A DNA stretch of 64,000 bases. Origin: Methanofollis aquaemaris. GTDB taxonomy: Archaea > Halobacteriota > Methanomicrobia > Methanomicrobiales > Methanofollaceae. The stretch is taken from the NCBI RefSeq assembly GCF_017357525.1, contig NZ_CP036172.1, forward strand, positions 842,561-906,560. Reading direction: 5' to 3'. The translations under genes and the position numbers were made by a program. The notes under the pieces were generated by a model that had not been told where the DNA came from, made no database searches, and saw nothing but the letters and a program-made list of their open reading frames with translations. Of this stretch, positions 1 through 64,000 are shown one piece after another (the first letter of the stretch is position 1; every line of letters starts with the position of its first letter).

Positions 1-92
1 CCTCTCACTGGGACGCCCCCAATATCAACCCTTGCCCCCTCCCGACGGCCACCCATCACTGCCTTTAACATGGCTCCGGTCGACCTCTTTTC

Positions 93-1421
93 ATGGACAT
101 CGAGGGATTCGCCCGCCGCGAACGTGCGGCAGGCAGGAGCAGGGAGGACGTGGTCGAAGCCCTCACCAACAGGATCCTTGAGATCAAGAGCGGCGCCTCC
201 AGAGCGTATGCCCGACAGTTCGCCGCGGCGGTCGTCGAGGAAGTGGAAAACACCTCCGGGCTTACCGGCGACCTCTTCGAATACGAGCACGCGGGAGTCA
301 CGATGGGCGAGTTCGGCGTCGGGTCAAGGGGCCGGGGCGACTTCTTCGCCCACCGCCAGTTCCCCAGGATCATCGGGAAGGCCGCGGCCGCCGTCGGCGT
401 CGACGAGATGGACGACGCCGGGGCCGTCAGGGCCGGCGGCGAGTTCATCATCACCACCGTCGACGGGATGCACTCGCGCCTCTCCGACTTCCCCTTCCTT
501 GCCGGGTTCCATGTGACGCGGGCGACACTCCGCGACGCCTACGTGATGGGAGCACACCCCATCGCCCTCCTCTCAGATATCCACGTCGCCGACGACGGCG
601 ACGTCGCCAAGATCTTCGACTACACCGCCGGGATCGCCGCCGTCGCCGAGGCGATGAATGTCCCGCTGGTGACGGGATCGACCCTCCGCATCGGTGGGGA
701 CATGGTCATCGGCGATCGGATGACCGGGTGCGTCGGAGCCGTCGGGGTTGCCGACCACCTCACCGCCCGCAAAGAGACGAGACCAGGCGACGTGTTGCTC
801 ATGACCGCCGGCGCGGGCGGCGGGACCATCGCCACCACCGCCCTCTACTTCGGCCGCCCGGAGGTCGTCGAGGAGACGATCAACCTTCACTTCCTCAAGG
901 CCTGCGAGGCGCTGCTCAAGAGCCCGGCCCTCGAACATATCCACACCATGACCGACGTCACCAACGGCGGACTGCGGGGCGATGTCTACGAGATGGCCGA
1001 GACCGCCGACTGTAAGATCGTCGTCGACGACGGGAACCTCAGAGAACTTGTCCAGCCACAGGTGCTGGAGATGCTCGACGCCCTCCAGATCGATTACCTC
1101 GGCGTCTCCCTCGACGCCCTCCTCATCGTCGTGCCCCCTGAGCACGCCGAGGAGGTCATGGCCGTCGTCCGCTCAGCTGGCGTCCCGATCGCGGAGATCG
1201 GATATGTCGAAGAGGGACCGGCAACGTCGGTCCTCCTCTCTGAGGGTGAGGAGCGGGACTTCCAGCCGCGGTTCAGGGAGTCGGCCTACACCCCGGTGAA
1301 GAAAGTCGTAGACACCGAACCTCGCGACTTCGATGAGATGAAGGAACATGTCCGCAGGGCCGCAGACGCCGCAATTGCGAAGAAAGAGCGGATCCTCACG
1401 CGGCTCGGAAAGAACGAATAA
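93..1421 (+). CDS. AIR synthase-related protein (PurM/SelD-like fold)
   Basis: A 442-residue protein of the PurM/HypE/selenophosphate-synthetase superfamily, the archaeal group called AIR synthase-related. The first 90 or so residues are helical. The AIRS N-terminal domain lies at about 100-220 and contains the acidic, glycine-rich segment GGDMVIGDRMTG. The AIRS C-terminal domain (about 225-390) contains the conserved DVTNGGLRGDVYEMAE. Relatives bind ATP through the aspartates and activate a carbonyl or selenide substrate, but the substrate of this group is unknown to me. The ATG at 93 gives the full helical N-terminus. It stands alone on the plus strand, convergent with the methyltransferase downstream. 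Confidence 0.85.
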   Translation: MDIEGFARRERAAGRSREDVVEALTNRILEIKSGASRAYARQFAAAVVEEVENTSGLTGDLFEYEHAGVTMGEFGVGSRGRGDFFAHRQFPRIIGKAAAAVGVDEMDDAGAVRAGGEFIITTVDGMHSRLSDFPFLAGFHVTRATLRDAYVMGAHPIALLSDIHVADDGDVAKIFDYTAGIAAVAEAMNVPLVTGSTLRIGGDMVIGDRMTGCVGAVGVADHLTARKETRPGDVLLMTAGAGGGTIATTALYFGRPEVVEETINLHFLKACEALLKSPALEHIHTMTDVTNGGLRGDVYEMAETADCKIVVDDGNLRELVQPQVLEMLDALQIDYLGVSLDALLIVVPPEHAEEVMAVVRSAGVPIAEIGYVEEGPATSVLLSEGEERDFQPRFRESAYTPVKKVVDTEPRDFDEMKEHVRRAADAAIAKKERILTRLGKNE

Positions 1422-1756
1422 AGGGGGACGGCCCCGGCCTCCTCACTCCCGGGCGAGAGACACCCTGGGGACGGGGAAGATATGCCTATATCAGGCCCGG
1501 TCCGGGAGTTGAACATTCCTAACCGGGCCCAGATCAGGGAGATCGGGAGATAACACCAGAATAAGCCCAGTTTCCTGAACTCAGCCGGGAAAACGGGCCC
1601 ATAATCGTCCCCTGTTAGCCGATATGATCCTGAGTGATATTTCATGGTCGGAGAGCCCCGTGGCGCCTGGCAGGAGGCGGGGATATCAGCCGGATACCCC
1701 CGCGATTTTGAGGGCGAAAGACGGCGTCTTGAAACACTGCTCTGAGCAACGTTCAA

Positions 1757-1800
1757 TCGCACATGCTTGAGCCCGGAGCTCATGCCTGATTCAACAAACC
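1757..1800 (-). repeat. Solo end-repeat (B motif) of the composite repeat family
   Basis: Read on the minus strand, this begins TTGTTGAATCAGGCATGAG and continues with CTCAAGCATG. It matches the outer ends of the composite elements at 17149-17555, 60667-60983 and elsewhere. Here it occurs without the GC-rich hairpin core, so it is a solo end or a relic. Its outer end touches the T9 tract that follows the methyltransferase gene. Confidence 0.7.
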
Positions 1801-1809
1801 AAAAAAAAA
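1801..1809 (-). terminator. T-tract downstream of the methyltransferase gene
   Basis: Nine consecutive T residues on the minus strand directly follow the TAA stop of the methyltransferase gene. Oligo-T is the core of archaeal intrinsic termination. There is no strong hairpin before it. Confidence 0.5.
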
Positions 1810-2538
1810 TTATTCCTCTTTTTTCCCGCTTGCACAGAGGTTGAAGGCGAGGTACGGCACCCGACGCTCCACAAAGGGCTCGAACCGCCTTGCAGCGTTG
1901 AAGAGCGGTTTTGATAAGTTTACATGGGCGAAGGAACAGTGATGAGTCTCGACCTTTGAAAACCCTGCCGCCGTGAAGAGCGCACAGATCTCCTCATCTG
2001 AATAATAGTGCTCGTCGAAGTCACCTACTCCCACCCGGCCCCAGTGTACCTTCTCTCCGATCTTATAGACCGCAGGCAATGCGGCGGTAAAGAGGTTGTG
2101 GCCGAGGGTGCAGATGGCGACCCGACCTCCTGGCCGCAACACCCGGTAGACCTCGTCGAGCACCTTCGCCGGATCCTGGACATAACTGAAGGCCAGAATG
2201 CTGGAGACCGCATCAAAGGAGTTGTCCCTGAAGGGAAGATAGTCGGCCGTGCCGGTGATGAGGTGTTCAAGCCTGTTCCTGGAACGACCCTCCTGCACCA
2301 TCGCCGGAGATAGATCGAGCCCGACCGCCCGGCCGCCGCCGTTGGCGAGATAATATTTCATGAACAGCCCGGTGCCGCAACCGATGTCAAGGAGGTCGCC
2401 GCCCTTCGGGAGGCAGCACATCACCTGCTCCCTGATATGCCCATGATACCGTTCCCCGACATCGCCACCATACCGCGAGTCATAGACCTCAGCGACGTGG
2501 TCGTAGTGTTCCTGAACCTTCTCTAAGTTCTCTTTCAA
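1810..2538 (-). CDS. Class I SAM-dependent methyltransferase
   Basis: A 242-residue Methyltransf_11/UbiE-like protein. Motif I is LLDIGCGTGLF at about residue 48. The acidic residue that binds the ribose follows in GLDLSPAMV, and the post-II motif VLRPGGRVAICTLG is at about 135. No substrate domain is recognisable, so the substrate (small molecule, lipid or quinone-like) cannot be assigned. Its start overlaps the stop of the upstream RFC-like gene by four bases, so the two are probably co-transcribed and translationally coupled. Confidence 0.85.
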   Translation of the reverse strand: MKENLEKVQEHYDHVAEVYDSRYGGDVGERYHGHIREQVMCCLPKGGDLLDIGCGTGLFMKYYLANGGGRAVGLDLSPAMVQEGRSRNRLEHLITGTADYLPFRDNSFDAVSSILAFSYVQDPAKVLDEVYRVLRPGGRVAICTLGHNLFTAALPAVYKIGEKVHWGRVGVGDFDEHYYSDEEICALFTAAGFSKVETHHCSFAHVNLSKPLFNAARRFEPFVERRVPYLAFNLCASGKKEE

Positions 2539-3533
2539 AAAAACACCTCCCTGCTGATCCTTGCCAGCAGGGCATTGATCTGGACATATTCGTTCCCGCC
2601 CCTCAGGATCGAGAGTTCTGCATCGGCCAGGGCGACCGCGATCCGCGGGTCGGCATAGACCCGGTCGGCCGCCCGCGCCAGTTCCCTGATCACCTCATGG
2701 CCGGTCAGGCCATAGTCGATGAGCAGGGCCTCGGCCCACTGCCTGGCGCCCTGGAGATCGCTCTTTGCCAGGGCCTCGAAGATCGATGCCGCCAGGCTCT
2801 CGGTCTCAGACGTGGCCGTGGCTGCAAGGTCGACCTCACCCTCTGAACCGGCGAAGAGTTGGAGGAGAATGATCGCCCGACGGAGGTCGCCGCCTGCCGA
2901 CGGGACGATGAGGTCGAGGTCGGCCGGCGCGACCTGGTCGTCACCGACGCCCTCGGCCGCCATCACCTCTTCGAGCCGCCGCCTCACCACCCCGTCGGGG
3001 AGGGGGACGAAGGTGAGAGGGAGACACCGGGAGGCGACCGCCGGGATGACCGCACTCTGGTTGGAGGTGAGGAAGACAAAACGGCATGTCCGCGAGTAAC
3101 GCTCCATCGTCCGGCGGAGGGCCTGCTGCGCCTCGCGGGTGAGGGCGCTGGCACCCTCGAAGATCAGGAGCCTGAACTCGGCGTCAAGTGGACGGATCGA
3201 GGCATACCATCTCACCACGTTCTTGAAGTTCGAGATGAGACTCTCGTCTTTCCGGTAGATATGCGCAAACCGTTCCTCAGCCTCGAAGTACTTCTTCCCC
3301 CCCTCGAAGAGGTCAGCCGTCGGGAGGACGGTGGTGTTCTCCTGCCAGTGAGCGCCGTACAGCCCCCGCGCCAGCGCCTCGACGGCCACGCTCTTTCCGG
3401 TGCCGGGAGCACCGACGACGAGGAGGTGCGGGACATTCTTGCTCTCCGCAAAAGAAGAGAGAACCCGCACAACCTCGTCCTGCCCCAGGATAGCCGAAAA
3501 ATCGGTCGGCCGATACTTCTCACTCCAGAGCAT
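2535..3533 (-). CDS. Replication factor C small-subunit paralogue (AAA+ clamp loader)
   Basis: A 332-residue clamp-loader ATPase. It opens with the RFC-typical WSEKYRPTDFSAILGQD, followed by Walker A GAPGTGKS at about residue 42. The arginine-finger SRC motif is intact (SRCLPLTF), as is the segment AQQALRRTMERY. The Walker B box that is normally DEAD reads EGAS (in LLIFEGASALT), so the catalytic acidic pair is lost. This fits a non-catalytic paralogue like the second small subunit (RfcS2) of Methanosarcina and haloarchaeal RFC. It would bind the PCNA loader complex but hydrolyse ATP poorly. It is embedded between CoA genes and a methyltransferase. Confidence 0.85.
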   Translation of the reverse strand: MLWSEKYRPTDFSAILGQDEVVRVLSSFAESKNVPHLLVVGAPGTGKSVAVEALARGLYGAHWQENTTVLPTADLFEGGKKYFEAEERFAHIYRKDESLISNFKNVVRWYASIRPLDAEFRLLIFEGASALTREAQQALRRTMERYSRTCRFVFLTSNQSAVIPAVASRCLPLTFVPLPDGVVRRRLEEVMAAEGVGDDQVAPADLDLIVPSAGGDLRRAIILLQLFAGSEGEVDLAATATSETESLAASIFEALAKSDLQGARQWAEALLIDYGLTGHEVIRELARAADRVYADPRIAVALADAELSILRGGNEYVQINALLARISREVFF

Positions 3534-4266
3534 CGGCCACCTCCCCGAGCCGCCCGGCCATTGCCCTGAGCGCCTCCTCCAGAAAGATCCGGTTGTCCAC
3601 CCCGACCGCCAGCGTCCGCGCCTCCTCTTCGGAGAGCGTACGGCATGCGGCGGTGATCGCCGGGACCGCCCGCGTCACCTCGTCGATGACCGCCAGCGTC
3701 GCGGTCCGGGCCGTCCTGGAGAGGGGATTGAGGTCGATGGTGATCACGCTCTTCCCCATCCGGCGCAGGGCCTCGCACCGGTCGCCGTCCTCCAGCGGGA
3801 CCAGGACCAGATCGGCCCTGCCGATCCCATCAGGAAGACAGAGCGCCCGGTCATGGGAGAGCGGGATCAACCGCTCGGAGGTGCCGGTGAGCACCGTGAC
3901 GCCGTGCTCCTCCAGAAGGGCGGTGATCTTTTCCATCCGCTCCTCGGTCCGGTGGAAGAGGTTCACCTCCACCGCCGCCCCACTCGCCTCCTGGAGGGCG
4001 GCGAGTTGATGAGCGCAGAGTGCCGCCGTGTTCCCGTTCACCGAGATCACAGGGCGCTCGGCCGAGAGGAGCATCGCCGCCGCGGTCCGCTCGGCCCGCG
4101 CCGCGCTCGCGGTCGTCTGCTCGCCGAGGAGATAGTCGAAGGCCTCGCCCCGGCCCTGGGCGATCAAACCCTCGGGGGCGACGAGTTTCGCCCACATCGC
4201 TTTTGTCAGGCGGTCGCGGACCATCAGCGCCGCATAGCGCGGGTGGTCTTTCGGGATCTCGGTCAT
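3520..4266 (-). CDS. 4-phosphopantoate--beta-alanine ligase (phosphopantothenate synthetase)
   Basis: A 248-residue member of the archaeal PPS family (former DUF137). It joins 4-phosphopantoate and beta-alanine with ATP to make 4-phosphopantothenate, replacing bacterial PanC plus PanK order. Family signatures include IPKDHPRYAALMVRDRL at the N-terminus, NVN-type SVNGNTAALCAHQL in the middle, and ITIDLNPLSRTARTA. It lies directly after pantoate kinase (4-base overlap), so the two consecutive archaeal steps are encoded together. Its 3' end overlaps the RFC-like gene by 14 bases. Confidence 0.93.
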   Translation of the reverse strand: MTEIPKDHPRYAALMVRDRLTKAMWAKLVAPEGLIAQGRGEAFDYLLGEQTTASAARAERTAAAMLLSAERPVISVNGNTAALCAHQLAALQEASGAAVEVNLFHRTEERMEKITALLEEHGVTVLTGTSERLIPLSHDRALCLPDGIGRADLVLVPLEDGDRCEALRRMGKSVITIDLNPLSRTARTATLAVIDEVTRAVPAITAACRTLSEEEARTLAVGVDNRIFLEEALRAMAGRLGEVADALE

Positions 4267-5126
4267 GATTCACGCACCTCCACCAGTCTGAACCCCTCGT
4301 GTGCCACCTTGAGGGGGAACAGTTCGCCGAAACCGGCGAGCACCTCGCCGGCACCTTCACCGGCGGCAAAGACTCCGAGCCCCAGCATCGTCATGCTTGC
4401 CGGCACCCCCGTCTCGTCGCAGGCGTCGAGGGCCGCACGCACCTCAGGCCTCACCAACCCGCTCTTCTCGGCGAAGGCGCGCGAGAAGGCGAAGAGTTCG
4501 GCAAGATCGCGGGGACATTCGGGTGGAAAGGCCGCGGCCACCCTGGCAAGTTGCTCGGGAGAACCGATCACCTCGGGGGTGGGGAGCGGCCCGAAGGAGA
4601 GAGCATAGATCGTCTCGTCGGTCATCACCCTCGTGATCCGGGCGGCGGTCCCCGGCCCTTCCCGACAGACCACGCCGCCACCCTGGCAGGCCGCCACATC
4701 GCCAAGCCCGGTGTTGTGCACCACCTCGGCCCGGTGGGCGAGGGCCGCGATCCCCTCCCCCCCGAGGCCGAGGTCGAAGAGAGCGTCGAGGGCCGTGGCC
4801 GAGGCAAGGAGCGCCGCCGCCGAGAGCCCGAAACCCGAGCCGATCGGGAGACGGCAGGTCGTCTCCACCCTGGCAGCGACCCCGAGTTCGGTCATCAGAT
4901 ACTCGACCGGCGGCGCACCCACCGACTCGGCAAGTGTCCGACCGTTCCGGTCGACCCGCCTGATCACTACGTCGAGACGATCGGCCGCGGACGCCACCGC
5001 CCTGACCCCTTCGTCGACGACGATCCCGGCACCAAGGCTCCCGGTCGTCTCCGGCGTCTCGCCGGCCACCTTCTTGAAATATCCGGAGATGTGCCCCGGA
5101 CAGAAGGCTACAGCAGTGCGGACCAT
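4263..5126 (-). CDS. Pantoate kinase (GHMP kinase family)
   Basis: A 287-residue GHMP-type kinase that phosphorylates pantoate in the archaeal CoA pathway. The ATP-binding GHMP loop is visible as PIGSGFGLSAAALL at about residue 95. The N-terminus AFCPGHISGYF is typical of pantoate kinase. Position between CoaBC and phosphopantothenate synthetase, with overlapping ends on both sides (19 and 4 bases), makes the assignment firm and suggests one operon. Confidence 0.93.
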   Translation of the reverse strand: MVRTAVAFCPGHISGYFKKVAGETPETTGSLGAGIVVDEGVRAVASAADRLDVVIRRVDRNGRTLAESVGAPPVEYLMTELGVAARVETTCRLPIGSGFGLSAAALLASATALDALFDLGLGGEGIAALAHRAEVVHNTGLGDVAACQGGGVVCREGPGTAARITRVMTDETIYALSFGPLPTPEVIGSPEQLARVAAAFPPECPRDLAELFAFSRAFAEKSGLVRPEVRAALDACDETGVPASMTMLGLGVFAAGEGAGEVLAGFGELFPLKVAHEGFRLVEVRES

Positions 5127-6250
5127 ATCGCCTCTGCAACCTCCTCTTTGGTCCCTGAGACCGGGGTCTTCCCCGCGGCCGTCAGGATCTCAAATGTTCC
5201 ACCCGTCGCTCCCATCGCGGGCGGCGTATTCATCACCACCATGCTCACTCCAGTCTCCTCGATCATTGCCCGTGCCCGTGCTTCCTCGGCCCACCCGAGT
5301 TTGAAGGCGACCGCCATCCCCTCGAAACTTTCGAGCACGGCGTCGAGCACCTTCGGGAGGGGACGGAGGGCGAGGTCCACCGGCGCCCCGCTCGGGATCT
5401 TTCCCGACGCCCGCACCGGGGCGAAGTCGGAGATCGCCGCCGCCGAGATATAATAGTCGGCGCCCGCCCGCACCGCCGAGAGGGCGGCCTCCATCATCTC
5501 GGCCGCCGTATCCACATGAATATTTTCCACGCACGGCACCGACGGCCCCGCGTGGACTATCGTCACATCCGCCCCGAGCCTGAAGGCCTCCAGGGCCAGT
5601 GCCCGGCCCATCCGCCCGGTCGACCTGGTGGTGAGCACCCTGACATCATCGACCGGTTCGGCACAGGCGCCGCTGGTGACGACCACCCGCCTGCCCGCAA
5701 GCGGTCGGCCGGAGAGGGCGCGCTCGACATGGAGAACAATCTCCTCGATGCCCGCGATCTTTGCCTTCTCCTCCTCGATCCTGGGCGGGACCACATCGAT
5801 CCCCCACCCGCGGAGCTTCTCAAGGTTCTCCACCACGCCGGGGTGGCGGTACATGCTCTCATGCATCGCCGGCACGACCACCACCGGCATCCCGCGGCCC
5901 AGGGCCGTCGTGGCGAAGGTGGTCACCGGGGTATCGTCGATCCCGACGGCGATCTTGCCGATCGTATTTGCCGTGCAGGGGGCGACGAGGAGGAGGTCGG
6001 CACACCCGCCTTCTCCGCAGTAGACGACATGCTCCACCATTCCGGTGCATCTCGTGATCGCCTCCCGCCCGGTGGCATAGGTGAGGGCGTCCGGGTGGAT
6101 GATCCCGCACGCCGCCCCGCTCATCACCACCTGCACTCCCGCACCGCGGCGCCGGAGTTCGTGGGCGAGTTTCACCGTCTCGACGGCGGCGATGCTCCCG
6201 GTGACCGCCAGCACAACCGTCTTTCCGCTCAGCCTTCCGCCATCACTCAT
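5108..6250 (-). CDS. coaBC: Bifunctional phosphopantothenoylcysteine decarboxylase / phosphopantothenate--cysteine ligase
   Basis: A 380-residue fusion. The N-terminal flavoprotein decarboxylase CoaC (about 1-180) starts GKTVVLAVTGSIAAVETVKL and includes the catalytic-loop segment APCTANTIGKIA and the substrate motif PAMHESMYRHP. The C-terminal ligase CoaB (about 185-380) begins RRVVVTSGACAEPVDDVR and has KIPSGA and AFKLGW. Together they convert phosphopantothenate and cysteine to 4'-phosphopantetheine. It is the first CoA gene of the minus-strand cluster and overlaps the Taw2-like gene upstream by four bases. Confidence 0.95.
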   Translation of the reverse strand: MSDGGRLSGKTVVLAVTGSIAAVETVKLAHELRRRGAGVQVVMSGAACGIIHPDALTYATGREAITRCTGMVEHVVYCGEGGCADLLLVAPCTANTIGKIAVGIDDTPVTTFATTALGRGMPVVVVPAMHESMYRHPGVVENLEKLRGWGIDVVPPRIEEEKAKIAGIEEIVLHVERALSGRPLAGRRVVVTSGACAEPVDDVRVLTTRSTGRMGRALALEAFRLGADVTIVHAGPSVPCVENIHVDTAAEMMEAALSAVRAGADYYISAAAISDFAPVRASGKIPSGAPVDLALRPLPKVLDAVLESFEGMAVAFKLGWAEEARARAMIEETGVSMVVMNTPPAMGATGGTFEILTAAGKTPVSGTKEEVAEAIWSALL

Positions 6251-7116
6251 GAGAGCACCACATCATGTACGACATGCCATATATGCGGCCCATATTTCTT
6301 TACTTTGCGGGTTGTGACCGCCGCGGTAAACCCGGCGTCCTTTGCCATCGCCTCGGCCGCCGCCGCGGCGTCCCCGAGGGCATGGAGATGGATGACCGTC
6401 CCGACCTCTGCATGGGCAAGGGCCGCGGCGAAGAAACCCGGCGCATCGAAGTGGCCCATCACCACCCGGTCGTAGACCCCATCGAGAAGGTCGCGACAAT
6501 CGCCGTTCTCAGGCCGCACCCGCCCTTCGAGTTTGTTCTCATGAATATTTCTCTGAAGGTATCCAAAAGAGACAGGATTGATCTCCATGGCATGCACCTT
6601 TGCGCCTGCCGACGCCATCGGGACCGTGAAGTACCCGATCCCGGCGAACATATCTGCCACCCGCTCGCCTGGTGCGATGACCCGACCCATCAGCCGCCGC
6701 TCCTCCAGGTTGCCCTGGGCGAACATCACCTCTGCCGGGTTGAGCCAGTAACAGAACCCATTCTCATGGTGGCAGACCGGGTGGGGATCGCCATAGAGCA
6801 CCTCGGTCGCAGGGAGGCGGCGGACCCCGTCGATCCCGGCGAGGTACAACACACAGGCCGGAGAGCGCCATGCCACGATCGCCGCCACCTCCTCGTCGGT
6901 GGGGCGCGCACCGTGGATGACAGCGGTGTCCCCGATCATCTGGAAGGAGCGGCCCCGGTACGGCCGGCGCTCGGGCAGATCAAACTCCACCCCATAGCCC
7001 TCCCGCACCGGGACATAGGCCCATTCCCCTTCGACATAGGGGCGGCGGGACCGGTCGAGCCACTCCTCCCGCATCGCTGCGGCGAGGGCGTCCCTGGAGA
7101 CCTTCCGTACCCGCAT
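6247..7116 (-). CDS. Trm5/TYW2-family tRNA-modifying enzyme, Taw2-like
   Basis: A 289-residue class I SAM enzyme of the archaeal Trm5/TYW2 group. SAM motif I is VADMFAGIGYFTVPMA at about residue 150, followed by the acidic EINP. The C-terminal signature KYGPHIWHVVHDV is the tRNA-family ending. The catalytic loop reads VVMGHFDAP rather than the NPPY or NLP type of the m1G37 methyltransferase Trm5. This favours Taw2, which transfers a 3-amino-3-carboxypropyl group to 4-demethylwyosine at position 37 of tRNA-Phe. Trm5 activity is the alternative. It overlaps coaBC by four bases. Confidence 0.8.
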   Translation of the reverse strand: MRVRKVSRDALAAAMREEWLDRSRRPYVEGEWAYVPVREGYGVEFDLPERRPYRGRSFQMIGDTAVIHGARPTDEEVAAIVAWRSPACVLYLAGIDGVRRLPATEVLYGDPHPVCHHENGFCYWLNPAEVMFAQGNLEERRLMGRVIAPGERVADMFAGIGYFTVPMASAGAKVHAMEINPVSFGYLQRNIHENKLEGRVRPENGDCRDLLDGVYDRVVMGHFDAPGFFAAALAHAEVGTVIHLHALGDAAAAAEAMAKDAGFTAAVTTRKVKKYGPHIWHVVHDVVLS

Positions 7117-7123
7117 GCCTGTC

Positions 7124-8164
7124 TCACCCTACAAGGACCAAGCGCTCGGCCTCATCGTCCCTGAGAACTCTGATCGTTCCCCCGTCCTCGACCTCAAGCC
7201 AGGGGACTGCCCGGCACTCGACCGGCACCTGGGTTCTGGGGTCAAGGAGCCCGATCACGTCGCCGTCATGGTAGGTGACCAGGGCGTTCTCGGCGTCGCC
7301 CACATTGCCGACAAGCCGATCGATCTCATCCTCGGAGACAAAACGCGACGTGCCTTCCCTGAGGTCATATACCTGGATTCTGCCGTGTCCCGCCCCCCGC
7401 ACTTCCAGATAGTGATTGTGGACAACAACGACGTCGCCGGTCTGGAACCTGGGGAGACGGACAAGATAGGTGACGCGGTAGAGACGCTTGCCGTCCTTCT
7501 CACCGACAAGTTTGGGGTGGGTGGTCATCTTCCCGCCGAGGGCAGAACAGAACTGGGAGGAGATCACCTGCCCGATGTGCTGAGAACCGACGATGATGTC
7601 GATACCATCCCTGATCTCATCGATACTCGAGATAAAGGAGAGACGCTCGCCGCCCTCCTGGAGCCCGTCTTCGATCTCCTCTGCGATCCGAATCGCCCGG
7701 TCCATCTCGCGGCCAGAAGGTCTCCGGCCGGTGGCCCGGAGCTGGATGATCCCCTCGTAGTAGCCGCCGCTGATCCGGTTGCACCGGTCACACTGCTCCT
7801 TTCTCCAGATGATCTTGACCTCGCAGGTTCCGGTGACCTCAACGCCGTAGAGTTTCCCCGAGACCGTCAGGTCGACGAAGGTCCGATTCGGGTTGGGATC
7901 ACGGTATGTCAGCGAGGTCTCGGCACCCCGCAGGTCGGGGTGGAGGGTCAGGGCCGAGAGGGCGATCTCATGGATCATGGTCTCGTGGTCGACCGTGGTG
8001 TCGGTCCAGGTCTTGCCGTGCTTCTGGGAATCGCAGACCGGGCAGTAGATGCTCTCCACCCTGGGCTCGCACTTCAGCCACTCGGTCTCCGCCGCCCGGC
8101 ACACGTTGCAGAGCCCGGCCGAGGGTTTGCCGCAGCGCGGGCAGACGCTCCTGAGAATCTCCAT
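7124..8164 (-). CDS. NMD3 family protein
   Basis: A 346-residue archaeal NMD3 homologue. In eukaryotes NMD3 exports the large ribosomal subunit; the archaeal role is probably in late 50S maturation. Two Cys4-type zinc ribbons are visible at the N-terminus: CPRCGK...CNVC and CPVC with a later CDRC. The eIF5A-like beta domains follow. The ATG at 8164 is chosen because it begins MEILRSVCPRCG. An earlier in-frame start (8218) only adds residues that overlap the neighbouring DUF424 gene. Confidence 0.88.
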   Translation of the reverse strand: MEILRSVCPRCGKPSAGLCNVCRAAETEWLKCEPRVESIYCPVCDSQKHGKTWTDTTVDHETMIHEIALSALTLHPDLRGAETSLTYRDPNPNRTFVDLTVSGKLYGVEVTGTCEVKIIWRKEQCDRCNRISGGYYEGIIQLRATGRRPSGREMDRAIRIAEEIEDGLQEGGERLSFISSIDEIRDGIDIIVGSQHIGQVISSQFCSALGGKMTTHPKLVGEKDGKRLYRVTYLVRLPRFQTGDVVVVHNHYLEVRGAGHGRIQVYDLREGTSRFVSEDEIDRLVGNVGDAENALVTYHDGDVIGLLDPRTQVPVECRAVPWLEVEDGGTIRVLRDDEAERLVLVG

Positions 8165-8166
8165 GA

Positions 8167-8457
8167 TTATACCGAGATGATGAGGGCGTGCGGGACACCG
8201 CCGATCTTCACGCAGCACTCTTCGGAGATCAGTCCCATTGCGACCGCAACCCCGACCGCCTGCTCGCCGATGAGGTTGGCGTTGCAGGCACCCCGCAGGG
8301 CGGCCCGCACTTCCTCTTCGGTCGCGGGTGTCGAGCCGTAAAAGGCTTCGGTGACGGCGACTTCGACATCACCGTGGCAGAGGGTGGTGTTGAGCAGGTC
8401 TTCGTCGCAGACCGCCACCACGGCACCCTCCCTGGTATGGTGGACCTTGAGGTACAT
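8167..8457 (-). CDS. DUF424 family protein
   Basis: A 96-residue protein starting MYLKVHHTREGAVVAVCDED, matching the small archaeal DUF424 family, for which I know no firm biochemical role. The longer open frame (to 8862) is a shadow of the hydrolase gene. Start at ATG 8457 gives the family's usual length. It ends two bases before the NMD3 start, so the pair is likely co-transcribed. Confidence 0.85.
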   Translation of the reverse strand: MYLKVHHTREGAVVAVCDEDLLNTTLCHGDVEVAVTEAFYGSTPATEEEVRAALRGACNANLIGEQAVGVAVAMGLISEECCVKIGGVPHALIISV

Positions 8458-8501
8458 TCGTACGTACGTTGTACGGCGAGAGTAAAAAAGAGGTGGATCG
8501 T

Positions 8502-9329
8502 TCAGAGTGATATTTCGACGCCATAAACCGCAGACGGCGTCCCGGCGTGGATCTGCCAGGCCTCGTCTGCGGTGATCGCACCAGACTCGATCATCTTGCG
8601 GGTGACTCTCGGGACTGATTTGGGGCCGAGCACCGCGCCGGGCCGGGTGTTGTCGTCCATGTAGTCGGTCTCCATGGTGAACCGCCGCCCGGACCGGGCC
8701 ATTTCGGCAAGCCCTTCCTGTTTGGCGAGGAAGGAGGGCATCAGAGGGGTGTCGGGGGTGGCATAGTGTTTGACGACGCGGCCGGGGTCCATCCCGGCCT
8801 GTCTCGCGAGATCGACGATGTCGGCGCACGGCCCGCTCTCGGCATGGAGTTGCACCGCACACCCGAGGTCGGCGCCGAGTTCGAGGGCGTGGACAAGCAC
8901 CTGTTCGGAGGCGGCGGCGACGTCGGGTTCCACCGGGAAGTGGGGGCGACCGCTCTTGAGGGCGACGGCCTTCCCTTCCTCGACGTACTCCGCCGCCACG
9001 TCGAGTCCGGCGCAGGCGAGGTCGACGGCGGCGGCAAGCCCGATCCGGTCGCCGTATTTCAGGACTTCGATGGGGTGGACGCCGAGGATGGGGAAGACCG
9101 TGACTCCCACCTCGCGGACCATCCCGGCGACCCGCAGGGTTTCGTCGAAGGCCGTCCGGTAATCGTCCCCTTTCCGGGGGCAGACGCCGACGGTGTAGGC
9201 CGGAAGGGCGACCATGAAGACGTGCGTCCCGCCGGCGCGCTTGAAATCTTTCGCCGCCTCCACGCCGCGGCCGTGGACCGGATCGAAGTGGATGTGGTCG
9301 TCGGTGATCGGGGTCTCAGGCAGTTTCAT
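8502..9329 (-). CDS. TatD-related metal-dependent hydrolase
   Basis: A 275-residue amidohydrolase-fold TIM barrel of the archaeal TatD-like group (COG1099-type). Metal ligands are visible in ITDDHIHFDP (HxH near the N-terminus), in the later HAESGP and in KHYATPDTPL, with the terminal TDYMDD aspartate. The substrate is not known; bacterial TatD is a 3'-5' exonuclease or deoxyribonuclease. It overlaps the MptD gene upstream by 14 bases. Confidence 0.85.
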   Translation of the reverse strand: MKLPETPITDDHIHFDPVHGRGVEAAKDFKRAGGTHVFMVALPAYTVGVCPRKGDDYRTAFDETLRVAGMVREVGVTVFPILGVHPIEVLKYGDRIGLAAAVDLACAGLDVAAEYVEEGKAVALKSGRPHFPVEPDVAAASEQVLVHALELGADLGCAVQLHAESGPCADIVDLARQAGMDPGRVVKHYATPDTPLMPSFLAKQEGLAEMARSGRRFTMETDYMDDNTRPGAVLGPKSVPRVTRKMIESGAITADEAWQIHAGTPSAVYGVEISL

Positions 9330-9654
9330 CGATTGACCTGATGCTCATGAGGGGATACTCGCCGGTGAAGTGGAGTTCGGCGACGCACCTGGCCGTCCCG
9401 ACCTGGGTGGTGATCTCCACCGAGAACATCGCCCCTGCCAGTTCGGAGTAGCCGAAGGGGTTGGCGGTCATCATCTCGCGGTCCAGAGTGACATGGATCT
9501 CCTCGACGTACGGCTGGAGGCCGACGGCCTGCTCGATCGCGGTCTCCACGCTTGCGGCCGTCGCACGGGAGATCGGCGTCCCGACCCACTGATGGTACAG
9601 GGCGCCGAGTTTGATCCCGGCCTCGAAGGCCGCCTGTTCACGGTCACTGCTCAT
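9316..9654 (-). CDS. mptD: Archaeal dihydroneopterin aldolase (MptD family)
   Basis: A 112-residue protein of the DUF372/MptD family. MptD cleaves 7,8-dihydroneopterin to 6-hydroxymethyl-7,8-dihydropterin and glycolaldehyde, early in tetrahydromethanopterin synthesis. The family segment FEAGIKLGALYHQWVGTP is clear at the N-terminus, and the conserved acidic and tyrosine residues lie in LQPYVEEIHV and NPFGYSEL. It begins the run of overlapping minus-strand genes that continues to the methyltransferase. Confidence 0.85.
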   Translation of the reverse strand: MSSDREQAAFEAGIKLGALYHQWVGTPISRATAASVETAIEQAVGLQPYVEEIHVTLDREMMTANPFGYSELAGAMFSVEITTQVGTARCVAELHFTGEYPLMSIRSIDETA

Positions 9655-9796
9655 GGAGGATCATGGGTGTTGATGGGATTTATAGAGTGGCGAGGGGAAC
9701 AGGGGGCGGCACCGTGCTCTGGTCGGGATCTTCGATGTGGCCTTTCCGGTTCTATCTTCGGGGTCGCGTCGGGATGATTGGATCAGGAACAGATGG

Positions 9797-9883
9797 GCCA
9801 CCCTCCATCACCAAAATTTTTCTGTCGTCTCGCGCCGGGGGTTTCCCCCCGGACCCCCACGACGAAGATAGAGCGGGGGTGGC
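9797..9883. repeat. GC-rich hairpin unit (A motif) of the composite repeat family
   Basis: An isolated hairpin core unit. Outer arms are GCCACCC (9797-9803) and GGGTGGC (9877-9883). The inner palindrome is CCGGGGG around a short loop with CCCCCCGG, followed by the hallmark CCCCCACGACGAAGATAG. The same core recurs at 17393, 38244, 60846 and many other places. No end-repeats are attached here. The rest of the 9655-10118 gap holds only a small hairpin at 10075-10088. Confidence 0.75.
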
Positions 9884-10074
9884 ATTCTTTTTCACCGTGA
9901 TGAAAGCGATCGAGATCCAACAGGGGCATGAAGATCAGGCGTGCCGTCTTCATGGTGCAAAATAGACCGGGCGTTTACCCGGTTTGCGAATATTTTCCCA
10001 TGACCGGGGGCGTCAGGGGCTGGAAAATCCTCCGGCACCCCGTCATCGGATTGAAAACCCAGGTATTCTGAGAG

Positions 10075-10088
10075 GAAAACTGGTTTTC
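10075..10088 (-). terminator. Possible hairpin downstream of groEL
   Basis: A short perfect palindrome, GAAAAC-TG-GTTTTC, lies about 30 bases past the groEL stop, with A/T-rich sequence around it. It could help termination of the minus-strand groESL transcript, but the T-run is short. Confidence 0.3.
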
Positions 10089-10118
10089 TATTTTCAAATG
10101 GATGAAAGAGAGAGGAGA

Positions 10119-12016
<1,898 letters not shown>

Positions 12017-12051
12017 ATTATTCCTCGTGCGGTCCACATTGAGTGGATCAT

Positions 12052-12128
12052 CCCATATGATGGGTTTGATTTCTATTTAGTCTTTTCCAGTTAAATCGAT
12101 ATGATCTCAACATTATTGAAATAGAATC
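12052..12128. promoter_or_regulatory. groES promoter and candidate operators in the divergent spacer
   Basis: On the minus strand, CTAAATAG (12080-12073) is a good TATA-like box for groES, with transcription expected near 12050. An inverted pair flanks the centre: ATTTCTATTT at 12069-12078 and AAATAGAATC at 12119-12128. One arm overlaps the groES TATA box and the other lies just upstream of the regulator. A second palindrome, CCCAT-ATG-ATGGG (12052-12064), lies in the groES leader. These are plausible binding sites for the regulator, by position only. Confidence 0.45.
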
Positions 12129-12154
12129 GATGCAAACCCTCATAGAGTCACACT

Positions 12155-12565
12155 ATGATCGAACAGCGCATCTCCCTCAACACCATTGAGCGGCCGCCGG
12201 GGAGCGGGGTCGATGAACACCTCGCCTGGTTCTGTCAGAGCCTTGGACTGACAAATGGCCGTGACCTGGAAAATGTCGCCCAGCAGGTCGTCCTCCAGGT
12301 TATCGGAGAAATTGCAGCAGAGCGAGGCGTCGCCTCCGAGACCCTTGCCGGACACCTGGAGATCACCCCCGGACGGGTGAACCACCATGTCAGGAACCTC
12401 ACGCTCGCCGGCCTTCTGTATCGAAAAAAGAAACTCATCTACCTGCGCGGTGGGAGCATGACCGCCGCCGTCGAGGAGATGAGAAAGGATGCCAACCGGA
12501 TCTTCGACGACCTCCTGGAAGTGGCCGGGGAACTGGACGAAGCGATGGGGATCAGGCAGTCGTGA
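12155..12565 (+). CDS. Winged-helix (ArsR-like) transcriptional regulator
   Basis: A 136-residue DNA-binding protein. The helix-turn-helix lies around residues 55-95 (VASETLAGHLEITPGRVNHH followed by a wing with YRKKKLIYLRGG). The C-terminal third is an amphipathic helix that could dimerise. Metal-sensing cysteines typical of ArsR are absent, so it more likely reads a protein or stress signal. Divergence from groES over a 138-base spacer with inverted repeats suggests it controls groESL and itself. Confidence 0.75.
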   Translation: MIEQRISLNTIERPPGSGVDEHLAWFCQSLGLTNGRDLENVAQQVVLQVIGEIAAERGVASETLAGHLEITPGRVNHHVRNLTLAGLLYRKKKLIYLRGGSMTAAVEEMRKDANRIFDDLLEVAGELDEAMGIRQS

Positions 12566-12967
12566 TACCAGAAGGAGATCTTGCTCGGCGTGGCAAGAGC
12601 GACCATGACCGTGAAGACCGTCAGAATAAGAGATCCGCCCTGCGGTTCACTTTCCGGGATGCCGGCCCTCAAGAAATGGGGGGGTGCCCCCTCCAGGATG
12701 GGGCGGAATGCCCCCCTGAAGGGTCAGATGCAGGCACAGGAAGGGAAGGCCGGTGTCATCAGCCCTCGGCCGGAGACAGGCACCCGGTTCCGACATCCAC
12801 GACTAAAGATATAATTCTTTTTTTATATATTCGTTATGTGCTGATTCTATGCAGATCAGAAGAGAGGAATTGGATGGGCAGAGGGAGAGTCATTCATGGA
12901 AGAGAGGAGTCGCCGTCTCCAGGGCGGTTTCTCCCATGGAGGCGACCAAAAAGATCATTCAAGAATT
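12566..12967. other. Intergenic region, no gene seen
   Basis: This 400-base convergent gap contains a GC-rich stretch with runs of G and C (12680-12725) that can fold, and an A/T-rich part at 12810-12840 with TATATA. I found no credible coding sequence and no clear copy of the hallmark repeat core. Confidence 0.5.
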
Positions 12968-13339
12968 TCATTTTACCCACGATACAGGTTCACCCCGTTC
13001 TTTTCTCTCTTCGACGGCATGCTGAACATTCCTCAGTCGCCAGAGCGCACGGATGCCATAGACAGTCACCGCCCCGGAGATCACGACCCAGGGCGTGCAG
13101 ATGAATAGAACAAATCCAATATCGAGTGCCATGGGATTGCTGTACCACTGGCCCAGAAATAGAATCGCGATATAAAGACCCAAACCAGAGATCGGGATAC
13201 ACACAAAGGAGAGAATAAACCAGGCGTATTCATTGGGCAATATTTTTGCCTCTCTTTTGCCGGTGAAGGAGGGATAGAAGAACCAGACGACATAAACGAC
13301 TGTCACAATCGGGATCAGATAGATCGATTCAATGAACAT
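12968..13339 (-). CDS. Small membrane protein, unknown function
   Basis: A 123-residue protein with three hydrophobic segments, at about 2-21 (ESIYLIPIVTVVYVVWFFY), 38-60 and 70-95, and a charged C-terminal tail. I do not recognise a family. The ATG at 13339 is chosen because CGGAG sits seven bases upstream; a GTG at 13354 would add five residues. It follows the secreted-protein gene upstream by 39 bases. Confidence 0.6.
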   Translation of the reverse strand: MFIESIYLIPIVTVVYVVWFFYPSFTGKREAKILPNEYAWFILSFVCIPISGLGLYIAILFLGQWYSNPMALDIGFVLFICTPWVVISGAVTVYGIRALWRLRNVQHAVEERKERGEPVSWVK

Positions 13340-13378
13340 GGCCTGCTCCGCCACCGGGCATAGACAGAAAAATCGGGA

Positions 13379-14329
13379 TCATTCCACCCCTCCCTCGACC
13401 GCGGCCACGTACTCCTGATACGGTTCTTCGACACCGCCATAATAGGCCGTCCCCGAGAAGACCCAGACCGGCGCGACGGTTTCCTGGTCGGAGATTCTTG
13501 GCTCCATCCAGTAACCGATCGAGATCTCCTCGATCAATACCCGGCCGTACCTGCTCGCATCGCCGGGGCGAACAGTCTTACCGACCTTCAGATCCTCATA
13601 TGCTTCCTCTGCGGAGATGACCTTCGTCTTTTCTGTAGCCTCGACCTCACGCCAGCACCTCACCATCCCGACGACATCGCCGCCGTCGCCGATGGTCACC
13701 GCCATCTCGTCGCCGTAGACCGGAAACCCGTCGAGTGTCCTCGCATACCTGACAGCGAGCGTCACGTCGTAGGTCTCTTCGGGTTCGTTGCTCCCCGCCG
13801 TCCAGACCTCGTGCCGCTGGTCCACTTCGACGGCACTCACCTCCGCACCGGACGGCAGCAGTTCCCGCTCCTCCAGGAAGGCGTCGGCGATCGCTATCAC
13901 TTCCTCCCTGGAAGGAAGGGCGGGCGGTTCGGTGACGGCATTGGGGAACATTCTGTCAGGGACTTCATAGAGAACCGCCCCCGAGGCGGGATACATCGAG
14001 AGACGCACGAGATCGTCCTTCGAGTCGTCGACCACCCGCATCTCCCCGGTTCTCTGGTTGCACACCTCCGCCTTCCCCGTCATCCCGAACCGTGCCGCGA
14101 CCTCCTCCACCGACTGCGCCGTCACCGCCGGCACATCGGTGCGGTAGATGGAGTACGATGCATCGGTCAGTTCAGGAAATTCTGTCGACATCTCGAACGC
14201 AGTTGCGGCACTCTCCCGGTTTGCCGGCAATGGCCCGCTCTCTTCGCCATCCACCGGCAAGAGAGCGCATAATGCCAGTACAACGATGAGTGCGAGAACG
14301 CCGGCGAGGATGATGATGATCTTTTTCAT
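13379..14329 (-). CDS. Secreted or membrane-anchored protein with PepSY/YcdB-like segment
   Basis: A 316-residue protein with an N-terminal hydrophobic anchor (KKIIIILAGVLALIVVLALC). The cysteine at about residue 21 is not in an obvious lipobox. The C-terminal half carries DGFPVYGDEMAVTIGDGG with a following VVGMVRCWREV, which resembles PepSY/YcdB inhibitory domains in extracytoplasmic proteins. That similarity is by eye and weak. The function is unknown. It overlaps nothing but sits three bases from the membrane protein gene upstream, suggesting co-transcription. Confidence 0.65.
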   Translation of the reverse strand: MKKIIIILAGVLALIVVLALCALLPVDGEESGPLPANRESAATAFEMSTEFPELTDASYSIYRTDVPAVTAQSVEEVAARFGMTGKAEVCNQRTGEMRVVDDSKDDLVRLSMYPASGAVLYEVPDRMFPNAVTEPPALPSREEVIAIADAFLEERELLPSGAEVSAVEVDQRHEVWTAGSNEPEETYDVTLAVRYARTLDGFPVYGDEMAVTIGDGGDVVGMVRCWREVEATEKTKVISAEEAYEDLKVGKTVRPGDASRYGRVLIEEISIGYWMEPRISDQETVAPVWVFSGTAYYGGVEEPYQEYVAAVEGGVE

Positions 14330-14332
14330 GGT

Positions 14333-14857
14333 TCACTCTCCTTCTCCAATTTCTTCTCTCTCTTTCCCGAGATCGATCAGGAAGAGAGGGATGCAGAGGG
14401 CCGTCGAGATGAGGAGCATCCTGAGAAACGACTTCAACATCTCCATCGTGAAATAGAGCGGCCCGATCATCCCGATGGTACGCTCTATGGCATCGTAATC
14501 AGGGAAGACCTCGCCGCTCGCAAAGCCGATGAGATTCGCAGTTATCAGGGAGAAGAGGGGGATGCAACAGACATAGACCCACTTCCATGCCCCCCCGGTC
14601 CTGAGAGGGATGAGCACAAACGGGGTCATCGTCGCCAGCACCTGCACGGTCAGGATGACAAAGATCGCTCCGGGCGGTTGTGGACCAATGGCCTCGAACG
14701 GGATGAGAAACGGCATGACAAGGGCGATGAGCCCGGCCAGAGCAGGCGGTGCGATGGAGCGGAGGGGTGGATCCGGGATCCTCTCGATGACGGCATAGAG
14801 GAGGGCGGGGTAGAGGAGAAGGGAAAGGATGATGAGAGGGACGTCGAACAGCATCAT
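14333..14857 (-). CDS. Multi-pass membrane protein, unknown function
   Basis: A 174-residue, strongly hydrophobic protein with about five membrane spans (for example VPLIILSLLLYPALLYAVIE at the N-terminus, then around 38-52, 63-85, 95-115 and 135-160). It ends in a charged, glutamate-rich tail. I do not recognise the family. With the two downstream genes it forms a three-gene minus-strand set of envelope proteins. Confidence 0.6.
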   Translation of the reverse strand: MMLFDVPLIILSLLLYPALLYAVIERIPDPPLRSIAPPALAGLIALVMPFLIPFEAIGPQPPGAIFVILTVQVLATMTPFVLIPLRTGGAWKWVYVCCIPLFSLITANLIGFASGEVFPDYDAIERTIGMIGPLYFTMEMLKSFLRMLLISTALCIPLFLIDLGKEREEIGEGE

Positions 14858-15065
14858 GTAACTCCAGATATTCAGAATATCTGATTTCCAGTATACTCTG
14901 AAGGAGTATATATGATTTCTATGCCGTTTCTCTACAGATCAGAACGGCGGGCCGCCACCGAAGGCCAGGGACGGTCGGGAGGGTGTGAGTTTTCATCACG
15001 CCATCATCACTTGTCGCATGTGTTGGGCCGCATCCCCAGACAAGACCGCACCGATCTCCAGATTC

Positions 15066-15521
15066 TCATGCCTCTCTGGTCCCGGTCACGGTCGTGGTCA
15101 CCCGCCCTTCCCTTTCGTCGACCAGGAAGTCGACGATCGCGGTCTCGTTCACGATCCTGAGAGCCGGGGCACATCCGTCCCCTGCAGAAGGTAGAGGTGT
15201 AGGATGACAGGAGAGGAGCACTCCCTCGACCTCCCCTCCACCGAGATACATCTCCCTCGCCGCCTCGTCCCTGAGTGCGACACGAGCGATATATGAGGCG
15301 TTCGTCGCCATCCAGTCGGGCTCTTCTGGAGATATGACCGGGACATTCGCATAATCGAAGTCAGGAAGATCAGTAGATACCGCGGGGCGGGGCGTGAGCG
15401 ATACCAGCGTCTCAGTCGGGGCAGGTGTCGTTGCAAGCGTTGCATTGTCAACTGGAGACGTGCACCCGGAGACACATACCATCATGCCGATGATCACAAG
15501 ATAATACCATAGTTCTCTCAT
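15066..15521 (-). CDS. Putative lipoprotein, unknown function
   Basis: A 151-residue protein with a lipoprotein-like signal: hydrophobic YYLVIIGMMVCVSGC with a VSGC lipobox at about residue 20. A Thr/Pro-rich linker follows, then a short soluble domain with two cysteines. ATG 15521 is preferred because the longer frame adds a non-hydrophobic leader in front of the signal. No family recognised; likely exported and lipid-anchored on the outside of the membrane. Confidence 0.6.
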   Translation of the reverse strand: MRELWYYLVIIGMMVCVSGCTSPVDNATLATTPAPTETLVSLTPRPAVSTDLPDFDYANVPVISPEEPDWMATNASYIARVALRDEAAREMYLGGGEVEGVLLSCHPTPLPSAGDGCAPALRIVNETAIVDFLVDEREGRVTTTVTGTREA

Positions 15522-15771
15522 GTGAGCACCTTTTTTCCTAGCTTCTCCCGGCATGATCGCCTGGTTTGCCGTGAGAAGTTCCACGCTACCATCACCTGCA
15601 GACCTGGATGTTCTGCCCCTCTGGGACACCAGGTCAGGCGTCCACAACGTACAAAATATTTTTAACAATATATAATCACTATGGTCACACCCTCTATCTA
15701 TCAAGGAGGAATTAGACGATCAGCTCACAAAGTTTAAGGTTACAGATCCCGATTCAGGATATGGCGATACC

Positions 15772-16257
15772 ATGCAGCCTGAAAAAACTATCCTGATTCT
15801 CATCATCGCCGTAGCACTGCTTGTACCTGCTGCGGCCGCCCTCGACCTGAGGGCGGAGACCGCCAACCAGATCACCGTCTCCCCCATCCCCGACGGGCTG
15901 GTCGACCTGGACGAATTCAAAAATGCCGTCCGTTCGGTCGGAGGCACCATCTATCCAAATGAGTTAGACACCATCAATAAGTACATCCCCTCCAATGTTA
16001 AGACCATAGAAGTGTACCTCGATTGGAGCGGGCACAGCGGTGGCCCATACTCTGTCCGTCTGAATATCCTATTACCAGGAACCAACGGCCAACTCGGCCC
16101 GTATTATGACGGTGTCGACGGAAGAAGCGATGAAAAGATCACACTGTCCTTCTCGGACTCATCCGGCCTCCCGAGCGGCACCTGGAGTTTCTGTGTCTAT
16201 GGCGATGACGTGCCGAGAGACGGGATCCCGTACACCCTGAACGCCGTATACTTCTAA
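15772..16257 (+). CDS. Secreted protein, unknown function
   Basis: A 161-residue protein with a clear Sec signal peptide (ILILIIAVALLVPAAAALDL, cleavage near 23). The mature part looks like a beta-sandwich: EVYLDWSGHSGGPYSVRLNI and GTWSFCVYGDDVPRDG. No family recognised. It is followed 22 bases later by a membrane-tethered regulator whose N-terminus shares a related segment (VEPIPAEM versus VSPIPDGL), hinting at a functional pair. Confidence 0.6.
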   Translation: MQPEKTILILIIAVALLVPAAAALDLRAETANQITVSPIPDGLVDLDEFKNAVRSVGGTIYPNELDTINKYIPSNVKTIEVYLDWSGHSGGPYSVRLNILLPGTNGQLGPYYDGVDGRSDEKITLSFSDSSGLPSGTWSFCVYGDDVPRDGIPYTLNAVYF

Positions 16258-16279
16258 AATCACACCTCCGGAGCAGGAC

Positions 16280-17065
16280 ATGCAACCAAAATTCGTTCTT
16301 TTTTTGATATTCGCACTTCTCCTCTTCAGTCCGGGTTATCAGGCAACGGCAAAGATTATCGTCGAACCCATTCCTGCAGAGATGCCCCCAGACAGGATCA
16401 GTCTTGATGACGAAGAGATCGTGCCGATCTGGCACCTCACCCCTGTAAAGATTGTCATGTGCTTCGCTCTCATCTACTGTCCCCTCCTCTCCTGCCCGGT
16501 AGAACTCTTCTACTCCCTCAGCATCTGGGCCTATCTCGGCTACCGTCGCGCCTCGCGGCACCGCCCATTCGACAACCCGAACCGGTGGCAGATCTTTACC
16601 TGCATCAGGGAAAATCCCGGCATCTCAGTAACCGAGATCGCCGCTGCAACCGGGGTCAGCCGCGGCACGGTGCATTACCATCTCGCCTATCTGCAAAAAA
16701 GAAACCTCATCCACAAAAATACCGAAGGGAATACCATCGGCTACTTCGCATACACCGACGACTTCGACCCCACCGAAGAGCACATCCTCATGCACCTTAA
16801 AAACAAGACCAAAAAAAGTCTCCTCTCTCTCCTGATAGAGAAACCGGGAGTCACCCAGACAGAGGCCGCGGAGGCGATCGAGGTATCAAGGCCGACGGTC
16901 GCCTGGCATATGGAGCGACTCATCAAAGACGGGGTCGTCGAATCAAAGAAAATTAAAGGGAGGGTGCGGTACCAACTCACCCATGATGCCTGGGAGATGC
17001 TTGAAAAAGAGAGAGAGGGAGGGCGAAAAGAAGATACCATCGATTCCGGGTCGGCAACGGCCTGA
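16280..17065 (+). CDS. Membrane-tethered protein with two winged-helix domains
   Basis: A 261-residue protein. An N-terminal signal or anchor (FVLFLIFALLLFSPG) is followed by a short extracellular stretch. A second hydrophobic segment (IVMCFALIYCPLLSCPVELF) lies at about 57-80. Two cytoplasmic winged-helix domains follow: one around 105-150 (GISVTEIAAATGVSRGTVHY) and one around 180-235 (GVTQTEAAEAIEVSRPTVAW). This is the layout of a one-component membrane sensor that binds DNA directly. The adjacent secreted protein gene is a likely partner or target. Confidence 0.75.
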   Translation: MQPKFVLFLIFALLLFSPGYQATAKIIVEPIPAEMPPDRISLDDEEIVPIWHLTPVKIVMCFALIYCPLLSCPVELFYSLSIWAYLGYRRASRHRPFDNPNRWQIFTCIRENPGISVTEIAAATGVSRGTVHYHLAYLQKRNLIHKNTEGNTIGYFAYTDDFDPTEEHILMHLKNKTKKSLLSLLIEKPGVTQTEAAEAIEVSRPTVAWHMERLIKDGVVESKKIKGRVRYQLTHDAWEMLEKEREGGRKEDTIDSGSATA

Positions 17066-17148
17066 AGAAAAACTCACGGAACATACCCGAAATTTTCCCG
17101 GACCTGAACATTCACCTGAGATTGAATGCGCTTTTTTGGTTTTATTGA

Positions 17149-17555
17149 CTCTTTAGAATCACCCATGAAGCGAAAGCACACCTCAGGCATACGGGATGAA
17201 AATTTATCGTCGCTTGCTCTCTCATTTCAAGACTGAAGAACCGATGGGGATCTTGTTCCATCGCCGCCCCCACCTATCCTCGTCGTGGGGGGAACAAGCG
17301 TGAGCGAGTTCGAGAAGACGAAGTCTTCAAGTCCGGGGGGACGACCGAAGGGAGTCGAGAAAATCTCTGATTTTCGAGTCAGCCCCCCGGAACCCCCACG
17401 ACGAAGATAGGGGTGGGGCGGCAATGAAGTGGTGGCCCCCCCTGGTGCCCCGTTCCGAAGGATAAGTGAGGATCTATGCCCAATCCAGAGACCCATGTAA
17501 TTTTCATCGCGTATGCTTGAAGTGCAGGTTCATGATGAATTCTACAGAGCCGAAC
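17149..17555. repeat. Composite palindromic repeat element (B-A-B')
   Basis: This fills most of the 17066-17690 gap between convergent genes. A forward end-repeat at 17149-17210 includes CTCAGGCATACGGGATGAAA. A reverse end-repeat at 17498-17555 includes TTCATCGCGTATGCTTGA and GAATTCTACAGAGCC. Between them is a large nested palindrome: arms at 17263-17292 and 17393-17422 are nearly reverse complements over 30 bases, and inner TCCGGGGGG / CCCCCCGGA arms flank further small palindromes. No protein-coding potential is evident. The remaining 130 bases to 17690 show nothing recognisable. Confidence 0.75.
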
Positions 17556-17690
17556 CCAGAAAAACTATCATAAAAGTCCCAGAATGTCGACTGTTATCAT
17601 CTAGAATAAAGACGATCAATTACCATCTTAAGATGTTACAGCGAGGAGGTTGTACCTCCTCACCGATGCATCATTCAAAAATAGTGGTCT

Positions 17691-18653
17691 TCAGGGGGCA
17701 TAGAAATAGATGCCGCGATTCTTTTCACAGACCACCAGATCTCCATCAATCGAGGGATCATAGCCATCGTTCACAATCAGTGTGGTTGTCCCGGTCGAGA
17801 GATCATGCTGATAGGTACCGCCACTGGCCTGCCAGACAATCTTGTCACCCGAGATATCGGGATATTTCTGGTCTCCTGGATCAGTGCATATCGCCGTTTC
17901 GGTCCCGCTGGAGAGATCGTACAGGTAAATATCATAGTCTCCGTTCCTGGTATCCTCCCAGACAATCCGATCCCCATCGATGGCAGGACGGTTCTGCAGA
18001 CCCGCTGCGTTGCTGATGCAGGTCTCTACGTCGGTCGAGATGGTGTACATATAGATATCTCCTTCCCCGTTGCGATCGTCACGCCAAACGATACGGTCTC
18101 CCGATACGCTTGCAAGCCCCTGGTAGTCGGGCGCCGTGCAGACCAAACGCTCGGCTCCGGTTGCAATATCATACATGTAGATATCATTGCTTCTTCCATT
18201 GCGTTCTTCCTCCCAGACGACGATATCGCCGTCGATCGCCGGTTCAATCGGAAAACCTGCAGTATTGGTGCAGATCGGCACCCTGTACTTGTACTGCAGG
18301 TCATAGAGATAGATGCCATAAACACCATTCGGATTATCCCGGTAAACCACCCGGTTGCCGTCGATCGCCGGGTCCCATGCCTTAGAGGGGCCTGAACAGA
18401 TCGGGGTGGTGACCCCGGTCGAGAGATCATACGAGAGGACATCATCCGACCCATCAATCACGTCGTACCAGACAATTATATTCCCTGAAATGTCGGGAGA
18501 ATATCCATCCAGACTTATCGGAAACTGTGCCATGATACCAGGCTCTGCAAGGGACGAAGCCTCCGCAGATGCCGCCGGGACGATCAGCACCATCCCGGCC
18601 ACCAACAGCCCGAGCACCGCAATGGGCAGGGCATTTCTGTGCGTTTTTTTCAC
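17691..18653 (-). CDS. Secreted TolB-like beta-propeller repeat protein
   Basis: A 320-residue exported protein with an N-terminal signal peptide (LPIAVLGLLVAGMVLIVPAA). About six blade repeats of 40-45 residues follow, each built on the pattern D-G-[N/D]-x-[I/V]-V-W-x-D and [I/M]-Y-x-Y-D-[L/I]-x-T-G, for example GDRIVWRDDRNGEGDIYMY. Such WD40-like/TolB-type propellers are common on methanogen cell surfaces and mediate binding. The partner is unknown. It is an orphan gene flanked by repeat-rich gaps on both sides. Confidence 0.8.
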   Translation of the reverse strand: MKKTHRNALPIAVLGLLVAGMVLIVPAASAEASSLAEPGIMAQFPISLDGYSPDISGNIIVWYDVIDGSDDVLSYDLSTGVTTPICSGPSKAWDPAIDGNRVVYRDNPNGVYGIYLYDLQYKYRVPICTNTAGFPIEPAIDGDIVVWEEERNGRSNDIYMYDIATGAERLVCTAPDYQGLASVSGDRIVWRDDRNGEGDIYMYTISTDVETCISNAAGLQNRPAIDGDRIVWEDTRNGDYDIYLYDLSSGTETAICTDPGDQKYPDISGDKIVWQASGGTYQHDLSTGTTTLIVNDGYDPSIDGDLVVCEKNRGIYFYAP

Positions 18654-19024
18654 GACTATTCCTCCATTTTCCTGTTACCCAATCAATACACAGACCCTCC
18701 GGTCCGGGTAAAAATATGATCGGGAGGCTTGAAGGTTTCAGGAAAACCATATGACTCCTGAAACCTCACAAGGGCACCATTCCAGTGCCCACACACAATA
18801 ATTATAATATCAGATATATGTAGTTTCTGTGATGATAGCCTACACCTTGGGAAACATGGGATTACCAGACCTCCAGATCGATCACCCCGTCCGCCACTCA
18901 TAGACATCTGCATCAACCTCATTATAATGAAAAAAAGCTGATCACATCACTATCTGCTATTTTTTCCACCGCTGGTGTTTATCCTAGAACCTCAAGCGCG
19001 CAGAAAAAAGATATCAGACAGCAG
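18654..19024. other. A/T-richer intergenic region upstream of the propeller gene
   Basis: About 370 bases with lower GC than the surroundings (TATAATATCAGATATATG near 18800). It probably carries the promoter of the beta-propeller gene. I see no gene. The composite repeat starts beyond it. Confidence 0.45.
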
Positions 19025-19485
19025 CCCTGTAGAAGCAGAGATGAAGCAAATGCACGCTTCAGGCATACCGCATGAAAGGTATTCATTGGGTTCTGTAGAA
19101 TCAGGCATGAACCTTGGGCTCAAGCATACGGGATGAAAACAGTTCAGAGAACCTCTCTTATCGCGGCAGCGCACTCGGAGGACATTGATCAAGTGCCGCC
19201 CCCGCCTATCCTCTCTCCGTGGGGGTCCGGGGGTGAAACCCCCGGCGCGAGATTGCGGTGAAGAGTCTGCGATTGAGGGCGGCACATCAGATCATCATAC
19301 CTTCCTCATCTTCACGCCGGGGGCTCTGCCCCCGGACCCCCGGGATGAAGATAGGGCGGGGAAGGCACAATCAATGACCCTGAAGAAGGTATTGCTGTCC
19401 TCCGCCTACCTTCGTGCGGGGGGACCGGAGGGCGGCCAACTCCCCGTCGAAGAGAACCATCAAGATGAATTCTACAAAGCCAAAA
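19025..19485. repeat. Composite palindromic repeat element with two forward ends and three hairpins
   Basis: Forward end-repeats lie at 19025-19080 (degenerate) and 19090-19140 (TTCTGTAGAATCAGGCATGA then CTCAAGCATACGGGATGAAA). Three core hairpins follow. Unit 1 (19193-19285) has perfect GTGCCGCC / GGCGGCAC arms and inner CCGGGGG / CCCCCGG. Unit 2 (19300-19368) has CCGGGGG / CCCCCGG and GATGAAGATAG. Unit 3 lies at 19400-19445. A partial reverse end at 19458-19485 (GATGAATTCTACAAAGCC) touches the T-tract behind ksgA. No coding sequence is evident. Confidence 0.75.
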
Positions 19486-19498
19486 AAAAAAGAAAAAA
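19482..19498 (-). terminator. T-rich tract downstream of ksgA
   Basis: On the minus strand, about 40 bases past the ksgA stop, there are two T-runs (T6 and T10) separated by a single C. This is a good archaeal terminator for the long upstream minus-strand cluster. The reverse end-repeat begins immediately after the last T. Confidence 0.55.
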
Positions 19499-19538
19499 TC
19501 ACCTTTCCTCAGAAAAAGGAGATCCCGCCGATGGCCCC

Positions 19539-20321
19539 TCACTCCTCCTGCGGCGCCAGGAGGTTTGCGACCATCGCAAAGGTCATCATCGAGAGTGCTT
19601 CAGGACGCAGGGTGAGCACCTCGTCAGGGAGTTCTGCAAACACCCGGTCAAGTTCTTCCTTCCCGAAGATCCCCTTCGCCCCCCGCAACCCGTTCCTCAC
19701 CGTCTTTCTCCGGTGAGAGAAGAGCTCGCGCACCACATCGGCATACACCTCCCGATCCGCGATGAAGTACGGCGGTTCGTGGGGGGTGAGGCGCACCACC
19801 ATCGAGGCGACCTGCGGCGGCGGGGAGAACGAGCCCGGACCAAGGTTGAAGCAGAGTTCCACATCGGCATAGGTCTGGACCATCACCGAAAGACGACCGC
19901 AGTCCGGCGTCCCGACCGTCGCCGCCATCCTCTCCGCAAACTCACGTTGGTACATCAGCACCGCCCGCTCGAACCCCGCCTCAAGGAGGCGGAAGGTGAT
20001 CGGCGAGGACGCAGAATACGGGAGATTTGCGACGACGATCTCAAACGGCGGGAAAGGAACCCTTGTTGCGTCGCCATGGACGATCTCAAGACGTCCTGAC
20101 TCGATCTCGTCGGCAAAGGTGAAAGAGAGTTCCTCCACCAGGGAACCGTCGAGTTCGACGGCGACCACCCTGGCGCCGGCCTCAAGGAGGGCGGCAGTCA
20201 GCACACCCCTCCCCGGACCGATCTCCAGAACCCGCCGACCCACAAGGTCGCCGGCCAGGTCCACGATCCGACCGACCGCCCGTCGGTCAAGAAGAAAATG
20301 TTGATCGTGCCTTGCTTTCAT
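19539..20321 (-). CDS. ksgA: 16S rRNA (adenine-N6,N6)-dimethyltransferase
   Basis: A 260-residue RsmA/KsgA/Dim1 enzyme that dimethylates two adjacent adenines at the 3' end of 16S rRNA. It starts ARHDQHFLLDRRAVGRIVD, has SAM motif I LEIGPGRGVLT at about residue 35 and the catalytic NLPYS at about 100. It overlaps the DUF655 gene by four bases, a pairing widespread in archaea. Confidence 0.95.
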   Translation of the reverse strand: MKARHDQHFLLDRRAVGRIVDLAGDLVGRRVLEIGPGRGVLTAALLEAGARVVAVELDGSLVEELSFTFADEIESGRLEIVHGDATRVPFPPFEIVVANLPYSASSPITFRLLEAGFERAVLMYQREFAERMAATVGTPDCGRLSVMVQTYADVELCFNLGPGSFSPPPQVASMVVRLTPHEPPYFIADREVYADVVRELFSHRRKTVRNGLRGAKGIFGKEELDRVFAELPDEVLTLRPEALSMMTFAMVANLLAPQEE

Positions 20322-20881
20322 CGTGCCGTGAAGAGACGATACTTGATCTCCGGATCTTCGAGTTCTTCCATGACCCTCCCGACAATGAGTTTGGTCGGGT
20401 TCGGAATGGACTTGATCCGCTGGGCGATATCCTCGAAACTCTCATACGGCTTCTTGTTCCGCCCCTCGACCAGTTCCCACATGAGCTTCTTCCCGATGCC
20501 GGGAAGAAGATGGAACATATGGAGCTTCGGCGTGATCGGAACCGCCTTGTTGAAGAAATCAACAAAACGCGCCTCATCCTCCTTCACAATCGCCTCGATC
20601 GCAAAGGGGAGTTCGACCCTGGCGGTGTTGGTCAGGTCAGTATAACTGATCCGGCGCTTCACCCGCTCGACCTTGTCCCGCTCGTTCTCGCCGATATAGA
20701 CCGAATCATGGATCTGAATATCGGCGCCTCTCTTCGGGATCAATTCGAGGATCTTGAACTGACCTGTTCCCACCGCCTGCACGACAGGTTCGCGCTTGAA
20801 GCCGCGTCTCTGGTCTTCAACACGACCCTGGAGAAGTACATCCACAACTACTGCGTAGATCTCCTTTTTCTCAGCCTTCAT
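20318..20881 (-). CDS. DUF655 family protein (putative nucleic-acid-binding)
   Basis: A 187-residue archaeal DUF655 protein. The N-terminal half resembles an OB-like domain. The middle has a helix-hairpin-helix-like segment, HLLPGIGKKLMWELVEGRNK, followed by a second, IKSIPNPTKLIVGRVMEEL. The role is unproven, but linkage to ksgA and rpoF suggests RNA binding in ribosome biogenesis. It lies nine bases after the rpoF gene. Confidence 0.9.
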   Translation of the reverse strand: MKAEKKEIYAVVVDVLLQGRVEDQRRGFKREPVVQAVGTGQFKILELIPKRGADIQIHDSVYIGENERDKVERVKRRISYTDLTNTARVELPFAIEAIVKEDEARFVDFFNKAVPITPKLHMFHLLPGIGKKLMWELVEGRNKKPYESFEDIAQRIKSIPNPTKLIVGRVMEELEDPEIKYRLFTAR

Positions 20882-20890
20882 AGCAACCCC

Positions 20891-21241
20891 TCAGAGATGA
20901 GTGATTACCATCTCCAGAATAGCATCGAGTTCCTCGCCAGTGAGCGTGTACCGCTCCTTGGCATAGATCGCTCTGAGCTCATCCCTCGATCTGGGCATGA
21001 TATTTGCGATCCTGAACGCGATGTCAGGTTTCATCTTTTCAAGAGCGAGGAGTTTGTCGACGAGGGCGCGTGACTGCTCGGCTGAGGTCTTGGAAAGGTG
21101 ATTGGCATGCTCAATGCTCTGACGGAGCTCATAGGACATCTCCTGCCCGGCATCAAGACGCCGCGCTTCGACCTGTGCGAGCTGGTCCTTCATCTCCGGA
21201 AGGGCGATCCGCTCCTCGCTAATTACTCCTTTAACCTTCAT
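20891..21241 (-). CDS. rpoF: DNA-directed RNA polymerase subunit F (Rpb4-like)
   Basis: A 116-residue Rpb4 homologue, part of the RNA polymerase stalk with RpoE. It begins MKVKGVISEERIALPEMKD, and the C-terminal HRDC-like part reads IMPRSRDELRAIYAKERY. ATG 21241 is chosen over 21250 because GAGTGA precedes it. It is followed by DUF655 and ksgA and preceded by L21e, the common euryarchaeal order. Confidence 0.92.
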   Translation of the reverse strand: MKVKGVISEERIALPEMKDQLAQVEARRLDAGQEMSYELRQSIEHANHLSKTSAEQSRALVDKLLALEKMKPDIAFRIANIMPRSRDELRAIYAKERYTLTGEELDAILEMVITHL

Positions 21242-21260
21242 GCCAATCACTCGGTGGACA

Positions 21261-21554
21261 TTATACTTTCTGAGGCTTTAGATGTTGTGGTCTGGAAATT
21301 ACAATCTTCACACTGTTCCCATCGGGAACCTCGACGACCCAGGCGCGGCCACGCTGACCAACGACTGTCCCGGTTCTCCCGTGGAACCTCCGGTGGGGCA
21401 TACCCTTCTGGATACTCGGTTCACAGACGATGTGGACCTTCTGCCCCATCTCGAACTTCTGGATCACTGCAGTCGGCGGGACAATGCCCCGGCGCCTGAG
21501 ATCCTTCTTCAGCTTATACCGCGTCTTTTTCCTCGGACCGTTATGATGAGCCAT
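21261..21554 (-). CDS. 50S ribosomal protein L21e
   Basis: A 97-residue ribosomal protein. Signature segments are [17 protein letters not shown] near the N-terminus, [16 protein letters not shown] in the middle and [11 protein letters not shown] at the end. The ATG at 21554 ([10 protein letters not shown]) is chosen over the GTG-started extension. Its start lies two bases from the stop of the Pus10 gene. Confidence 0.95.
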
Positions 21555-21555
21555 C

Positions 21556-22788
21556 TCATTCACCACTCTCTGGTTCTTCTACCAGCACTACATCGAGGCT
21601 GGTGACACGAGCTTCTTTGCCCAGGAGCCCAGCAAGACTTGGGGTTGTCCGTCCGTCATCCCCGGAGACCAGTTCCTTGATATAGAGACCGGCCTCACCG
21701 ACGACCTCGATGACGAACTTCCCATCCTGCATCCCCGGAGATTGAATATTTATAACCCCGCGTTCCCTGATCTTGTCGGCCCGGCGGTGCGCCACCCGTT
21801 TCGGAGTGCGCTGGTGAATCGTAACACCGTTCAACCGGTCCAGTACGGATCTGAGTTCGTCCAGGGAAATATCTTCATCGATCTCTACGAGAATCCTGTA
21901 TTTTTTATGCGCTTTGTTCGATTTAAGGGTTTCCACCTCAGCGTGAGAACTCCATGCAGTCAGTTTGACTGCAACGCGCCCGTCCGCACGCTCGTTGATC
22001 AACGCCTCCAGCGTGGCAAGGTCGACCTCCCGGCGCTTCGGGTTGAGCATCTCCATCACGAAAGGCCGGCCGGTCCCGAGCATCCTGGCATCGATGTCTT
22101 CTCTGCCTGAACCATGGAGGACCGCCGTTTCGGCCTCGAAGACTTCGGTCGCCGGACGGCCGATGAGTTCTTCCACCGAATCGGCGTACATCTTGCCGGT
22201 GTAGTTGCACCGCTCGCACCCCTTGCCGCGGCAGACCCTGCAGTCCCAGTGGGTCTGCGGGATCCCGCGCTCGTACTTGCAGTACCGCCCCCGGAAATAG
22301 ACCGGGTTGACCTCGATCTCCACCTGCTCCTCTGCCAGGTTGAGGATGGCAACGACATCAGGCCGCTTGAACTCCACAGTCTTCCCGGTCAGGGCCGAGA
22401 CCGCCTTGCCGACCTCACGGTTCAGTTCCGACTTGATCGGCTCGGGGTCGGTGAGGGAGAGGTCCGACCAGACCATCTCCTCACTCTCGGCGATGAGCGG
22501 GGGCACCCGCGTCCCGACCAGGAAGGTCGCATACTCGGTTCCCTCCAGGGCGTCGACGACGCGGGCCGCCCACCTGTCCACCAGGTCGAAGGCGCGGTCA
22601 CAGACCCAGCACTCCTCCGGCTCTTTGGTGAAGGGTTCGTTCTTCGCCAGGGCATGGGCGGTTCGCAGGGCCAGACCGCGTTCTTTGTTCGACAGCCCGA
22701 ACGAGCGCTTCCCGAAGAAGCGCCCGAGACAGTGGTCGCAGATCGGACCATATTCCAGGACCGCCCCGACCGTCTCGATCAGATCCAT
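21556..22788 (-). CDS. pus10: tRNA pseudouridine(54/55) synthase Pus10
   Basis: A 410-residue archaeal Pus10. The N-terminal THUMP-like zinc domain has CDHC-type residues ([14 protein letters not shown]; later CWVC) and a second cysteine set in [15 protein letters not shown]. The catalytic region contains [19 protein letters not shown] with the active aspartate. It makes pseudouridine at tRNA positions 54 and 55 in the T-loop. It directly follows trmY, whose enzyme methylates pseudouridine 54, so consecutive steps are side by side. Confidence 0.95.
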
Positions 22789-23355
22789 TCAGCTCTCTCT
22801 CCTGTCAAGTTCGTTGTGCAGCACCACGATCGCCTGATCGGCATGGAGGACTCTCGGCCCCAGGGAGTAGGACGGAAGCCCGCCGGTCTGTTCCTCTTCC
22901 TCCCCGGTGAAGTTGAGGTGGTCGGAGAGGAGGACGGTCTCAGGCAGAGACGACGCCTCGCGCACGTCCTCGCCCCCCTCGTCCAGGACCGCACACGAGC
23001 ACTCTGCGAGCACCGCGGCAAGCCCTCCTTTCCGCACCAGCACGCCCGGACTCGCCTCACGGAAGGTCGTTCCGCATGGGAGAGCCAGAGCCTTCTTGAT
23101 CAGGCCTGCGATGTTGCGCTCGTCGGGGCTGAGGTTTCTCACCTTCGCCCCGGAAAAACAGATCGTCTTCGGACCCTTCGGCTCGCCCAGCAGGACAAGC
23201 CAGCACTCGGCGTTCCGTCTCATCCCATGGGAGAGACAGAGAGAGGCCGCCACGCACCGGCAGAGTTCATCCATCCGGCCGGCACCAGGGAGATCGTTCA
23301 GCGAAAAACCGGGGTCAGTGCTCCCCCGGTGCCCGACCACGACAAAACGTCTCAT
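22789..23355 (-). CDS. trmY: tRNA (pseudouridine(54)-N1)-methyltransferase
   Basis: A 188-residue SPOUT-class methyltransferase. The family signatures are RFVVVGHRGSTDPGFSLNDL at the N-terminus and the C-terminal knot segment FTGEEEEQTGGLPSYSLGPR, where SAM binds. It makes m1-pseudouridine at position 54 of archaeal tRNAs. The stop lies against the pus10 start, indicating one transcript. Confidence 0.95.
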   Translation of the reverse strand: MRRFVVVGHRGSTDPGFSLNDLPGAGRMDELCRCVAASLCLSHGMRRNAECWLVLLGEPKGPKTICFSGAKVRNLSPDERNIAGLIKKALALPCGTTFREASPGVLVRKGGLAAVLAECSCAVLDEGGEDVREASSLPETVLLSDHLNFTGEEEEQTGGLPSYSLGPRVLHADQAIVVLHNELDRRES

Positions 23356-23356
23356 C

Positions 23357-24676
23357 CTACTGCATCTTCCCGAACCGTTTCATCATGCGCTGCATGGAGA
23401 ACTTGCTCCCCCGCATTCCCTTCAGCGCACGCTGCATGATCCGATAATATTTGAGGAGTTCTCGCACGTCCTCGGGGGGCACGCCCGACCCCTGCGAGAT
23501 CCGCTGGACCCTGGGGCCCGAGATGATCTGGGGGTCGTCGAGTTCGGCGGGGGTCATCGAGTCCATGATCACCTTGTAGCGGTCCATCTTCGTCGAGGTG
23601 ACATCATAGGCATCGTCCGGGATCTGCATCCCGCCCATCGGGAGCATGGACATCACCTGCTTGAGCGGCCCCATCTTGTTCACCGCCTCAAGCTGTTTGT
23701 ACATGTCTCGCAGGGTGAACTTCCCCCTGAGGATAGCGTTGACGTCCATCTCGTCCTCGGAGATGACCTCCTCGGCCCGCTCGACCAGGGCCTTCAGGTC
23801 GCCCATCCCGAGCAGCCTGGAGATGAACCCGTCGGCGTCGAAACGCTCCAGGTCGTCGGTCGTCTCCCCGGCACCGATGAAGACGATCCCGCTCTTCGTC
23901 TCCGAGACCGCGGAGAGGGCGCCGCCGCCCTTGGCCGTGCCGTCCATCTTGGTGAGCAGCACGCCGTCGATCCCGATGGCGTCGTTGAACCGCCGCGCCT
24001 GATCCCTGGCCTGCTGGCCCAGGGCGGCGTCGATGACGAGCCACCGGTGGTCGGGGCGGGCGATCTCGTTGATATTGACGATCTCCTCGATCAGTTCGTC
24101 CTCAAGGGCATGACGCCCCTGGGTATCGATGATGATGACCTCGGTCTCCTCGAAGTGTTTCATCCCCTCGCGAACGATCTTGAGAGCGTCATGCTCGTCA
24201 GGACTGCCGACGATCGGGACGTCCACCTTCGCGCAGAGGGTGGCGAGTTGCTGGTAGGCGCCCGGCCTGAAGGTGTCGGCGCAGATCACCCCGACCTTCA
24301 GCCCCTTGCGCTTGAAATAGCGCGCGAGCTTCCCGGTCGTGGTGGTCTTGCCGCTCCCCTGCAGCCCGGCCATCAGGATCGTCTGCGGGGCAAGGTCGAC
24401 CTTGCCGGCCCCGCCCATCAGCCCGACCAGTTCCTGGTAGACGATCCGCAGCACATGCTCGCGGACACTCATCCCCCGCGGCGGTTCCTCCTCCAGGGCC
24501 CGCTGTTTGATCGACTGGGAGAGTTGCATGACGAGCTTGACATTCACATCGGCCTGGAGGAGGGCGCGCTGGAGGCTGCGCACCAGTTCATCCACTGCCG
24601 CCCGGTCGACGACTGTCTTGCCTGCGAGTTTCTTGACCGCGTCTTTCAAAGACGAACTGAGCGAGTCGAGCACCAT
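23357..24676 (-). CDS. srp54: Signal recognition particle protein Srp54
   Basis: A 439-residue SRP GTPase. It has the N domain (about 1-90), the G domain with P-loop [15 protein letters not shown] at about 107, DTQGRH (G3, in place of the usual DTAGR), [11 protein letters not shown] (G4) and a C-terminal M domain with [20 protein letters not shown] and methionine-rich helices. It binds signal sequences and 7S RNA and targets ribosomes to the membrane receptor FtsY, which is encoded next to it. The Gln in place of Ala in G3 is worth noting. Confidence 0.95.
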
Positions 24677-24682
24677 TTGAAT

Positions 24683-25843
24683 CTATTCCTCCGCACCGAG
24701 AAGTTCGCCGACCACGGCTTCGGGCCTGAAGGGGACGATGTCGCTGTAGGCCTGCCCGGTCCCCAGGAAGAGGATCGGTTTGCCGATCGTCTGGGCGATC
24801 GAGATCGCCGCACCGCCCCTGGAGTCCATGTCGGCCTTGGTAAGCATTACGGCGTCGGTTCCGACCAGGTCGTTGAAATCCTTGGCCCGCACCACGGCGT
24901 CGTTGCCCGCCACCGCCTCGTCGACATAGACCACCAGGTCAGGTTTCATCACCCGGCGGATCTTTTCGAGCTGGTTCATCAGGTTCTTGCGGTTGTGGAA
25001 CCGACCGGCCGTATCGGCGAGGACCACGTCGATCCCGTGCCCTCTGGCGTACTCGACAGAGTCATAGAGGACCGCCGCCGGGTCCGAACCCTCCTGATGC
25101 TTGATCACCTTGATGTCAAGCCTTCGGCCATGCTCGGCGATCTGGTCGATCGCCCCGGCCCTGAAGGTGTCCCCGGCCCCGATCACGACCGAGTGGCCGT
25201 TCGCTTTGAGGTAGTGGGCTATCTTCGCGATGGACGTTGTCTTCCCGGTCCCGTTCACCCCGGTGATCAGGATCTTCACCGGCCGGTCGTGCGCCTTGAT
25301 GTACTCAAGGAGATCAAGCCCTTCGCCGAGAACCTTCAGGAGGGCGCCACGCAGCGCCGACATCACGATCTCGTCGACCGACGTGCCGATCTTGCGGTGG
25401 CTCCCGACGAGATCCTCGCGCATATACCCGATGATCGCGTCGGTCACCTCAAGGGCGACATCGTTCTCCAGAAGGACCATCTCGAGTTCGAAAAGGGGCT
25501 CTTCGATATCTTTCTCCGAGATCACCAGTTCGCGCTCGAGCACGAGGGTCTTGACCCTGGAGACGAGACCGCCAAACCTCTTGCGCTCCTCTGCCGGTCG
25601 TACCTCGGGTGCCGCCGGCGCAGGTGCGCGGGGCGCAGGTTCGGGCGCGGGGGCCAGGGGTTCGGGTAAAGGTTCAACCGCCGGTTTTTCCGGCTCAAAA
25701 ACAGGTTCACCGACCTCTGCAGGAGCAGGGGCCGGGATCTCGGGCCTGACCTCCTCACGAACCGCCTCACCGGCGGCGTCCTGAATGGAGTGGCCAAACT
25801 TCTCCTTGATATTCTGCAGTTTGTTCTTCAGGCCCTCAAACAT
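24683..25843 (-). CDS. ftsY: SRP receptor FtsY
   Basis: A 386-residue SRP receptor GTPase. The N-terminus (about 25-90) is an acidic, Pro/Ala/Glu-rich A domain, followed by NG domains with GVNGTGKTTSIAKIA (P-loop), DTAGRFHNRKNLMNQLEKI (G3) and TKADMDSRGGA (G4). It docks Srp54-ribosome complexes at the membrane. It sits six bases upstream of srp54 and immediately after prefoldin alpha. Confidence 0.95.
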   Translation of the reverse strand: MFEGLKNKLQNIKEKFGHSIQDAAGEAVREEVRPEIPAPAPAEVGEPVFEPEKPAVEPLPEPLAPAPEPAPRAPAPAAPEVRPAEERKRFGGLVSRVKTLVLERELVISEKDIEEPLFELEMVLLENDVALEVTDAIIGYMREDLVGSHRKIGTSVDEIVMSALRGALLKVLGEGLDLLEYIKAHDRPVKILITGVNGTGKTTSIAKIAHYLKANGHSVVIGAGDTFRAGAIDQIAEHGRRLDIKVIKHQEGSDPAAVLYDSVEYARGHGIDVVLADTAGRFHNRKNLMNQLEKIRRVMKPDLVVYVDEAVAGNDAVVRAKDFNDLVGTDAVMLTKADMDSRGGAAISIAQTIGKPILFLGTGQAYSDIVPFRPEAVVGELLGAEE

Positions 25844-25848
25844 GGGGA

Positions 25849-26286
25849 TTACCTGCCCGGAGCTGTCTGCTGCTGTTGACGGTAGGCAGCATCAAGACGG
25901 GCCGCGATCTCGTTCATCTGCCTCTTAAGATTCTCGATCGCCTCGGCGATCTTCTTCTCCGAGGCCTCAAGCTCGCGTGCCCGTCCCTCAAGGAACGAGA
26001 TTGCGTCCTCATTGCTGCGTTCGACGGTGACATCCGCCCCAATGGCGACCAGCACTTTTTCAGCGTCAGGGACCGTTGCCCTGACACTCACGCCGCCGCC
26101 GAGCGGGAGAAGAACCGTACCGTCCTGAGCCTCACCAAGGGACCGGAGGGTCTCGATCGCCGCGAAGGCCTCGACCCTCTGCTGATCCATCATCTCCAGT
26201 TGCCTGGCAAAGACTTCTGCCTGCTGTCCGTACTCGTTGAGATAATACTGGAGTGACTGCAACTCCCTCGGGTCGGCTTGTTCCAT
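25849..26286 (-). CDS. pfdA: Prefoldin subunit alpha
   Basis: A 145-residue coiled-coil chaperone subunit. Two long helices (about 5-50 and 95-140) flank beta hairpins containing LPLGGGVSVRATV and VLVAIGADVTVERS. Prefoldin holds unfolded proteins for the chaperonin. ATG 26286 (MEQADPRELQ) is chosen because AGGTGA sits at good spacing; a GTG at 26298 would overlap the LX gene. Confidence 0.93.
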   Translation of the reverse strand: MEQADPRELQSLQYYLNEYGQQAEVFARQLEMMDQQRVEAFAAIETLRSLGEAQDGTVLLPLGGGVSVRATVPDAEKVLVAIGADVTVERSNEDAISFLEGRARELEASEKKIAEAIENLKRQMNEIAARLDAAYRQQQQTAPGR

Positions 26287-26290
26287 GGAC

Positions 26291-26479
26291 TTAGTCACCT
26301 ACTACGGTAACGCCATCGATTGAGATATACCTTCTCTTCAGGTTGTGTTTACTACCGATATCGGCGTAAATGTGTTCCTTTGCAACCTTCTCATTCGGGG
26401 CCTCGACGACCTTCGTGAAGGACTGCCTGGTCTCACCCATCTGACAGGCGCCCGTAATTTCAAACTTCTGCATCTCCAT
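26291..26479 (-). CDS. 50S ribosomal protein L18Ae (LX)
   Basis: A 62-residue archaeal LX/L20a protein, beginning MEMQKFEITGACQMGE and ending RRYISIDGVTVVGD. ATG 26479 has GGAGTGA in the right place within the end of the IF-6 gene. A start six bases later (MQKF) is also possible. Normal family length. Confidence 0.9.
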   Translation of the reverse strand: MEMQKFEITGACQMGETRQSFTKVVEAPNEKVAKEHIYADIGSKHNLKRRYISIDGVTVVGD

Positions 26480-26484
26480 TCTGC

Positions 26485-27150
26485 TCACTCCAGAAAGCCA
26501 AACACTTCCTCAATCCGTCCGAGTTCAAAACCGGTGGTCTCGAACCCGGCGATATATCCCTTGCTGTTCGCAAGAACCCCGGTCCCGACGAGGCCACTGC
26601 CCATATTCACCGTGCCCGTTCCGATCACGAGCCCTTCCGCACACCCGGCGAGATCGGCGATCTCGGCTTCGGTGCTCCGTGCATGGACAAGGACACCCTT
26701 GTTGGTGGCGACCGCGGCCATCCCGACGGTCCTCACACCGGCGAAGGTCAGTCTACGCACCGGCACTCCGAGGAACGTCCCGATCTCCTCTGCCACCTCT
26801 TTCGACATCTCAGGGTGTACCGCAGCGAACGAGTCGTTGGCAAGGATCACGTTCCCGGCTGCGTTCATCGAAGTTCCGAGAGTCATTATCTCTCCATATT
26901 CCCCGAGCACGGCAAGTTCCTCCTCGGTTGCAAGCCCGCTCACCACCATCCCGTTCGAGTTCCCGGCGAGGAGCGAACCGATGATCGATGATCCCTGGAC
27001 CGTCGTTCTGACGACCTCGACATCAAGCGCCCCGGCTACTCTCTCCACAAACTCCTCGGTCGCTGTGGGGGGAACGACTGCGAACTCCTCGAAGGCCCGC
27101 GCGAAGACACCGATATGAGGATCGGCGGCAAAGTCGATCGTTCTCTCCAT
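26485..27150 (-). CDS. eif6: Translation initiation factor aIF-6
   Basis: A 221-residue five-bladed pentein of the eIF6 family, which binds the 50S subunit and blocks premature joining with 30S. Repeats are seen in [57 protein letters not shown] and [19 protein letters not shown]. It ends next to LX and follows L31e by one base, the standard archaeal cluster order L39e-L31e-IF6-LX-prefoldin-FtsY. Confidence 0.95.
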
Positions 27151-27151
27151 T

Positions 27152-27415
27152 TCACTCCTCAGCGAGTTCGGCCTGGACCTGCCCGTCCTCGAACTTCATG
27201 GCACGGACCCTGATCGATGCCGGCGGCTTCCCGGCCCCGCGCTCCCAGACCTTCTCGTTGATGCTGCTGTCGAGCTTGATGCTCTCGCTCTTCATGTGCC
27301 TGACAAGATATGCCCTGATATCTTTAATCGCAACATTGCAGCGCCGCCGTCTCGGGGCGCGCCTGGTGTCGCGGAGAGGAACAATATAGATCTGCTCTTT
27401 GAGTGCCTCTACCAT
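27152..27415 (-). CDS. 50S ribosomal protein L31e
   Basis: An 87-residue ribosomal protein located near the exit tunnel. Typical segments are [38 protein letters not shown] and [18 protein letters not shown]. Slightly overlapping spacing with L39e (four bases between them) indicates one transcript. Confidence 0.95.
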
Positions 27416-27419
27416 ATCT

Positions 27420-27572
27420 CTACACCTTCAGCGTGCTTCTTCTCCACATGCGCCTCTTGGGGTGGGATACCACCTGGCGCTTTGTCCGAACCATCACCCA
27501 CGCAGGAACACGGCGGTTCTGCATGCATGCCTTTGCCAACCGGACCTTGCGGCCCTTGGAAATTTTGCTCAT
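27420..27572 (-). CDS. 50S ribosomal protein L39e
   Basis: A 50-residue, highly basic ribosomal protein. It begins [18 protein letters not shown] and ends [14 protein letters not shown], which is the family's usual length and ending. The ATG at 27572 is internal to a longer open frame whose extension has no family similarity. Confidence 0.95.
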
Positions 27573-27586
27573 AGTTATCACCGTCA

Positions 27587-28177
27587 TCAGGTGCCGGTCG
27601 CACCTGTGACCAGGGACTGCTCGTGGCGTGCAGGAAAGAGCTCCGCGCACTGTTGGCCCATCCGCCCGACCGCAGCCCTGATCTCGTACTCATAATCACC
27701 GTTTTCGATGGTACCGGTCTCGCCATAGGCGACACAGAGGTGCCGTGCGGCGAGACGCTGCACTTCGGCCTTCCCGAAGCCGAGGAGCGGACGGACATAG
27801 GAGCAACCGTACCGGTCGGCGAGGCTCATTGCATCGCCCCGCGTCAGCATCGGCACGCGGTCGTTCAACCGTGTCCCATCCGCGACCACTTCATACTCCT
27901 TTGCGAGCAGACGAACCGCCCGGCGATGAACCGCCGTGATGGCGGTGCATGGGTGGCCGTCTCTGACCACCTGCTCGGCCGCCGCCACCAGACACTCCGG
28001 ACCCAGCGACCATTTTCGCCATGGGAATCCAAGTGCCCTGGCCGCAGCCTCGACAGACGGTACCTCCCGCAGGGGGTCGAAGACAAAGGTATTGAGTTCG
28101 ACCTCATAGTCGCGGGAGAGGAGCACCGCAGCAAGGGCGCTGTCTTTTCCTCCACTGAAGAGCAGACCGGCTTTCAT
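27587..28177 (-). CDS. PP-loop ATPase (adenine nucleotide alpha-hydrolase family)
   Basis: A 196-residue N-type ATP pyrophosphatase. The PP-loop is [12 protein letters not shown] at residues 5-16. A second conserved stretch, [20 protein letters not shown], is where tRNA thiolation and related enzymes bind substrate. It resembles the archaeal COG2117 group, whose substrate is unknown; a tRNA or thiolation role is suggested by its place among ribosomal genes. It abuts the PDCD5 gene. Confidence 0.8.
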
Positions 28178-28513
28178 CTACTTCCGCGTGATCCGAAACT
28201 CTTTCTTCTTCGGGGCGATCTGCACCAGCAGTGCCTTCAACTGCTCGTCAGAGATCTTCTGCCGAATACGGCCGCTCTGCGCGAGCATCACCAACTGCTG
28301 TTCGATCGCCTGTGCAAACTCGGGTTTCGCGAGTTTGATCGTATTCAGCCGTTCGCGCGCTTCGGGTTCAAGGATCTGCATGAGCGCGAGCTGCATCTCT
28401 GACTCAGCACGTTTCTGCCGTTCCGCTTCGCCTTGCTGATCCACGGCCTGCTGCTGGAGTTGCTCCAGTCTCTTGCGTCGGATCTCAGAGAGTTCGTCGT
28501 CACCCATCAGCAT
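28178..28513 (-). CDS. DNA-binding protein, PDCD5 family
   Basis: A 111-residue helical protein of the archaeal/eukaryotic PDCD5 (TFAR19) family. The N-terminus is a long charged helix (RRKRLEQLQQQAVDQQGEAE). The core has EPEARERLNTIKLAKPEFAQ, and the tail is KKKEFRITRK. Archaeal members bind DNA and possibly ribosomes. It is next to S19e, a very common archaeal pairing. Confidence 0.92.
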   Translation of the reverse strand: MLMGDDELSEIRRKRLEQLQQQAVDQQGEAERQKRAESEMQLALMQILEPEARERLNTIKLAKPEFAQAIEQQLVMLAQSGRIRQKISDEQLKALLVQIAPKKKEFRITRK

Positions 28514-28522
28514 CCCTCACAT

Positions 28523-28972
28523 TCAGTAGTGCGCGAGTTCAGGCACGGACTCTGTTGCCGACGCCTTCTGGCTGTTCGCAGCGCTGTCCAGGAATGCGCG
28601 GCCCTTCGCAGAGACCTGCCGGCCATCGCGCACCTTCTCGACGAGACCTTCGGCCTCGAGCTGCTGGAGCGCCTTTCTCAGGATCGAGCCGCTCCCCTTC
28701 TTGAACCGGTTCGGGTTGGAGCCGCGGTTCCGGGCCCCACCGTATGCGGTCCTCAGTCTCTCCACGCCGACCGGGCCGTCAATGTAGATCCGACGGAGGA
28801 CGGCTGCCGTCCTGACATACCACCAGTCGGGATCCTCAGGAGGCATTTCCTTGTGGATCCCGGTCTTGGCAAAAGCCGCCCATTCTGGAGGCTCAATGGC
28901 AGGGAGCTCCTTTAACTCACGGGCCACCTGCGGGATGAGCATCTCAGCCGGGATGTCATATACAGTTGTCAT
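28523..28972 (-). CDS. 30S ribosomal protein S19e
   Basis: A 149-residue S19e. Signature regions are YDIPAEMLIPQVARELK, the helix DPDWWYVRTAAVLRRIYIDG, the RNA-contacting YGGARNRGSNPNRFKKGSGS, and ALQQLEAEGLVEKV. Needed for 30S maturation. About 140 bases separate it from YhbY, so a promoter probably lies there (A/T-rich at 28985-29040). Confidence 0.95.
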   Translation of the reverse strand: MTTVYDIPAEMLIPQVARELKELPAIEPPEWAAFAKTGIHKEMPPEDPDWWYVRTAAVLRRIYIDGPVGVERLRTAYGGARNRGSNPNRFKKGSGSILRKALQQLEAEGLVEKVRDGRQVSAKGRAFLDSAANSQKASATESVPELAHY

Positions 28973-29109
28973 TGGTTAACCTCACTGTAACTATCGATGT
29001 TACCAGTCTTTATCTATTTGCCATGGATGTTTTTATATATTTCGAGCGGCAAAACCCGGGCTTTTTCTGGCAATCTGACCTCGAATGCCCGGAGAAGAGA
29101 GGGATCGGA

Positions 29110-29343
29110 TCAGGCTCGCCCGCTTCCCTTCCGCTTCTCAGCAAGGACCATCGTTCGGCCCCGAACCCCAACGAGTGCAGCGCCTGCACGGCGTGCGATC
29201 TCATCGGCGTCCACCTCGGTGTTGCGGAGCCACTTGATCTTAATGGCCTTGCGCTGCTTGAGCTGGAGTCGGATCTCCTCGATGAGGGTATCCGAACACC
29301 CCTGCTTGCCGATCCACACGGTCGGCTTCAATTCCTGGAACAT
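29110..29343 (-). CDS. YhbY/CRM-domain RNA-binding protein
   Basis: A 77-residue single CRM domain. The motif KPTVWIGKQGCSDTLIEEI corresponds to the GxxG-containing RNA-binding loop, followed by KIKWLRNTEVDADEIARRAG. It probably acts in 50S assembly as bacterial YhbY does. It is co-transcribed with the RNase P subunit two bases upstream. Confidence 0.9.
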   Translation of the reverse strand: MFQELKPTVWIGKQGCSDTLIEEIRLQLKQRKAIKIKWLRNTEVDADEIARRAGAALVGVRGRTMVLAEKRKGSGRA

Positions 29344-29344
29344 T

Positions 29345-29668
29345 TCATTCTTTTCGATGTTTTTTCACCACCGGGTAGCGTTTCTGGTGACCGCAGACAC
29401 GACAGGTGACGATCACCTTCCCGTGCTGCACCCGCACGCGGACATTGGAGCCCGGGACAAGGTACGCCGAGCACCGCCTGCAAAATCGCAGCCCCAGATT
29501 CTTCGGGATCCTGACCCGCTGGCGCATCGCGATCCGTCGGGCAAGAGCAACACACCGGTCGCTCAACTCCGGATCCACAGAGTAGAACTCGGCCGCTCGT
29601 TCGAAGAGGAGGGCGATCCGTTCGTGCGCGATCTTCTTCGCGTTCTGGTCCTTGGGTCTCCGCCGCAT
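29345..29668 (-). CDS. rnp4: Ribonuclease P protein component 4 (Rpp21)
   Basis: A 107-residue Rpp21 homologue. Two zinc-binding pairs are seen: CRRCSAYLVPG and CRVCGHQKRYP, with the helical N-terminus ERIALLFERAAEFYSVDPE. With Rpp29, Pop5 and Rpp30 it supports the RNase P RNA in tRNA 5' maturation. It is the first gene of the minus-strand translation cluster. Confidence 0.93.
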   Translation of the reverse strand: MRRRPKDQNAKKIAHERIALLFERAAEFYSVDPELSDRCVALARRIAMRQRVRIPKNLGLRFCRRCSAYLVPGSNVRVRVQHGKVIVTCRVCGHQKRYPVVKKHRKE

Positions 29669-29987
29669 GGGTGCCTCAGTACTCCAGATACGTTATGCAG
29701 GAAGATAATTATAGCAGTGCATAGGGGTTGGCTGCATTCTCTCCTGCCAGAGACGACAACCTCCCTCTACGGCCCCTGAACCCCATGATCAGAGGTCGTG
29801 AACACCCTCTGAACGATTCCCTCCCTGCCTTCCTGCCCACTGCCACTGCCCGTGAGGAGAGGGATCAAGGGGCCCCACACACCATGATTTTGGAATTCTT
29901 GACCGGGAGAGAGTTACCCCACCCCGCCAGAATGTCCGGGATGATCTCCAATCGATCAACCTGTAGAACAGAGAAGAAGAGAGAGGA
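29669..29987. other. Intergenic region, no gene seen
   Basis: About 320 bases between two minus-strand genes. An A/T-rich segment near 29700 (AAGATAATTATAGCAG) probably includes the promoter of the rnp4 operon. I find no RNA gene, repeat core or protein-coding signal. Confidence 0.45.
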
Positions 29988-30605
29988 TCAGGCCGGGGGG
30001 AGAACCCGGACGCGCCGGCCTTCGACCTGGATCCGGTCCTCGCAGAAGAGGGCCACCGCCTCAGGGAGGGCGCGGTGCTCTTCCTCGATGATTCGGTCGG
30101 CAAGACTGTCTTCGTCGTCGTCCTCGAGCACCGGCACGCAACGCTGGCTGATGATCGGACCGCTGTCCATCCCGGTGTCGACAAAGTGGACGGTGCACCC
30201 GGCCACCTTCACCCCGTACTCGACCGCCTGCCGCTGCGCGTGGAGGCCGGCGAAACTCGGGAGGAGGGCCGGGTGGATGTTGATCATCCGACCGGCAAAG
30301 GCTTCCACAATCACCTCACCCACGATTCGCATGTAGCCTGCCAGCACAAAGAGGTCGGCCTGGCACGCCTGCATCGCCGCCAGAAGGTCAGCCTCGTAGG
30401 CCTCCTTCGAGGAGTACGCGCGATAGTCGAGGACTGCCACCTCGACCCCGGCCTCCCGAGCGCGGGTGATCGCATAGGCGCGGGGATTGTCGGTGATCAG
30501 CCTGACACACTCGGCCTGGATCGTGCCCGCGGCCAGGGCGTCGAGGACGGCCTGGAAGTTCGAGCCCCTTCCGGATGCCAGCACTGCGATGCGCTTCATG
30601 CTCAC
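29988..30605 (-). CDS. purN: Phosphoribosylglycinamide formyltransferase
   Basis: A 205-residue GART that transfers formyl from 10-formyl-THF to GAR in purine synthesis. It has the GAR-binding loop ASGRGSNFQAVLDAL, catalytic Asn-His in MINIHPALLPSF, and catalytic aspartate in GCTVHFVDTGMDSGPII. The folate-dependent enzyme in a methanopterin-using archaeon is notable but not rare in Methanomicrobiales. It lies 20 bases past the DUF21/CBS gene. Confidence 0.93.
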   Translation of the reverse strand: MSMKRIAVLASGRGSNFQAVLDALAAGTIQAECVRLITDNPRAYAITRAREAGVEVAVLDYRAYSSKEAYEADLLAAMQACQADLFVLAGYMRIVGEVIVEAFAGRMINIHPALLPSFAGLHAQRQAVEYGVKVAGCTVHFVDTGMDSGPIISQRCVPVLEDDDEDSLADRIIEEEHRALPEAVALFCEDRIQVEGRRVRVLPPA

Positions 30606-30624
30606 ACATCGGCGGGAGAGAGTA

Positions 30625-31893
30625 TTAACGATTCTCTCCCCCCTCGGCCGGTGGCGGCGGGAAGATGAGTTTGACCTTGGTGATCCGCCGGCCCCGCATC
30701 TGCATCACCGCCAGGGAGGTTCCGTCCTTGAGTTTGACCACCTCGCCCCTCAACGGAAGATGACCGAGCATATTGAAGATCAGACCGCCGATCGTCTCAT
30801 ATGACTCGCCGACCGGGAGCGCCACCTCCAGATCCTCGTTGAGGTGCTCGACCCAGACCTGGGCGTCGACCATATAGACTCCGCCGCCGAGTTTCTGGAT
30901 CGCCGGTTCCTCCTCGTCGAACTCGTCCAGGATCTCGCCGACCAGTTCCTCCAGGATGTCTTCCACCGTCACCACGCCGGCAAACCCGCCGTATTCGTCG
31001 AGGACGATGGCCATGTGGACCTTGCGGATCTGCATCTCCTTGAGGAGGTCGTCGATCATCTTCGACTCGGGGACGAAGAAGGCGTCGTACATCATCTCGC
31101 TGATCGAGGCCTCTTCTTTCGAGAACTCAGCCGAAAAGACGTCCTTGACATTGAGGACACCGACCACGTTGTCGATCTGGTCGTGGTAGACCGGCAGGCG
31201 GGAGAGCCCGGTCTCGTTGAAGAGGTTGATGGAACCCTCCATGGAATTGGTGTCCTCGATCACCACCACATCCACCCTCGGCGTCATGATCTCACGGGCG
31301 GTCGTCTCCCCGAACTTGAAAACCGAGTAGAGCATCTCGCGCTCTTCCTCCTCGATCGTTCCTTCTTCCTCGCCGACGTCGATCCATTCCTTGATCTCCT
31401 CCTCGGTGATCGAGGGTTCCGCACCCTGCATGAGGGAGAAATGGGAACTGAACCGGTCGTAGCCCCAGAGGAGGGGGTACAGAACCTTCGCCATAAGGAG
31501 GATCCAGGGGGCGGCAAAGAGGGCGAGCCTATCGGTGTACCTGGCCGCATAGGTCTTGGGCCCGATCTCACCGAAGACCAGCATCAGGATGACGACGACC
31601 CCGGTGGCGATCCCGACACCTGCATCACCGAAGCGCGCGATGGCGACGGCCGTCGCCAGCGAGGCAGCCCCCACGTTCACGACATTGTTCCCGATGAGGA
31701 TGGTGATGAGGATGTGGTCGGGATATTCTTTCAACTGTGCGAGGGCTTCGGCACCGTCCCTCTCTTCGTTGACAAGGGTCCGAACCTTCGCTCTCGTGAT
31801 CGAGATCAGCGCCACTTCAGCACTGGAAAAAAAACCAGACATAACGAGACAGACGACAAAAAGCCCGATTAAAACAATCTCATCGGGTGTCAT
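30625..31893 (-). CDS. Hemolysin C/CorC-type membrane protein with CBS pair
   Basis: A 422-residue CNNM/DUF21 protein. The N-terminal membrane domain (about 1-170) has four segments and the motif FFSSAEVALISITRAKVR. A CBS pair follows (about 195-330; MTPRVDVVVIEDTN and VLDEYGGFAGVVTVEDILEE). The C-terminal CorC_HlyC domain starts near 345 (GGVYMVDAQVWVEHLNEDL). Relatives export or regulate magnesium and similar ions. Normal length for the family. Confidence 0.9.
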   Translation of the reverse strand: MTPDEIVLIGLFVVCLVMSGFFSSAEVALISITRAKVRTLVNEERDGAEALAQLKEYPDHILITILIGNNVVNVGAASLATAVAIARFGDAGVGIATGVVVILMLVFGEIGPKTYAARYTDRLALFAAPWILLMAKVLYPLLWGYDRFSSHFSLMQGAEPSITEEEIKEWIDVGEEEGTIEEEEREMLYSVFKFGETTAREIMTPRVDVVVIEDTNSMEGSINLFNETGLSRLPVYHDQIDNVVGVLNVKDVFSAEFSKEEASISEMMYDAFFVPESKMIDDLLKEMQIRKVHMAIVLDEYGGFAGVVTVEDILEELVGEILDEFDEEEPAIQKLGGGVYMVDAQVWVEHLNEDLEVALPVGESYETIGGLIFNMLGHLPLRGEVVKLKDGTSLAVMQMRGRRITKVKLIFPPPPAEGGENR

Positions 31894-31991
31894 TGCTGCC
31901 TCGCCGTTCTACGGCATAATGCAATCCAACTATCGTTCATAAACTGTGATTCGAATTCTGGTATGTACTGAGAGGTTTTAAATCCAGCGTT

Positions 31992-32813
31992 TCAGGAGAG
32001 GCACCGGGCCACATATCGTCGTTCTTCTCTGAGGACCATGACCTTCTCCTCCAGAGAGAGGGGACGCGCAAAGCTCTGGTCCTCTATTTCCAGAGTAAGC
32101 GGGCCGCAGTAGCCCGCATTCTCAAGAGCGCGGACAAAAGCACACGCCTCACGATTTCCAGCGACCGAGAGATGCCGTCGCCCGTTTGAGGCTACACTCA
32201 GGTGGACATTGGCGATCCGGTCCCCACAAGCCTCGATGTACCGGAAGACTTCCCCTTCAGAGACGGCCATGGCGTGGGCGACGTCGAGGGTGAGCCAGAG
32301 CCAGGGGTTGACGTCAAGCACCTCGCGCATCTCCTCAGGGGTGCAGAGGAGGGAGTTTACCTTTGGCTCCATATTCTCGACTGCTACCTTCACCCCGATG
32401 CCCTCGGCCGCCTGACGGAGGCGCGCGAGATAGGTCTCGAAGTGCTCATAGTCATACCGACTCGGCGGGCGTCTGGCCGTCCTCCGACCGGGGTGGACGG
32501 TGACCACCGCGGCCCCCACCGCACCGGCCAGTTCGACCGCCTCGACAGCGTACTGCTGGGAGGCGGCGGCGACCCTGGGGTTGATGGAGCAGGGGTTGAG
32601 GTCGAGGACCGGGGCATGGAGAGTGATGGGGGCAAGGAGGGGGTGGGCTCGCACGGCCGCCTTGAGTTCATGCAGGGGGTGGCCTCGAAGCCAGTAGTGC
32701 GGGGTCTCGACCCAGAACTCCACCCCCGAGAGCCCGGCCTCCTCGACCGAGGAAAAGATCTCGTCGACCGGGTATTCGTGGAAGAACATGCTGGAGACGG
32801 CAAGACGGAGCAT
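31992..32813 (-). CDS. Sugar phosphate isomerase/epimerase-like TIM barrel
   Basis: A 273-residue xylose-isomerase-like (AP endonuclease 2 family) TIM barrel. Metal and substrate residues appear in ITLHAPVLDLNP, VVTVHPGR, KVAVENMEPK, WLTLDVAHAM and ANVHLSVAS (histidines and the E-N-M motif). The substrate cannot be told; both sugar isomerase and endonuclease IV-like roles are possible, though some endonuclease IV metal ligands seem absent. ATG 32813 has GGAGGTG upstream. It is divergent from xseA. Confidence 0.8.
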   Translation of the reverse strand: MLRLAVSSMFFHEYPVDEIFSSVEEAGLSGVEFWVETPHYWLRGHPLHELKAAVRAHPLLAPITLHAPVLDLNPCSINPRVAAASQQYAVEAVELAGAVGAAVVTVHPGRRTARRPPSRYDYEHFETYLARLRQAAEGIGVKVAVENMEPKVNSLLCTPEEMREVLDVNPWLWLTLDVAHAMAVSEGEVFRYIEACGDRIANVHLSVASNGRRHLSVAGNREACAFVRALENAGYCGPLTLEIEDQSFARPLSLEEKVMVLREERRYVARCLS

Positions 32814-32815
32814 TG

Positions 32816-32826
32816 GTTGATATACA
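32816..32826 (+). promoter_or_regulatory. TATA-like box for xseA
   Basis: GGTTGATATACA is centred 27 bases upstream of ATG 32849. With no Shine-Dalgarno between them, this spacing implies a leaderless or nearly leaderless xseA mRNA and supports that start over the TTG at 32813. Confidence 0.45.
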
Positions 32827-32848
32827 CCTCCGGCCCAAGATAAACGTA

Positions 32849-34096
32849 ATGGGTCCGGGAGAGGGGCCCGACGGTCCGGCGGTCCTCGGGGTCGCCGAGG
32901 TCACCGGGATCATCAGGAACGCCCTGGACCTCCCCGAGCTCGCGGGGCTCTGGGTGCGGGGCGAGGTCACCAACTACACGCACGCGCGTTCCGGTCACCG
33001 TTACTTTTCCCTCGGCGAGACACCGGGAGGAGAGCGTGCGCTCATCAATGCGGTGATGTTCAGGGGGAGCGCACGCGCCCTCTCCTTCGAACCGGCCGAG
33101 GGGATGGACGTCCTCGCCTATGGGCGCGTGGACGTGTACGGGCCGCAGGGGAAATACCAGTTCTATGTCGAGGACATGCGCCTGGCCGGGGAGGGCGAGA
33201 AGCACCTTCTGGTCGAGCGGTGGAAACGTGACCTTGCGGCCGAGGGGTGTTTCGAGGTTTCACGGAAAAAAGGGATCCCCGCGTTCCCGCGGCGGGTGGC
33301 GGTCGTCACCTCGCCGACCGGCGCGGTTCTCCACGACATCACCAATGTCCTCTCGCGCCGTTACCCTCTCGAAGTCCTCCTCTCGCCGACGGCAGTCCAG
33401 GGGGAGACGGCCGATATCGAGATCGCCGGGGCGATCAGGCGGGCAGACGGTCTGGCCGACGTGCTGATTGTCGGGCGAGGGGGCGGGAGTTTTGAAGATC
33501 TCTTCCCCTTCAACCGCCCCGAAGTGGTGCGGGCGATCGCCGCATGCGAGACGCCGGTGATCAGCGCGGTCGGGCATGAGGTGGACGTCACCCTCGCAGA
33601 CCTGGCGGCAGACCTGCGGGCGCCGACGCCTTCGGCCGCGGCCGAACTTGCGGTGCCCGACCGGAAAAGGCTCCTCGAAGACCTGGGGGTCGACCGCCGC
33701 CGGATGAGGGAGGGGATGGTCGCGGCGCTCGATCGGCGGCGGGCCGGGCTTGAAGATATGCGGCTCAGACTCAGACGAGGGCGACCGCTGCGCCGGGTGG
33801 CCGAGGTCAGGCAGCAGACCGCCGACCTCGAAGAGCGGCTCTTCCGGGCCGCTGCGGCGAAGGTGAAGAACGAGCGGCTGGTTCTGCAGGGGCTGAAGGC
33901 CGGGCTCGAGGGGAAGAACCCGTACGCTCCCCTCAGGAGAGGGTATGCCCTCGCCCTCAGGGACGGCGAGGTGGTGAGGTCGGCCGGCGACCTCGGTCCC
34001 GGCGACCGGCTCGACCTTCTCCTCGCCGACGGGCGGGCCGGGGTTGTGGTGGAGTGTGTACACGATGAAAAAGACGTACGAAGACCTGATACATGA
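32849..34096 (+). CDS. xseA: Exodeoxyribonuclease VII large subunit
   Basis: A 415-residue XseA. The N-terminal OB domain (about 15-110) contains LAGLWVRGEVTNYTHARSGH and the catalytic region has VAVVTSPTGAVLHDITNVLS, DVLIVGRGGGSFEDLFPF and AVGHEVDVTLADLAADLRAP. A coiled-coil C-terminal part (about 255-370) and a final YALALRDG segment follow. With XseB it degrades single-stranded DNA. This is a bacterial enzyme sporadically present in methanogens, so an acquisition by transfer is likely. ATG 32849 is chosen for the TATA spacing. Confidence 0.93.
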   Translation: MGPGEGPDGPAVLGVAEVTGIIRNALDLPELAGLWVRGEVTNYTHARSGHRYFSLGETPGGERALINAVMFRGSARALSFEPAEGMDVLAYGRVDVYGPQGKYQFYVEDMRLAGEGEKHLLVERWKRDLAAEGCFEVSRKKGIPAFPRRVAVVTSPTGAVLHDITNVLSRRYPLEVLLSPTAVQGETADIEIAGAIRRADGLADVLIVGRGGGSFEDLFPFNRPEVVRAIAACETPVISAVGHEVDVTLADLAADLRAPTPSAAAELAVPDRKRLLEDLGVDRRRMREGMVAALDRRRAGLEDMRLRLRRGRPLRRVAEVRQQTADLEERLFRAAAAKVKNERLVLQGLKAGLEGKNPYAPLRRGYALALRDGEVVRSAGDLGPGDRLDLLLADGRAGVVVECVHDEKDVRRPDT

Positions 34097-34247
34097 ACTG
34101 AAAGAGACGATCAAAAAGATCGAGGACGATTCGACCGGGCTTGAGGAGAGCATCGCCCTCTACGAGAAGGGGGAGGAGTTGGTCAGGGAGTGCGAGCGCC
34201 TCCTCGACGAAGCCGAGGTGCGAGTCACCACTCTTACTCAGGGATAG
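34065..34247 (+). CDS. xseB: Exodeoxyribonuclease VII small subunit
   Basis: A 60-residue XseB, starting MKKTYEDLIHELKETIKK and containing the family segment GLEESIALYEKGEELVRECE. It overlaps the end of xseA by 32 bases, as expected for coupled subunits. A TTG- or GTG-started extension upstream (34044) is less likely. Its 3' end overlaps the convergent DUF371 gene by 14 bases. Confidence 0.92.
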   Translation: MKKTYEDLIHELKETIKKIEDDSTGLEESIALYEKGEELVRECERLLDEAEVRVTTLTQG

Positions 34248-34662
34248 AGGCCTCGATCTCGACGACGAGGTCGGCTCCTTCCTGGAGGAGTGCGACCAGA
34301 CGTCGGTCGATGGTTTTAGCGACGGTGTCCGAGCCGACAGCGGCGGTCCGTCCGCAGACAAAGGAACTTCTCCGCCAGACCAGGTCGGCGGGGTGGTCGA
34401 GGGCGAGCCCGGCGCTCCCCCTGGCATGGACGATCACCTCGACCTCGCCGGCCCGCAGCCTGACGGTCACCTCGGCCCGGTCGTCGGCAAGGATGCTTTT
34501 GAGTGTGGGGTCCAGGTCGGCGGCCCCTTTGTCGGCCGCGACTCCGACGATGCAGTCGCCTGCCAGGCTGAGGTCAGGCGCTGTGGTCACCTCAAAGGTG
34601 GTGGGGTGGAGCGCCTGGACATTCGGGTGACCGCGGCAGTGGATGATGTCCCGTGCCTTCAT
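34234..34662 (-). CDS. DUF371 family protein
   Basis: A 142-residue archaeal DUF371 protein. Typical segments are HCRGHPNVQALHPTTFEVT at the N-terminus, CIVGVAADKGAADLDP, and ADLVWRRSSFVCGRTAAVGS. The function is unknown. It overlaps the xseB 3' end and is divergent from the zinc-finger protein gene (33 bases between starts). Confidence 0.88.
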   Translation of the reverse strand: MKARDIIHCRGHPNVQALHPTTFEVTTAPDLSLAGDCIVGVAADKGAADLDPTLKSILADDRAEVTVRLRAGEVEVIVHARGSAGLALDHPADLVWRRSSFVCGRTAAVGSDTVAKTIDRRLVALLQEGADLVVEIEASIPE

Positions 34663-34694
34663 TATTAATAATCATGGAACTCCCATGCTATTGA

Positions 34695-35270
34695 ATGTAC
34701 ATCACCGTTGTCTGTCCGCAGTGCGAGGACGAGACCGACCATGAGGTCCTCAAGGAGGCACCGGGCGACCTCCTGGTGCGTTGTACCGTCTGCGGATCCA
34801 TCTACCATATCCCGGTCCCGAAGGAACGGCTCATCAACGTGAAGGCGATCGTAAGCATGGAGAAGGAGTCGCTGGTGGGCAGCGTCGAACTTCTGGAGGA
34901 CGATGTCGTCTCGCTCTGGGACAACCTCGTCGCGGAGTGCGGGGATGAGGCGATCTCGGTCGAGGTCTCCTCCATCGAGGTCGGCGACCGCCGGGTGAAG
35001 CAGGCAAAAGCTTCAGAGATCTCGGCCCTCTGGACGCGGGTGATCGAGGAGGTCATCGTCAAGGCCTCGATCCACCATGGGGCGAAGACGATACCCCTAT
35101 ACCAGCAGTGCGACGGGGAAGAGGTCTTCGCTGTGGATGAGGTCTACACCTTTGGCGATGTCAGGTTCAGGATCTCGCACATCAAGATGCGCACCGGACA
35201 ACTCCTCAGAAAAGAGGGCTGGAAGACAGTTGCAAAAAAGATCAAGCGGATCTACGGCAACAAGATGTGA
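34695..35270 (+). CDS. HVO_0476-like zinc-finger protein
   Basis: A 191-residue archaeal protein with an N-terminal zinc ribbon, CPQCEDETDHEVLKEAPGD followed by CTVCGSIYHIP (CxxC...CxxC, residues 8-37). The rest is a beta-rich domain ending in the basic KTVAKKIKRIYGNKM. Homologues are widespread in Euryarchaeota; an RNA- or ribosome-linked role is likely but unproven. Confidence 0.85.
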   Translation: MYITVVCPQCEDETDHEVLKEAPGDLLVRCTVCGSIYHIPVPKERLINVKAIVSMEKESLVGSVELLEDDVVSLWDNLVAECGDEAISVEVSSIEVGDRRVKQAKASEISALWTRVIEEVIVKASIHHGAKTIPLYQQCDGEEVFAVDEVYTFGDVRFRISHIKMRTGQLLRKEGWKTVAKKIKRIYGNKM

Positions 35271-35273
35271 ACC

Positions 35274-35302
35274 GCCCCGGCAGGGGGGGCATCCTTTTTT
35301 TT
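35274..35302 (+). terminator. GC hairpin plus T8 tract
   Basis: GCCCC (35274-35278) and GGGGC (35286-35290) can pair, followed four bases later by eight T residues, then GTTCTGTTGAG and a further seven T. This looks like an intrinsic terminator for the zinc-finger gene. The 11 bases between the T-runs equal the outer tip of the composite repeat ends. Confidence 0.6.
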
Positions 35303-35361
35303 GTTCTGTTGAGTTTTTTTCTTCTCCGGCGCGGCCTTCCTTCGCCCGCCAGACGCCGTCC

Positions 35362-35634
35362 TCACGCTTCGCGAACAAGATATTTTTTGATCGCCGCTTC
35401 CAGCGCCTCGGCGTGCACCACCCCTTCGAACCGCTCTTTCACCTCGCTGTCCACCAGGACCAGAAGGGTGGGCGTCACCTTCAGTCCGAAGGTTCTGATC
35501 TCTTCAGGATGCTCGACTGCATTGCGGGCCTCGATCTCGACCCCGAGCAGAGCCGTCACCTCCCGGTTGATCGGTTCCTGCTCCATGCATCCCATGCACC
35601 CGTCCTGAAAATAGTAGAGCACCTGCACCGGCAT
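35362..35634 (-). CDS. Thioredoxin-fold protein
   Basis: A 90-residue small thioredoxin-like protein with an active-site CMGC (DGCMGCMEQEP, preceded by a further Cys-free FQ) and the cis-proline loop KVTPTLLVLVD. It has no signal peptide, so it works in the cytoplasm. It may reduce disulfides or act on an unknown partner. It is 42 bases downstream of the FKBP gene, likely co-transcribed. Confidence 0.8.
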   Translation of the reverse strand: MPVQVLYYFQDGCMGCMEQEPINREVTALLGVEIEARNAVEHPEEIRTFGLKVTPTLLVLVDSEVKERFEGVVHAEALEAAIKKYLVREA

Positions 35635-35675
35635 GAAGGAAAAGAAGGGTGGCGGGTATAAATACCCACCGGATT

Positions 35676-36377
35676 TTATATCTTGGTGATCTGCATGACC
35701 GTCACGTCGGCATAGGCATAGTCGAAGTTGACAGTCATGTTGTCGTTGTTCTTCTCAGTGACCGTCCCGAGACGGAGATATGAGATCGAACTGTTCGGAT
35801 CGGTGAAGATCGTCGGTTCGTCGGCGATCGTCATCTGAATGGGGAAGCGGTCACCGACCTGGATTCTGGAGAAGTTCATCCCCAACTTCCCTGTGCTCTC
35901 GGCATCGAATGTCTGGATAATGGGGAGATCACTGATCGAGACCCGCTTGGTCTTGCGCTCATGCATTCCCACGACACCGTCGTTCATGGCCTCCATCTCA
36001 GGACTGAGGAGGGCAAACTTACCCTGCCCTTCACCAAGGGCCACGGGCACTCCTTCGACATAGGAGGAGGCGTTCGCCCCGCCTGTTAGAGAGAGCGGAT
36101 TCGTCAGGAAGGCAAGATCACCCTGCTTCAGGGTATTCTCCATGACCTTCTGGCTGGTGGTGATGACCGGCTTGCCGTCGTTGTCCAGGATGGTGTATTC
36201 AACCAGAACAGAATCGCCGGGGTCGACGCTCCTGAATGCGCTCATTGCCGGAATACCATAGGAGGCCACCATAAGGAAGGCAAAGAGGACGCCGAAGATG
36301 ACCATGCCGATCTGCGTCCAGTTTCTCTCTTTAGAGTCCTTCTTTTTGGGGCTGCGCTTCGCAGATTTGGCAACCAT
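35676..36377 (-). CDS. Membrane-anchored FKBP-type peptidyl-prolyl isomerase-like protein
   Basis: A 233-residue protein. A basic N-terminus is followed by a single transmembrane segment (IGMVIFGVLFAFLMVASYGI, about 25-45). An FKBP-like domain outside the membrane begins DPGDSVLVEYTILDNDGKPV and includes VPVALGEGQGKFALLSPEME, with an insert domain after it (RIQVGDRFPIQM). Probably helps folding of exported proteins. The neighbouring thioredoxin-like gene and divergent Hsp20 gene add up to a protein-quality group. Confidence 0.85.
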   Translation of the reverse strand: MVAKSAKRSPKKKDSKERNWTQIGMVIFGVLFAFLMVASYGIPAMSAFRSVDPGDSVLVEYTILDNDGKPVITTSQKVMENTLKQGDLAFLTNPLSLTGGANASSYVEGVPVALGEGQGKFALLSPEMEAMNDGVVGMHERKTKRVSISDLPIIQTFDAESTGKLGMNFSRIQVGDRFPIQMTIADEPTIFTDPNSSISYLRLGTVTEKNNDNMTVNFDYAYADVTVMQITKI

Positions 36378-36436
36378 TAAATATTCAATGGCGTGCTGTC
36401 CTCATAAAGCACTATGGTACGCGGCATGAGATAGAT

Positions 36437-36447
36437 TATAAATATAG
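36437..36447 (+). promoter_or_regulatory. TATA-like box for hsp20
   Basis: TTATAAATATA lies 55 bases before the Hsp20 ATG. An AAGGAGA ribosome-binding site follows at about 36487-36493. It is the only strong TATA-like sequence in the 124-base divergent spacer. Confidence 0.45.
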
Positions 36448-36501
36448 CCATCACTACCGAAAAGTTAGCACCCCTTCAGGGATGCAAGGAGAAGAGAGCA
36501 G

Positions 36502-36966
36502 ATGGCACGAAGAAGAGGTTTTTACTCGTTCTGGAGAGATTTCGATGAGATGATGAACGAGATGCGGGGAGATATGGAGAGCCGCGTCCAGTCCCTCATC
36601 ACCGAGACCGGCGCAGGGAAGTACCTCCCGGTTGTCAGGGGGGAAGAGTTGCGAGTGGACGTCTGCGCCCATGAGGGCGAGGTGATGGTCGTCGCCGATC
36701 TTCCTGGTGTCGAGAAGGAAAACATCTCCCTGCGGCTCATCAACCCGGGGCTCCTTGAGATCTCGGCGATCCAGACACAGGAACAGGAGGCCGAAGAGGC
36801 GGGGTACTTCATGCGTGAACGGTACTATGGGACCGTACGGCGAGCCGTCGAACTCCCGGTGGAGGTGAAGGAAGAAGACGCGAGCGCCACCTTCAAGAAT
36901 GGCGTCCTCGAAGTCCACCTCAAGAAGGTGGAGGAAGAAAAGGGAGCCGCCATCCCGATCGAATAA
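36502..36966 (+). CDS. Hsp20/alpha-crystallin family small heat-shock protein
   Basis: A 154-residue small heat-shock protein. The N-terminal arm (RGFYSFWRDFDEMMNEM) is followed by the alpha-crystallin domain (about 50-145) with VVADLPGVEKENISLRL and the family-closing ATFKNGVLEVHLKK. A short I-P-I motif at the end (AIPIE) may dock neighbouring subunits. It holds unfolding proteins under stress. Confidence 0.93.
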   Translation: MARRRGFYSFWRDFDEMMNEMRGDMESRVQSLITETGAGKYLPVVRGEELRVDVCAHEGEVMVVADLPGVEKENISLRLINPGLLEISAIQTQEQEAEEAGYFMRERYYGTVRRAVELPVEVKEEDASATFKNGVLEVHLKKVEEEKGAAIPIE

Positions 36967-37051
36967 GAGGAGAATCTCCCTCCTCCCCTGTGTCCGGGGC
37001 CGAAAACATTTATGAATCACCGAACCCTTGATGTAGCCTTGGTAACAAGAA

Positions 37052-37846
37052 ATGGTAATGGACAAAAAGCGGGTCAAGGACTACATGACCTATGACGTCG
37101 TCACTGTCAACGTCAACGAGACCGCCCGTGATGTCATCGACTATATCCAGAAGACACGGCATGACGGATTCCCTGTTATCAACGATCAGAAAAAAGTTCT
37201 CGGATATATCTCGGCCAGGGACTTGCTGGCCGTCCACCCGGAGACTCCGGTCGAGCGGATCATGAGCCGCCACCTCATCGTCGCCGACCCGGAGATGAGC
37301 GTCAATGATGCCGCCAGGGTGATCTTCCGGTCAGGGATCCAGAAACTTCCGGTCGTGGACGAGGAGGACCGGCTCATCGGGATCATCTCCAACGCCGACG
37401 TGATCAGGTCACAGATCGAGCATGTCTCTCCTGAAAAGGTCTTCAACTTTATGGACACCCTCCGAAGGCTCCACAATATCGAGCCGAGCCTGGAGCGGGG
37501 ATATGTCCCGATCAACGACCTTCTCCCGACCCAGCCAAAGATCTATGAGGACGAACTGGAGGGGCGGATGTACGAGATCAAGAAAGGGCTTGCAGAACCC
37601 TTGATCGTGGTCAGGCGTCCGGGACGCTTCATCCTCGTCGACGGCCACCACCGGGCGATCGCCGCAAAGCGCCTGGGTTACAAGACGCTTGACGCCTATA
37701 TCATCAATATCGCAGAGAAGATCGAACTCGGCATGGAACGGACGGCACAGGCACAGAACCTCAAGACCCTCGACGACATCAAGGTCATGGACTATGCCCG
37801 CCATCCCCTCGTCGCCGTCACTCACCGCCTGGTGCGGCAGAGTTAG
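37052..37846 (+). CDS. CBS-domain protein with ParB-like nuclease/CTPase domain
   Basis: A 264-residue fusion. Two CBS repeats lie at about 8-125 (KDYMTYDVVTVNVNETARDV; later MSRHLIVADPEMSVNDAARV). A ParB/Spo0J N-terminal domain follows at about 150-240, with YEIKKGLAEPLIVVRRPGRF and the ParB box VDGHHRAIAAKRLG. There is no ParA partner or HTH domain nearby, so a plasmid-type partition role is doubtful. An adenine-nucleotide-controlled enzyme or regulator is more likely. It has a TATA-like box near 37006. Confidence 0.85.
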   Translation: MVMDKKRVKDYMTYDVVTVNVNETARDVIDYIQKTRHDGFPVINDQKKVLGYISARDLLAVHPETPVERIMSRHLIVADPEMSVNDAARVIFRSGIQKLPVVDEEDRLIGIISNADVIRSQIEHVSPEKVFNFMDTLRRLHNIEPSLERGYVPINDLLPTQPKIYEDELEGRMYEIKKGLAEPLIVVRRPGRFILVDGHHRAIAAKRLGYKTLDAYIINIAEKIELGMERTAQAQNLKTLDDIKVMDYARHPLVAVTHRLVRQS

Positions 37847-37869
37847 GGGTCAAGACATCCCTCACACCC

Positions 37870-37874
37870 TTTTT
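37870..37874 (+). terminator. Short T-tract after the CBS-ParB gene
   Basis: Five T residues, 24 bases beyond the stop, directly before the composite repeat end (C then GGTTCTGTTGAATTT). Weak on its own. Confidence 0.3.
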
Positions 37875-37875
37875 C

Positions 37876-38690
37876 GGTTCTGTTGAATTTGGCATGAGTC
37901 GAGAGCACGCCTCAAGCATACGGGGAGCATATCCCAAAAGTATCCCGAACATGAATCTTCGTCCGTATCAAAACCCTTCATTCCAGAAATTCTGATCGCA
38001 GATCTTCCGCTGGGCGGCTGGTTGCCCGCCGTTCCCCCCGCAGAAGAGAGGGAGTAGGACGGTAATCCCCTCTTCAGCATCATCACATGCGCCTTCCCGC
38101 TCCTATCGCAATCCCGGGGGTCCGGGGGCAGCGCCCCCGGCACGAGCATAGGGGAAGGCAGACCGATCGACGTGCCGCCCCGCCTATAAAGTGAAGAATG
38201 TTCTCCTGCTTTCTCTCGCCGGGGGGAGACCCCCCGGACCCCCCACGACGAAGATAGGGACGGGGCGGCAGAGCACCCGGTGAAAAGATAGAAGAAGGCG
38301 AGGAATGGATGTTCACGCTACGAAGAGAGGAGAGTTTTACACCATCATCTTTCTTTATCTCTGGTAGAGGGGGAAGTCAGGAGAGTTTTGGGATGACCTC
38401 GGGATGAAAATTTCCCGTTGCTTGATCACTTATTCATATGTCGGGAGAATCGGTGTGGATCCTGTTCCATCACCGCCCCCATCGATCTTCTGTCCGTGGA
38501 GGGATCCGGGGGGCACTCGCCCCCCGGCGCGAGACGGCGGGGAAGATGCCGCTATTGAGGGCGGCACGTCGATCAGACGGGTCGCCCCCGCAGAAGAACG
38601 AGAAACTTTACCCTGCTCTCTCGCGGCTGGGGGAGACCCCCCTGACCCCCCCCCCACGGCAAAGATAGCCGGGGGGTGGCGAGGTGCTGT
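37876..38690. repeat. Composite palindromic repeat element with four hairpins
   Basis: It fills the 37847-38799 gap between convergent genes. The forward end-repeat (37876-37930) reads GGTTCTGTTGAATTTGGCAT and CTCAAGCATACGGGGA. Core hairpins: 38090-38160 (CCGGGGG / CCCCCGG with GCATAGGGGAAGG), 38171-38272 (TGCCGCCCC / GGGGCGGCA arms, CCCCACGACGAAGATAG), 38472-38567 (ACCGCCCC ... GGGCGGCAC) and 38581-38684. A fragment of an end-repeat lies at 38402-38418 (CGGGATGAAAATTTCCC). No complete reverse end was found. The last 100 bases before the nucleotidyltransferase gene hold the hairpin at 38761-38789. Confidence 0.75.
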
Positions 38691-38760
38691 GGTTCCCTCA
38701 CGGTTTTGTCGCAAGGCAAGGCGCGATTATGTGGCAGGGCGCACGATTAGAAGCCCACCC

Positions 38761-38796
38761 AAAAAAGTATTCAGGGTTCACCAGAACCCAAAAAAA
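38761..38796 (-). terminator. Hairpin between two T-tracts after the nucleotidyltransferase gene
   Basis: On the minus strand the stop is followed by T7 (38796-38790), the palindrome GGGTTC-TGGT-GAACCC (38789-38774) and then T6 (38766-38761). It is a good terminator candidate. The palindrome's GGTTCTGGTGAA resembles the tip of the repeat ends. Confidence 0.5.
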
Positions 38797-38799
38797 GCC

Positions 38800-39978
38800 C
38801 TACGACCCCTCGCACCTGAGGTCGTACTTCTCGTTGAGCACATGCTCCTTGACCACCGAACCGTCGGGGACGATCACCTCAGGCCAGAGCCTGGTCCCCG
38901 AATGGATGGTGACGCCGTTCTGGAGCACGACCCTGGGGCCGATGACCGTATCGTTCTCGACCGAACCGTCGTCGCCGATGATAGTGTCGTTGTCGATGAT
39001 CGCCCCGGAGATAGTGGTCCTGTTGCCGATGACGACCTGATTGTAGATAGAGGATGAGAAGATCTTCACGTTGCTCTTGATGACGCAGTCCTCACCTATA
39101 CTCGTATACGGCCCGATGAGAACATTGCTCTCGATGGTGGTCCCGCGGCCGATGGAGACCGGGCCGATTATCTGCGAGTTGGTGCCAAGCGAGATCGAAC
39201 TCCCCAGCGAGACCGGGCCGACGATCTTCGCCCCCTTCACATGAAGGTCGCCGGAGATGTTGGTCGTCGCGATCTCCTGGAGCTTCCAGCGCTCGGCCTG
39301 GCGGAGCGAACGCGGGCTGCCCACGTCGGTCCAGTTCCCGCGTGCAAGCCAGGCCTTGACCTTCCGTCCTTCCTGCAGGAGGGCGGGGAAGACATTGCGG
39401 GCAAAGTCGACCTTCTCACCCTCGGGGATATAGTCGAAGATCTCGGGGTCGCAGACGTACATCCCGGTCGATGCCAGATTCGAGAAGGTCTCGCCAGGAC
39501 CTGGCTTCTCCTTGAACCGCTTGATGTCATAGTTCACATCGATCTCCGCGATCCCGTACTCCGAGGGTTCGTCGATGGAGATGAGTCCGATGGTGGCGAT
39601 GGCATCGGTCTTGAGGTGCTCACGGTAGAACTCAAGGAGGTTGAGGTCCGCCACATGGTCACCTCCGACGACGAGGAAGGGCGAGCCGTCCAAGAACTGC
39701 TGGGCGTTCTTGACACTCCCTGCCGTCCCGAGTTTGATCTCCTCGTGGACATAGGTGATCTCCGCACCGAAGAGCGACCCGTCACCGAGGGCCTCCTCGA
39801 TGTCGTTGCCCTTGTATCCAAGGGTGACGACCATCTCGGTGAAGCCGAGGTCGGCAAGGTGGGTGACCAGATGGGTGATCGAGGGCCTATTCACGATCGG
39901 AATGCACGGTTTGGGACGCCCAAAGGTGAGCGGCCGCAGGCGGGTGCCCTCACCGCCACACATGATGCAGACCTTCAT
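38800..39978 (-). CDS. Sugar-1-phosphate nucleotidyltransferase with left-handed beta-helix
   Basis: A 392-residue enzyme. The N-terminal Rossmann-like nucleotidyltransferase domain (about 1-230) starts KVCIMCGGEGTRLRPLTFG and has FLVVGGDHVADLN and GNWTDVGSP. A C-terminal left-handed beta-helix of hexapeptide repeats follows (SISLGTNSQIIGPVSIGRG). It makes an NDP-sugar for glycans; GlmU-like UDP-GlcNAc or glucose-1-phosphate thymidylyl activities are both possible. The longer N-terminal frame (to 40059) overlaps the divergent gene's leader and lacks family similarity. Confidence 0.9.
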   Translation of the reverse strand: MKVCIMCGGEGTRLRPLTFGRPKPCIPIVNRPSITHLVTHLADLGFTEMVVTLGYKGNDIEEALGDGSLFGAEITYVHEEIKLGTAGSVKNAQQFLDGSPFLVVGGDHVADLNLLEFYREHLKTDAIATIGLISIDEPSEYGIAEIDVNYDIKRFKEKPGPGETFSNLASTGMYVCDPEIFDYIPEGEKVDFARNVFPALLQEGRKVKAWLARGNWTDVGSPRSLRQAERWKLQEIATTNISGDLHVKGAKIVGPVSLGSSISLGTNSQIIGPVSIGRGTTIESNVLIGPYTSIGEDCVIKSNVKIFSSSIYNQVVIGNRTTISGAIIDNDTIIGDDGSVENDTVIGPRVVLQNGVTIHSGTRLWPEVIVPDGSVVKEHVLNEKYDLRCEGS

Positions 39979-40059
39979 AAAGATAGTGTGGCGCGAAAAA
40001 GCATTTGAACCTTGGCCCGTAAGACAAAGTCTATGCTCCGTGGGGGACAGTATCAACAC

Positions 40060-40557
40060 ATGAGAGAAGAGCCCTTCACCTGCACCCTCTGTGGCAAGTG
40101 CTGCATGGGCTTCGGGCGCTATATCACCATCATCAAACGGACCGGACCACAGGAGTATCGGTGCCAGGAGACGATCACCAGACAGGAGTTTGCAGCCAGG
40201 GTCGAGGGCGAGTATCTCCCGGTCTTCAGGCGGCCGTCGGTACAGTGGTCACGGCCTGCGGCATGCCCATTTCTCAGAGAGGACAGCGGGAGATATATCT
40301 GCACGATCTATGCCTATCGTCCTGAATTCTGCAGAGAGTATGTCTGCTCCAGGATGCGGGTGCTCAGAGACGGTGAGATCGCAGGCGAACTGAAGGGCAG
40401 GCGGAACCTCAAGACCGGTGACAGGAAGTTGCAGCGGATCTGGGACGAAGAGATCGAGCCGCTCTCCCTGCCTGAGTTCGAATGGGAAAATGAGACCGAC
40501 CGGATCCTCACCGGCGCAGGCTATGAGGCAGTCTGGTACCGACAGCAGGAGGACTGA
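40060..40557 (+). CDS. YkgJ-family cysteine-cluster protein
   Basis: A 165-residue protein with the zinc/iron-chelating CxxCxxCC core: FTCTLCGKCCMGFGRYITI at the N-terminus, then CPFLREDSGRYICTIYAYRP and a final CREYVCSRM. The bound metal and role are unknown. ATG 40060 is chosen since it starts the conserved core; an ATG at 40033 would add nine residues. Its stop is followed after two bases by the ACG codon of the next reading frame. Confidence 0.85.
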   Translation: MREEPFTCTLCGKCCMGFGRYITIIKRTGPQEYRCQETITRQEFAARVEGEYLPVFRRPSVQWSRPAACPFLREDSGRYICTIYAYRPEFCREYVCSRMRVLRDGEIAGELKGRRNLKTGDRKLQRIWDEEIEPLSLPEFEWENETDRILTGAGYEAVWYRQQED

Positions 40558-40559
40558 AC

Positions 40560-40817
40560 ACGGGCGTCCGGGTTCTGGAAGTAAAAGAGGGACTGGTTCC
40601 CTGCCAGGAGGGTAGGAGACGCCCCCTGGACAACTGTCGGTTCTGTGTTCATTCCAGGCGTTTCCGCCTGTGTGACCGGTGGGTGCCCTCGCCGGCCCGC
40701 GCCTACTGCACGCTCCAGCGGGTGACCAATAGAGTCGACTTCACGGGGGTGAGCGCCGTCGAGTGCGACGACGATGGGAACGAGGGGTTTCGGAGCATCA
40801 TGACGGTGATCAGTTAA
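40560..40817 (+). CDS. Cysteine-rich small protein with apparent ACG start
   Basis: An 85-codon open frame with no ATG, GTG or TTG anywhere near its beginning. It reads, from ACG as Met, MGVRVLEVKEGLVPCQEG, then a cysteine set (DNCRFCVHSRRFRLC, AYC, VEC) that looks zinc- or iron-binding. AGGAGG lies at 40547-40552, seven bases upstream of ACG. The upstream YkgJ stop (TGA 40555-40557) is two bases before it. Its stop shares TTAA with the stop of the convergent CopG-type gene, a compact fit that argues the frame is real. The function is unknown. It could instead be a start-damaged gene. Confidence 0.55.
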   Translation, partial: TGVRVLEVKEGLVPCQEGRRRPLDNCRFCVHSRRFRLCDRWVPSPARAYCTLQRVTNRVDFTGVSAVECDDDGNEGFRSIMTVIS

Positions 40818-41158
40818 TCCCGTCTCTTCATATAGTCCCAGAGGCTCCGCCGCTGGTAGGGTACGCCGCGCGCCTCCTTGCAGTAGTCCGATTCGATGGT
40901 ATGGTGGACGAGCCTCAACTCGTCGCGCATATTCTGGACGAGGCCCTTCATCTCCTCGACATCTTTTCTGATCGTGGCGTACTCCTCAAATGAACGCTGT
41001 TTCTTAATCTCAAACTCTTCTCCGGCCTCAAGGCTGGCAAAACCTGCCTCGATCAACTCAAGGATAGCCTCGTTCCGCCCGATCGAGCCTTTCCTGGCGA
41101 AGGCGTCAAGGGCTTCGAGGAGTTCCGGATCGAGGGTGAAAGAACACCGCATCACCAT
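40814..41158 (-). CDS. Ribbon-helix-helix (CopG-like) DNA-binding protein
   Basis: A 114-residue protein. The N-terminal ribbon-helix-helix is MRCSFTLDPELLEALDAFAR followed by IGRNEAILELIEAGF. A coiled-coil region (about 50-90) includes FEEYATIRKDVEEMKGLVQN and ends in a basic tail. Probably a dimeric transcriptional regulator of unknown target. Start could be ATG 41158 or 41152. Its stop codon overlaps that of the preceding plus-strand gene. Confidence 0.75.
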   Translation of the reverse strand: MVMRCSFTLDPELLEALDAFARKGSIGRNEAILELIEAGFASLEAGEEFEIKKQRSFEEYATIRKDVEEMKGLVQNMRDELRLVHHTIESDYCKEARGVPYQRRSLWDYMKRRD

Positions 41159-41195
41159 AGGTCATCACTCCGAGACAGTTGTCTGGACGCAGTAA

Positions 41196-42680
41196 TCACG
41201 GTTGGTCACGCCCCTCGTAAAGGTAACCCTCGCGCCCGCCCCCAAGAGCGAGGGCGGCGACCCGGCTCATGTCGAGGTGCGCCTCAAAGAGCGACGCAAG
41301 TCGGTCGTACGGGTCGCCGTCGTCCTCTGCCGAACGGTACTCGATCCCCTTCCGCCCGGCCAGGTAACCGAGGAGAGCGTCGACTGCGCTGGCGTCTGAG
41401 AAGAGTCCATGGAGATAAGTTCCGATGACCAGGCCGTCAGCGCTCACCGCGCCGTCCTCGCCGAAGGCCGGACCGTCGGCGCCCCGTTCGGTCGTGCCCA
41501 TATGGATCTCGTAGCCGCTCACCTCCCCCATCAGAGAGAGGATAGGAGGGGTGTCGGCCGCACGGTGACGCACCTGCCTGGTGGTCTTGGTGTAGGCCGA
41601 GAAGGCGGTCGTCACGTCGAGGAGGCCAAGACCCTCGGCCTCGGCCGGGCCATCGCCCTCGTACCCGAGGTCGACGAGCCGCCGGCCCAGCATCTGGAAA
41701 CCCCCACAGATCCCGATGACCGGCACGCCAGAGGCCCGGACCCGGCAGATCTCGTCGGCGGCCCCGGTAGACCGGAGGAGGCGCAGGTCTTCGATGGTGT
41801 TTTTGGTGCCGGGGATGATGACGCAGTCGTAGCCCGCGAGCGGTTCGCCGGGCCTGACATAGGTGACCGCGGCCCGCCGTTCCAGGAGTTCGAAGTCGGT
41901 GAAGTTGGCGATGTGCGGGAGCCTGACGACGGCGATCCCGACACCCTCGCTCCGGGTTTGTTTGTCCCCGATGGAGAGAGAATCTTCCGATGGCAGCCCG
42001 GTCTCGGTGTAGGGGAGGACTCCGAGGACCGGGACGCCGCAGATTTCTTCGAGGGCGTCGACGCCTGAGTCAAAGAGGGTGGGATCGCCCCTGAACTTGT
42101 TGACGATGATCCCGGCGACCAGGGGGCGGATGTCCTCGGGGAGGAGAGTAATCGTCCCATAGGCCTGGGCGAAGACCCCGCCCCGTTCGATGTCGGCGAC
42201 CAGAAGGATGGGCAGGCCGAGAGCGCGGGCGAGCCTGATGTTGGCGATGTCGCGGTCATAGAGGTTGAGTTCGGCGGCGCCGCCGGCGCCCTCCACGACG
42301 ACCGTCCCGTGCTCCTCTTCAAGATGGGTGAAGGCCCTGACCGCGGTATCGAGGAGGGCGTCGGTCTCGCGATAGTATTCGCCGATCCTGACATCCCGAT
42401 ACGGCCGACCAAGGAGAACAACCTGCGAGACCATCTCGCCCTTCGGTTTGAGGAGGACGGGGTTCATCTCGGCCGTGGGTTCGACGCCGGCGGCACGGGC
42501 CTGGACCGCCTGGGCGATCCCGATCTCGGCCCCGTCGGCGGTCACCCAGGAGTTGAGGCTCATGTTCTGTGACTTGAAGGGGGCGTTTCCGATGCCCCGG
42601 TTCTTCAGGGCCCGGCAGATCCCGGCGACGACCGTGCTCTTGCCGACATGGGAGGCGGTCCCGAGGACCATCAGTGACAT
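41196..42680 (-). CDS. cobQ: Cobyric acid synthase
   Basis: A 494-residue glutamine-dependent amidotransferase (CobQ/CbiP) that amidates four carboxylates on adenosylcobyrinic acid a,c-diamide. The N-terminal synthetase domain starts SLMVLGTASHVGKSTVVAG (P-loop). The C-terminal GATase1 domain has the nucleophile in VIGICGGFQMLGRRLVDLG and the catalytic His-x-Glu region later. It feeds the cobamide needed by methyl-transfer proteins. ATG 42680 is used; 42686 (two residues earlier) is equally possible. Confidence 0.94.
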   Translation of the reverse strand: MSLMVLGTASHVGKSTVVAGICRALKNRGIGNAPFKSQNMSLNSWVTADGAEIGIAQAVQARAAGVEPTAEMNPVLLKPKGEMVSQVVLLGRPYRDVRIGEYYRETDALLDTAVRAFTHLEEEHGTVVVEGAGGAAELNLYDRDIANIRLARALGLPILLVADIERGGVFAQAYGTITLLPEDIRPLVAGIIVNKFRGDPTLFDSGVDALEEICGVPVLGVLPYTETGLPSEDSLSIGDKQTRSEGVGIAVVRLPHIANFTDFELLERRAAVTYVRPGEPLAGYDCVIIPGTKNTIEDLRLLRSTGAADEICRVRASGVPVIGICGGFQMLGRRLVDLGYEGDGPAEAEGLGLLDVTTAFSAYTKTTRQVRHRAADTPPILSLMGEVSGYEIHMGTTERGADGPAFGEDGAVSADGLVIGTYLHGLFSDASAVDALLGYLAGRKGIEYRSAEDDGDPYDRLASLFEAHLDMSRVAALALGGGREGYLYEGRDQP

Positions 42681-42817
42681 CGTCATGGTGGTTGATCGCC
42701 TGAGGGGATATGTGGTGCGGTAGGTGGGCCGGGCCACCCCGCTCTTCAAGGAACCGGCGGCCTATATGCGACCTAAAGGGTCATATCTAGAAAGTTGGAA
42801 GTCATATTCATGCCAAG

Positions 42818-42827
42818 AAATATATAA
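42818..42827 (+). promoter_or_regulatory. TATA box for the aIF1-like gene
   Basis: AAATATATAA is centred 27 bases upstream of ATG 42850, so the mRNA should be leaderless or almost so. Confidence 0.55.
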
Positions 42828-42849
42828 CGAGAACTTGAAGGTATAACCA

Positions 42850-43155
42850 ATGAACGGTGGTATATGTCCAAAATGTGGACTACCCAAAGAACTGTGTATC
42901 TGTGAGGAGGTAGCAAAGGAGCAACAGAGGATCCAGGTAAAGGTCAATCGGCGCCGTTACGGGAAAGAAGTCACCGTCATCGAAGGGCTCGACCCGTACG
43001 ACATTGACCTCAACGACCTCACAAAATTCCTGAAGGCAAAACTTGCCTGCGGTGGAACGGTCAAGGACACGTCCATCGAGCTCCAGGGCAACCATAAAGA
43101 ACGGGTCAAAGACCTGCTCGCACAAAAGGGGTATAAATTGGAGCAGATCAGTTAA
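42850..43155 (+). CDS. SUI1-family translation factor (aIF1/YciH-like)
   Basis: A 101-residue SUI1 protein with an N-terminal zinc-binding-like knuckle ([16 protein letters not shown]) and the SUI1 fold, including [20 protein letters not shown] and [15 protein letters not shown]. Archaeal aIF1 helps select start codons on the 30S subunit. This is notable because the window contains two probable ACG starts. Confidence 0.92.
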
Positions 43156-43305
43156 TTCCAGGACCCCTATTTTCAATCATATTTTTCCAATAATACCGCC
43201 GTCGAGGGCGGCACGGATCGACCGCGCCGGGATCCATAACCCCCCGGAAAACCTCGTCTCCGATTTTCGTGAATACAAGACCCTGCGGAGGCCGAAGGCA
43301 TCGTT

Positions 43306-43811
43306 CTGTAGGCTCTGTTGAATTGGGCATGAGTCGAGAGCACGCCTCAGACATTCCACATGAAAATCTTTCATAGCAGATCTTCTGGTGTCCGGTCATC
43401 ACTCAAATATCTGATACTTTTTTCATAACCCTGCGGTCCCGCACCATCTCCCCTTCTCGCGCGGGGAAGGCACGGTCATAGTGATTGCCAGAAAGAGATT
43501 GTGATGCGCGTGGTGCCGCCCCCTGCCTATCTTCCCCACGTGGATCTCCTCGGGCGCAAGAGAGTGACAAACATTTCTTCGTTTTTCTGTGGGGCGGCCC
43601 TTCCGATCGCCCGCCTTCCCCCACCCCTCGGTCGGGGACCAGGTGGCGATCAGTCCCCCGCACAAAGACCAGTACAGACGATTTCTTCACGGCCAAAAAA
43701 AAGTCTGTCGTTCAAGTGCATCTCTCCTGACGACCTTGTGTTCTTGACTCGCCACCAGGTGGTTGCCTATCTTCGCCGTGGGGGGATCAGGGGGGTCTCC
43801 CCCCGGCACCA
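43306..43811. repeat. Composite palindromic repeat element (divergent copy)
   Basis: It fills most of the 43156-43814 gap between convergent genes. The forward end-repeat (43306-43370) reads GGCTCTGTTGAATTGGGCAT and later GAGAGCACGCCTCAGACATT. Core material at 43510-43680 is degenerate (GTGCCGCCCCCTGCCTATCT ... GTGGGGCGGCCC). A clear hairpin unit at 43749-43811 (GGTTGCCTATCTTCGCCGTG, GGGGGGTCTCCCCCCGGC) reaches the stop codon of the pilC-like gene. Short open frames here are products of GC bias. Confidence 0.7.
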
Positions 43812-43814
43812 ACT

Positions 43815-44852
43815 TTAGATCGCGAACCTGAAGAGCAACCAGGCGATGAGAAGCATCAATGCCGAGAACTTGAGTCCGGCGGCCGCCCGGCCTTCACCCA
43901 TCTGCCCTGCGACCAACCCTGAGAAGAACCCCATGATCATCGCAGAGTGAGAGAAGATACGTTTGTACAGATCCATGTCGACGTTACCGATGAACTGACT
44001 CCCGGCCCCTGACGCCGCCGCCTGCGCCCCGGCATCGGCCATCGTGGTGAGGAAGGTGGACTCAAGGATCGCAATGACAAAGAGGAAGACAAAGAAGGCG
44101 GCGACGATGATCACCTCATAGATGAGCATGTTGCTTGCCCGCTCGGTCTTGAGGTTAATGAACTCGTAACTGTCCCTCGCCGCAGCCCGCAGCACCTCGG
44201 AAACGTCGCCACCGGCAGTGCTCGCCTTTGCAATGAGGTCGACCGACCGCTCGGCAAGCGGGGTGCCGATCCGCTTCCCGAAGGTCGTGATCGCCTCGAC
44301 GAAGGGTACATTCCAGGACATGTCGATATCGAGTTTCCTGATGTACGGCGTGAGCATGCCGTACTCGCCCTCGGAAACGATATGGATAGCACTGGGGAGG
44401 GTCATCCCCGAGTCGTTCATCCCTGCAACGTCCCTGAAGAAGTTCGGGAGGGCGGCTTCAAGGTTTTTCTCCCTTCTCCCCTCCTTGAAATCAAGAAGGG
44501 CAAGCGGAACCACCGGGATGAGAACCGAAAAGACGATGACATCGTCGACAAGCGTGGAGTTCATGACGGCCTGCCATCCGTAGTTCACAACGATCAGGGA
44601 GATGCCCACGATAAAGAAAAGGAACGAGAACGGCACCGTGGCAATGAGACTATTGGTCGGAGTCTCGGTGAGCACCTCGATAGGGTGCTTGAGGAATCGG
44701 CCAACGCCGACCTGCATCTTGCGCTGGTGTTCGATCTTGTTGACGATCTCGTGATCCTGCCGCTCATACTGGTCGAGTTCTCCTGCATCCACCTGAACCG
44801 TGCGGGCCTCGTCGCGGTTGAGGAAATCGTCGAAGAGTGTTTTGAATCCCAT
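43815..44852 (-). CDS. Type II/IV secretion F-domain membrane protein (PilC/TadC-like), second copy
   Basis: A 345-residue membrane platform protein. Transmembrane pairs are seen at about 70-90 (IATVPFSFLFFIVGISLIVV), 100-120, 250-275 and 310-340. The cytoplasmic F-domain contains FFRDVAGMNDSGMTLPSAIH and LAERSVDLIAKASTAGGDVSEVLR. It should anchor the ATPase PilB and organise assembly of a pilus-like filament. It is the last gene of the unit, one base after the first F protein. Confidence 0.85.
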   Translation of the reverse strand: MGFKTLFDDFLNRDEARTVQVDAGELDQYERQDHEIVNKIEHQRKMQVGVGRFLKHPIEVLTETPTNSLIATVPFSFLFFIVGISLIVVNYGWQAVMNSTLVDDVIVFSVLIPVVPLALLDFKEGRREKNLEAALPNFFRDVAGMNDSGMTLPSAIHIVSEGEYGMLTPYIRKLDIDMSWNVPFVEAITTFGKRIGTPLAERSVDLIAKASTAGGDVSEVLRAAARDSYEFINLKTERASNMLIYEVIIVAAFFVFLFVIAILESTFLTTMADAGAQAAASGAGSQFIGNVDMDLYKRIFSHSAMIMGFFSGLVAGQMGEGRAAAGLKFSALMLLIAWLLFRFAI

Positions 44853-44853
44853 T

Positions 44854-45777
44854 TCACACCTCCGGGGTCATCGCACTGATCAGAATGAGAAACATCACGC
44901 TTCCTAAGGGAATGAGGAAGTAGATGATGATGATCAAAAACATCGGGCTCGATTCCCCACTCATAATAGACATAATCGACTGGAGGATGATCAAAAAGAG
45001 CGTGCCGGCCACCATCGCCGTCACATAGGACTCGGCGATCAAACCCAGGGTCTCGAGGAAGGTCTTCTGCTGCTGCTGGTTCTCGTTGCTGTACTGGACC
45101 GCCTTGTTCCTGAAGTATTCGGTGAGGTTGGCACCCGAGGAGATGGTTGCCATGGCGCCCTGGAGAAATTCTTTCATCCTGGAACTCGGGGTGAAGGTCG
45201 AGGCGATCCGCATCGCCTCGATGAGATCCTTGCCGAACATGTCGATCTCGCGTGAGATGTACCGCGCCTCGACTGCAGTCTCGCCGTAGATCGGACTCTG
45301 CCCGAGGAGCCGGAAGACCTCGGCCGGGGTGATCCCGGCCGTCGACATTGAAGTTACATAATTGATGGCGTACGGGAGGGTGGCGTCGATGTTCCGCCGC
45401 CTGTTCCCGGCGACCACCTTGGGATACATGAGGAACGAGAAGTAGGTCACCCCACCGAAGATAAGCAGGGAGAGAACGATCGCCAGGGTTGTTCCGATGA
45501 GAAGACGGTAGTCGGAGAGACCGAGGAAGAAACCGGGCAGCGCCCCTTTGTAGGTGATCATCGAGGGAATGTTGAGGAGATAGGTGAAGCCCCCGATGAG
45601 AAAGGCCATGACCAGACCGGCAAGGACCGAAGAGACGTATGCGGTCGCAAGGTAGGCCTCGAAGGGGGTCTTCATCCGCGCCTGCACCAGGTCGCTCCTC
45701 AACTCGACGAAATCGTCTCTTTTTGCCTTTGCCTGCCGTCCTAACAAGTTGAAACTGAACCGTTCAAAACCATTCAT
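44854..45777 (-). CDS. Type II/IV secretion F-domain membrane protein (PilC/TadB-like), first copy
   Basis: A 307-residue platform protein with transmembrane segments near 40-75 (ATAYVSSVLAGLVMAFLIGG), 95-125, 235-260 and 280-305. The F-domain has LPYAINYVTSMSTAGITPAE and IDMFGKDLIEAMRIASTFT. Its start overlaps the pilB stop (ATGA), and it is followed by a second F protein. Two tandem F proteins after one ATPase is the Tad/archaeal pilus pattern. Confidence 0.88.
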   Translation of the reverse strand: MNGFERFSFNLLGRQAKAKRDDFVELRSDLVQARMKTPFEAYLATAYVSSVLAGLVMAFLIGGFTYLLNIPSMITYKGALPGFFLGLSDYRLLIGTTLAIVLSLLIFGGVTYFSFLMYPKVVAGNRRRNIDATLPYAINYVTSMSTAGITPAEVFRLLGQSPIYGETAVEARYISREIDMFGKDLIEAMRIASTFTPSSRMKEFLQGAMATISSGANLTEYFRNKAVQYSNENQQQQKTFLETLGLIAESYVTAMVAGTLFLIILQSIMSIMSGESSPMFLIIIIYFLIPLGSVMFLILISAMTPEV

Positions 45778-48125
45778 TGTTGATCAGCCTCCCTGTAGAG
45801 TTCTTCCCGCACAAGCCCGATTACTGCATCGGCGTCCCGGAAGTAGGAGATAAGCATCTTGGAAACATCCTTGTAGTGTCTGATGTTCTTGACCCGCATC
45901 CACTCAAGCATCTCCTGGCGTCTCTTCAGTTCTTCACGCATCCTGGCCTCGCTCCAACCCTTCGTCTCCATGATCGTCTCAAGGATGTACGACTTGCCCG
46001 AGTACCGGATCTCGTCGGTGGCCTGGTGCCAGGAGAAGACCTCGTTGGTGATCAGTTCGTTGGTCCTTGGGTCAATGTCCAGGATCTCGATGATCTGTTT
46101 GTTCCGCCTGATCCGCTGCCCGCCGATCCTGGCCTGAGCCTGGATACAAACGAGGTTGAGAGCGTTGAGCATGTTACGCGGCACATCCAGCGGTGGGTTT
46201 TCGAGACGGTGGACGACACTTGCGACCGAGTCGGCGTGCATGGTGGCATAGGTGACGTGGCCGGTGGACATGGCCTGGAAGAGGGTCTGGGCCTCCGCAC
46301 CTCTGACCTCGCCCACACACATGTACTCGGGCCGCTGTCGGAGGGCCGCACGGAGGAGTTCGTACATGTCGATCGTACCTTTGCCTTCGGTGTCGAAGGA
46401 CTCCCTGGTCACCGAGGGGATCCAGTTGGCGTGCGGGAGTTTCAGTTCCCTGGTGTCCTCGAGGGAGACGATCTTGGCCTGCGGCGGGATGAAGAGTGAG
46501 ATGGCATTGAGGGCGGTGGTCTTGCCCGAAGCCGTCCCACCCGCAAAGATCGCCGAGTTTCCGGCCTCGACCGCAAGCCAGAGGAAGGCGACCGAGAGGG
46601 GGGAGAAGGTGCCCCAGCCGATGAGGTCGGTCGGGGTGATCGGTTCGTCCTTGAATTTCCTGATGGTGAAGGTCGAGCCGTGAGCGGTCACTTCCTTGCC
46701 TAACGTCATCTGGATACGAGAACCGTCCGACATCGTGGCGTCCAGGATCGGATCAGCGATGGAGATATATTTTCCAGCCCGCTGGGCAAGTTTGGTCACG
46801 AAAGAATCGAGTTCAACGGCGTTGGTGTACATCAGGTTCGTCTTGATCGACTCATAGCCAGAGTGGAAGACAAAGACCGGGTTGTCCAGTCCGTCGCAGG
46901 AGATATCCTCGATGTACTTGTCGTGCATGATCGCATCGATCAGACCGTTGCCGAGGAAGTCACGTTCAATGGTATAGTAGATCTTCTCCCTGGAGAGGGA
47001 GGAGAGATGGATCCCGTAGTCGGCGACGATCTCGTCGGAGAGGTCGCGCAGGATCTGCCGTGCCCCTTCCCGCGAGAGATCCTTGGTGCTGACGTCGAGT
47101 CTCTCGAAGAGCCGGTCCTTGATCTCGCCGAAAAGTTCGTTCTCGGCTGCGGTCAGGGCGGGTTCGAGCACCTCGTAACTGTACTCGTGAGAGGTGCTGT
47201 CATAGGATATCCGCACATAGGCGAAGGGCTCGTTGACCGGGTAGAGTTCGACCTCTTCGACACCGGCGGGGGGGGTGAAGGTGAGGTCAACGAGCGGACC
47301 GTGAACCGCAGGGTCATACTCCTCGACACTGGATTTGTGTTGGGTCCGGTCGAAGGCTCCTATCTTGCCGATCCCCCCGATCTTGCCGAGGAAGCCTGAT
47401 TTTTCCCCCTTTTCCCTGCCGATCACAACATTCCTGGCTTCTTCCGCAATCGTCGGGACCGTGTCGGCCCAGAGGACGTCAATCTCAGGGGGGAGGTTGT
47501 TGACGCCGAGGGTCTCGCGGTGGTTGGGTCGCTGGAGGGTGAACTCCTCGATATCGAAGGTCGCAGCCTTCGGGAGGATGAGGTCGGAGTACACACTGAG
47601 GTCGTCGACGTCGGTGATGTCAGCGCCCGGTTCCTCTTCAGGGTTCCCAACTTCGGAGGACCATCTGCTCTTTCTGGAGACGGGCACAGCCTCCGGAGCG
47701 GGAGAGACGGCCTCCTCCTCCAGGGGGGTCTCTTCTTCCATGGAGAGAGTCGGAGCAGGGGCTTCGTCTTCCCGAGCACTGAGTATGGCGTCGACTGCTG
47801 ATTTCAGTTCCCTGATGGCTTGATCGTCGAATTCTTCGTCCTGCGGCTCGTGATGGGGTGTCTCAGCGATCGGTGTGTCGGCCGGTTCCTCTGTGCCCGG
47901 AGGTGCTGCGGGTTTCTCCTCACCCAGGCCATAATTACGGGGGTCACGGACGAGGGCGCTGAGGTCGAGCCCATCCTTCTTCCCGATCAGGGACCTGAGG
48001 CCGCTGGTTTCATCCTTTTTTTCTGTTTTCGGTGGGTCACGCTGTTTTTCTTTTTTATTTTCAGAACCCTTCATCCGCTCAAGGATATCATGAAGACCTC
48101 TGTAGGGTCTCTGTTTCTCAGACAT
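45774..48125 (-). CDS. Type II/IV secretion ATPase (PilB/GspE/TadA-like)
   Basis: A 783-residue secretion ATPase. The first 200 residues or so are charged and low-complexity (many Glu, Lys, Pro), probably disordered. The N-terminal ATPase domain follows, and the RecA-like core begins near 500. Walker A is FAGGTASGKTTALNAIS, the Asp box and Walker B are around VSLEDTRELKLPH and MCVGEVRGAEAQTLFQAMST, and the His box is GHVTYATMHADS. It powers extension of an archaeal pilus or a secretion filament. The long N-terminal arm is unusual. It overlaps the preceding gene by eight bases. Confidence 0.92.
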   Translation of the reverse strand: MSEKQRPYRGLHDILERMKGSENKKEKQRDPPKTEKKDETSGLRSLIGKKDGLDLSALVRDPRNYGLGEEKPAAPPGTEEPADTPIAETPHHEPQDEEFDDQAIRELKSAVDAILSAREDEAPAPTLSMEEETPLEEEAVSPAPEAVPVSRKSRWSSEVGNPEEEPGADITDVDDLSVYSDLILPKAATFDIEEFTLQRPNHRETLGVNNLPPEIDVLWADTVPTIAEEARNVVIGREKGEKSGFLGKIGGIGKIGAFDRTQHKSSVEEYDPAVHGPLVDLTFTPPAGVEEVELYPVNEPFAYVRISYDSTSHEYSYEVLEPALTAAENELFGEIKDRLFERLDVSTKDLSREGARQILRDLSDEIVADYGIHLSSLSREKIYYTIERDFLGNGLIDAIMHDKYIEDISCDGLDNPVFVFHSGYESIKTNLMYTNAVELDSFVTKLAQRAGKYISIADPILDATMSDGSRIQMTLGKEVTAHGSTFTIRKFKDEPITPTDLIGWGTFSPLSVAFLWLAVEAGNSAIFAGGTASGKTTALNAISLFIPPQAKIVSLEDTRELKLPHANWIPSVTRESFDTEGKGTIDMYELLRAALRQRPEYMCVGEVRGAEAQTLFQAMSTGHVTYATMHADSVASVVHRLENPPLDVPRNMLNALNLVCIQAQARIGGQRIRRNKQIIEILDIDPRTNELITNEVFSWHQATDEIRYSGKSYILETIMETKGWSEARMREELKRRQEMLEWMRVKNIRHYKDVSKMLISYFRDADAVIGLVREELYREADQQ

Positions 48126-48744
48126 CTGTCACACCACCCATTTCAATGAAAAGTTCACTCCGTTCCCCTTTGAAGTCCACCATGAATGTGGCGACCTCGC
48201 CGGTGCTGTCGGCGACCAGGATGTCGTATGTGCCGTTGAACAACTTGAACGAGACCTGACCGTCGCCTGTCGTCGTATCATTCGCAAGGACATGCCTGCC
48301 CTTTCTGACCGACACTCTGGCACCCTCCTGTGCGGTGTCGTCTCTGAGAATGTGGAGGGCGAGCACTCCCGGCATCCTTCGCACGCCCCCGATCTCAGGG
48401 AGCGCTGAGGAGAGATGCCTCGAAAAATAGTTCTTATGAAATACCCGGCACCGCGCCACAACGAGTTCTACCACGCGGTTGTCAACGGCATAGAGGTCAT
48501 ACTCATCAGAGTCCCGGATCTTCAGGACGGCCGGATCGCCGTACAGTCCTCCCATTTCGTCAAGATAGATCGCACCCAGTGGCTCTCCGCCGGAATATAA
48601 TATGGTTGAATTTCTTTTTCCATCTACGAATACGCCAATCGCACCCTCTTCGTTCTGTGCCTGCTCGGCCATCTCAAAATAGGCACATGATCCGAGATAG
48701 CGTGACTGACCAAGGATTTCATTGATAACATCCATTATATCCAT
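48118..48744 (-). CDS. DUF2226-like protein with C-terminal beta domain
   Basis: A 208-residue protein. The N-terminal half has a beta-rich pattern like the two proteins at 50362-51111 and 49763-50359: GAIGVFVDGKRNSTILYSGG then GEPLGAIYLDEMGGL. The C-terminal third resembles a PEGA or carboxypeptidase-regulatory-like domain: GARVSVRKGRHVLANDTTTG, VSFKLFNGTYDILVADSTGE. No signal peptide is seen. It lies between minD and pilB in the same unit, suggesting it links the regulator to the ATPase. ATG 48744 has GGGAG upstream. Confidence 0.6.
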   Translation of the reverse strand: MDIMDVINEILGQSRYLGSCAYFEMAEQAQNEEGAIGVFVDGKRNSTILYSGGEPLGAIYLDEMGGLYGDPAVLKIRDSDEYDLYAVDNRVVELVVARCRVFHKNYFSRHLSSALPEIGGVRRMPGVLALHILRDDTAQEGARVSVRKGRHVLANDTTTGDGQVSFKLFNGTYDILVADSTGEVATFMVDFKGERSELFIEMGGVTDV

Positions 48745-48851
48745 TGCCCATCTCCCTGGCCCTCTCACGAAGGTTTCAGACTGGCGACATGCTGTTGAAA
48801 CGAGGCATATCAGAAATTAAGGAGAGAAAAAATCCTCTTCGATCAGATCAA

Positions 48852-49637
48852 TCAGCGACTTCCTCCAAAGAGAGTGTGCGCAAGTCTGTCGATAAAGTCC
48901 TGTTTTCTCTCCTCGGTCTCCTCTTCATACTCCACACCGGCGATATCGGCGGCAATTCGCCTGAAGGCTCTGGATGCCTCCGAGGTGGGGTACTTGATGA
49001 CGATGGGGGTTTTGTAGGCCGCAGACCTCCTGACATTGGGGTCTTCGGGGATCATGTCGACAACACGCACGCCCAGGACGTCTTCGACGGAATGTCTCCT
49101 GATCTCAGTGTTTTCCATCCCCGAACGGTTGATGATGGCGCCATAGACTGTGCCCCCAACCATCTCGGTGAGGATCTTCGTCTTCAACGCGTCGGCCATC
49201 GAGGAGAGTTCAGGGTTGACGACGAGGATAACTTCGTCGGATATGGCGAGGGCGACAACGCCGTCCTTGCTGATCCCGGCGGCGGCGTCGACGAGGAGGT
49301 AGTCACACCGGTCCACCAGAGACCGCATGACATCTCGCAGGCGATCGGGATCGGCGTTCTGAAATCCCTGAAGAGAGATCCCGCTCGGCACCACTTTGAC
49401 ACCGTTCGGTCCTTCATAGATTGCGTCGTCGATCTTTGCCTGGCCGGCCAGAACTTCATGGAGGGTAACCGGAGCCTCCTCTAACCCAAGCACAAGTCCC
49501 AGATTCGCCATCCCTATGTCAGCGTCAAGGATGTAGGTTTCTTTGCCAAGTTGGGCGAGGGAGGCACCGAGGTTTACGGTGACCGTCGTTTTACCGGTTC
49601 CCCCTTTCCCGGATGCGATCGTGAATGCCCTGATCAA
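48852..49637 (-). CDS. ParA/MinD-type ATPase
   Basis: A 261-residue deviant Walker A ATPase, KGGTGKTTVTVNLGASLAQL, with switch I DADIGMANLGLVLG and DYLLVDAAAGISKDGVVALA (Walker B). The C-terminal part ends in a basic amphipathic helix (RKQDFIDRLAHTLFG) that may hold it to membranes. Such ATPases place pili, flagella and chemoreceptors in cells. It starts at TTG 49637 with AGGTG upstream, and has its own promoter. It heads the minD-DUF-pilB-pilC-pilC unit. Confidence 0.9.
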   Translation of the reverse strand: MIRAFTIASGKGGTGKTTVTVNLGASLAQLGKETYILDADIGMANLGLVLGLEEAPVTLHEVLAGQAKIDDAIYEGPNGVKVVPSGISLQGFQNADPDRLRDVMRSLVDRCDYLLVDAAAGISKDGVVALAISDEVILVVNPELSSMADALKTKILTEMVGGTVYGAIINRSGMENTEIRRHSVEDVLGVRVVDMIPEDPNVRRSAAYKTPIVIKYPTSEASRAFRRIAADIAGVEYEEETEERKQDFIDRLAHTLFGGSR

Positions 49638-49673
49638 TACGACACCTTCTACTCCAATGATTGTGGAAGATGG

Positions 49674-49681
49674 TATTTAAA
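49674..49681 (-). promoter_or_regulatory. TATA box for the minD-pilus unit
   Basis: TTTAAATA on the minus strand, 37 bases before the TTG start of minD. It puts the transcription start near 49650 and marks a transcriptional break after the hydrogenase-Roadblock operon. A second A/T-rich site, CTTAAATGAG, is further upstream. Confidence 0.6.
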
Positions 49682-49762
49682 GATACTGAAATGATGTTGG
49701 ACCCATAGAAGCGTTTAAACACTCATTTAAGCACATACATATGAAAAAAGAGATAGATCCAA

Positions 49763-50359
49763 TTAATGGGGTTTCTTTTCATCCCCAACAAGGAGGTGAT
49801 CCATATTCATCTCTTTGAGGAGCAGAGAGGCATCTTTCTGGAAATCATCCTGAAGGTGTCTGAGTGCCCTGACCGCCGCAGGGTTCAGAACCTCTTTTCT
49901 CTGATGGGCCGACGTATCGGCGGTCCCTCTCTCGGGCCGCCGGGATGCCTCCTCGCCAGCGTCGAGCGTACGGACCATCCGCACCCTGGCCGCGGTCGCT
50001 TTCCCTCCCACCCGGACGGCTCTGACTGTGGTGTTCGCCTCGTGGGTTGCTGCATCGGTATCGGTATACCATGCGGCGTTCGATGGGAGGGCTACATCCA
50101 GGTCCGATAGAGAGCAGGGAAAGAATTCACCCTTTGTGACCTCTTCTCCCGCTTCGATCCTTCCCAGAGCCGCCGCACCGGCAAGTCCACCGTACTCGGC
50201 ACAGGCCGGCCTCCCACACCTGAAGAGTACGGTGCCTCTCGATGCTCCACCGGAGAGTTTCAGCGCTCCTGTGAACGATCTCTTCCTGCACTCGACGACA
50301 AACTCACCGAGAGGGAGGACAAGGTGGCCCCCCGTCCCCGCAGAACGCGGCAGATGCGT
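49763..50359 (-). CDS. DUF2226-like protein with apparent ACG start
   Basis: A 198-codon frame with no in-frame ATG, GTG or TTG until GTG 50011, which would remove the whole conserved domain. From ACG (50359) it continues to GGHLVLPLGEFVVECRKRSF, TGALKLSGG, GTVLFRCGRPACAEYGG and LAGAAALGRIEAGEEVTKGE, matching the beta-rich DUF2226/DUF4388-like type, then a charged C-terminal tail. GGAGG at 50372-50368 lies eight bases upstream. The stop of the preceding gene (TAG 50364-50362) is two bases before ACG. The two junctions above in the operon have the same stop-two bases-start spacing. Unknown function, possibly a signalling adaptor. Confidence 0.6.
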   Translation of the reverse strand, partial: THLPRSAGTGGHLVLPLGEFVVECRKRSFTGALKLSGGASRGTVLFRCGRPACAEYGGLAGAAALGRIEAGEEVTKGEFFPCSLSDLDVALPSNAAWYTDTDAATHEANTTVRAVRVGGKATAARVRMVRTLDAGEEASRRPERGTADTSAHQRKEVLNPAAVRALRHLQDDFQKDASLLLKEMNMDHLLVGDEKKPH

Positions 50360-50361
50360 GC

Positions 50362-51111
50362 CTACCCCCTCCAGGTGAGACTTCGGAGAGCAAGCCTGAC
50401 CAGGCCAAGGTTCGCGTTTGCACTGGCGAGAACACAGATTGAAAGGTCGCCGAAGGGTGCGATGATCAGTTTCCCGCCCGGAGTCTCAAGGATGATCTGG
50501 TCGAGCCCCCCCATCTCCATATCCCCGGCGATCCTTGAACTCGCCCGGAGGAGATCCTCTGAGATCGCTGCGATCCGTTCAAAGTCGGCGGCACCGGCCG
50601 AGTGAACGGCGAAACCTTCATAAAATGCGGAGACCGCCACAACGCCGGGCTGAGAAAGTACAAGGTTGAGGGACTCCTCGTCCAGTTCAGGAACCGTGGC
50701 CCGGGGGGGCGGGGCTTCGGTTTCAGGTTCTGAGATCTCTTCCGGTTGATGGAATTCAACCAGAGACGGGGGCTCTTCAATCTCAGGTTCCATGATCTCC
50801 TTCCCGCCGATCAGACAATCTGTCTCGTTGCACCAGGACAGGGCCAGGGCGTACTCCTCAGGGCTATACCGATTGAGTTCAGAGGAGAGAAACGGCCTCG
50901 CAGAAAGGTACTCCAGAGCGGCATTTCCCTTCAGTTCATGGGAAGCGTCCTGGTACCCCGCTGCCACCGGGTTCCCCTCGTCAGAGAGGACAAAGCCCTC
51001 TCCGTCCTCGGAGTGAATGCGCACGATCGCCTGGAATGCGCTGGTGAAGGGGAGCACCTCCTCCAGCGGGGCCGTCATGCTGCCAAAACTCCGTCCATCA
51101 GGCAGTGTCAT
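50362..51111 (-). CDS. DUF2226-like plus Roadblock/LC7 fusion protein
   Basis: A 249-residue protein in two parts. The N-terminal half (about 15-115) is a DUF2226-like module: FQAIVRIHSEDGEGFVLSDE, GNPVAAGYQDAS, then helices with NRYSPEEYALALSW. A Pro/Glu-rich linker (about 115-150) leads to a C-terminal Roadblock/LC7 domain (about 160-245: GVVAVSAFYEGFAVHSAGAA, QIILETPGGKLIIAPFGDL). Roadblock domains form dimers that act as platforms or GAPs for small GTPases. ATG 51111 is two bases past the preceding stop; a GTG at 51117 also exists. Confidence 0.75.
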   Translation of the reverse strand: MTLPDGRSFGSMTAPLEEVLPFTSAFQAIVRIHSEDGEGFVLSDEGNPVAAGYQDASHELKGNAALEYLSARPFLSSELNRYSPEEYALALSWCNETDCLIGGKEIMEPEIEEPPSLVEFHQPEEISEPETEAPPPRATVPELDEESLNLVLSQPGVVAVSAFYEGFAVHSAGAADFERIAAISEDLLRASSRIAGDMEMGGLDQIILETPGGKLIIAPFGDLSICVLASANANLGLVRLALRSLTWRG

Positions 51112-51113
51112 AC

Positions 51114-51467
51114 TCACAGTGCTGCGGTTATTCGGTCTCTGTTCTTCTTCAGTTCATACCTGATCCTGCCGATATTGACGCCGTCGTTTGCAACGATCGC
51201 GATCAGTTCGTCTTCAGAGAGGGGCGAGAGGAGGATCGGGCCGTTCTGTAATTCCACGAGCATCTGGTTCAATTCGCCCTTGCCAAGTTCGGAGCCCATC
51301 GCCTCGGAGGTACCCATACCTGTCGAGGCCATGGCACCGAGGGCGTCGGTGTCGATCTCACCGGAGACGGCGTCCTCGATTACGAACCCGTCCCTGCCAA
51401 TGACAACCGCTGCAGTCACACCATCCAGTCGTAGAAATTCCATAAGAATCTGTTTCAAGATTTCCAT
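51114..51467 (-). CDS. Roadblock/LC7 domain protein (MglB-like)
   Basis: A 117-residue single Roadblock/LC7 domain: LDGVTAAVVIGRDGFVIEDA, LNQMLVELQNGPILLSPLSE, IAIVANDGVNIGRIRYELKK. In bacteria MglB-type proteins of this fold act with the polarity GTPase MglA. No MglA-like GTPase is visible here, but a MinD ATPase is encoded downstream. It starts two bases after the stop of mvhA, so it is translated from the hydrogenase mRNA. Confidence 0.88.
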   Translation of the reverse strand: MEILKQILMEFLRLDGVTAAVVIGRDGFVIEDAVSGEIDTDALGAMASTGMGTSEAMGSELGKGELNQMLVELQNGPILLSPLSEDELIAIVANDGVNIGRIRYELKKNRDRITAAL

Positions 51468-51469
51468 AT

Positions 51470-52873
51470 TCAGTTCACCTCAGTGACGTCGAGCACCTCA
51501 CAGCCGTTGCCCGTACGCCTGACCACCTCGATCCGCATCGGCATCCTGCCGATGGCGTGTGTCGCACATGAGATGCATGGATCATAGGCACGGATGACCA
51601 TTTCGATCTTGTTCGATCCTTCTTCAGTCAGTTCTCCACCTTTTATGACCTTCCGGGCAACATCTTCGACACCGCGGTCCATGGCATAGTTGTTCTGGCA
51701 GGTGGCGACGATCAGGTTGCATTTCTCGATCATCCCGTCGCCGTCGACGGTATAGTCGTGGATGAGAGTACCGCGCGGGGCTTCGATGATCCCGACACCA
51801 CGGTTGGCGGCGACGCCTTCGACTGGCGTCCGGATATCGGCCCCGGTGATGCCGGGGTCTTCGAGGAGGGCGACGGCCCGTTCGCAGGCCGAGAGGAACT
51901 CGATGTATCTCGCGATATTGTAGGCGAGCGGGGCCTGGACCACCCGGCCGAAAGCGCCCCTGTACTCGGCGAGGGCGGCATCGGCCTCAGGCGTGCCCAT
52001 CGACTCCGCAATGTTCAGCCTGGCCAGCGGGCCGACGCGGTAGGCATTGCCGCCAGCAAGGCGGCAGAACTTGAGGTATGACCAGTCCTGAGAGTACTCC
52101 TCGATGTGGTTCAGGTACCCGGCGCCGGTAAAGGAGGCAGTCTCCCGGCCGTCGGGACCGAGGATCTTCACTTCACCACCGCTGAGGGCATGGACGCCGT
52201 TCTGCGCCATTCCCATAAACGATGTTTCCACCGCACCGAAGGAGGTGTCGAGCCCGTCCATCAGGCTGCGGGCAGTTTCCCAGCCCTCTCTTGCAATAGC
52301 AAGTCCGTCCTGCGCCGAGGTAAGGAGGGTCTGGCGGCGCTCCTCCGAGAGAGGCATGGACATTCCGCCAGGAATAGCGTTGCTCGGGTGGATCGGTTTG
52401 CCGCCGACGGCCTCGGTGATCCGCTGTCCCAGTTTTCTCACTTCGATCGCCTTCTTCGCGATCTCGGGCGAGTGTCTGGCCAGTCCGAGGACATTGCGTT
52501 CGGCCGCGGGGGCGTCGCCGAGGAGGAAGTCGGGCGCGGCGAGCATGAAGAAGTGGAGGGCGTGCGAATGGATGAACTGCCCGGCTAGCAGGAGGTCGCG
52601 GAGTTGTTTGCCGGTCTGCGGGGGCGCGGCCCCGAAGATCTGGTCGCAGGCCGCGGCCGCGGCCAGGTGGTGGGAGGTCGGGCAGATCCCACAGATCCTG
52701 GGGGTGATCCTGGGGGCCTCCTCGACGGCAGCGCCGAGGAGAAACTTCTCGAAGCCGCGGAGCTCGACCACATTAAAGTGGGCGCCCGCGACTTCGCCGG
52801 CATCGTCGAGTTCGATCCGCACCTGGGCGTGCCCCTCGATCCTGGTCACGGGGGAGATGGTCAGTTGCGTCAC
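51470..52873 (-). CDS. mvhA: [NiFe] hydrogenase large subunit, methyl-viologen-reducing type
   Basis: A 467-residue hydrogenase large subunit. The [NiFe] ligands are in RICGICPTSHH at about residue 60 and DPCISCATH near the C-terminus. The 28 or so residues after that His are the peptide normally cleaved on maturation. N-terminal similarity (PVTRIEGHAQVRIELDD, LRGFEKFLLGAAVEEAPR) favours the MvhA type over F420-reducing FrhA. With MvhG it oxidises hydrogen and passes electrons towards heterodisulfide reductase. It overlaps mvhG by four bases. Confidence 0.93.
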   Translation of the reverse strand: MTQLTISPVTRIEGHAQVRIELDDAGEVAGAHFNVVELRGFEKFLLGAAVEEAPRITPRICGICPTSHHLAAAAACDQIFGAAPPQTGKQLRDLLLAGQFIHSHALHFFMLAAPDFLLGDAPAAERNVLGLARHSPEIAKKAIEVRKLGQRITEAVGGKPIHPSNAIPGGMSMPLSEERRQTLLTSAQDGLAIAREGWETARSLMDGLDTSFGAVETSFMGMAQNGVHALSGGEVKILGPDGRETASFTGAGYLNHIEEYSQDWSYLKFCRLAGGNAYRVGPLARLNIAESMGTPEADAALAEYRGAFGRVVQAPLAYNIARYIEFLSACERAVALLEDPGITGADIRTPVEGVAANRGVGIIEAPRGTLIHDYTVDGDGMIEKCNLIVATCQNNYAMDRGVEDVARKVIKGGELTEEGSNKIEMVIRAYDPCISCATHAIGRMPMRIEVVRRTGNGCEVLDVTEVN

Positions 52874-53793
52874 TGCGCTCCCCCCTTGACCAGGTCACGG
52901 ATCTTGGAGATGTCCTTGTCCTCCATCACCAGGCTCCCGACGGTGAAGGGATACATCGTATGGGCAACATCGTAGAGTTGCTTCTCGACCTCCTTCTCGG
53001 GGAGGTCGGTGAGGTCGGCGATCCGGCGGACCATCATGTTGTAGATGTCGCGGCAGGGTTCGCGGAGAATGTCCAGGGACGGGCCATTGCACCCGTGACA
53101 GGGGACGTTGTTACGCGGGCAGGAGGCCCCGCACCGCCCGAAGGTGACCGGGCCGAGGCAAAGGTAGCCCTGGCCGAGAAGACAGGTGTCGGGCTCAGGG
53201 ACTCCTTCATACCGGCGCTTGAGGTGCCAGTCCTTAATCTCCCCCATCTTCCGGTCGCACTCGGAGCAGACCGACTTCTTCGAGAGTACGGTCTTGTCCC
53301 CGGCGACGAGGGCGGGAAGGATGGTCTTGAGGAACTGCTCTTTGGGCGGGCACCCGGTGATGTAGTAGTCTACTTTCACCAGGTCGCCAACGGCAAAGGC
53401 CCGGTACAGGAAGGACGGGACGTCGGTGGGGACGATATTGTCTTTGGCCGCGCTCTCCACGCCCTGGTAGACATAGTTGAAGAGGTCTTCCTGTTTGCCG
53501 ATCATGGAGAGGCCCGAGACCCCGCCGTAGCAGGCACAGGTGCCGAAGGCGATGAGAATCTTCGATCGTTTTCTGAGGAGGTTCAGTCGTTCCTGGTTCT
53601 CCTCGTTCCTGACCGCACCGGTGACGAAGGCGATGTCGATCCCTTCGGGGGGTTCTTTGGCGTCCATGATCACCGGGGAGTAGACGATCTCGGCCTCGGA
53701 GACGAGGTCGAGGAGGGCCTCGTGGAGGTCGAGAACCGAGATGGTACAGCCGGAACAACCGGCAAGTTCTTCGATTGCAATCTTCACGCTCAT
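52870..53793 (-). CDS. mvhG: [NiFe] hydrogenase small subunit, methyl-viologen-reducing type
   Basis: A 307-residue small subunit carrying three Fe-S clusters. Cysteines lie in ELAGCSGCTISVLDLHE (proximal), FGTCACYGGVSG, and CSECDRK, CLLGQGYLCLGPVTFGRCGA, CPRNNVPCHGCNGPS (medial and distal). It relays electrons from the [NiFe] site to MvhD/HdrABC or ferredoxin. No mvhD is encoded in this operon. It lies four bases after the V4R-type gene. Confidence 0.93.
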   Translation of the reverse strand: MSVKIAIEELAGCSGCTISVLDLHEALLDLVSEAEIVYSPVIMDAKEPPEGIDIAFVTGAVRNEENQERLNLLRKRSKILIAFGTCACYGGVSGLSMIGKQEDLFNYVYQGVESAAKDNIVPTDVPSFLYRAFAVGDLVKVDYYITGCPPKEQFLKTILPALVAGDKTVLSKKSVCSECDRKMGEIKDWHLKRRYEGVPEPDTCLLGQGYLCLGPVTFGRCGASCPRNNVPCHGCNGPSLDILREPCRDIYNMMVRRIADLTDLPEKEVEKQLYDVAHTMYPFTVGSLVMEDKDISKIRDLVKGGAQ

Positions 53794-53797
53794 GTCA

Positions 53798-54358
53798 TCA
53801 CTTCAGGATCAATTTCTTCAGACAGGCGTTCGGGCCGGTGTGTACGATCTCGAGTTTCGCACGCCGACCGGTGATCTCCTCGATCGCACCGACGACATAG
53901 CCGTACAGTGTCTGGCAGAGGGGGCCGCCCTGTTCCATGCCGTTGCATCTGAGGGTCTGGCGGACGATGCAATCGTGGAAGACCAGGAAGATGAAGGTCT
54001 CTCCGTTCTCGGTGACCACGTAGTCCTCTTTGTCTGCAGGTTTCCAGAGTTCGAAGGTGTACTGGCCGTGGAGGATGTACGAGAGTTCGCGCAGCGCCTC
54101 CTCGACGTCTTCGATCTTTCTGAAGTACTTCGCTGTCTCGTGGCCGAACTTCTTGCCGGCCCTGAAGGTGACCGCGTTCGCTCCCCTCCCCGAGATCTCC
54201 TGGAGCGACTTGATGATCAAGCCGTTCATTCTCATGACGCCGTGGAGGGTCGGTTCAAACTCTTTTGCCGAAGGGGCACAGGAGATGGGGACATCTTCGG
54301 CTCTGAAGACCGAACCGGTCTTGAATTGTTTGTTTATCTCTTCGATACTTTCTGTCAT
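53798..54358 (-). CDS. V4R-like small-molecule-binding protein
   Basis: A 186-residue protein. Its C-terminal half has the look of a 4-vinyl-reductase (V4R)/hydrocarbon-binding domain: FIFLVFHDCIVRQTLRCNGM, GGPLCQTLYGYVVGAIEEIT, EIVHTGPNACLKKLILK, with cysteines in the pattern expected. Such domains bind hydrophobic ligands or metals as sensors. A role in hydrogenase maturation or in sensing cofactor state is inferred from the operon only. ATG 54358 overlaps the ferredoxin stop (ATGA). Confidence 0.65.
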   Translation of the reverse strand: MTESIEEINKQFKTGSVFRAEDVPISCAPSAKEFEPTLHGVMRMNGLIIKSLQEISGRGANAVTFRAGKKFGHETAKYFRKIEDVEEALRELSYILHGQYTFELWKPADKEDYVVTENGETFIFLVFHDCIVRQTLRCNGMEQGGPLCQTLYGYVVGAIEEITGRRAKLEIVHTGPNACLKKLILK

Positions 54359-54615
54359 CAGATCACCCGGTTGAGCATCTCGCAGACGCGAAGGTCGACA
54401 TAATGCCGTTTCGATGGGTAGACCCCTCGATGCTCCAGCGCCTGGGCAGGACATATCTCATGACACGAGAGGCACCCCATGCAGTTCTCCGGGCGGACCG
54501 GGACACTGGTGCCGCCCTGGAGTTCAAAGACTCGCATGGGACAGTCTTTCACGCAGAGGCCGCAGCCATTGCATGCCGATGAGTCAACGGATATTTCTAT
54601 CACACACACCACCAA
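54358..54615 (-). CDS. 2x[4Fe-4S] ferredoxin
   Basis: An 85-residue bacterial-type ferredoxin with two CxxCxxCxxxCP sets: CNGCGLCVKDCP and CMGCLSCHEICP. It should carry electrons for the hydrogenase encoded after it, or form part of its electron-output module. The start is uncertain: TTG 54615 or GTGs at 54612, 54609 or 54603 are possible (GGTGG overlaps this stretch). It is the first gene of the hydrogenase-Roadblock operon. Confidence 0.85.
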   Translation of the reverse strand: MVVCVIEISVDSSACNGCGLCVKDCPMRVFELQGGTSVPVRPENCMGCLSCHEICPAQALEHRGVYPSKRHYVDLRVCEMLNRVI

Positions 54616-54680
54616 ACATAATTGCAGGACGATACAATTTACCGACTCAACAATATTAAAATCTATTGAAAATAGTTAGG

Positions 54681-54690
54681 CTTAAAAACA
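54681..54690 (+). promoter_or_regulatory. TATA-like box for the prepilin peptidase gene
   Basis: CTTAAAAACA is centred about 30 bases before ATG 54716, with no Shine-Dalgarno, suggesting a short-leader mRNA. The same 100-base A/T-rich spacer must hold the divergent hydrogenase promoter. Confidence 0.35.
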
Positions 54691-54715
54691 GTGCCAATAA
54701 TAAGAATAAAGCACC

Positions 54716-55510
54716 ATGATCCTTTCCCTCCTCTTTGCCTCGGCCGCAGTCGGGATCACCCTGCTCTATGCATCGGTCCTCGACCACCGCGAACGGCGGG
54801 TACCCTTCAGGACCTGGTATCCCATGCTCGCCGTCGCGTTCCCCTCGGCACTCTTTTTTTATGCCGGTTTGCTCATCGGTGGGAATATGGGAACGGCCAT
54901 CTACTTCGCCGCGCTCTCCCTGATCTTTTCAGCGGTCTTCTACGCCTTCGGGAGTCTCCACCTCTTCGGTGGCGCCGACGCGTGGGCCCTGATCTTTCTC
55001 TCGGCCTGTATCCCCGCGTTTCCACTCGAACCCCTCTACGGGATGCCGCCGCTTGGATTCTTCCCCTTCACCGTCCTGACCAACGCCCTCATCCTCAACC
55101 TCGCAGCGCCGGCCCTCCTCTTCGCGAGGAACGTGGTCAACCGGGACTTCGCCCCCTTCCCGTACATGTTTCTCGGCTACCCGGTAGACGGGGAGCGGAT
55201 CAGGGATCATTACGGGTTCGTAATGGAAGAGATCGAAGAGGGCGACGACGGCACGCTCTCCCGTCGGTTCATGCGGATCAGAGACTCGCTGCGCCGGACC
55301 GTGAAGGGGGGCGAGCGCAGGATGTACACAAAGGATCTGCGCGAACATCCTGAGCGCTACAGAAAAGAACTCTCTCTTTACAAACAGGCCCGGACAGTCT
55401 GGATCAGTTACGCCGTCCCCTTCATCATCCCGATCACTGCAGGTTTCCTCACCGCGCTGTTTATTGGCGATCTGCTCTATATGATCATGAGGATGCTTAT
55501 AGGGGCCTGA
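54716..55510 (+). CDS. A24-family prepilin/preflagellin peptidase
   Basis: A 264-residue membrane aspartyl protease. Six or so hydrophobic spans are seen. The first catalytic aspartate is in [15 protein letters not shown] (residue about 23) and the second in the G-x-[G]-D motif [14 protein letters not shown]. The insert domain near 150-230 is cytoplasmic and charged. It cleaves class III signal peptides of pilins or archaellins. Divergence from the hydrogenase-pilus cluster supports a role with its PilB/PilC proteins. No pilin gene is visible in the window. Confidence 0.9.
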
Positions 55511-55515
55511 AGGAG

Positions 55516-55878
55516 ATGGAACTGAATTATACCGGCGGCCTGGTCCCGGTCATCGTCCAGGACGCGAAAAGTCGCGAGGTGCTGATGCTCGCCTACGCAA
55601 ACGACGAGGCGGTGCAACTCACCCTGGAAACGGGGTTTGCTCACTACTGGTCCCGCAGCAGGGGCAAAATATGGAAGAAAGGCGAGGAGAGCGGGAATGT
55701 CCAGCGAGTCCGGGAAGTACGGGCCGACTGCGATGCGGACACTCTCCTCTACCTCGTTGAGCAGAAAGGAGCGGCCTGCCATACCGGGCATTATTCCTGT
55801 TTTTATCGCTGTATCAACGGAGAAGAGATCGCCCCCCCCCTCTTCGATCCGTCAGAAGTATATCCTAATAAGGGATAA
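55516..55878 (+). CDS. hisI: Phosphoribosyl-AMP cyclohydrolase
   Basis: A 120-residue HisI enzyme of histidine synthesis, opening the purine ring of PR-AMP. The zinc/magnesium motif is [20 protein letters not shown] followed by [10 protein letters not shown], and substrate residues are in [20 protein letters not shown]. It lies six bases after the peptidase gene. Confidence 0.95.
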
Positions 55879-55905
55879 ACACACGTAAACTATGGTGAAT
55901 TTTTT

Positions 55906-57837
55906 ATGAAAATAGTGCCTGATACCAGTGTCGTTATAGACGGACGCATCACCTCCATGATAAAGGCCGGCGAATATACAGGTGCGACAATAATCATCCC
56001 CGAAGCAGTCGTCGCAGAACTCGAGGCCCAGGCCAACCAGGGGCGCGAGATCGGGTTTTCCGGGCTTACCGAACTGCAAGAACTCTCCAGGATGGCGAAC
56101 GAAGGGACAATCGAACTGCGGTACGTGGGCGAACGCCCCAACCTCAACCAGGTCAAACTCGCCAGCGGCGGCGAGATCGACGCCCTGATCAGGAATGTCG
56201 CCATCGAGTACGACGCAAAGTTCATCACCAGCGATGTGGTCCAGTCCGAAGTGGCGAAGGCCAAGGGAATCGATGTCCTCTATCTCAGACCCCAGACCGG
56301 GGAAGCGACCCCTCTTCTTATCGATCAATACTTCGACGAGGACACGATCGCGGTGTACCTTAAGGAACGGGTACCCCCGATGGCAAAGAAGGGGACGCCC
56401 GAGGCGATGCACCTGGTGCAACTGCGCGATAACCCGATGAACGAGTACGAACTCCGCACGATGGCGCAGGAGATCCTCGAACGGGCCAAGCGCGATCCCG
56501 ACGGTTTCATCGAGATCGAACGCCGGGGGATCACAGTCGTCCAGATCGGCTCGATCAGGATGGCCATCGCCCGTCGGCCCTTCTCCGACGGGATGGAGAT
56601 CACGGCGGTCAGGCCGATCCGGGACGTAGCCCTGGAGCAGTACGCCATGGCCGGGCTGATCAAGGAGCGGGTCAGGGACACGCGTCGCGGGGTGCTGATC
56701 GCAGGGCCGCCCGGCGCCGGAAAGAGCACCCTCGCCCAGAGCATCGCAACCTATCTCTCAGACGAGGACTTCATTGTCAAGACGATGGAGGCGCCGCGCG
56801 ATCTCCAGGTGCCGGACAATATCACGCAGTACACCGCCCTCGAAGGGAGTATGGAGAACACCGCCGAGGTGCTCCTCCTGGTCAGGCCCGATTACGTGGT
56901 CTTCGACGAACTCCGCAAGAACGAGGACTTCAGGGTCTTTGCCGACATGCGGCTTGCCGGTGTCGGGATGGTCGGGGTGATCCACGCCATGCAGGTGCAG
57001 GACGCTCTGCAGCGGTTCTTCGAGCGGATCGACTCGAGTGTCCTCTCCCAGATCGTGAACACCATCATCTTCGTGGACAACGGGAAGATCACCCAGGTCT
57101 TTGATGTCGACTTTGCGATCAAGGTGCCCGAGGGTATGAACCCCGACCTGCATATCCGTCCGGTGACGACCGTGCGCGATTCCCTATCCGGCGAGATCGT
57201 CTTTGAGGTCTTCAAGTATGAGGGCGAGACGGTTGTGGTGCCGTTCCATGGCACACCCCGCCCCCGCCCCCACCCTCGCCCTGTGGAACCGCAGCGGCCC
57301 AGGCCGGCAGTTGTCGAGAGGGCACCCCCACAGCCGGAGGTCGAGAGAGAGACCGAGGAACCGACAAAGGAGGCAGCCGAGGAGAAGATCAGACACGAAC
57401 TCGGACGCTACACGGTCGGACAGGTGGATGTCTTCATGAAGAGCGACTCCAAGGCGGTTGCCTATATCGAAGATAAGGATGTCCCCGCAGCAATCGGGCG
57501 CGGCGGGAAGAATATCGCTGCGATCGTCAACAAACTCGGGGTCGGGATCGATATCAGGCCCAGGTCCGAACTCCCGAAGACGAACGAGGTCGAGGCTGAG
57601 GCCGAAGAACTTGAGGCGAGCGAGGGGCTTCGTCTCCGTGTCGAAAAGAGACACCTGACGCTCGTCGCCCCCGAACACAAAGAGGCGATCGTGGACGTCT
57701 TCGCCGGGAAAGAATATCTCTTCACGGCGACGGTGAACGAGAAGGGTGAGATCGATCTTGCAAAGAGCAGCAGCATCGCGCAGGAGTTGATTCGCAGATA
57801 CAACGACCATGAGATCATCAGACTGAGAGCAGTATAA
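55906..57837 (+). CDS. PIN-domain/KH-domain ATPase (PilT-like)
   Basis: A 643-residue archaeal PINc-ATPase (COG1855). The PIN domain (1-130) has acidic residues in VPDTSVVIDGR and DALIRNVAIEYDAKFITSD. A RecA-like secretion-type ATPase core follows with GPPGAGKSTLAQSIA (Walker A, about 267). After a Pro-rich linker (about 455-475) comes a KH domain (IGRGGKNIAAIVNKLGVGID). It is probably an RNA- or ribosome-linked NTPase, not a pilus retraction motor. A close-packed plus-strand run with hisI and leuS suggests co-transcription. Confidence 0.92.
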   Translation: MKIVPDTSVVIDGRITSMIKAGEYTGATIIIPEAVVAELEAQANQGREIGFSGLTELQELSRMANEGTIELRYVGERPNLNQVKLASGGEIDALIRNVAIEYDAKFITSDVVQSEVAKAKGIDVLYLRPQTGEATPLLIDQYFDEDTIAVYLKERVPPMAKKGTPEAMHLVQLRDNPMNEYELRTMAQEILERAKRDPDGFIEIERRGITVVQIGSIRMAIARRPFSDGMEITAVRPIRDVALEQYAMAGLIKERVRDTRRGVLIAGPPGAGKSTLAQSIATYLSDEDFIVKTMEAPRDLQVPDNITQYTALEGSMENTAEVLLLVRPDYVVFDELRKNEDFRVFADMRLAGVGMVGVIHAMQVQDALQRFFERIDSSVLSQIVNTIIFVDNGKITQVFDVDFAIKVPEGMNPDLHIRPVTTVRDSLSGEIVFEVFKYEGETVVVPFHGTPRPRPHPRPVEPQRPRPAVVERAPPQPEVERETEEPTKEAAEEKIRHELGRYTVGQVDVFMKSDSKAVAYIEDKDVPAAIGRGGKNIAAIVNKLGVGIDIRPRSELPKTNEVEAEAEELEASEGLRLRVEKRHLTLVAPEHKEAIVDVFAGKEYLFTATVNEKGEIDLAKSSSIAQELIRRYNDHEIIRLRAV

Positions 57838-57860
57838 GTGAAGTTCAGGAGTGACAATTC

Positions 57861-60653
57861 GTGGCAGAATGGGACATACAGAAACTGGAAGAGAAGTATC
57901 GTGATGTCTGGCCGGCGACCTTCGAAGCCGACCCTGACGAGAAGGATAAGTTCTACCTGAACGTCGCCTTTCCCTATCCGAGCGGGGCGATGCATGTCGG
58001 GCACGGCCGGACCTATATCGTCCCCGATGTGGTCGCACGGTTCTGGAGGATGCAGGACAAGAACGTCCTCTTCCCGATGGCGTTCCATGTCACGGGAACG
58101 CCGGTGATCGGGATCTCCAAGCGGATCGCAAAGGGCGATCCCGACACGGTGCGGCTGTACCGCGATCTCTACCAGGTGCCTGAGGATGTGCTGGCAAAGT
58201 TCGACGACCCCATGACGATTGTCCGGTACTTTGCCGGGGACTACGAGCGGATCATGCGCCGGTGCGGGTTGTCCATCGACTGGCGGCGCCGGTTCATCAC
58301 GGTGGACCCGCAGTACTCGAAGTACATCGAGTGGCAGTATGCCCACCTCAAGGAGGGCGAGCATGTGGTCAAGGGCGTCCACCCGGTGAAGTACTGTCCG
58401 TCGTGCGACAACCCGGTCGGCGACCACGATCTCCTGGAGGGCGAGAAGGCCGAGATCATGAAGTTCACCCTCATCCTCTTCGAGTGGCAGGGTGCGAAGA
58501 TCCCGTGCGCCACGCTCAGGCCCGAGACGATCTACGGCGTCACGAACCTCTGGGCCAACCCCGAGGTCATGTACCTGCGGGCAAAGGTCGACGGCGAGGC
58601 GTGGGTGCTCTCCCGCGAGGCGGCGTACAAACTGGAGATGCAGGACCACACGATCGAAGTGACCGGCGAGGTGTCGGGCGCGGAGATCGTGGGATCGACG
58701 GCGTCCCACCCACTCTGCGGCGAGGTGCCGGTCCTGCCGGCGGCCTTCGTCGATCCCGATATGGGGTCGGGGCTGGTGATGTCGGTGCCGGCCCATGCGC
58801 CCTTCGACTATATCGCACTGCGCGACCTCCAGGAGCAGGGCGAGTTCACCGGGATCACGCCGGTGGCGATCATCACCTCGAAGGGTTACGGGGATCTCCC
58901 GGCAAAGGACGCCATCGAGCGGGCCGGGATCACGCACCAACTCGATCCCAGGATGGACGAGGTGACCCGTGAGGTCTACGGTGCGGAGTTGCTCCGCGGC
59001 ACGCTCCTCCCGAACTGCGGCGAGCAGGCCGGCAAGCCGGTGAAGCAGGCCCGCGACGATGTGGCCGCACTCATGCTCGAGGAGTACGGCTCGAAGGTGA
59101 TGTTCGAGTTCGATACCAGTGACGTGGTCTGCCGGTGCGGCGGCCGGGTGTACGTGAAGATCCTCCATGACCAGTGGTTTCTCCAGTATTCCGACCCGGC
59201 ATGGAAGGCCCAGGTGCACCAGCAGATCGACGAGATGAAGATCGTGCCCCAGGAGGTCCGCGCCGAGTTCGATCGGACGGTGGACTGGCTCAAGGACTGG
59301 GCCTGCACCCGCCGGGTGGGCCTGGGGACGAAGCTCCCGTGGGACACGAACTGGATCATCGAGCCGCTCTCAGACTCGACGCTGTACATGGCGTTCTACA
59401 CGATCGCCCACCACATCAAGAAGATCGAGCCCGAGAAGCTCACACCCGAGGTCTTTGACTATATCATCTACGGGACCGGGAACCCGACGACGGTGCCGAG
59501 GGCGACGCTCGACGCGATCAGGGCCGAGTTCCTGTACTGGTACCCGTACAATTACCGCTTCTCGGCGAAAGACCTCATCTCCAACCACCTCACCTTCCAA
59601 CTCTTCCACCACCGTGCGGTGATGGAGGAGGACAAGCAGCCGCAGGGCATGGTCATCTTCGGGATGGGGCTCCTGAACGGGGCGAAGATGTCCTCATCCA
59701 AGGGGAATGTGGTGCTCCTGGACGACGCCCTCAACGAGTTCGGGCCCGATACGGTGCGGATGTTCCTGGTGGGTTCGGCCGAGCCCTGGCAGGACTTCGA
59801 CTGGCGCAACGAACTCGTGATCGGCGCGAAGAAGCAGATCGAGCGGTTCTGGAACACGGTCTCCGAGGGGATCGCCGTCGAGGAGAATGACGGGCGCGAG
59901 ATCGACGGATGGCTGATCTCCAGGCTCCAGCACAGGATCGAGAACACCACCCTGGCGCTGCAGAACTTCCAGACGCGGCAGGCGCTGCAGGAGGCGTTCT
60001 TCGGGATCGAGGCCGACTTGAAGTGGTACCGCCGGCGGCTGCCGACGATCGCGCCGGGTTCGGCGGCGGTGCAGGAACTCTGCTCGGCATGGGTGCGGTT
60101 GCTCGCCCCGGTGGTCCCGTACACCTCCGAGGAACTCTGGCACCAGATGGGTCACGACGAACCGGTGGCCTTCGCCCCGTGGCCGGTGGCCGACGCCGCG
60201 AAGATCGACGAGAAGACCGAACTGGCCGAGGAGTTCCTGGCGAGGACCGTGGAGGATATCGAGTCGATCATGCGGATCATCCAGATGGAGCCGCGTGCGG
60301 TGAACCTGTATGTGGCTCCGGCATGGAAGAGACAGGTCTTCTCGATCATCGCGGGCGCTGCGGACCCCAAGCAGGCGGTCAAGTTGGTGATGGCCGACGA
60401 GGGGCTGCGCGGCAAGGGCAAGGAGGCGGCCGACGCGGCCAAGCAGGTGACGAAGTTCATCCACCGTCTGCCCCCCGAGCTGGTGGAGAGCGTCGCCGCT
60501 CACGGGCTCGACGAGATGGCGGTCCTCTCTGCGGCGCAGGAGTTCCTGCAGCGGGAGTTCAATGTCCCGGTCAGGATCCTGCAGGCAGAGGGGAGCGGCG
60601 AGATGAAGGCCGACGCCGCCCTGCCGTTCAAGCCGGCGATTGTGATCGAATAA
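57861..60653 (+). CDS. leuS: Leucine--tRNA ligase
   Basis: A 930-residue archaeal-type LeuRS. The HIGH motif is HVGH in YPSGAMHVGHGRTY (residue about 48) and the KMSKS motif is AKMSSSKGNVVL (about 613). The CP1 editing domain (about 180-340) contains ATLRPETIYGVTNLW, the family's editing threonine-rich loop. The start is GTG (57861), with AGGAGTGA upstream. It charges tRNA-Leu. Confidence 0.95.
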   Translation: MAEWDIQKLEEKYRDVWPATFEADPDEKDKFYLNVAFPYPSGAMHVGHGRTYIVPDVVARFWRMQDKNVLFPMAFHVTGTPVIGISKRIAKGDPDTVRLYRDLYQVPEDVLAKFDDPMTIVRYFAGDYERIMRRCGLSIDWRRRFITVDPQYSKYIEWQYAHLKEGEHVVKGVHPVKYCPSCDNPVGDHDLLEGEKAEIMKFTLILFEWQGAKIPCATLRPETIYGVTNLWANPEVMYLRAKVDGEAWVLSREAAYKLEMQDHTIEVTGEVSGAEIVGSTASHPLCGEVPVLPAAFVDPDMGSGLVMSVPAHAPFDYIALRDLQEQGEFTGITPVAIITSKGYGDLPAKDAIERAGITHQLDPRMDEVTREVYGAELLRGTLLPNCGEQAGKPVKQARDDVAALMLEEYGSKVMFEFDTSDVVCRCGGRVYVKILHDQWFLQYSDPAWKAQVHQQIDEMKIVPQEVRAEFDRTVDWLKDWACTRRVGLGTKLPWDTNWIIEPLSDSTLYMAFYTIAHHIKKIEPEKLTPEVFDYIIYGTGNPTTVPRATLDAIRAEFLYWYPYNYRFSAKDLISNHLTFQLFHHRAVMEEDKQPQGMVIFGMGLLNGAKMSSSKGNVVLLDDALNEFGPDTVRMFLVGSAEPWQDFDWRNELVIGAKKQIERFWNTVSEGIAVEENDGREIDGWLISRLQHRIENTTLALQNFQTRQALQEAFFGIEADLKWYRRRLPTIAPGSAAVQELCSAWVRLLAPVVPYTSEELWHQMGHDEPVAFAPWPVADAAKIDEKTELAEEFLARTVEDIESIMRIIQMEPRAVNLYVAPAWKRQVFSIIAGAADPKQAVKLVMADEGLRGKGKEAADAAKQVTKFIHRLPPELVESVAAHGLDEMAVLSAAQEFLQREFNVPVRILQAEGSGEMKADAALPFKPAIVIE

Positions 60654-60665
60654 TTTTCTTTTTTT
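60654..60665 (+). terminator. T-rich tract after leuS
   Basis: Eleven T residues interrupted by one C directly follow the leuS stop, a strong archaeal termination signal. The composite repeat begins right after it. Confidence 0.55.
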
Positions 60666-60666
60666 G

Positions 60667-60983
60667 CTCTGAAAAATCGGGCATGAACCCCTGGCTCAAG
60701 CGTACGGGATGAAAATTCTTGTTGGTCTCCGGTGAGTGGATCCTTGTTCCTCTTCGGAGCAGGTGTGAGAAGGCGTGGTGATCAGACGTGCCGCTCTCAT
60801 CGCAGAATCTTCACCACAGCCTCGCGCCGGGGGTTTCACCCCCGGACCCCCACGACGAAGATAGGTGCGGAGCGGCAGCTGACGGGTGTTCCCCGCCGTA
60901 AGGAATGTGATCAGAGATCCTCGCACGCCCCAATGATCTTCATGCGGTATGCCTGAGGGGTGCTCTCGAATCATGCCCGATCC
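60667..60983. repeat. Composite palindromic repeat element (compact B-A-B')
   Basis: The simplest complete copy, filling the gap between convergent leuS and alkD. Forward end 60667-60720 (CTCTGAAAAATCGGGCATGA, CTCAAGCGTACGGGATGAAA). Core hairpin 60790-60877 with perfect inner CCGGGGG (60827-60833) / CCCCCGG (60839-60845), then CCCCCACGACGAAGATAG. Reverse end 60936-60983 (TTCATGCGGTATGCCTGAGG, ATCATGCCCGATCC). Length about 317 bases. Confidence 0.8.
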
Positions 60984-61016
60984 TCCGCACCACACACCTT
61001 CCCCGGATTCCTCCCG

Positions 61017-61730
61017 CTACCAATCCTTCTTCATCGCCTCAGCCTTCATCTCCTTCGGCATCAGTTCGATGGCGTACCGCAGTGCCGTCCGCGGCATCGC
61101 TTTCTTGTGCTCCATCACATACGCGAAGATTTCGTCCCGGTGCTGCCTGCTCGCCTCCTTGAGGAGCCAGCCGTACCCTTTCTGCACCAGGTCGTCTTCG
61201 TCGGTGAGAAGGAGGTCGGCGATCTCGATCGCGTCGTCCAGAAATTTCCCGTGTTTTGCCGGAACGATCAACGAGACCGCGGCGGCCCGCCGCATCCACC
61301 GGTTCTCTGACTGTGTCCAGCATTTGAGTTCCTCGAGATACTCGGGGTATTCCTGGATGAAGTCGCCCACCGCATGGTTGCAGAGCACGTCGCACTCGGC
61401 CCAGTTGGAGATGAAGGTCTCGATCCAGCGCCTGAAGACGGCGAGGTCTCCGGGTTCGTAGCGGTCATTGAGAAGATGCGCCCATTTCGAGACGATGGAC
61501 GCCTCTTCCATATACCCCGAGGAGTAGAGTTCCTCGCAGAGGGCGAAGATCTCCGCCTTGTCCCGCGTTTTCACATCCTTCCAGTACTTCTTCGCGATCG
61601 CGTGGACGGCCGAGGATTTGAGGCCGTAGCAGACGACCTCCTCCTTGAAGAACCGGCCGGAGTTCTTCCGGATCTCGGGGTCTGCCTGCTCCTGCAACTC
61701 TTCGCGGATCTGCGCAACAACCGGGTCCAT
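61017..61730 (-). CDS. DNA alkylation repair protein (AlkD-like)
   Basis: A 237-residue HEAT-repeat DNA glycosylase-like protein. Repeats include KNSGRFFKEEVVCYGLKSSA at the N-terminus, LCNHAVGDFIQEYPEYLEEL and the conserved segment SENRWMRRAAAVSLIVPAKH. It should excise N3- and N7-alkylated purines. ATG 61730 (MDPVVAQIREEL) is used; the frame runs on for 92 codons upstream into the repeat region, but that part has no family similarity. Confidence 0.9.
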   Translation of the reverse strand: MDPVVAQIREELQEQADPEIRKNSGRFFKEEVVCYGLKSSAVHAIAKKYWKDVKTRDKAEIFALCEELYSSGYMEEASIVSKWAHLLNDRYEPGDLAVFRRWIETFISNWAECDVLCNHAVGDFIQEYPEYLEELKCWTQSENRWMRRAAAVSLIVPAKHGKFLDDAIEIADLLLTDEDDLVQKGYGWLLKEASRQHRDEIFAYVMEHKKAMPRTALRYAIELMPKEMKAEAMKKDW

Positions 61731-61879
61731 GATGAATGCTGGGGGGCCGAAACAATAAGGGTTGCGAAAAGACCGCCGGGCCGTTGCCGGGTTCGACAGG
61801 CTACGGTAGTGCTCGCCCTCCACATCATCAATCTGAAGAAGTGATCGATCACGCCCCATTTTGAATAAACTGAAAAAAA
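61731..61879. other. Upstream region of the AlkD-like gene
   Basis: About 150 bases that should carry the promoter of the AlkD-like gene. I see no distinct TATA box and no further gene. The composite repeat starts at 61880. Confidence 0.3.
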
Positions 61880-62949
61880 GGCTCTGTTGAAAACTTCTTC
61901 TGGAGTGTGAATGGTGCTGATGCTGACCACACTCCCCCCGCGTGACTTGATTGACGGAGGATGTCACCAGTCTCAGAAATGTTCCCCCTCTGCCTTCCCG
62001 CCCCAATCGCCATCCCAGGGGTCTGGGGGCAACACCCTCGGCGCGAAGATGGGTGAAGCATGTCGATCAGAAGGGCCACCCCACCAGAAGAATGAAGACG
62101 TTTCAACGGTTCTCTCGCGCCGGGGGAGACCCCCGGACCCTCCAGGATGAAGATAGGGAAGGGGCGGCGATTGAGAGGGGTCACGGATCCTTCTACACTC
62201 AGAAAAATCTGCGAGGGGCCCTGTAGAAACCATCCTCTTTTCATCACCTCAACCCCCCGGTGGACTGAATCCATCGCCTTCCCTCATGCTCACGCCGGGG
62301 GCGCCGCCCCCGGACCCCGTGATGAAGAGAGAGGCGAGGAAGGCGAGAAGAGAAGACCATGATGTGGGGTTGCAGTCCGCCGCCCATCTTCGTGCGGGGG
62401 GACCGGGGGGCGGCCAGCCCCCCGCAGAGATAGCCATTCTGGGCATTTACCATGAAAATGATCCAGACGTTCAATTCTGGAGTTATGGATGAGAATTTGA
62501 ACACACAGATTTCTCTCATACCTGATATACGGAGAAAAAAACCGCCCTCAGAACGATCGGGCTCTCTGCCTTCCCGCCCCTATCTTCGTCCCGGGGGTCC
62601 GGGGGCAGCGCCCCCGGCGTGTATGATGGAGGAAGGCACGTAGTTCAGAGATGCCGCCCCCAATCGTCGAATCTTCACCGCCGTCTCGCACCGGGGGGGC
62701 GGTGCCCCCCGGATCCCCCCACGGATGAAGATAGCCGAGGAGCGGCAGTTGAACAGTATCCTTCAGGTGCCCTGTTGCGAGGAGAGGAATCAAGTATCCC
62801 TTCGCACTCAGGAGAACTGCAACGAGAAATTTTCATCACGTATGCTTGAGCCAGGGGTTCATGCCTGATTCTACAAAGTCCTGCGAGGGAAGATTTTCAT
62901 TCGGTATGCCTGAGGCGTGTTCTCGACTCAGGAGCGACTCAACAGAGCC
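61880..62949. repeat. Largest composite palindromic repeat element, six hairpin units
   Basis: About 1.07 kb of repeat. A short forward tip (GGCTCTGTTGAA) is at 61880-61891. Hairpin units lie at 61989-62060, 62110-62170, 62276-62350, 62373-62437, 62567-62640 and 62651-62747, each with C-G-rich arms and GAAGATAG-type motifs (for example GATGAAGATAGGGAAGGGGC). Two tandem reverse ends close it: 62826-62880 (TTCATCACGTATGCTTGAGC) and 62891-62949 (TTCATTCGGTATGCCTGAGG, GACTCAACAGAGCC). Short frames inside are GC-bias products. Confidence 0.75.
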
Positions 62950-62950
62950 G

Positions 62951-62998
62951 AAAAAAGAATAAAATACCCACGTATTCGTCGCCCCCCCGAAGAGGGGG
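62951..62998 (-). terminator. Hairpin and T-tract after the DUF5611 gene
   Basis: On the minus strand, about 17 bases past the stop, CCCCC (62998-62994) can pair with GGGGG (62988-62984) across five bases. A T-rich stretch ending in T6 (62956-62951) follows. The reverse end of the big composite repeat begins one or two bases later. Confidence 0.6.
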
Positions 62999-63014
62999 AA
63001 AAGAGTGGACCGGT

Positions 63015-63323
63015 TCAGTCCTTCTGCAACTTCTTCGCCCGTTCCTTGGAATTGTACCCGGTGACAGCATCGAGGTACTTCCTGAAGCGGCGGTTGGTGT
63101 CCAGGATCGTCTCGTCTTCGGCCGCCAGGTCGGACTCGGTGTCCACCACCACGGTCTTCCCCTTCTCGCCAAGACAGACCTCAAGCCGCTTGAGTGCACC
63201 GTACGAGATAACATAGTGTCCGTCCTTCTCCTCAGGCTCAATCCCGAAGCACTCGGAGAAGGAAGCGACCATCCGCTCCTCCAGTTCTTTCGTGAACCCC
63301 CGCTTGATCTTGTACTCCTGCAT
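63015..63323 (-). CDS. DUF5611 family protein
   Basis: A 102-residue protein matching the small archaeal DUF5611 type: MQEYKIKRGFTKELEERMVA at the N-terminus, YVISYGALKRLEVCLGEKGK in the middle, RRFRKYLDAVTGYNSKERAK at the end. The function is unknown. It is divergent from the PAC2 gene across 160 bases. Confidence 0.85.
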   Translation of the reverse strand: MQEYKIKRGFTKELEERMVASFSECFGIEPEEKDGHYVISYGALKRLEVCLGEKGKTVVVDTESDLAAEDETILDTNRRFRKYLDAVTGYNSKERAKKLQKD

Positions 63324-63483
63324 ACGATCAGGTGTGCAGGCCGACCGGATAAACCCTTAGACACCGTGGGCATCCGCCGAAATACATGCCCCGGCCCCCA
63401 TAAAAACCATGCCCACAGGACCGGTCGGCCGCGCGACAGAATGCCTGAGAATGTTTTTATGTTCCTCTGCCCATGGTAGGTTG

Positions 63484-64000
63484 ATGTCGTCCGAACCGGA
63501 TGTCAAAATCACATCTGAACCCCTGCGCGGGGAACACCCGGTGGTACTCATGGGCTTTCCCGGCAACGGGCTTGTCGGGAGCATCGCCCTCCAGTACCTC
63601 GTTGAACAACTGGACTTCAACCTGATCGGGAATATCACCAGCAAATACTTCCCGCCGGTCGCCATGATGGCAAACGGGGTCATCAACGTACCGGTCAGGA
63701 TCTATGAGAAAGGCGATGTCGTGGCCATCGTCGCAGACATTCCCATTCACCCGATGATCTGCTACGAGGTGGCGAACGGGATCATGGACTGGATCACCCC
63801 CTACCAGCCCAGAGAGATCATCGCGATCGCCGGGATCGTCACCAACGAACCTGAGAAACGGGTTTTCGGGGTTGCAACACAGAAGGGGATGCTTGAGAGG
63901 ATCCAGGAGCATACGGTTGTCCTGCCGATGGGGAGCATCTCGGGGATCGCCGGGAGTGTCCTGACCGAGTGCAAGATCAGAGACATTCCCGGCTTCGGAT
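63484..64000 (+). CDS. PAC2-family proteasome assembly chaperone-like protein (partial)
   Basis: The first 172 residues of a PAC2/COG2047-type protein, cut by the window edge. The N-terminal VVLMGFPGNGLVGSIALQYL is the PAC2 nucleoside-phosphorylase-like glycine loop, followed by FNLIGNITSKYFPPVAMMAN and IIAIAGIVTNEPEKRVFGVA. Archaeal PbaA/PbaB-like members are linked to the proteasome, but this one could be another PAC2 branch. ATG 63484. Confidence 0.88.
   Translation, partial: MSSEPDVKITSEPLRGEHPVVLMGFPGNGLVGSIALQYLVEQLDFNLIGNITSKYFPPVAMMANGVINVPVRIYEKGDVVAIVADIPIHPMICYEVANGIMDWITPYQPREIIAIAGIVTNEPEKRVFGVATQKGMLERIQEHTVVLPMGSISGIAGSVLTECKIRDIPGFG

Follow-up and report, generated by a model that had tools for sequence, protein, structure and literature searches.

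Organization of the gene 1 locus

The window analyzed here, a 64,000-nucleotide stretch of the Methanofollis aquaemaris genome that spans positions 842561-906560 of a 2,746,416-base contig, contains a minus-strand gene, gene 1, that appears to begin with ACG (Table 1). The gene order is NiFe hydrogenase large-subunit gene, two Roadblock/LC7 genes, gene 1, MinD-type ATPase and T2SSE-type ATPase gene. The frame of gene 1 is open from 50485 down to the TAA ending at 49763, and throughout this frame no ATG, GTG or TTG occurs upstream of GTG 50011, a start at which would yield a product of only 82 aa. A preliminary description of the locus had proposed a hidden 198-codon gene opening at the ACG. 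Its account of the frame is correct base for base, and the TAG-GC-ACG geometry with a two-base gap after the upstream stop, the GGAGG eight bases before the ACG and the two previous operon junctions, TGA-AT-ATG (51467) and TGA-GT-ATG (51111), were all confirmed.

Table 1. Coordinates of gene 1, its neighbors and the further ACG-start candidates
Feature	Position	Strand	Remarks
Gene 1, 198-codon protein gene, DUF4388-like N-terminal domain	49763..50359	-	ACG 50359-50357; TAA 49765-49763
ACG start codon (putative)	50357..50359	-	ACG in four Methanofollis species; ATG/GTG in eight others
Shine-Dalgarno GGAGG of gene 1	50368..50372	-	8 nt 5' of ACG, within 3' end of upstream Roadblock gene
Roadblock/LC7 protein gene, first of pair	51114..51467	-	ATG 51467; TGA-AT-ATG junction
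Upstream gene, Roadblock/LC7 protein	50362..51111	-	ATG 51111; TAG 50364-50362, 2 nt (GC) before ACG
MinD/ParA-type ATPase gene, downstream of gene 1	48852..49637	-	
Gene 2, second ACG-start candidate, 85 codons	40560..40817	+	TGA-AC-ACG junction, same four species; region 40527-40817
Shine-Dalgarno GGAGG of gene 2	40548..40552	+	7 nt 5' of ACG
Gene 3 (L194), third ACG-start candidate, secreted-protein gene	G000:C1:990835-992082	-	ACG at 992061; outside the window; looser scan

The Shine-Dalgarno duplex with the 16S tail was calculated at -10.8 kcal/mol for the gene 1 ACG, compared with -1.5 kcal/mol for a CTG located 15 nt upstream and -2.1 kcal/mol for GTG 50011; the 5th and 1st percentiles of the background at random positions were -9.7 and -11.3. 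As stand-alone evidence, the combination of Shine-Dalgarno sequence and ACG was rejected, being no commoner in the window than expected by chance (GGAGG-N8-ACG, 3 observed and 4.8 expected; GGAGG-N7-ACG, 4 observed and 4.5 expected). It is the comparative evidence described below, not this motif, that bears the case.

In the predicted structure of the gene 1 protein, an N-terminal alpha/beta domain modeled with confidence (about residues 11-100) is joined by a linker of low confidence to a C-terminal helix that is conserved. A weak resemblance to DUF4388 (PF14332) was detected in six of the twelve orthologues compared (best E 6e-4), and the alpha/beta N-terminal domain is common to this family and the gene 1 protein. 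The M. aquaemaris protein differs in having no profile match itself: no Pfam family was matched at E up to 1, the DUF4388 cut-off was not reached, and a fold search against solved structures returned no significant match. Judging by its neighborhood, the protein may act as a partner for the products of the two upstream Roadblock genes. The MinD-like gene at 49637 (-) has an apparent TTG start (TTG-ATC-AGG-GCA-TTC), and the proteins of its relatives begin MFRAY or MIRAY.

Conservation of the ACG codon within Methanofollis

An orthologue of gene 1 was found in all 12 Methanofollis genomes compared. The initiator column is occupied by ACG in M. aquaemaris, M. formosanus and two further species (G003 and G001), by ATG in six genomes and by GTG in two. 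The alignment is ungapped from the start codon onwards, with THLP in the ACG species and MHLP, MRLP or MHFP in the others; the junction consensus of the ACG clade is TAG-G[CT]-ACG-CA[CT]-CT. Beyond the genus, orthologues from other families of the order start with ATG and show M-[QRH]-[LIF]-P aligned at this position; a MinD-type gene is close by in most cases. The alignment of orthologues that the preliminary description had proposed as a check thus gave a positive answer, with ATG (6/12) or GTG (2/12) at the very codon in question. A related-locus search with the single gene 1 protein gave no match, and one with the gene 1 alignment gave three Methanofollis MAGs already among the loci covered.

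The four ACG species lie on one side of a tree branch with support 100/99, so a single change suffices to explain their distribution. Pairwise dS of gene 1 within this clade ranges from 0.55 to 1.36 and dN/dS from 0.19 to 0.44, values that indicate purifying selection on the frame. Relative to G003, the part of gene 1 preceding the first canonical start carries 26, 21 and 51 substitutions at codon positions 1, 2 and 3, with third positions bearing the main share. The conservation of one codon in four species would carry limited statistical weight by itself, as the third base is invariant in 17 of the 57 fourfold-degenerate codons of gene 1 that share their first two bases in the four species; its alignment with the initiator column weighs more. 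The case goes beyond chance because the ACG is aligned with the initiator ATG or GTG of the orthologues and is present in 4/4 species of one clade. The proposal of a hidden gene is therefore supported, its frame being conserved over its full extent and under selection at the protein level.

An assembly error at the ACG was rejected, since four independent genomes agree, two of them deep Illumina assemblies. The genome of M. aquaemaris BCRC 16166T was sequenced by Illumina at about 630x (PMC9583781) and that of M. formosanus DSM 15483T at 337x (PMC9119062). On this agreement, a sequencing error is a very unlikely source of the codon.

Alternative starts and expression routes for gene 1

No canonical start ahead of the conserved domain is common to the four ACG species; a TTG occurs 15 nt upstream of the ACG in two only, and the CTG at +6 of gene 1 is CTT in G001. 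The least improbable alternative, though we give it little credence, is initiation at this -15 position, inside the preceding gene, which would add five residues. An in-frame NTG is found there in 4/4 ACG species (CTG in M. aquaemaris and M. formosanus, TTG in G003 and G001), and TTG is a canonical start in the latter two. However, the position lacks a Shine-Dalgarno sequence (-1.5 kcal/mol), the GGAGG coming after it, and the NTG is a by-product of a conserved TGG (Trp) of the upstream gene and the pyrimidine before it. It is the ACG, not the NTG, that aligns with the ATG or GTG of the relatives.

Two further explanations are decidedly less probable still, and similarly so. With a G-run at the end of the upstream gene (TGG-AGG-GGG-TAG) and both frames open across the overlap, a -1 ribosomal frameshift before the TAG could produce a Roadblock-DUF4388 fusion for which no start codon is needed. 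Against this, the two genes are separate in the relatives, which start the second at ATG or GTG and differ in its frame relative to the first. In G003 and G001 the run reads GGA, a slippery heptamer is not conserved, and the G-run is already accounted for as a Shine-Dalgarno sequence. Alternatively, gene 1 might be decaying after the loss of its ATG, with only the C-terminal 82 residues from GTG 50011, or nothing, being made; the weakness of ACG as a start codon in E. coli speaks for such a course. Yet the frame is intact in four species with dN/dS below 0.45, and the pattern of conservation ahead of GTG 50011 is that of codons. That GTG also has no Shine-Dalgarno sequence, and a start there would, as the preliminary description had pointed out for the conserved part, remove the invariant F29-T30-G31 and C53-A54 together with other residues.

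Editing of the mRNA from ACG to AUG, in the style of plant chloroplasts, is the most remote of the four: ACG is the codon targeted by such C-to-U editing and is common to all three candidate genes described here, but a strong Shine-Dalgarno sequence is kept in two of them, as direct initiation would need, and to our knowledge no mRNA editing of this kind has been described in methanogens. In chloroplasts, it creates the AUG of rpl2, psbL and ndhD (PMC9845219).

Further ACG-start candidates

To extend the analysis, 589 conserved genes in 0.8 Mb of M. aquaemaris (29% of the genome) were scanned for coding conservation against G003 and M. formosanus. An initial scan based solely on protein alignment returned 155 matches, many of them arising from nucleotide conservation of overlapping upstream sequence; a codon-position score, measuring codon-type conservation before the first canonical start, was used instead. 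Gene 1 ranked first of the 589 (score 32), and only eight genes exceeded the threshold.

Second place was taken by gene 2, whose frame from 40560 (+) lies in the same window. It follows a CxxCxxCC-domain gene ending GAG-GAC-TGA, then AC-ACG, and the four species of the ACG clade share TGA-[AC]C-ACG-GGC, while the ATG of the relatives lies two codons further in. In G001, GGC and not GTC stands at the codon corresponding to that ATG, so GTC cannot be the common start of gene 2. Another possible start would be the CTG overlapping the stop (CTGA), but its Shine-Dalgarno sequence would be merely 1 nt away.

Gene 3 was found in a looser scan and matches CARDB. It begins GGAGG-GAGTCAC-ACG, followed by a signal-peptide-like stretch; ACG is present in the same four species, and the relatives have a TTG at an adjoining position. 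No upstream gene was evident in the 400 nt examined, hence translational coupling may not be needed for such a start. Gene 3 is the weakest candidate of the three because it is the least diverged (dS 0.21-0.32). Together, the three candidates make up 0.5% of the genes examined, a lower bound, as the scan is blind to ACG starts with a canonical codon nearby.

An OtsA-like gene resembling trehalose-6-phosphate synthase (L208, G000:C1:1025932-1028247 (-), outside the window) was found in the four-species clade only. It lacks any ATG, GTG or TTG ahead of the conserved part, nor is an ACG conserved, and on the latter ground it was rejected as a further case.

Initiation machinery

The 30 best of 45 tRNA matches in M. 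aquaemaris include two genes for an initiator tRNA, the anticodon being CAU in each, and a tRNA-Thr with anticodon CGU that looks like an ordinary elongator. A dedicated initiator with anticodon CGU was consequently rejected on these 30 best of the 45 matches. The aIF1 gene of the window (42850-43152, +) encodes R in the ACG clade versus K in the rest of the genus, just before RRYGK; this difference was rejected as a cause, since R is common across the order. Nothing unusual was thus seen in the initiator tRNAs or aIF1.

Discussion

Comparison of the sequences establishes that gene 1 is real and selected as a protein, that ACG is conserved at its initiator column and that a Shine-Dalgarno sequence is in place. 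The best explanation, which we hold with considerable confidence, is that gene 1 is protein-coding and that ACG serves as a conserved near-cognate start read by the ordinary initiator. We infer that initiation does occur at the ACG, with Met as first residue, at low efficiency and with some coupling to the upstream gene. One T-to-C change would have turned ATG into ACG in the ancestor of the four species, and the codon would have been kept since. Initiation would be positioned by the strong Shine-Dalgarno sequence within the last part of the Roadblock gene upstream, and the ordinary initiator Met-tRNA (CAU) would accept a C-A mismatch at the second base of the codon, the output probably being low. 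If the ACG is read as Met, the expected N-terminal Glu-C peptide is MHLPRSAGTGGHLVLPLGE.

The stop codon 2 nt before the ACG is probably of help, and it is plausible that ribosomes terminating there are passed on to the ACG. In archaea, very short stop-start distances favor reinitiation, and the gap at gene 1 is within the range where coupling was measured in the termination-reinitiation pairs of Haloferax and E. coli (PMC10666635). Gene 1 differs from these pairs in that its start is ACG, and with gene 3 lacking an evident upstream gene, coupling may not be what enables such a start.

Two observations from other organisms were counted against an ACG start: in one study, the codon gave 0.1-1.5% of the ATG level in E. 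coli (PMC6925171), and Sulfolobus aIF1 is reported to favor discrimination against non-canonical starts (PMC6237735). The starts given in a review of archaeal initiation are AUG, GUG and UUG (PMC7531240), and a Ribo-seq account of M. mazei includes some CTG starts, with ACG absent from it (PMC11456600). Among the start-codon switches covered by a survey that relies on annotation are changes of AUG to GUG, UUG, CUG and AUU (PMC5622118). The literature searched, largely that outside subscription journals, yielded no account of an ACG start conserved among archaea.

The gene 1 ACG resembles the near-cognate starts of bacteria and archaea (GUG, UUG, rarely CUG and AUU) in being a one-base variant of AUG that comes with a Shine-Dalgarno sequence, stands in the place of the ancestral ATG and presumably uses the ordinary initiator tRNA. 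It differs in that the middle base is changed and in that gene callers do not offer this codon. Eukaryotes and viruses are known to initiate at the same codon (e.g., Peabody 1987, cited in PMC9845219), and archaeal aIF1, aIF1A and aIF2 are homologous to eukaryotic factors (PMC6412873). In contrast to the eukaryotic and viral cases, initiation here would be guided by a Shine-Dalgarno sequence within an operon without scanning, and the ACG is conserved and seems to be the only start that a cellular gene has. Near-cognate starts as such are already known; what appears to be new, judged from genome comparison, is the conservation of an ACG start across a clade of four species, together with two further candidates.

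Gene callers offer ATG, GTG and TTG, so genes in a lineage that uses ACG are truncated or overlooked, and such starts are out of reach of annotation-based surveys. The presence of ACG in four species against ATG or GTG in eight close relatives provides a natural comparison for the strictness of start-codon choice in archaea, whose initiation machinery is a relative of the eukaryotic one. If several genes use ACG, archaeal start-codon relaxation becomes directly testable. Whether ACG has become established in this Methanofollis clade as a fourth start codon, with several genes relying on it, some of them at stop-NN-ACG junctions and others behind leaders of their own, is in our estimate evenly balanced. 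Should this be true, three candidates in 29% of the genome would point to about ten in each genome, none of them read correctly by present gene finders.
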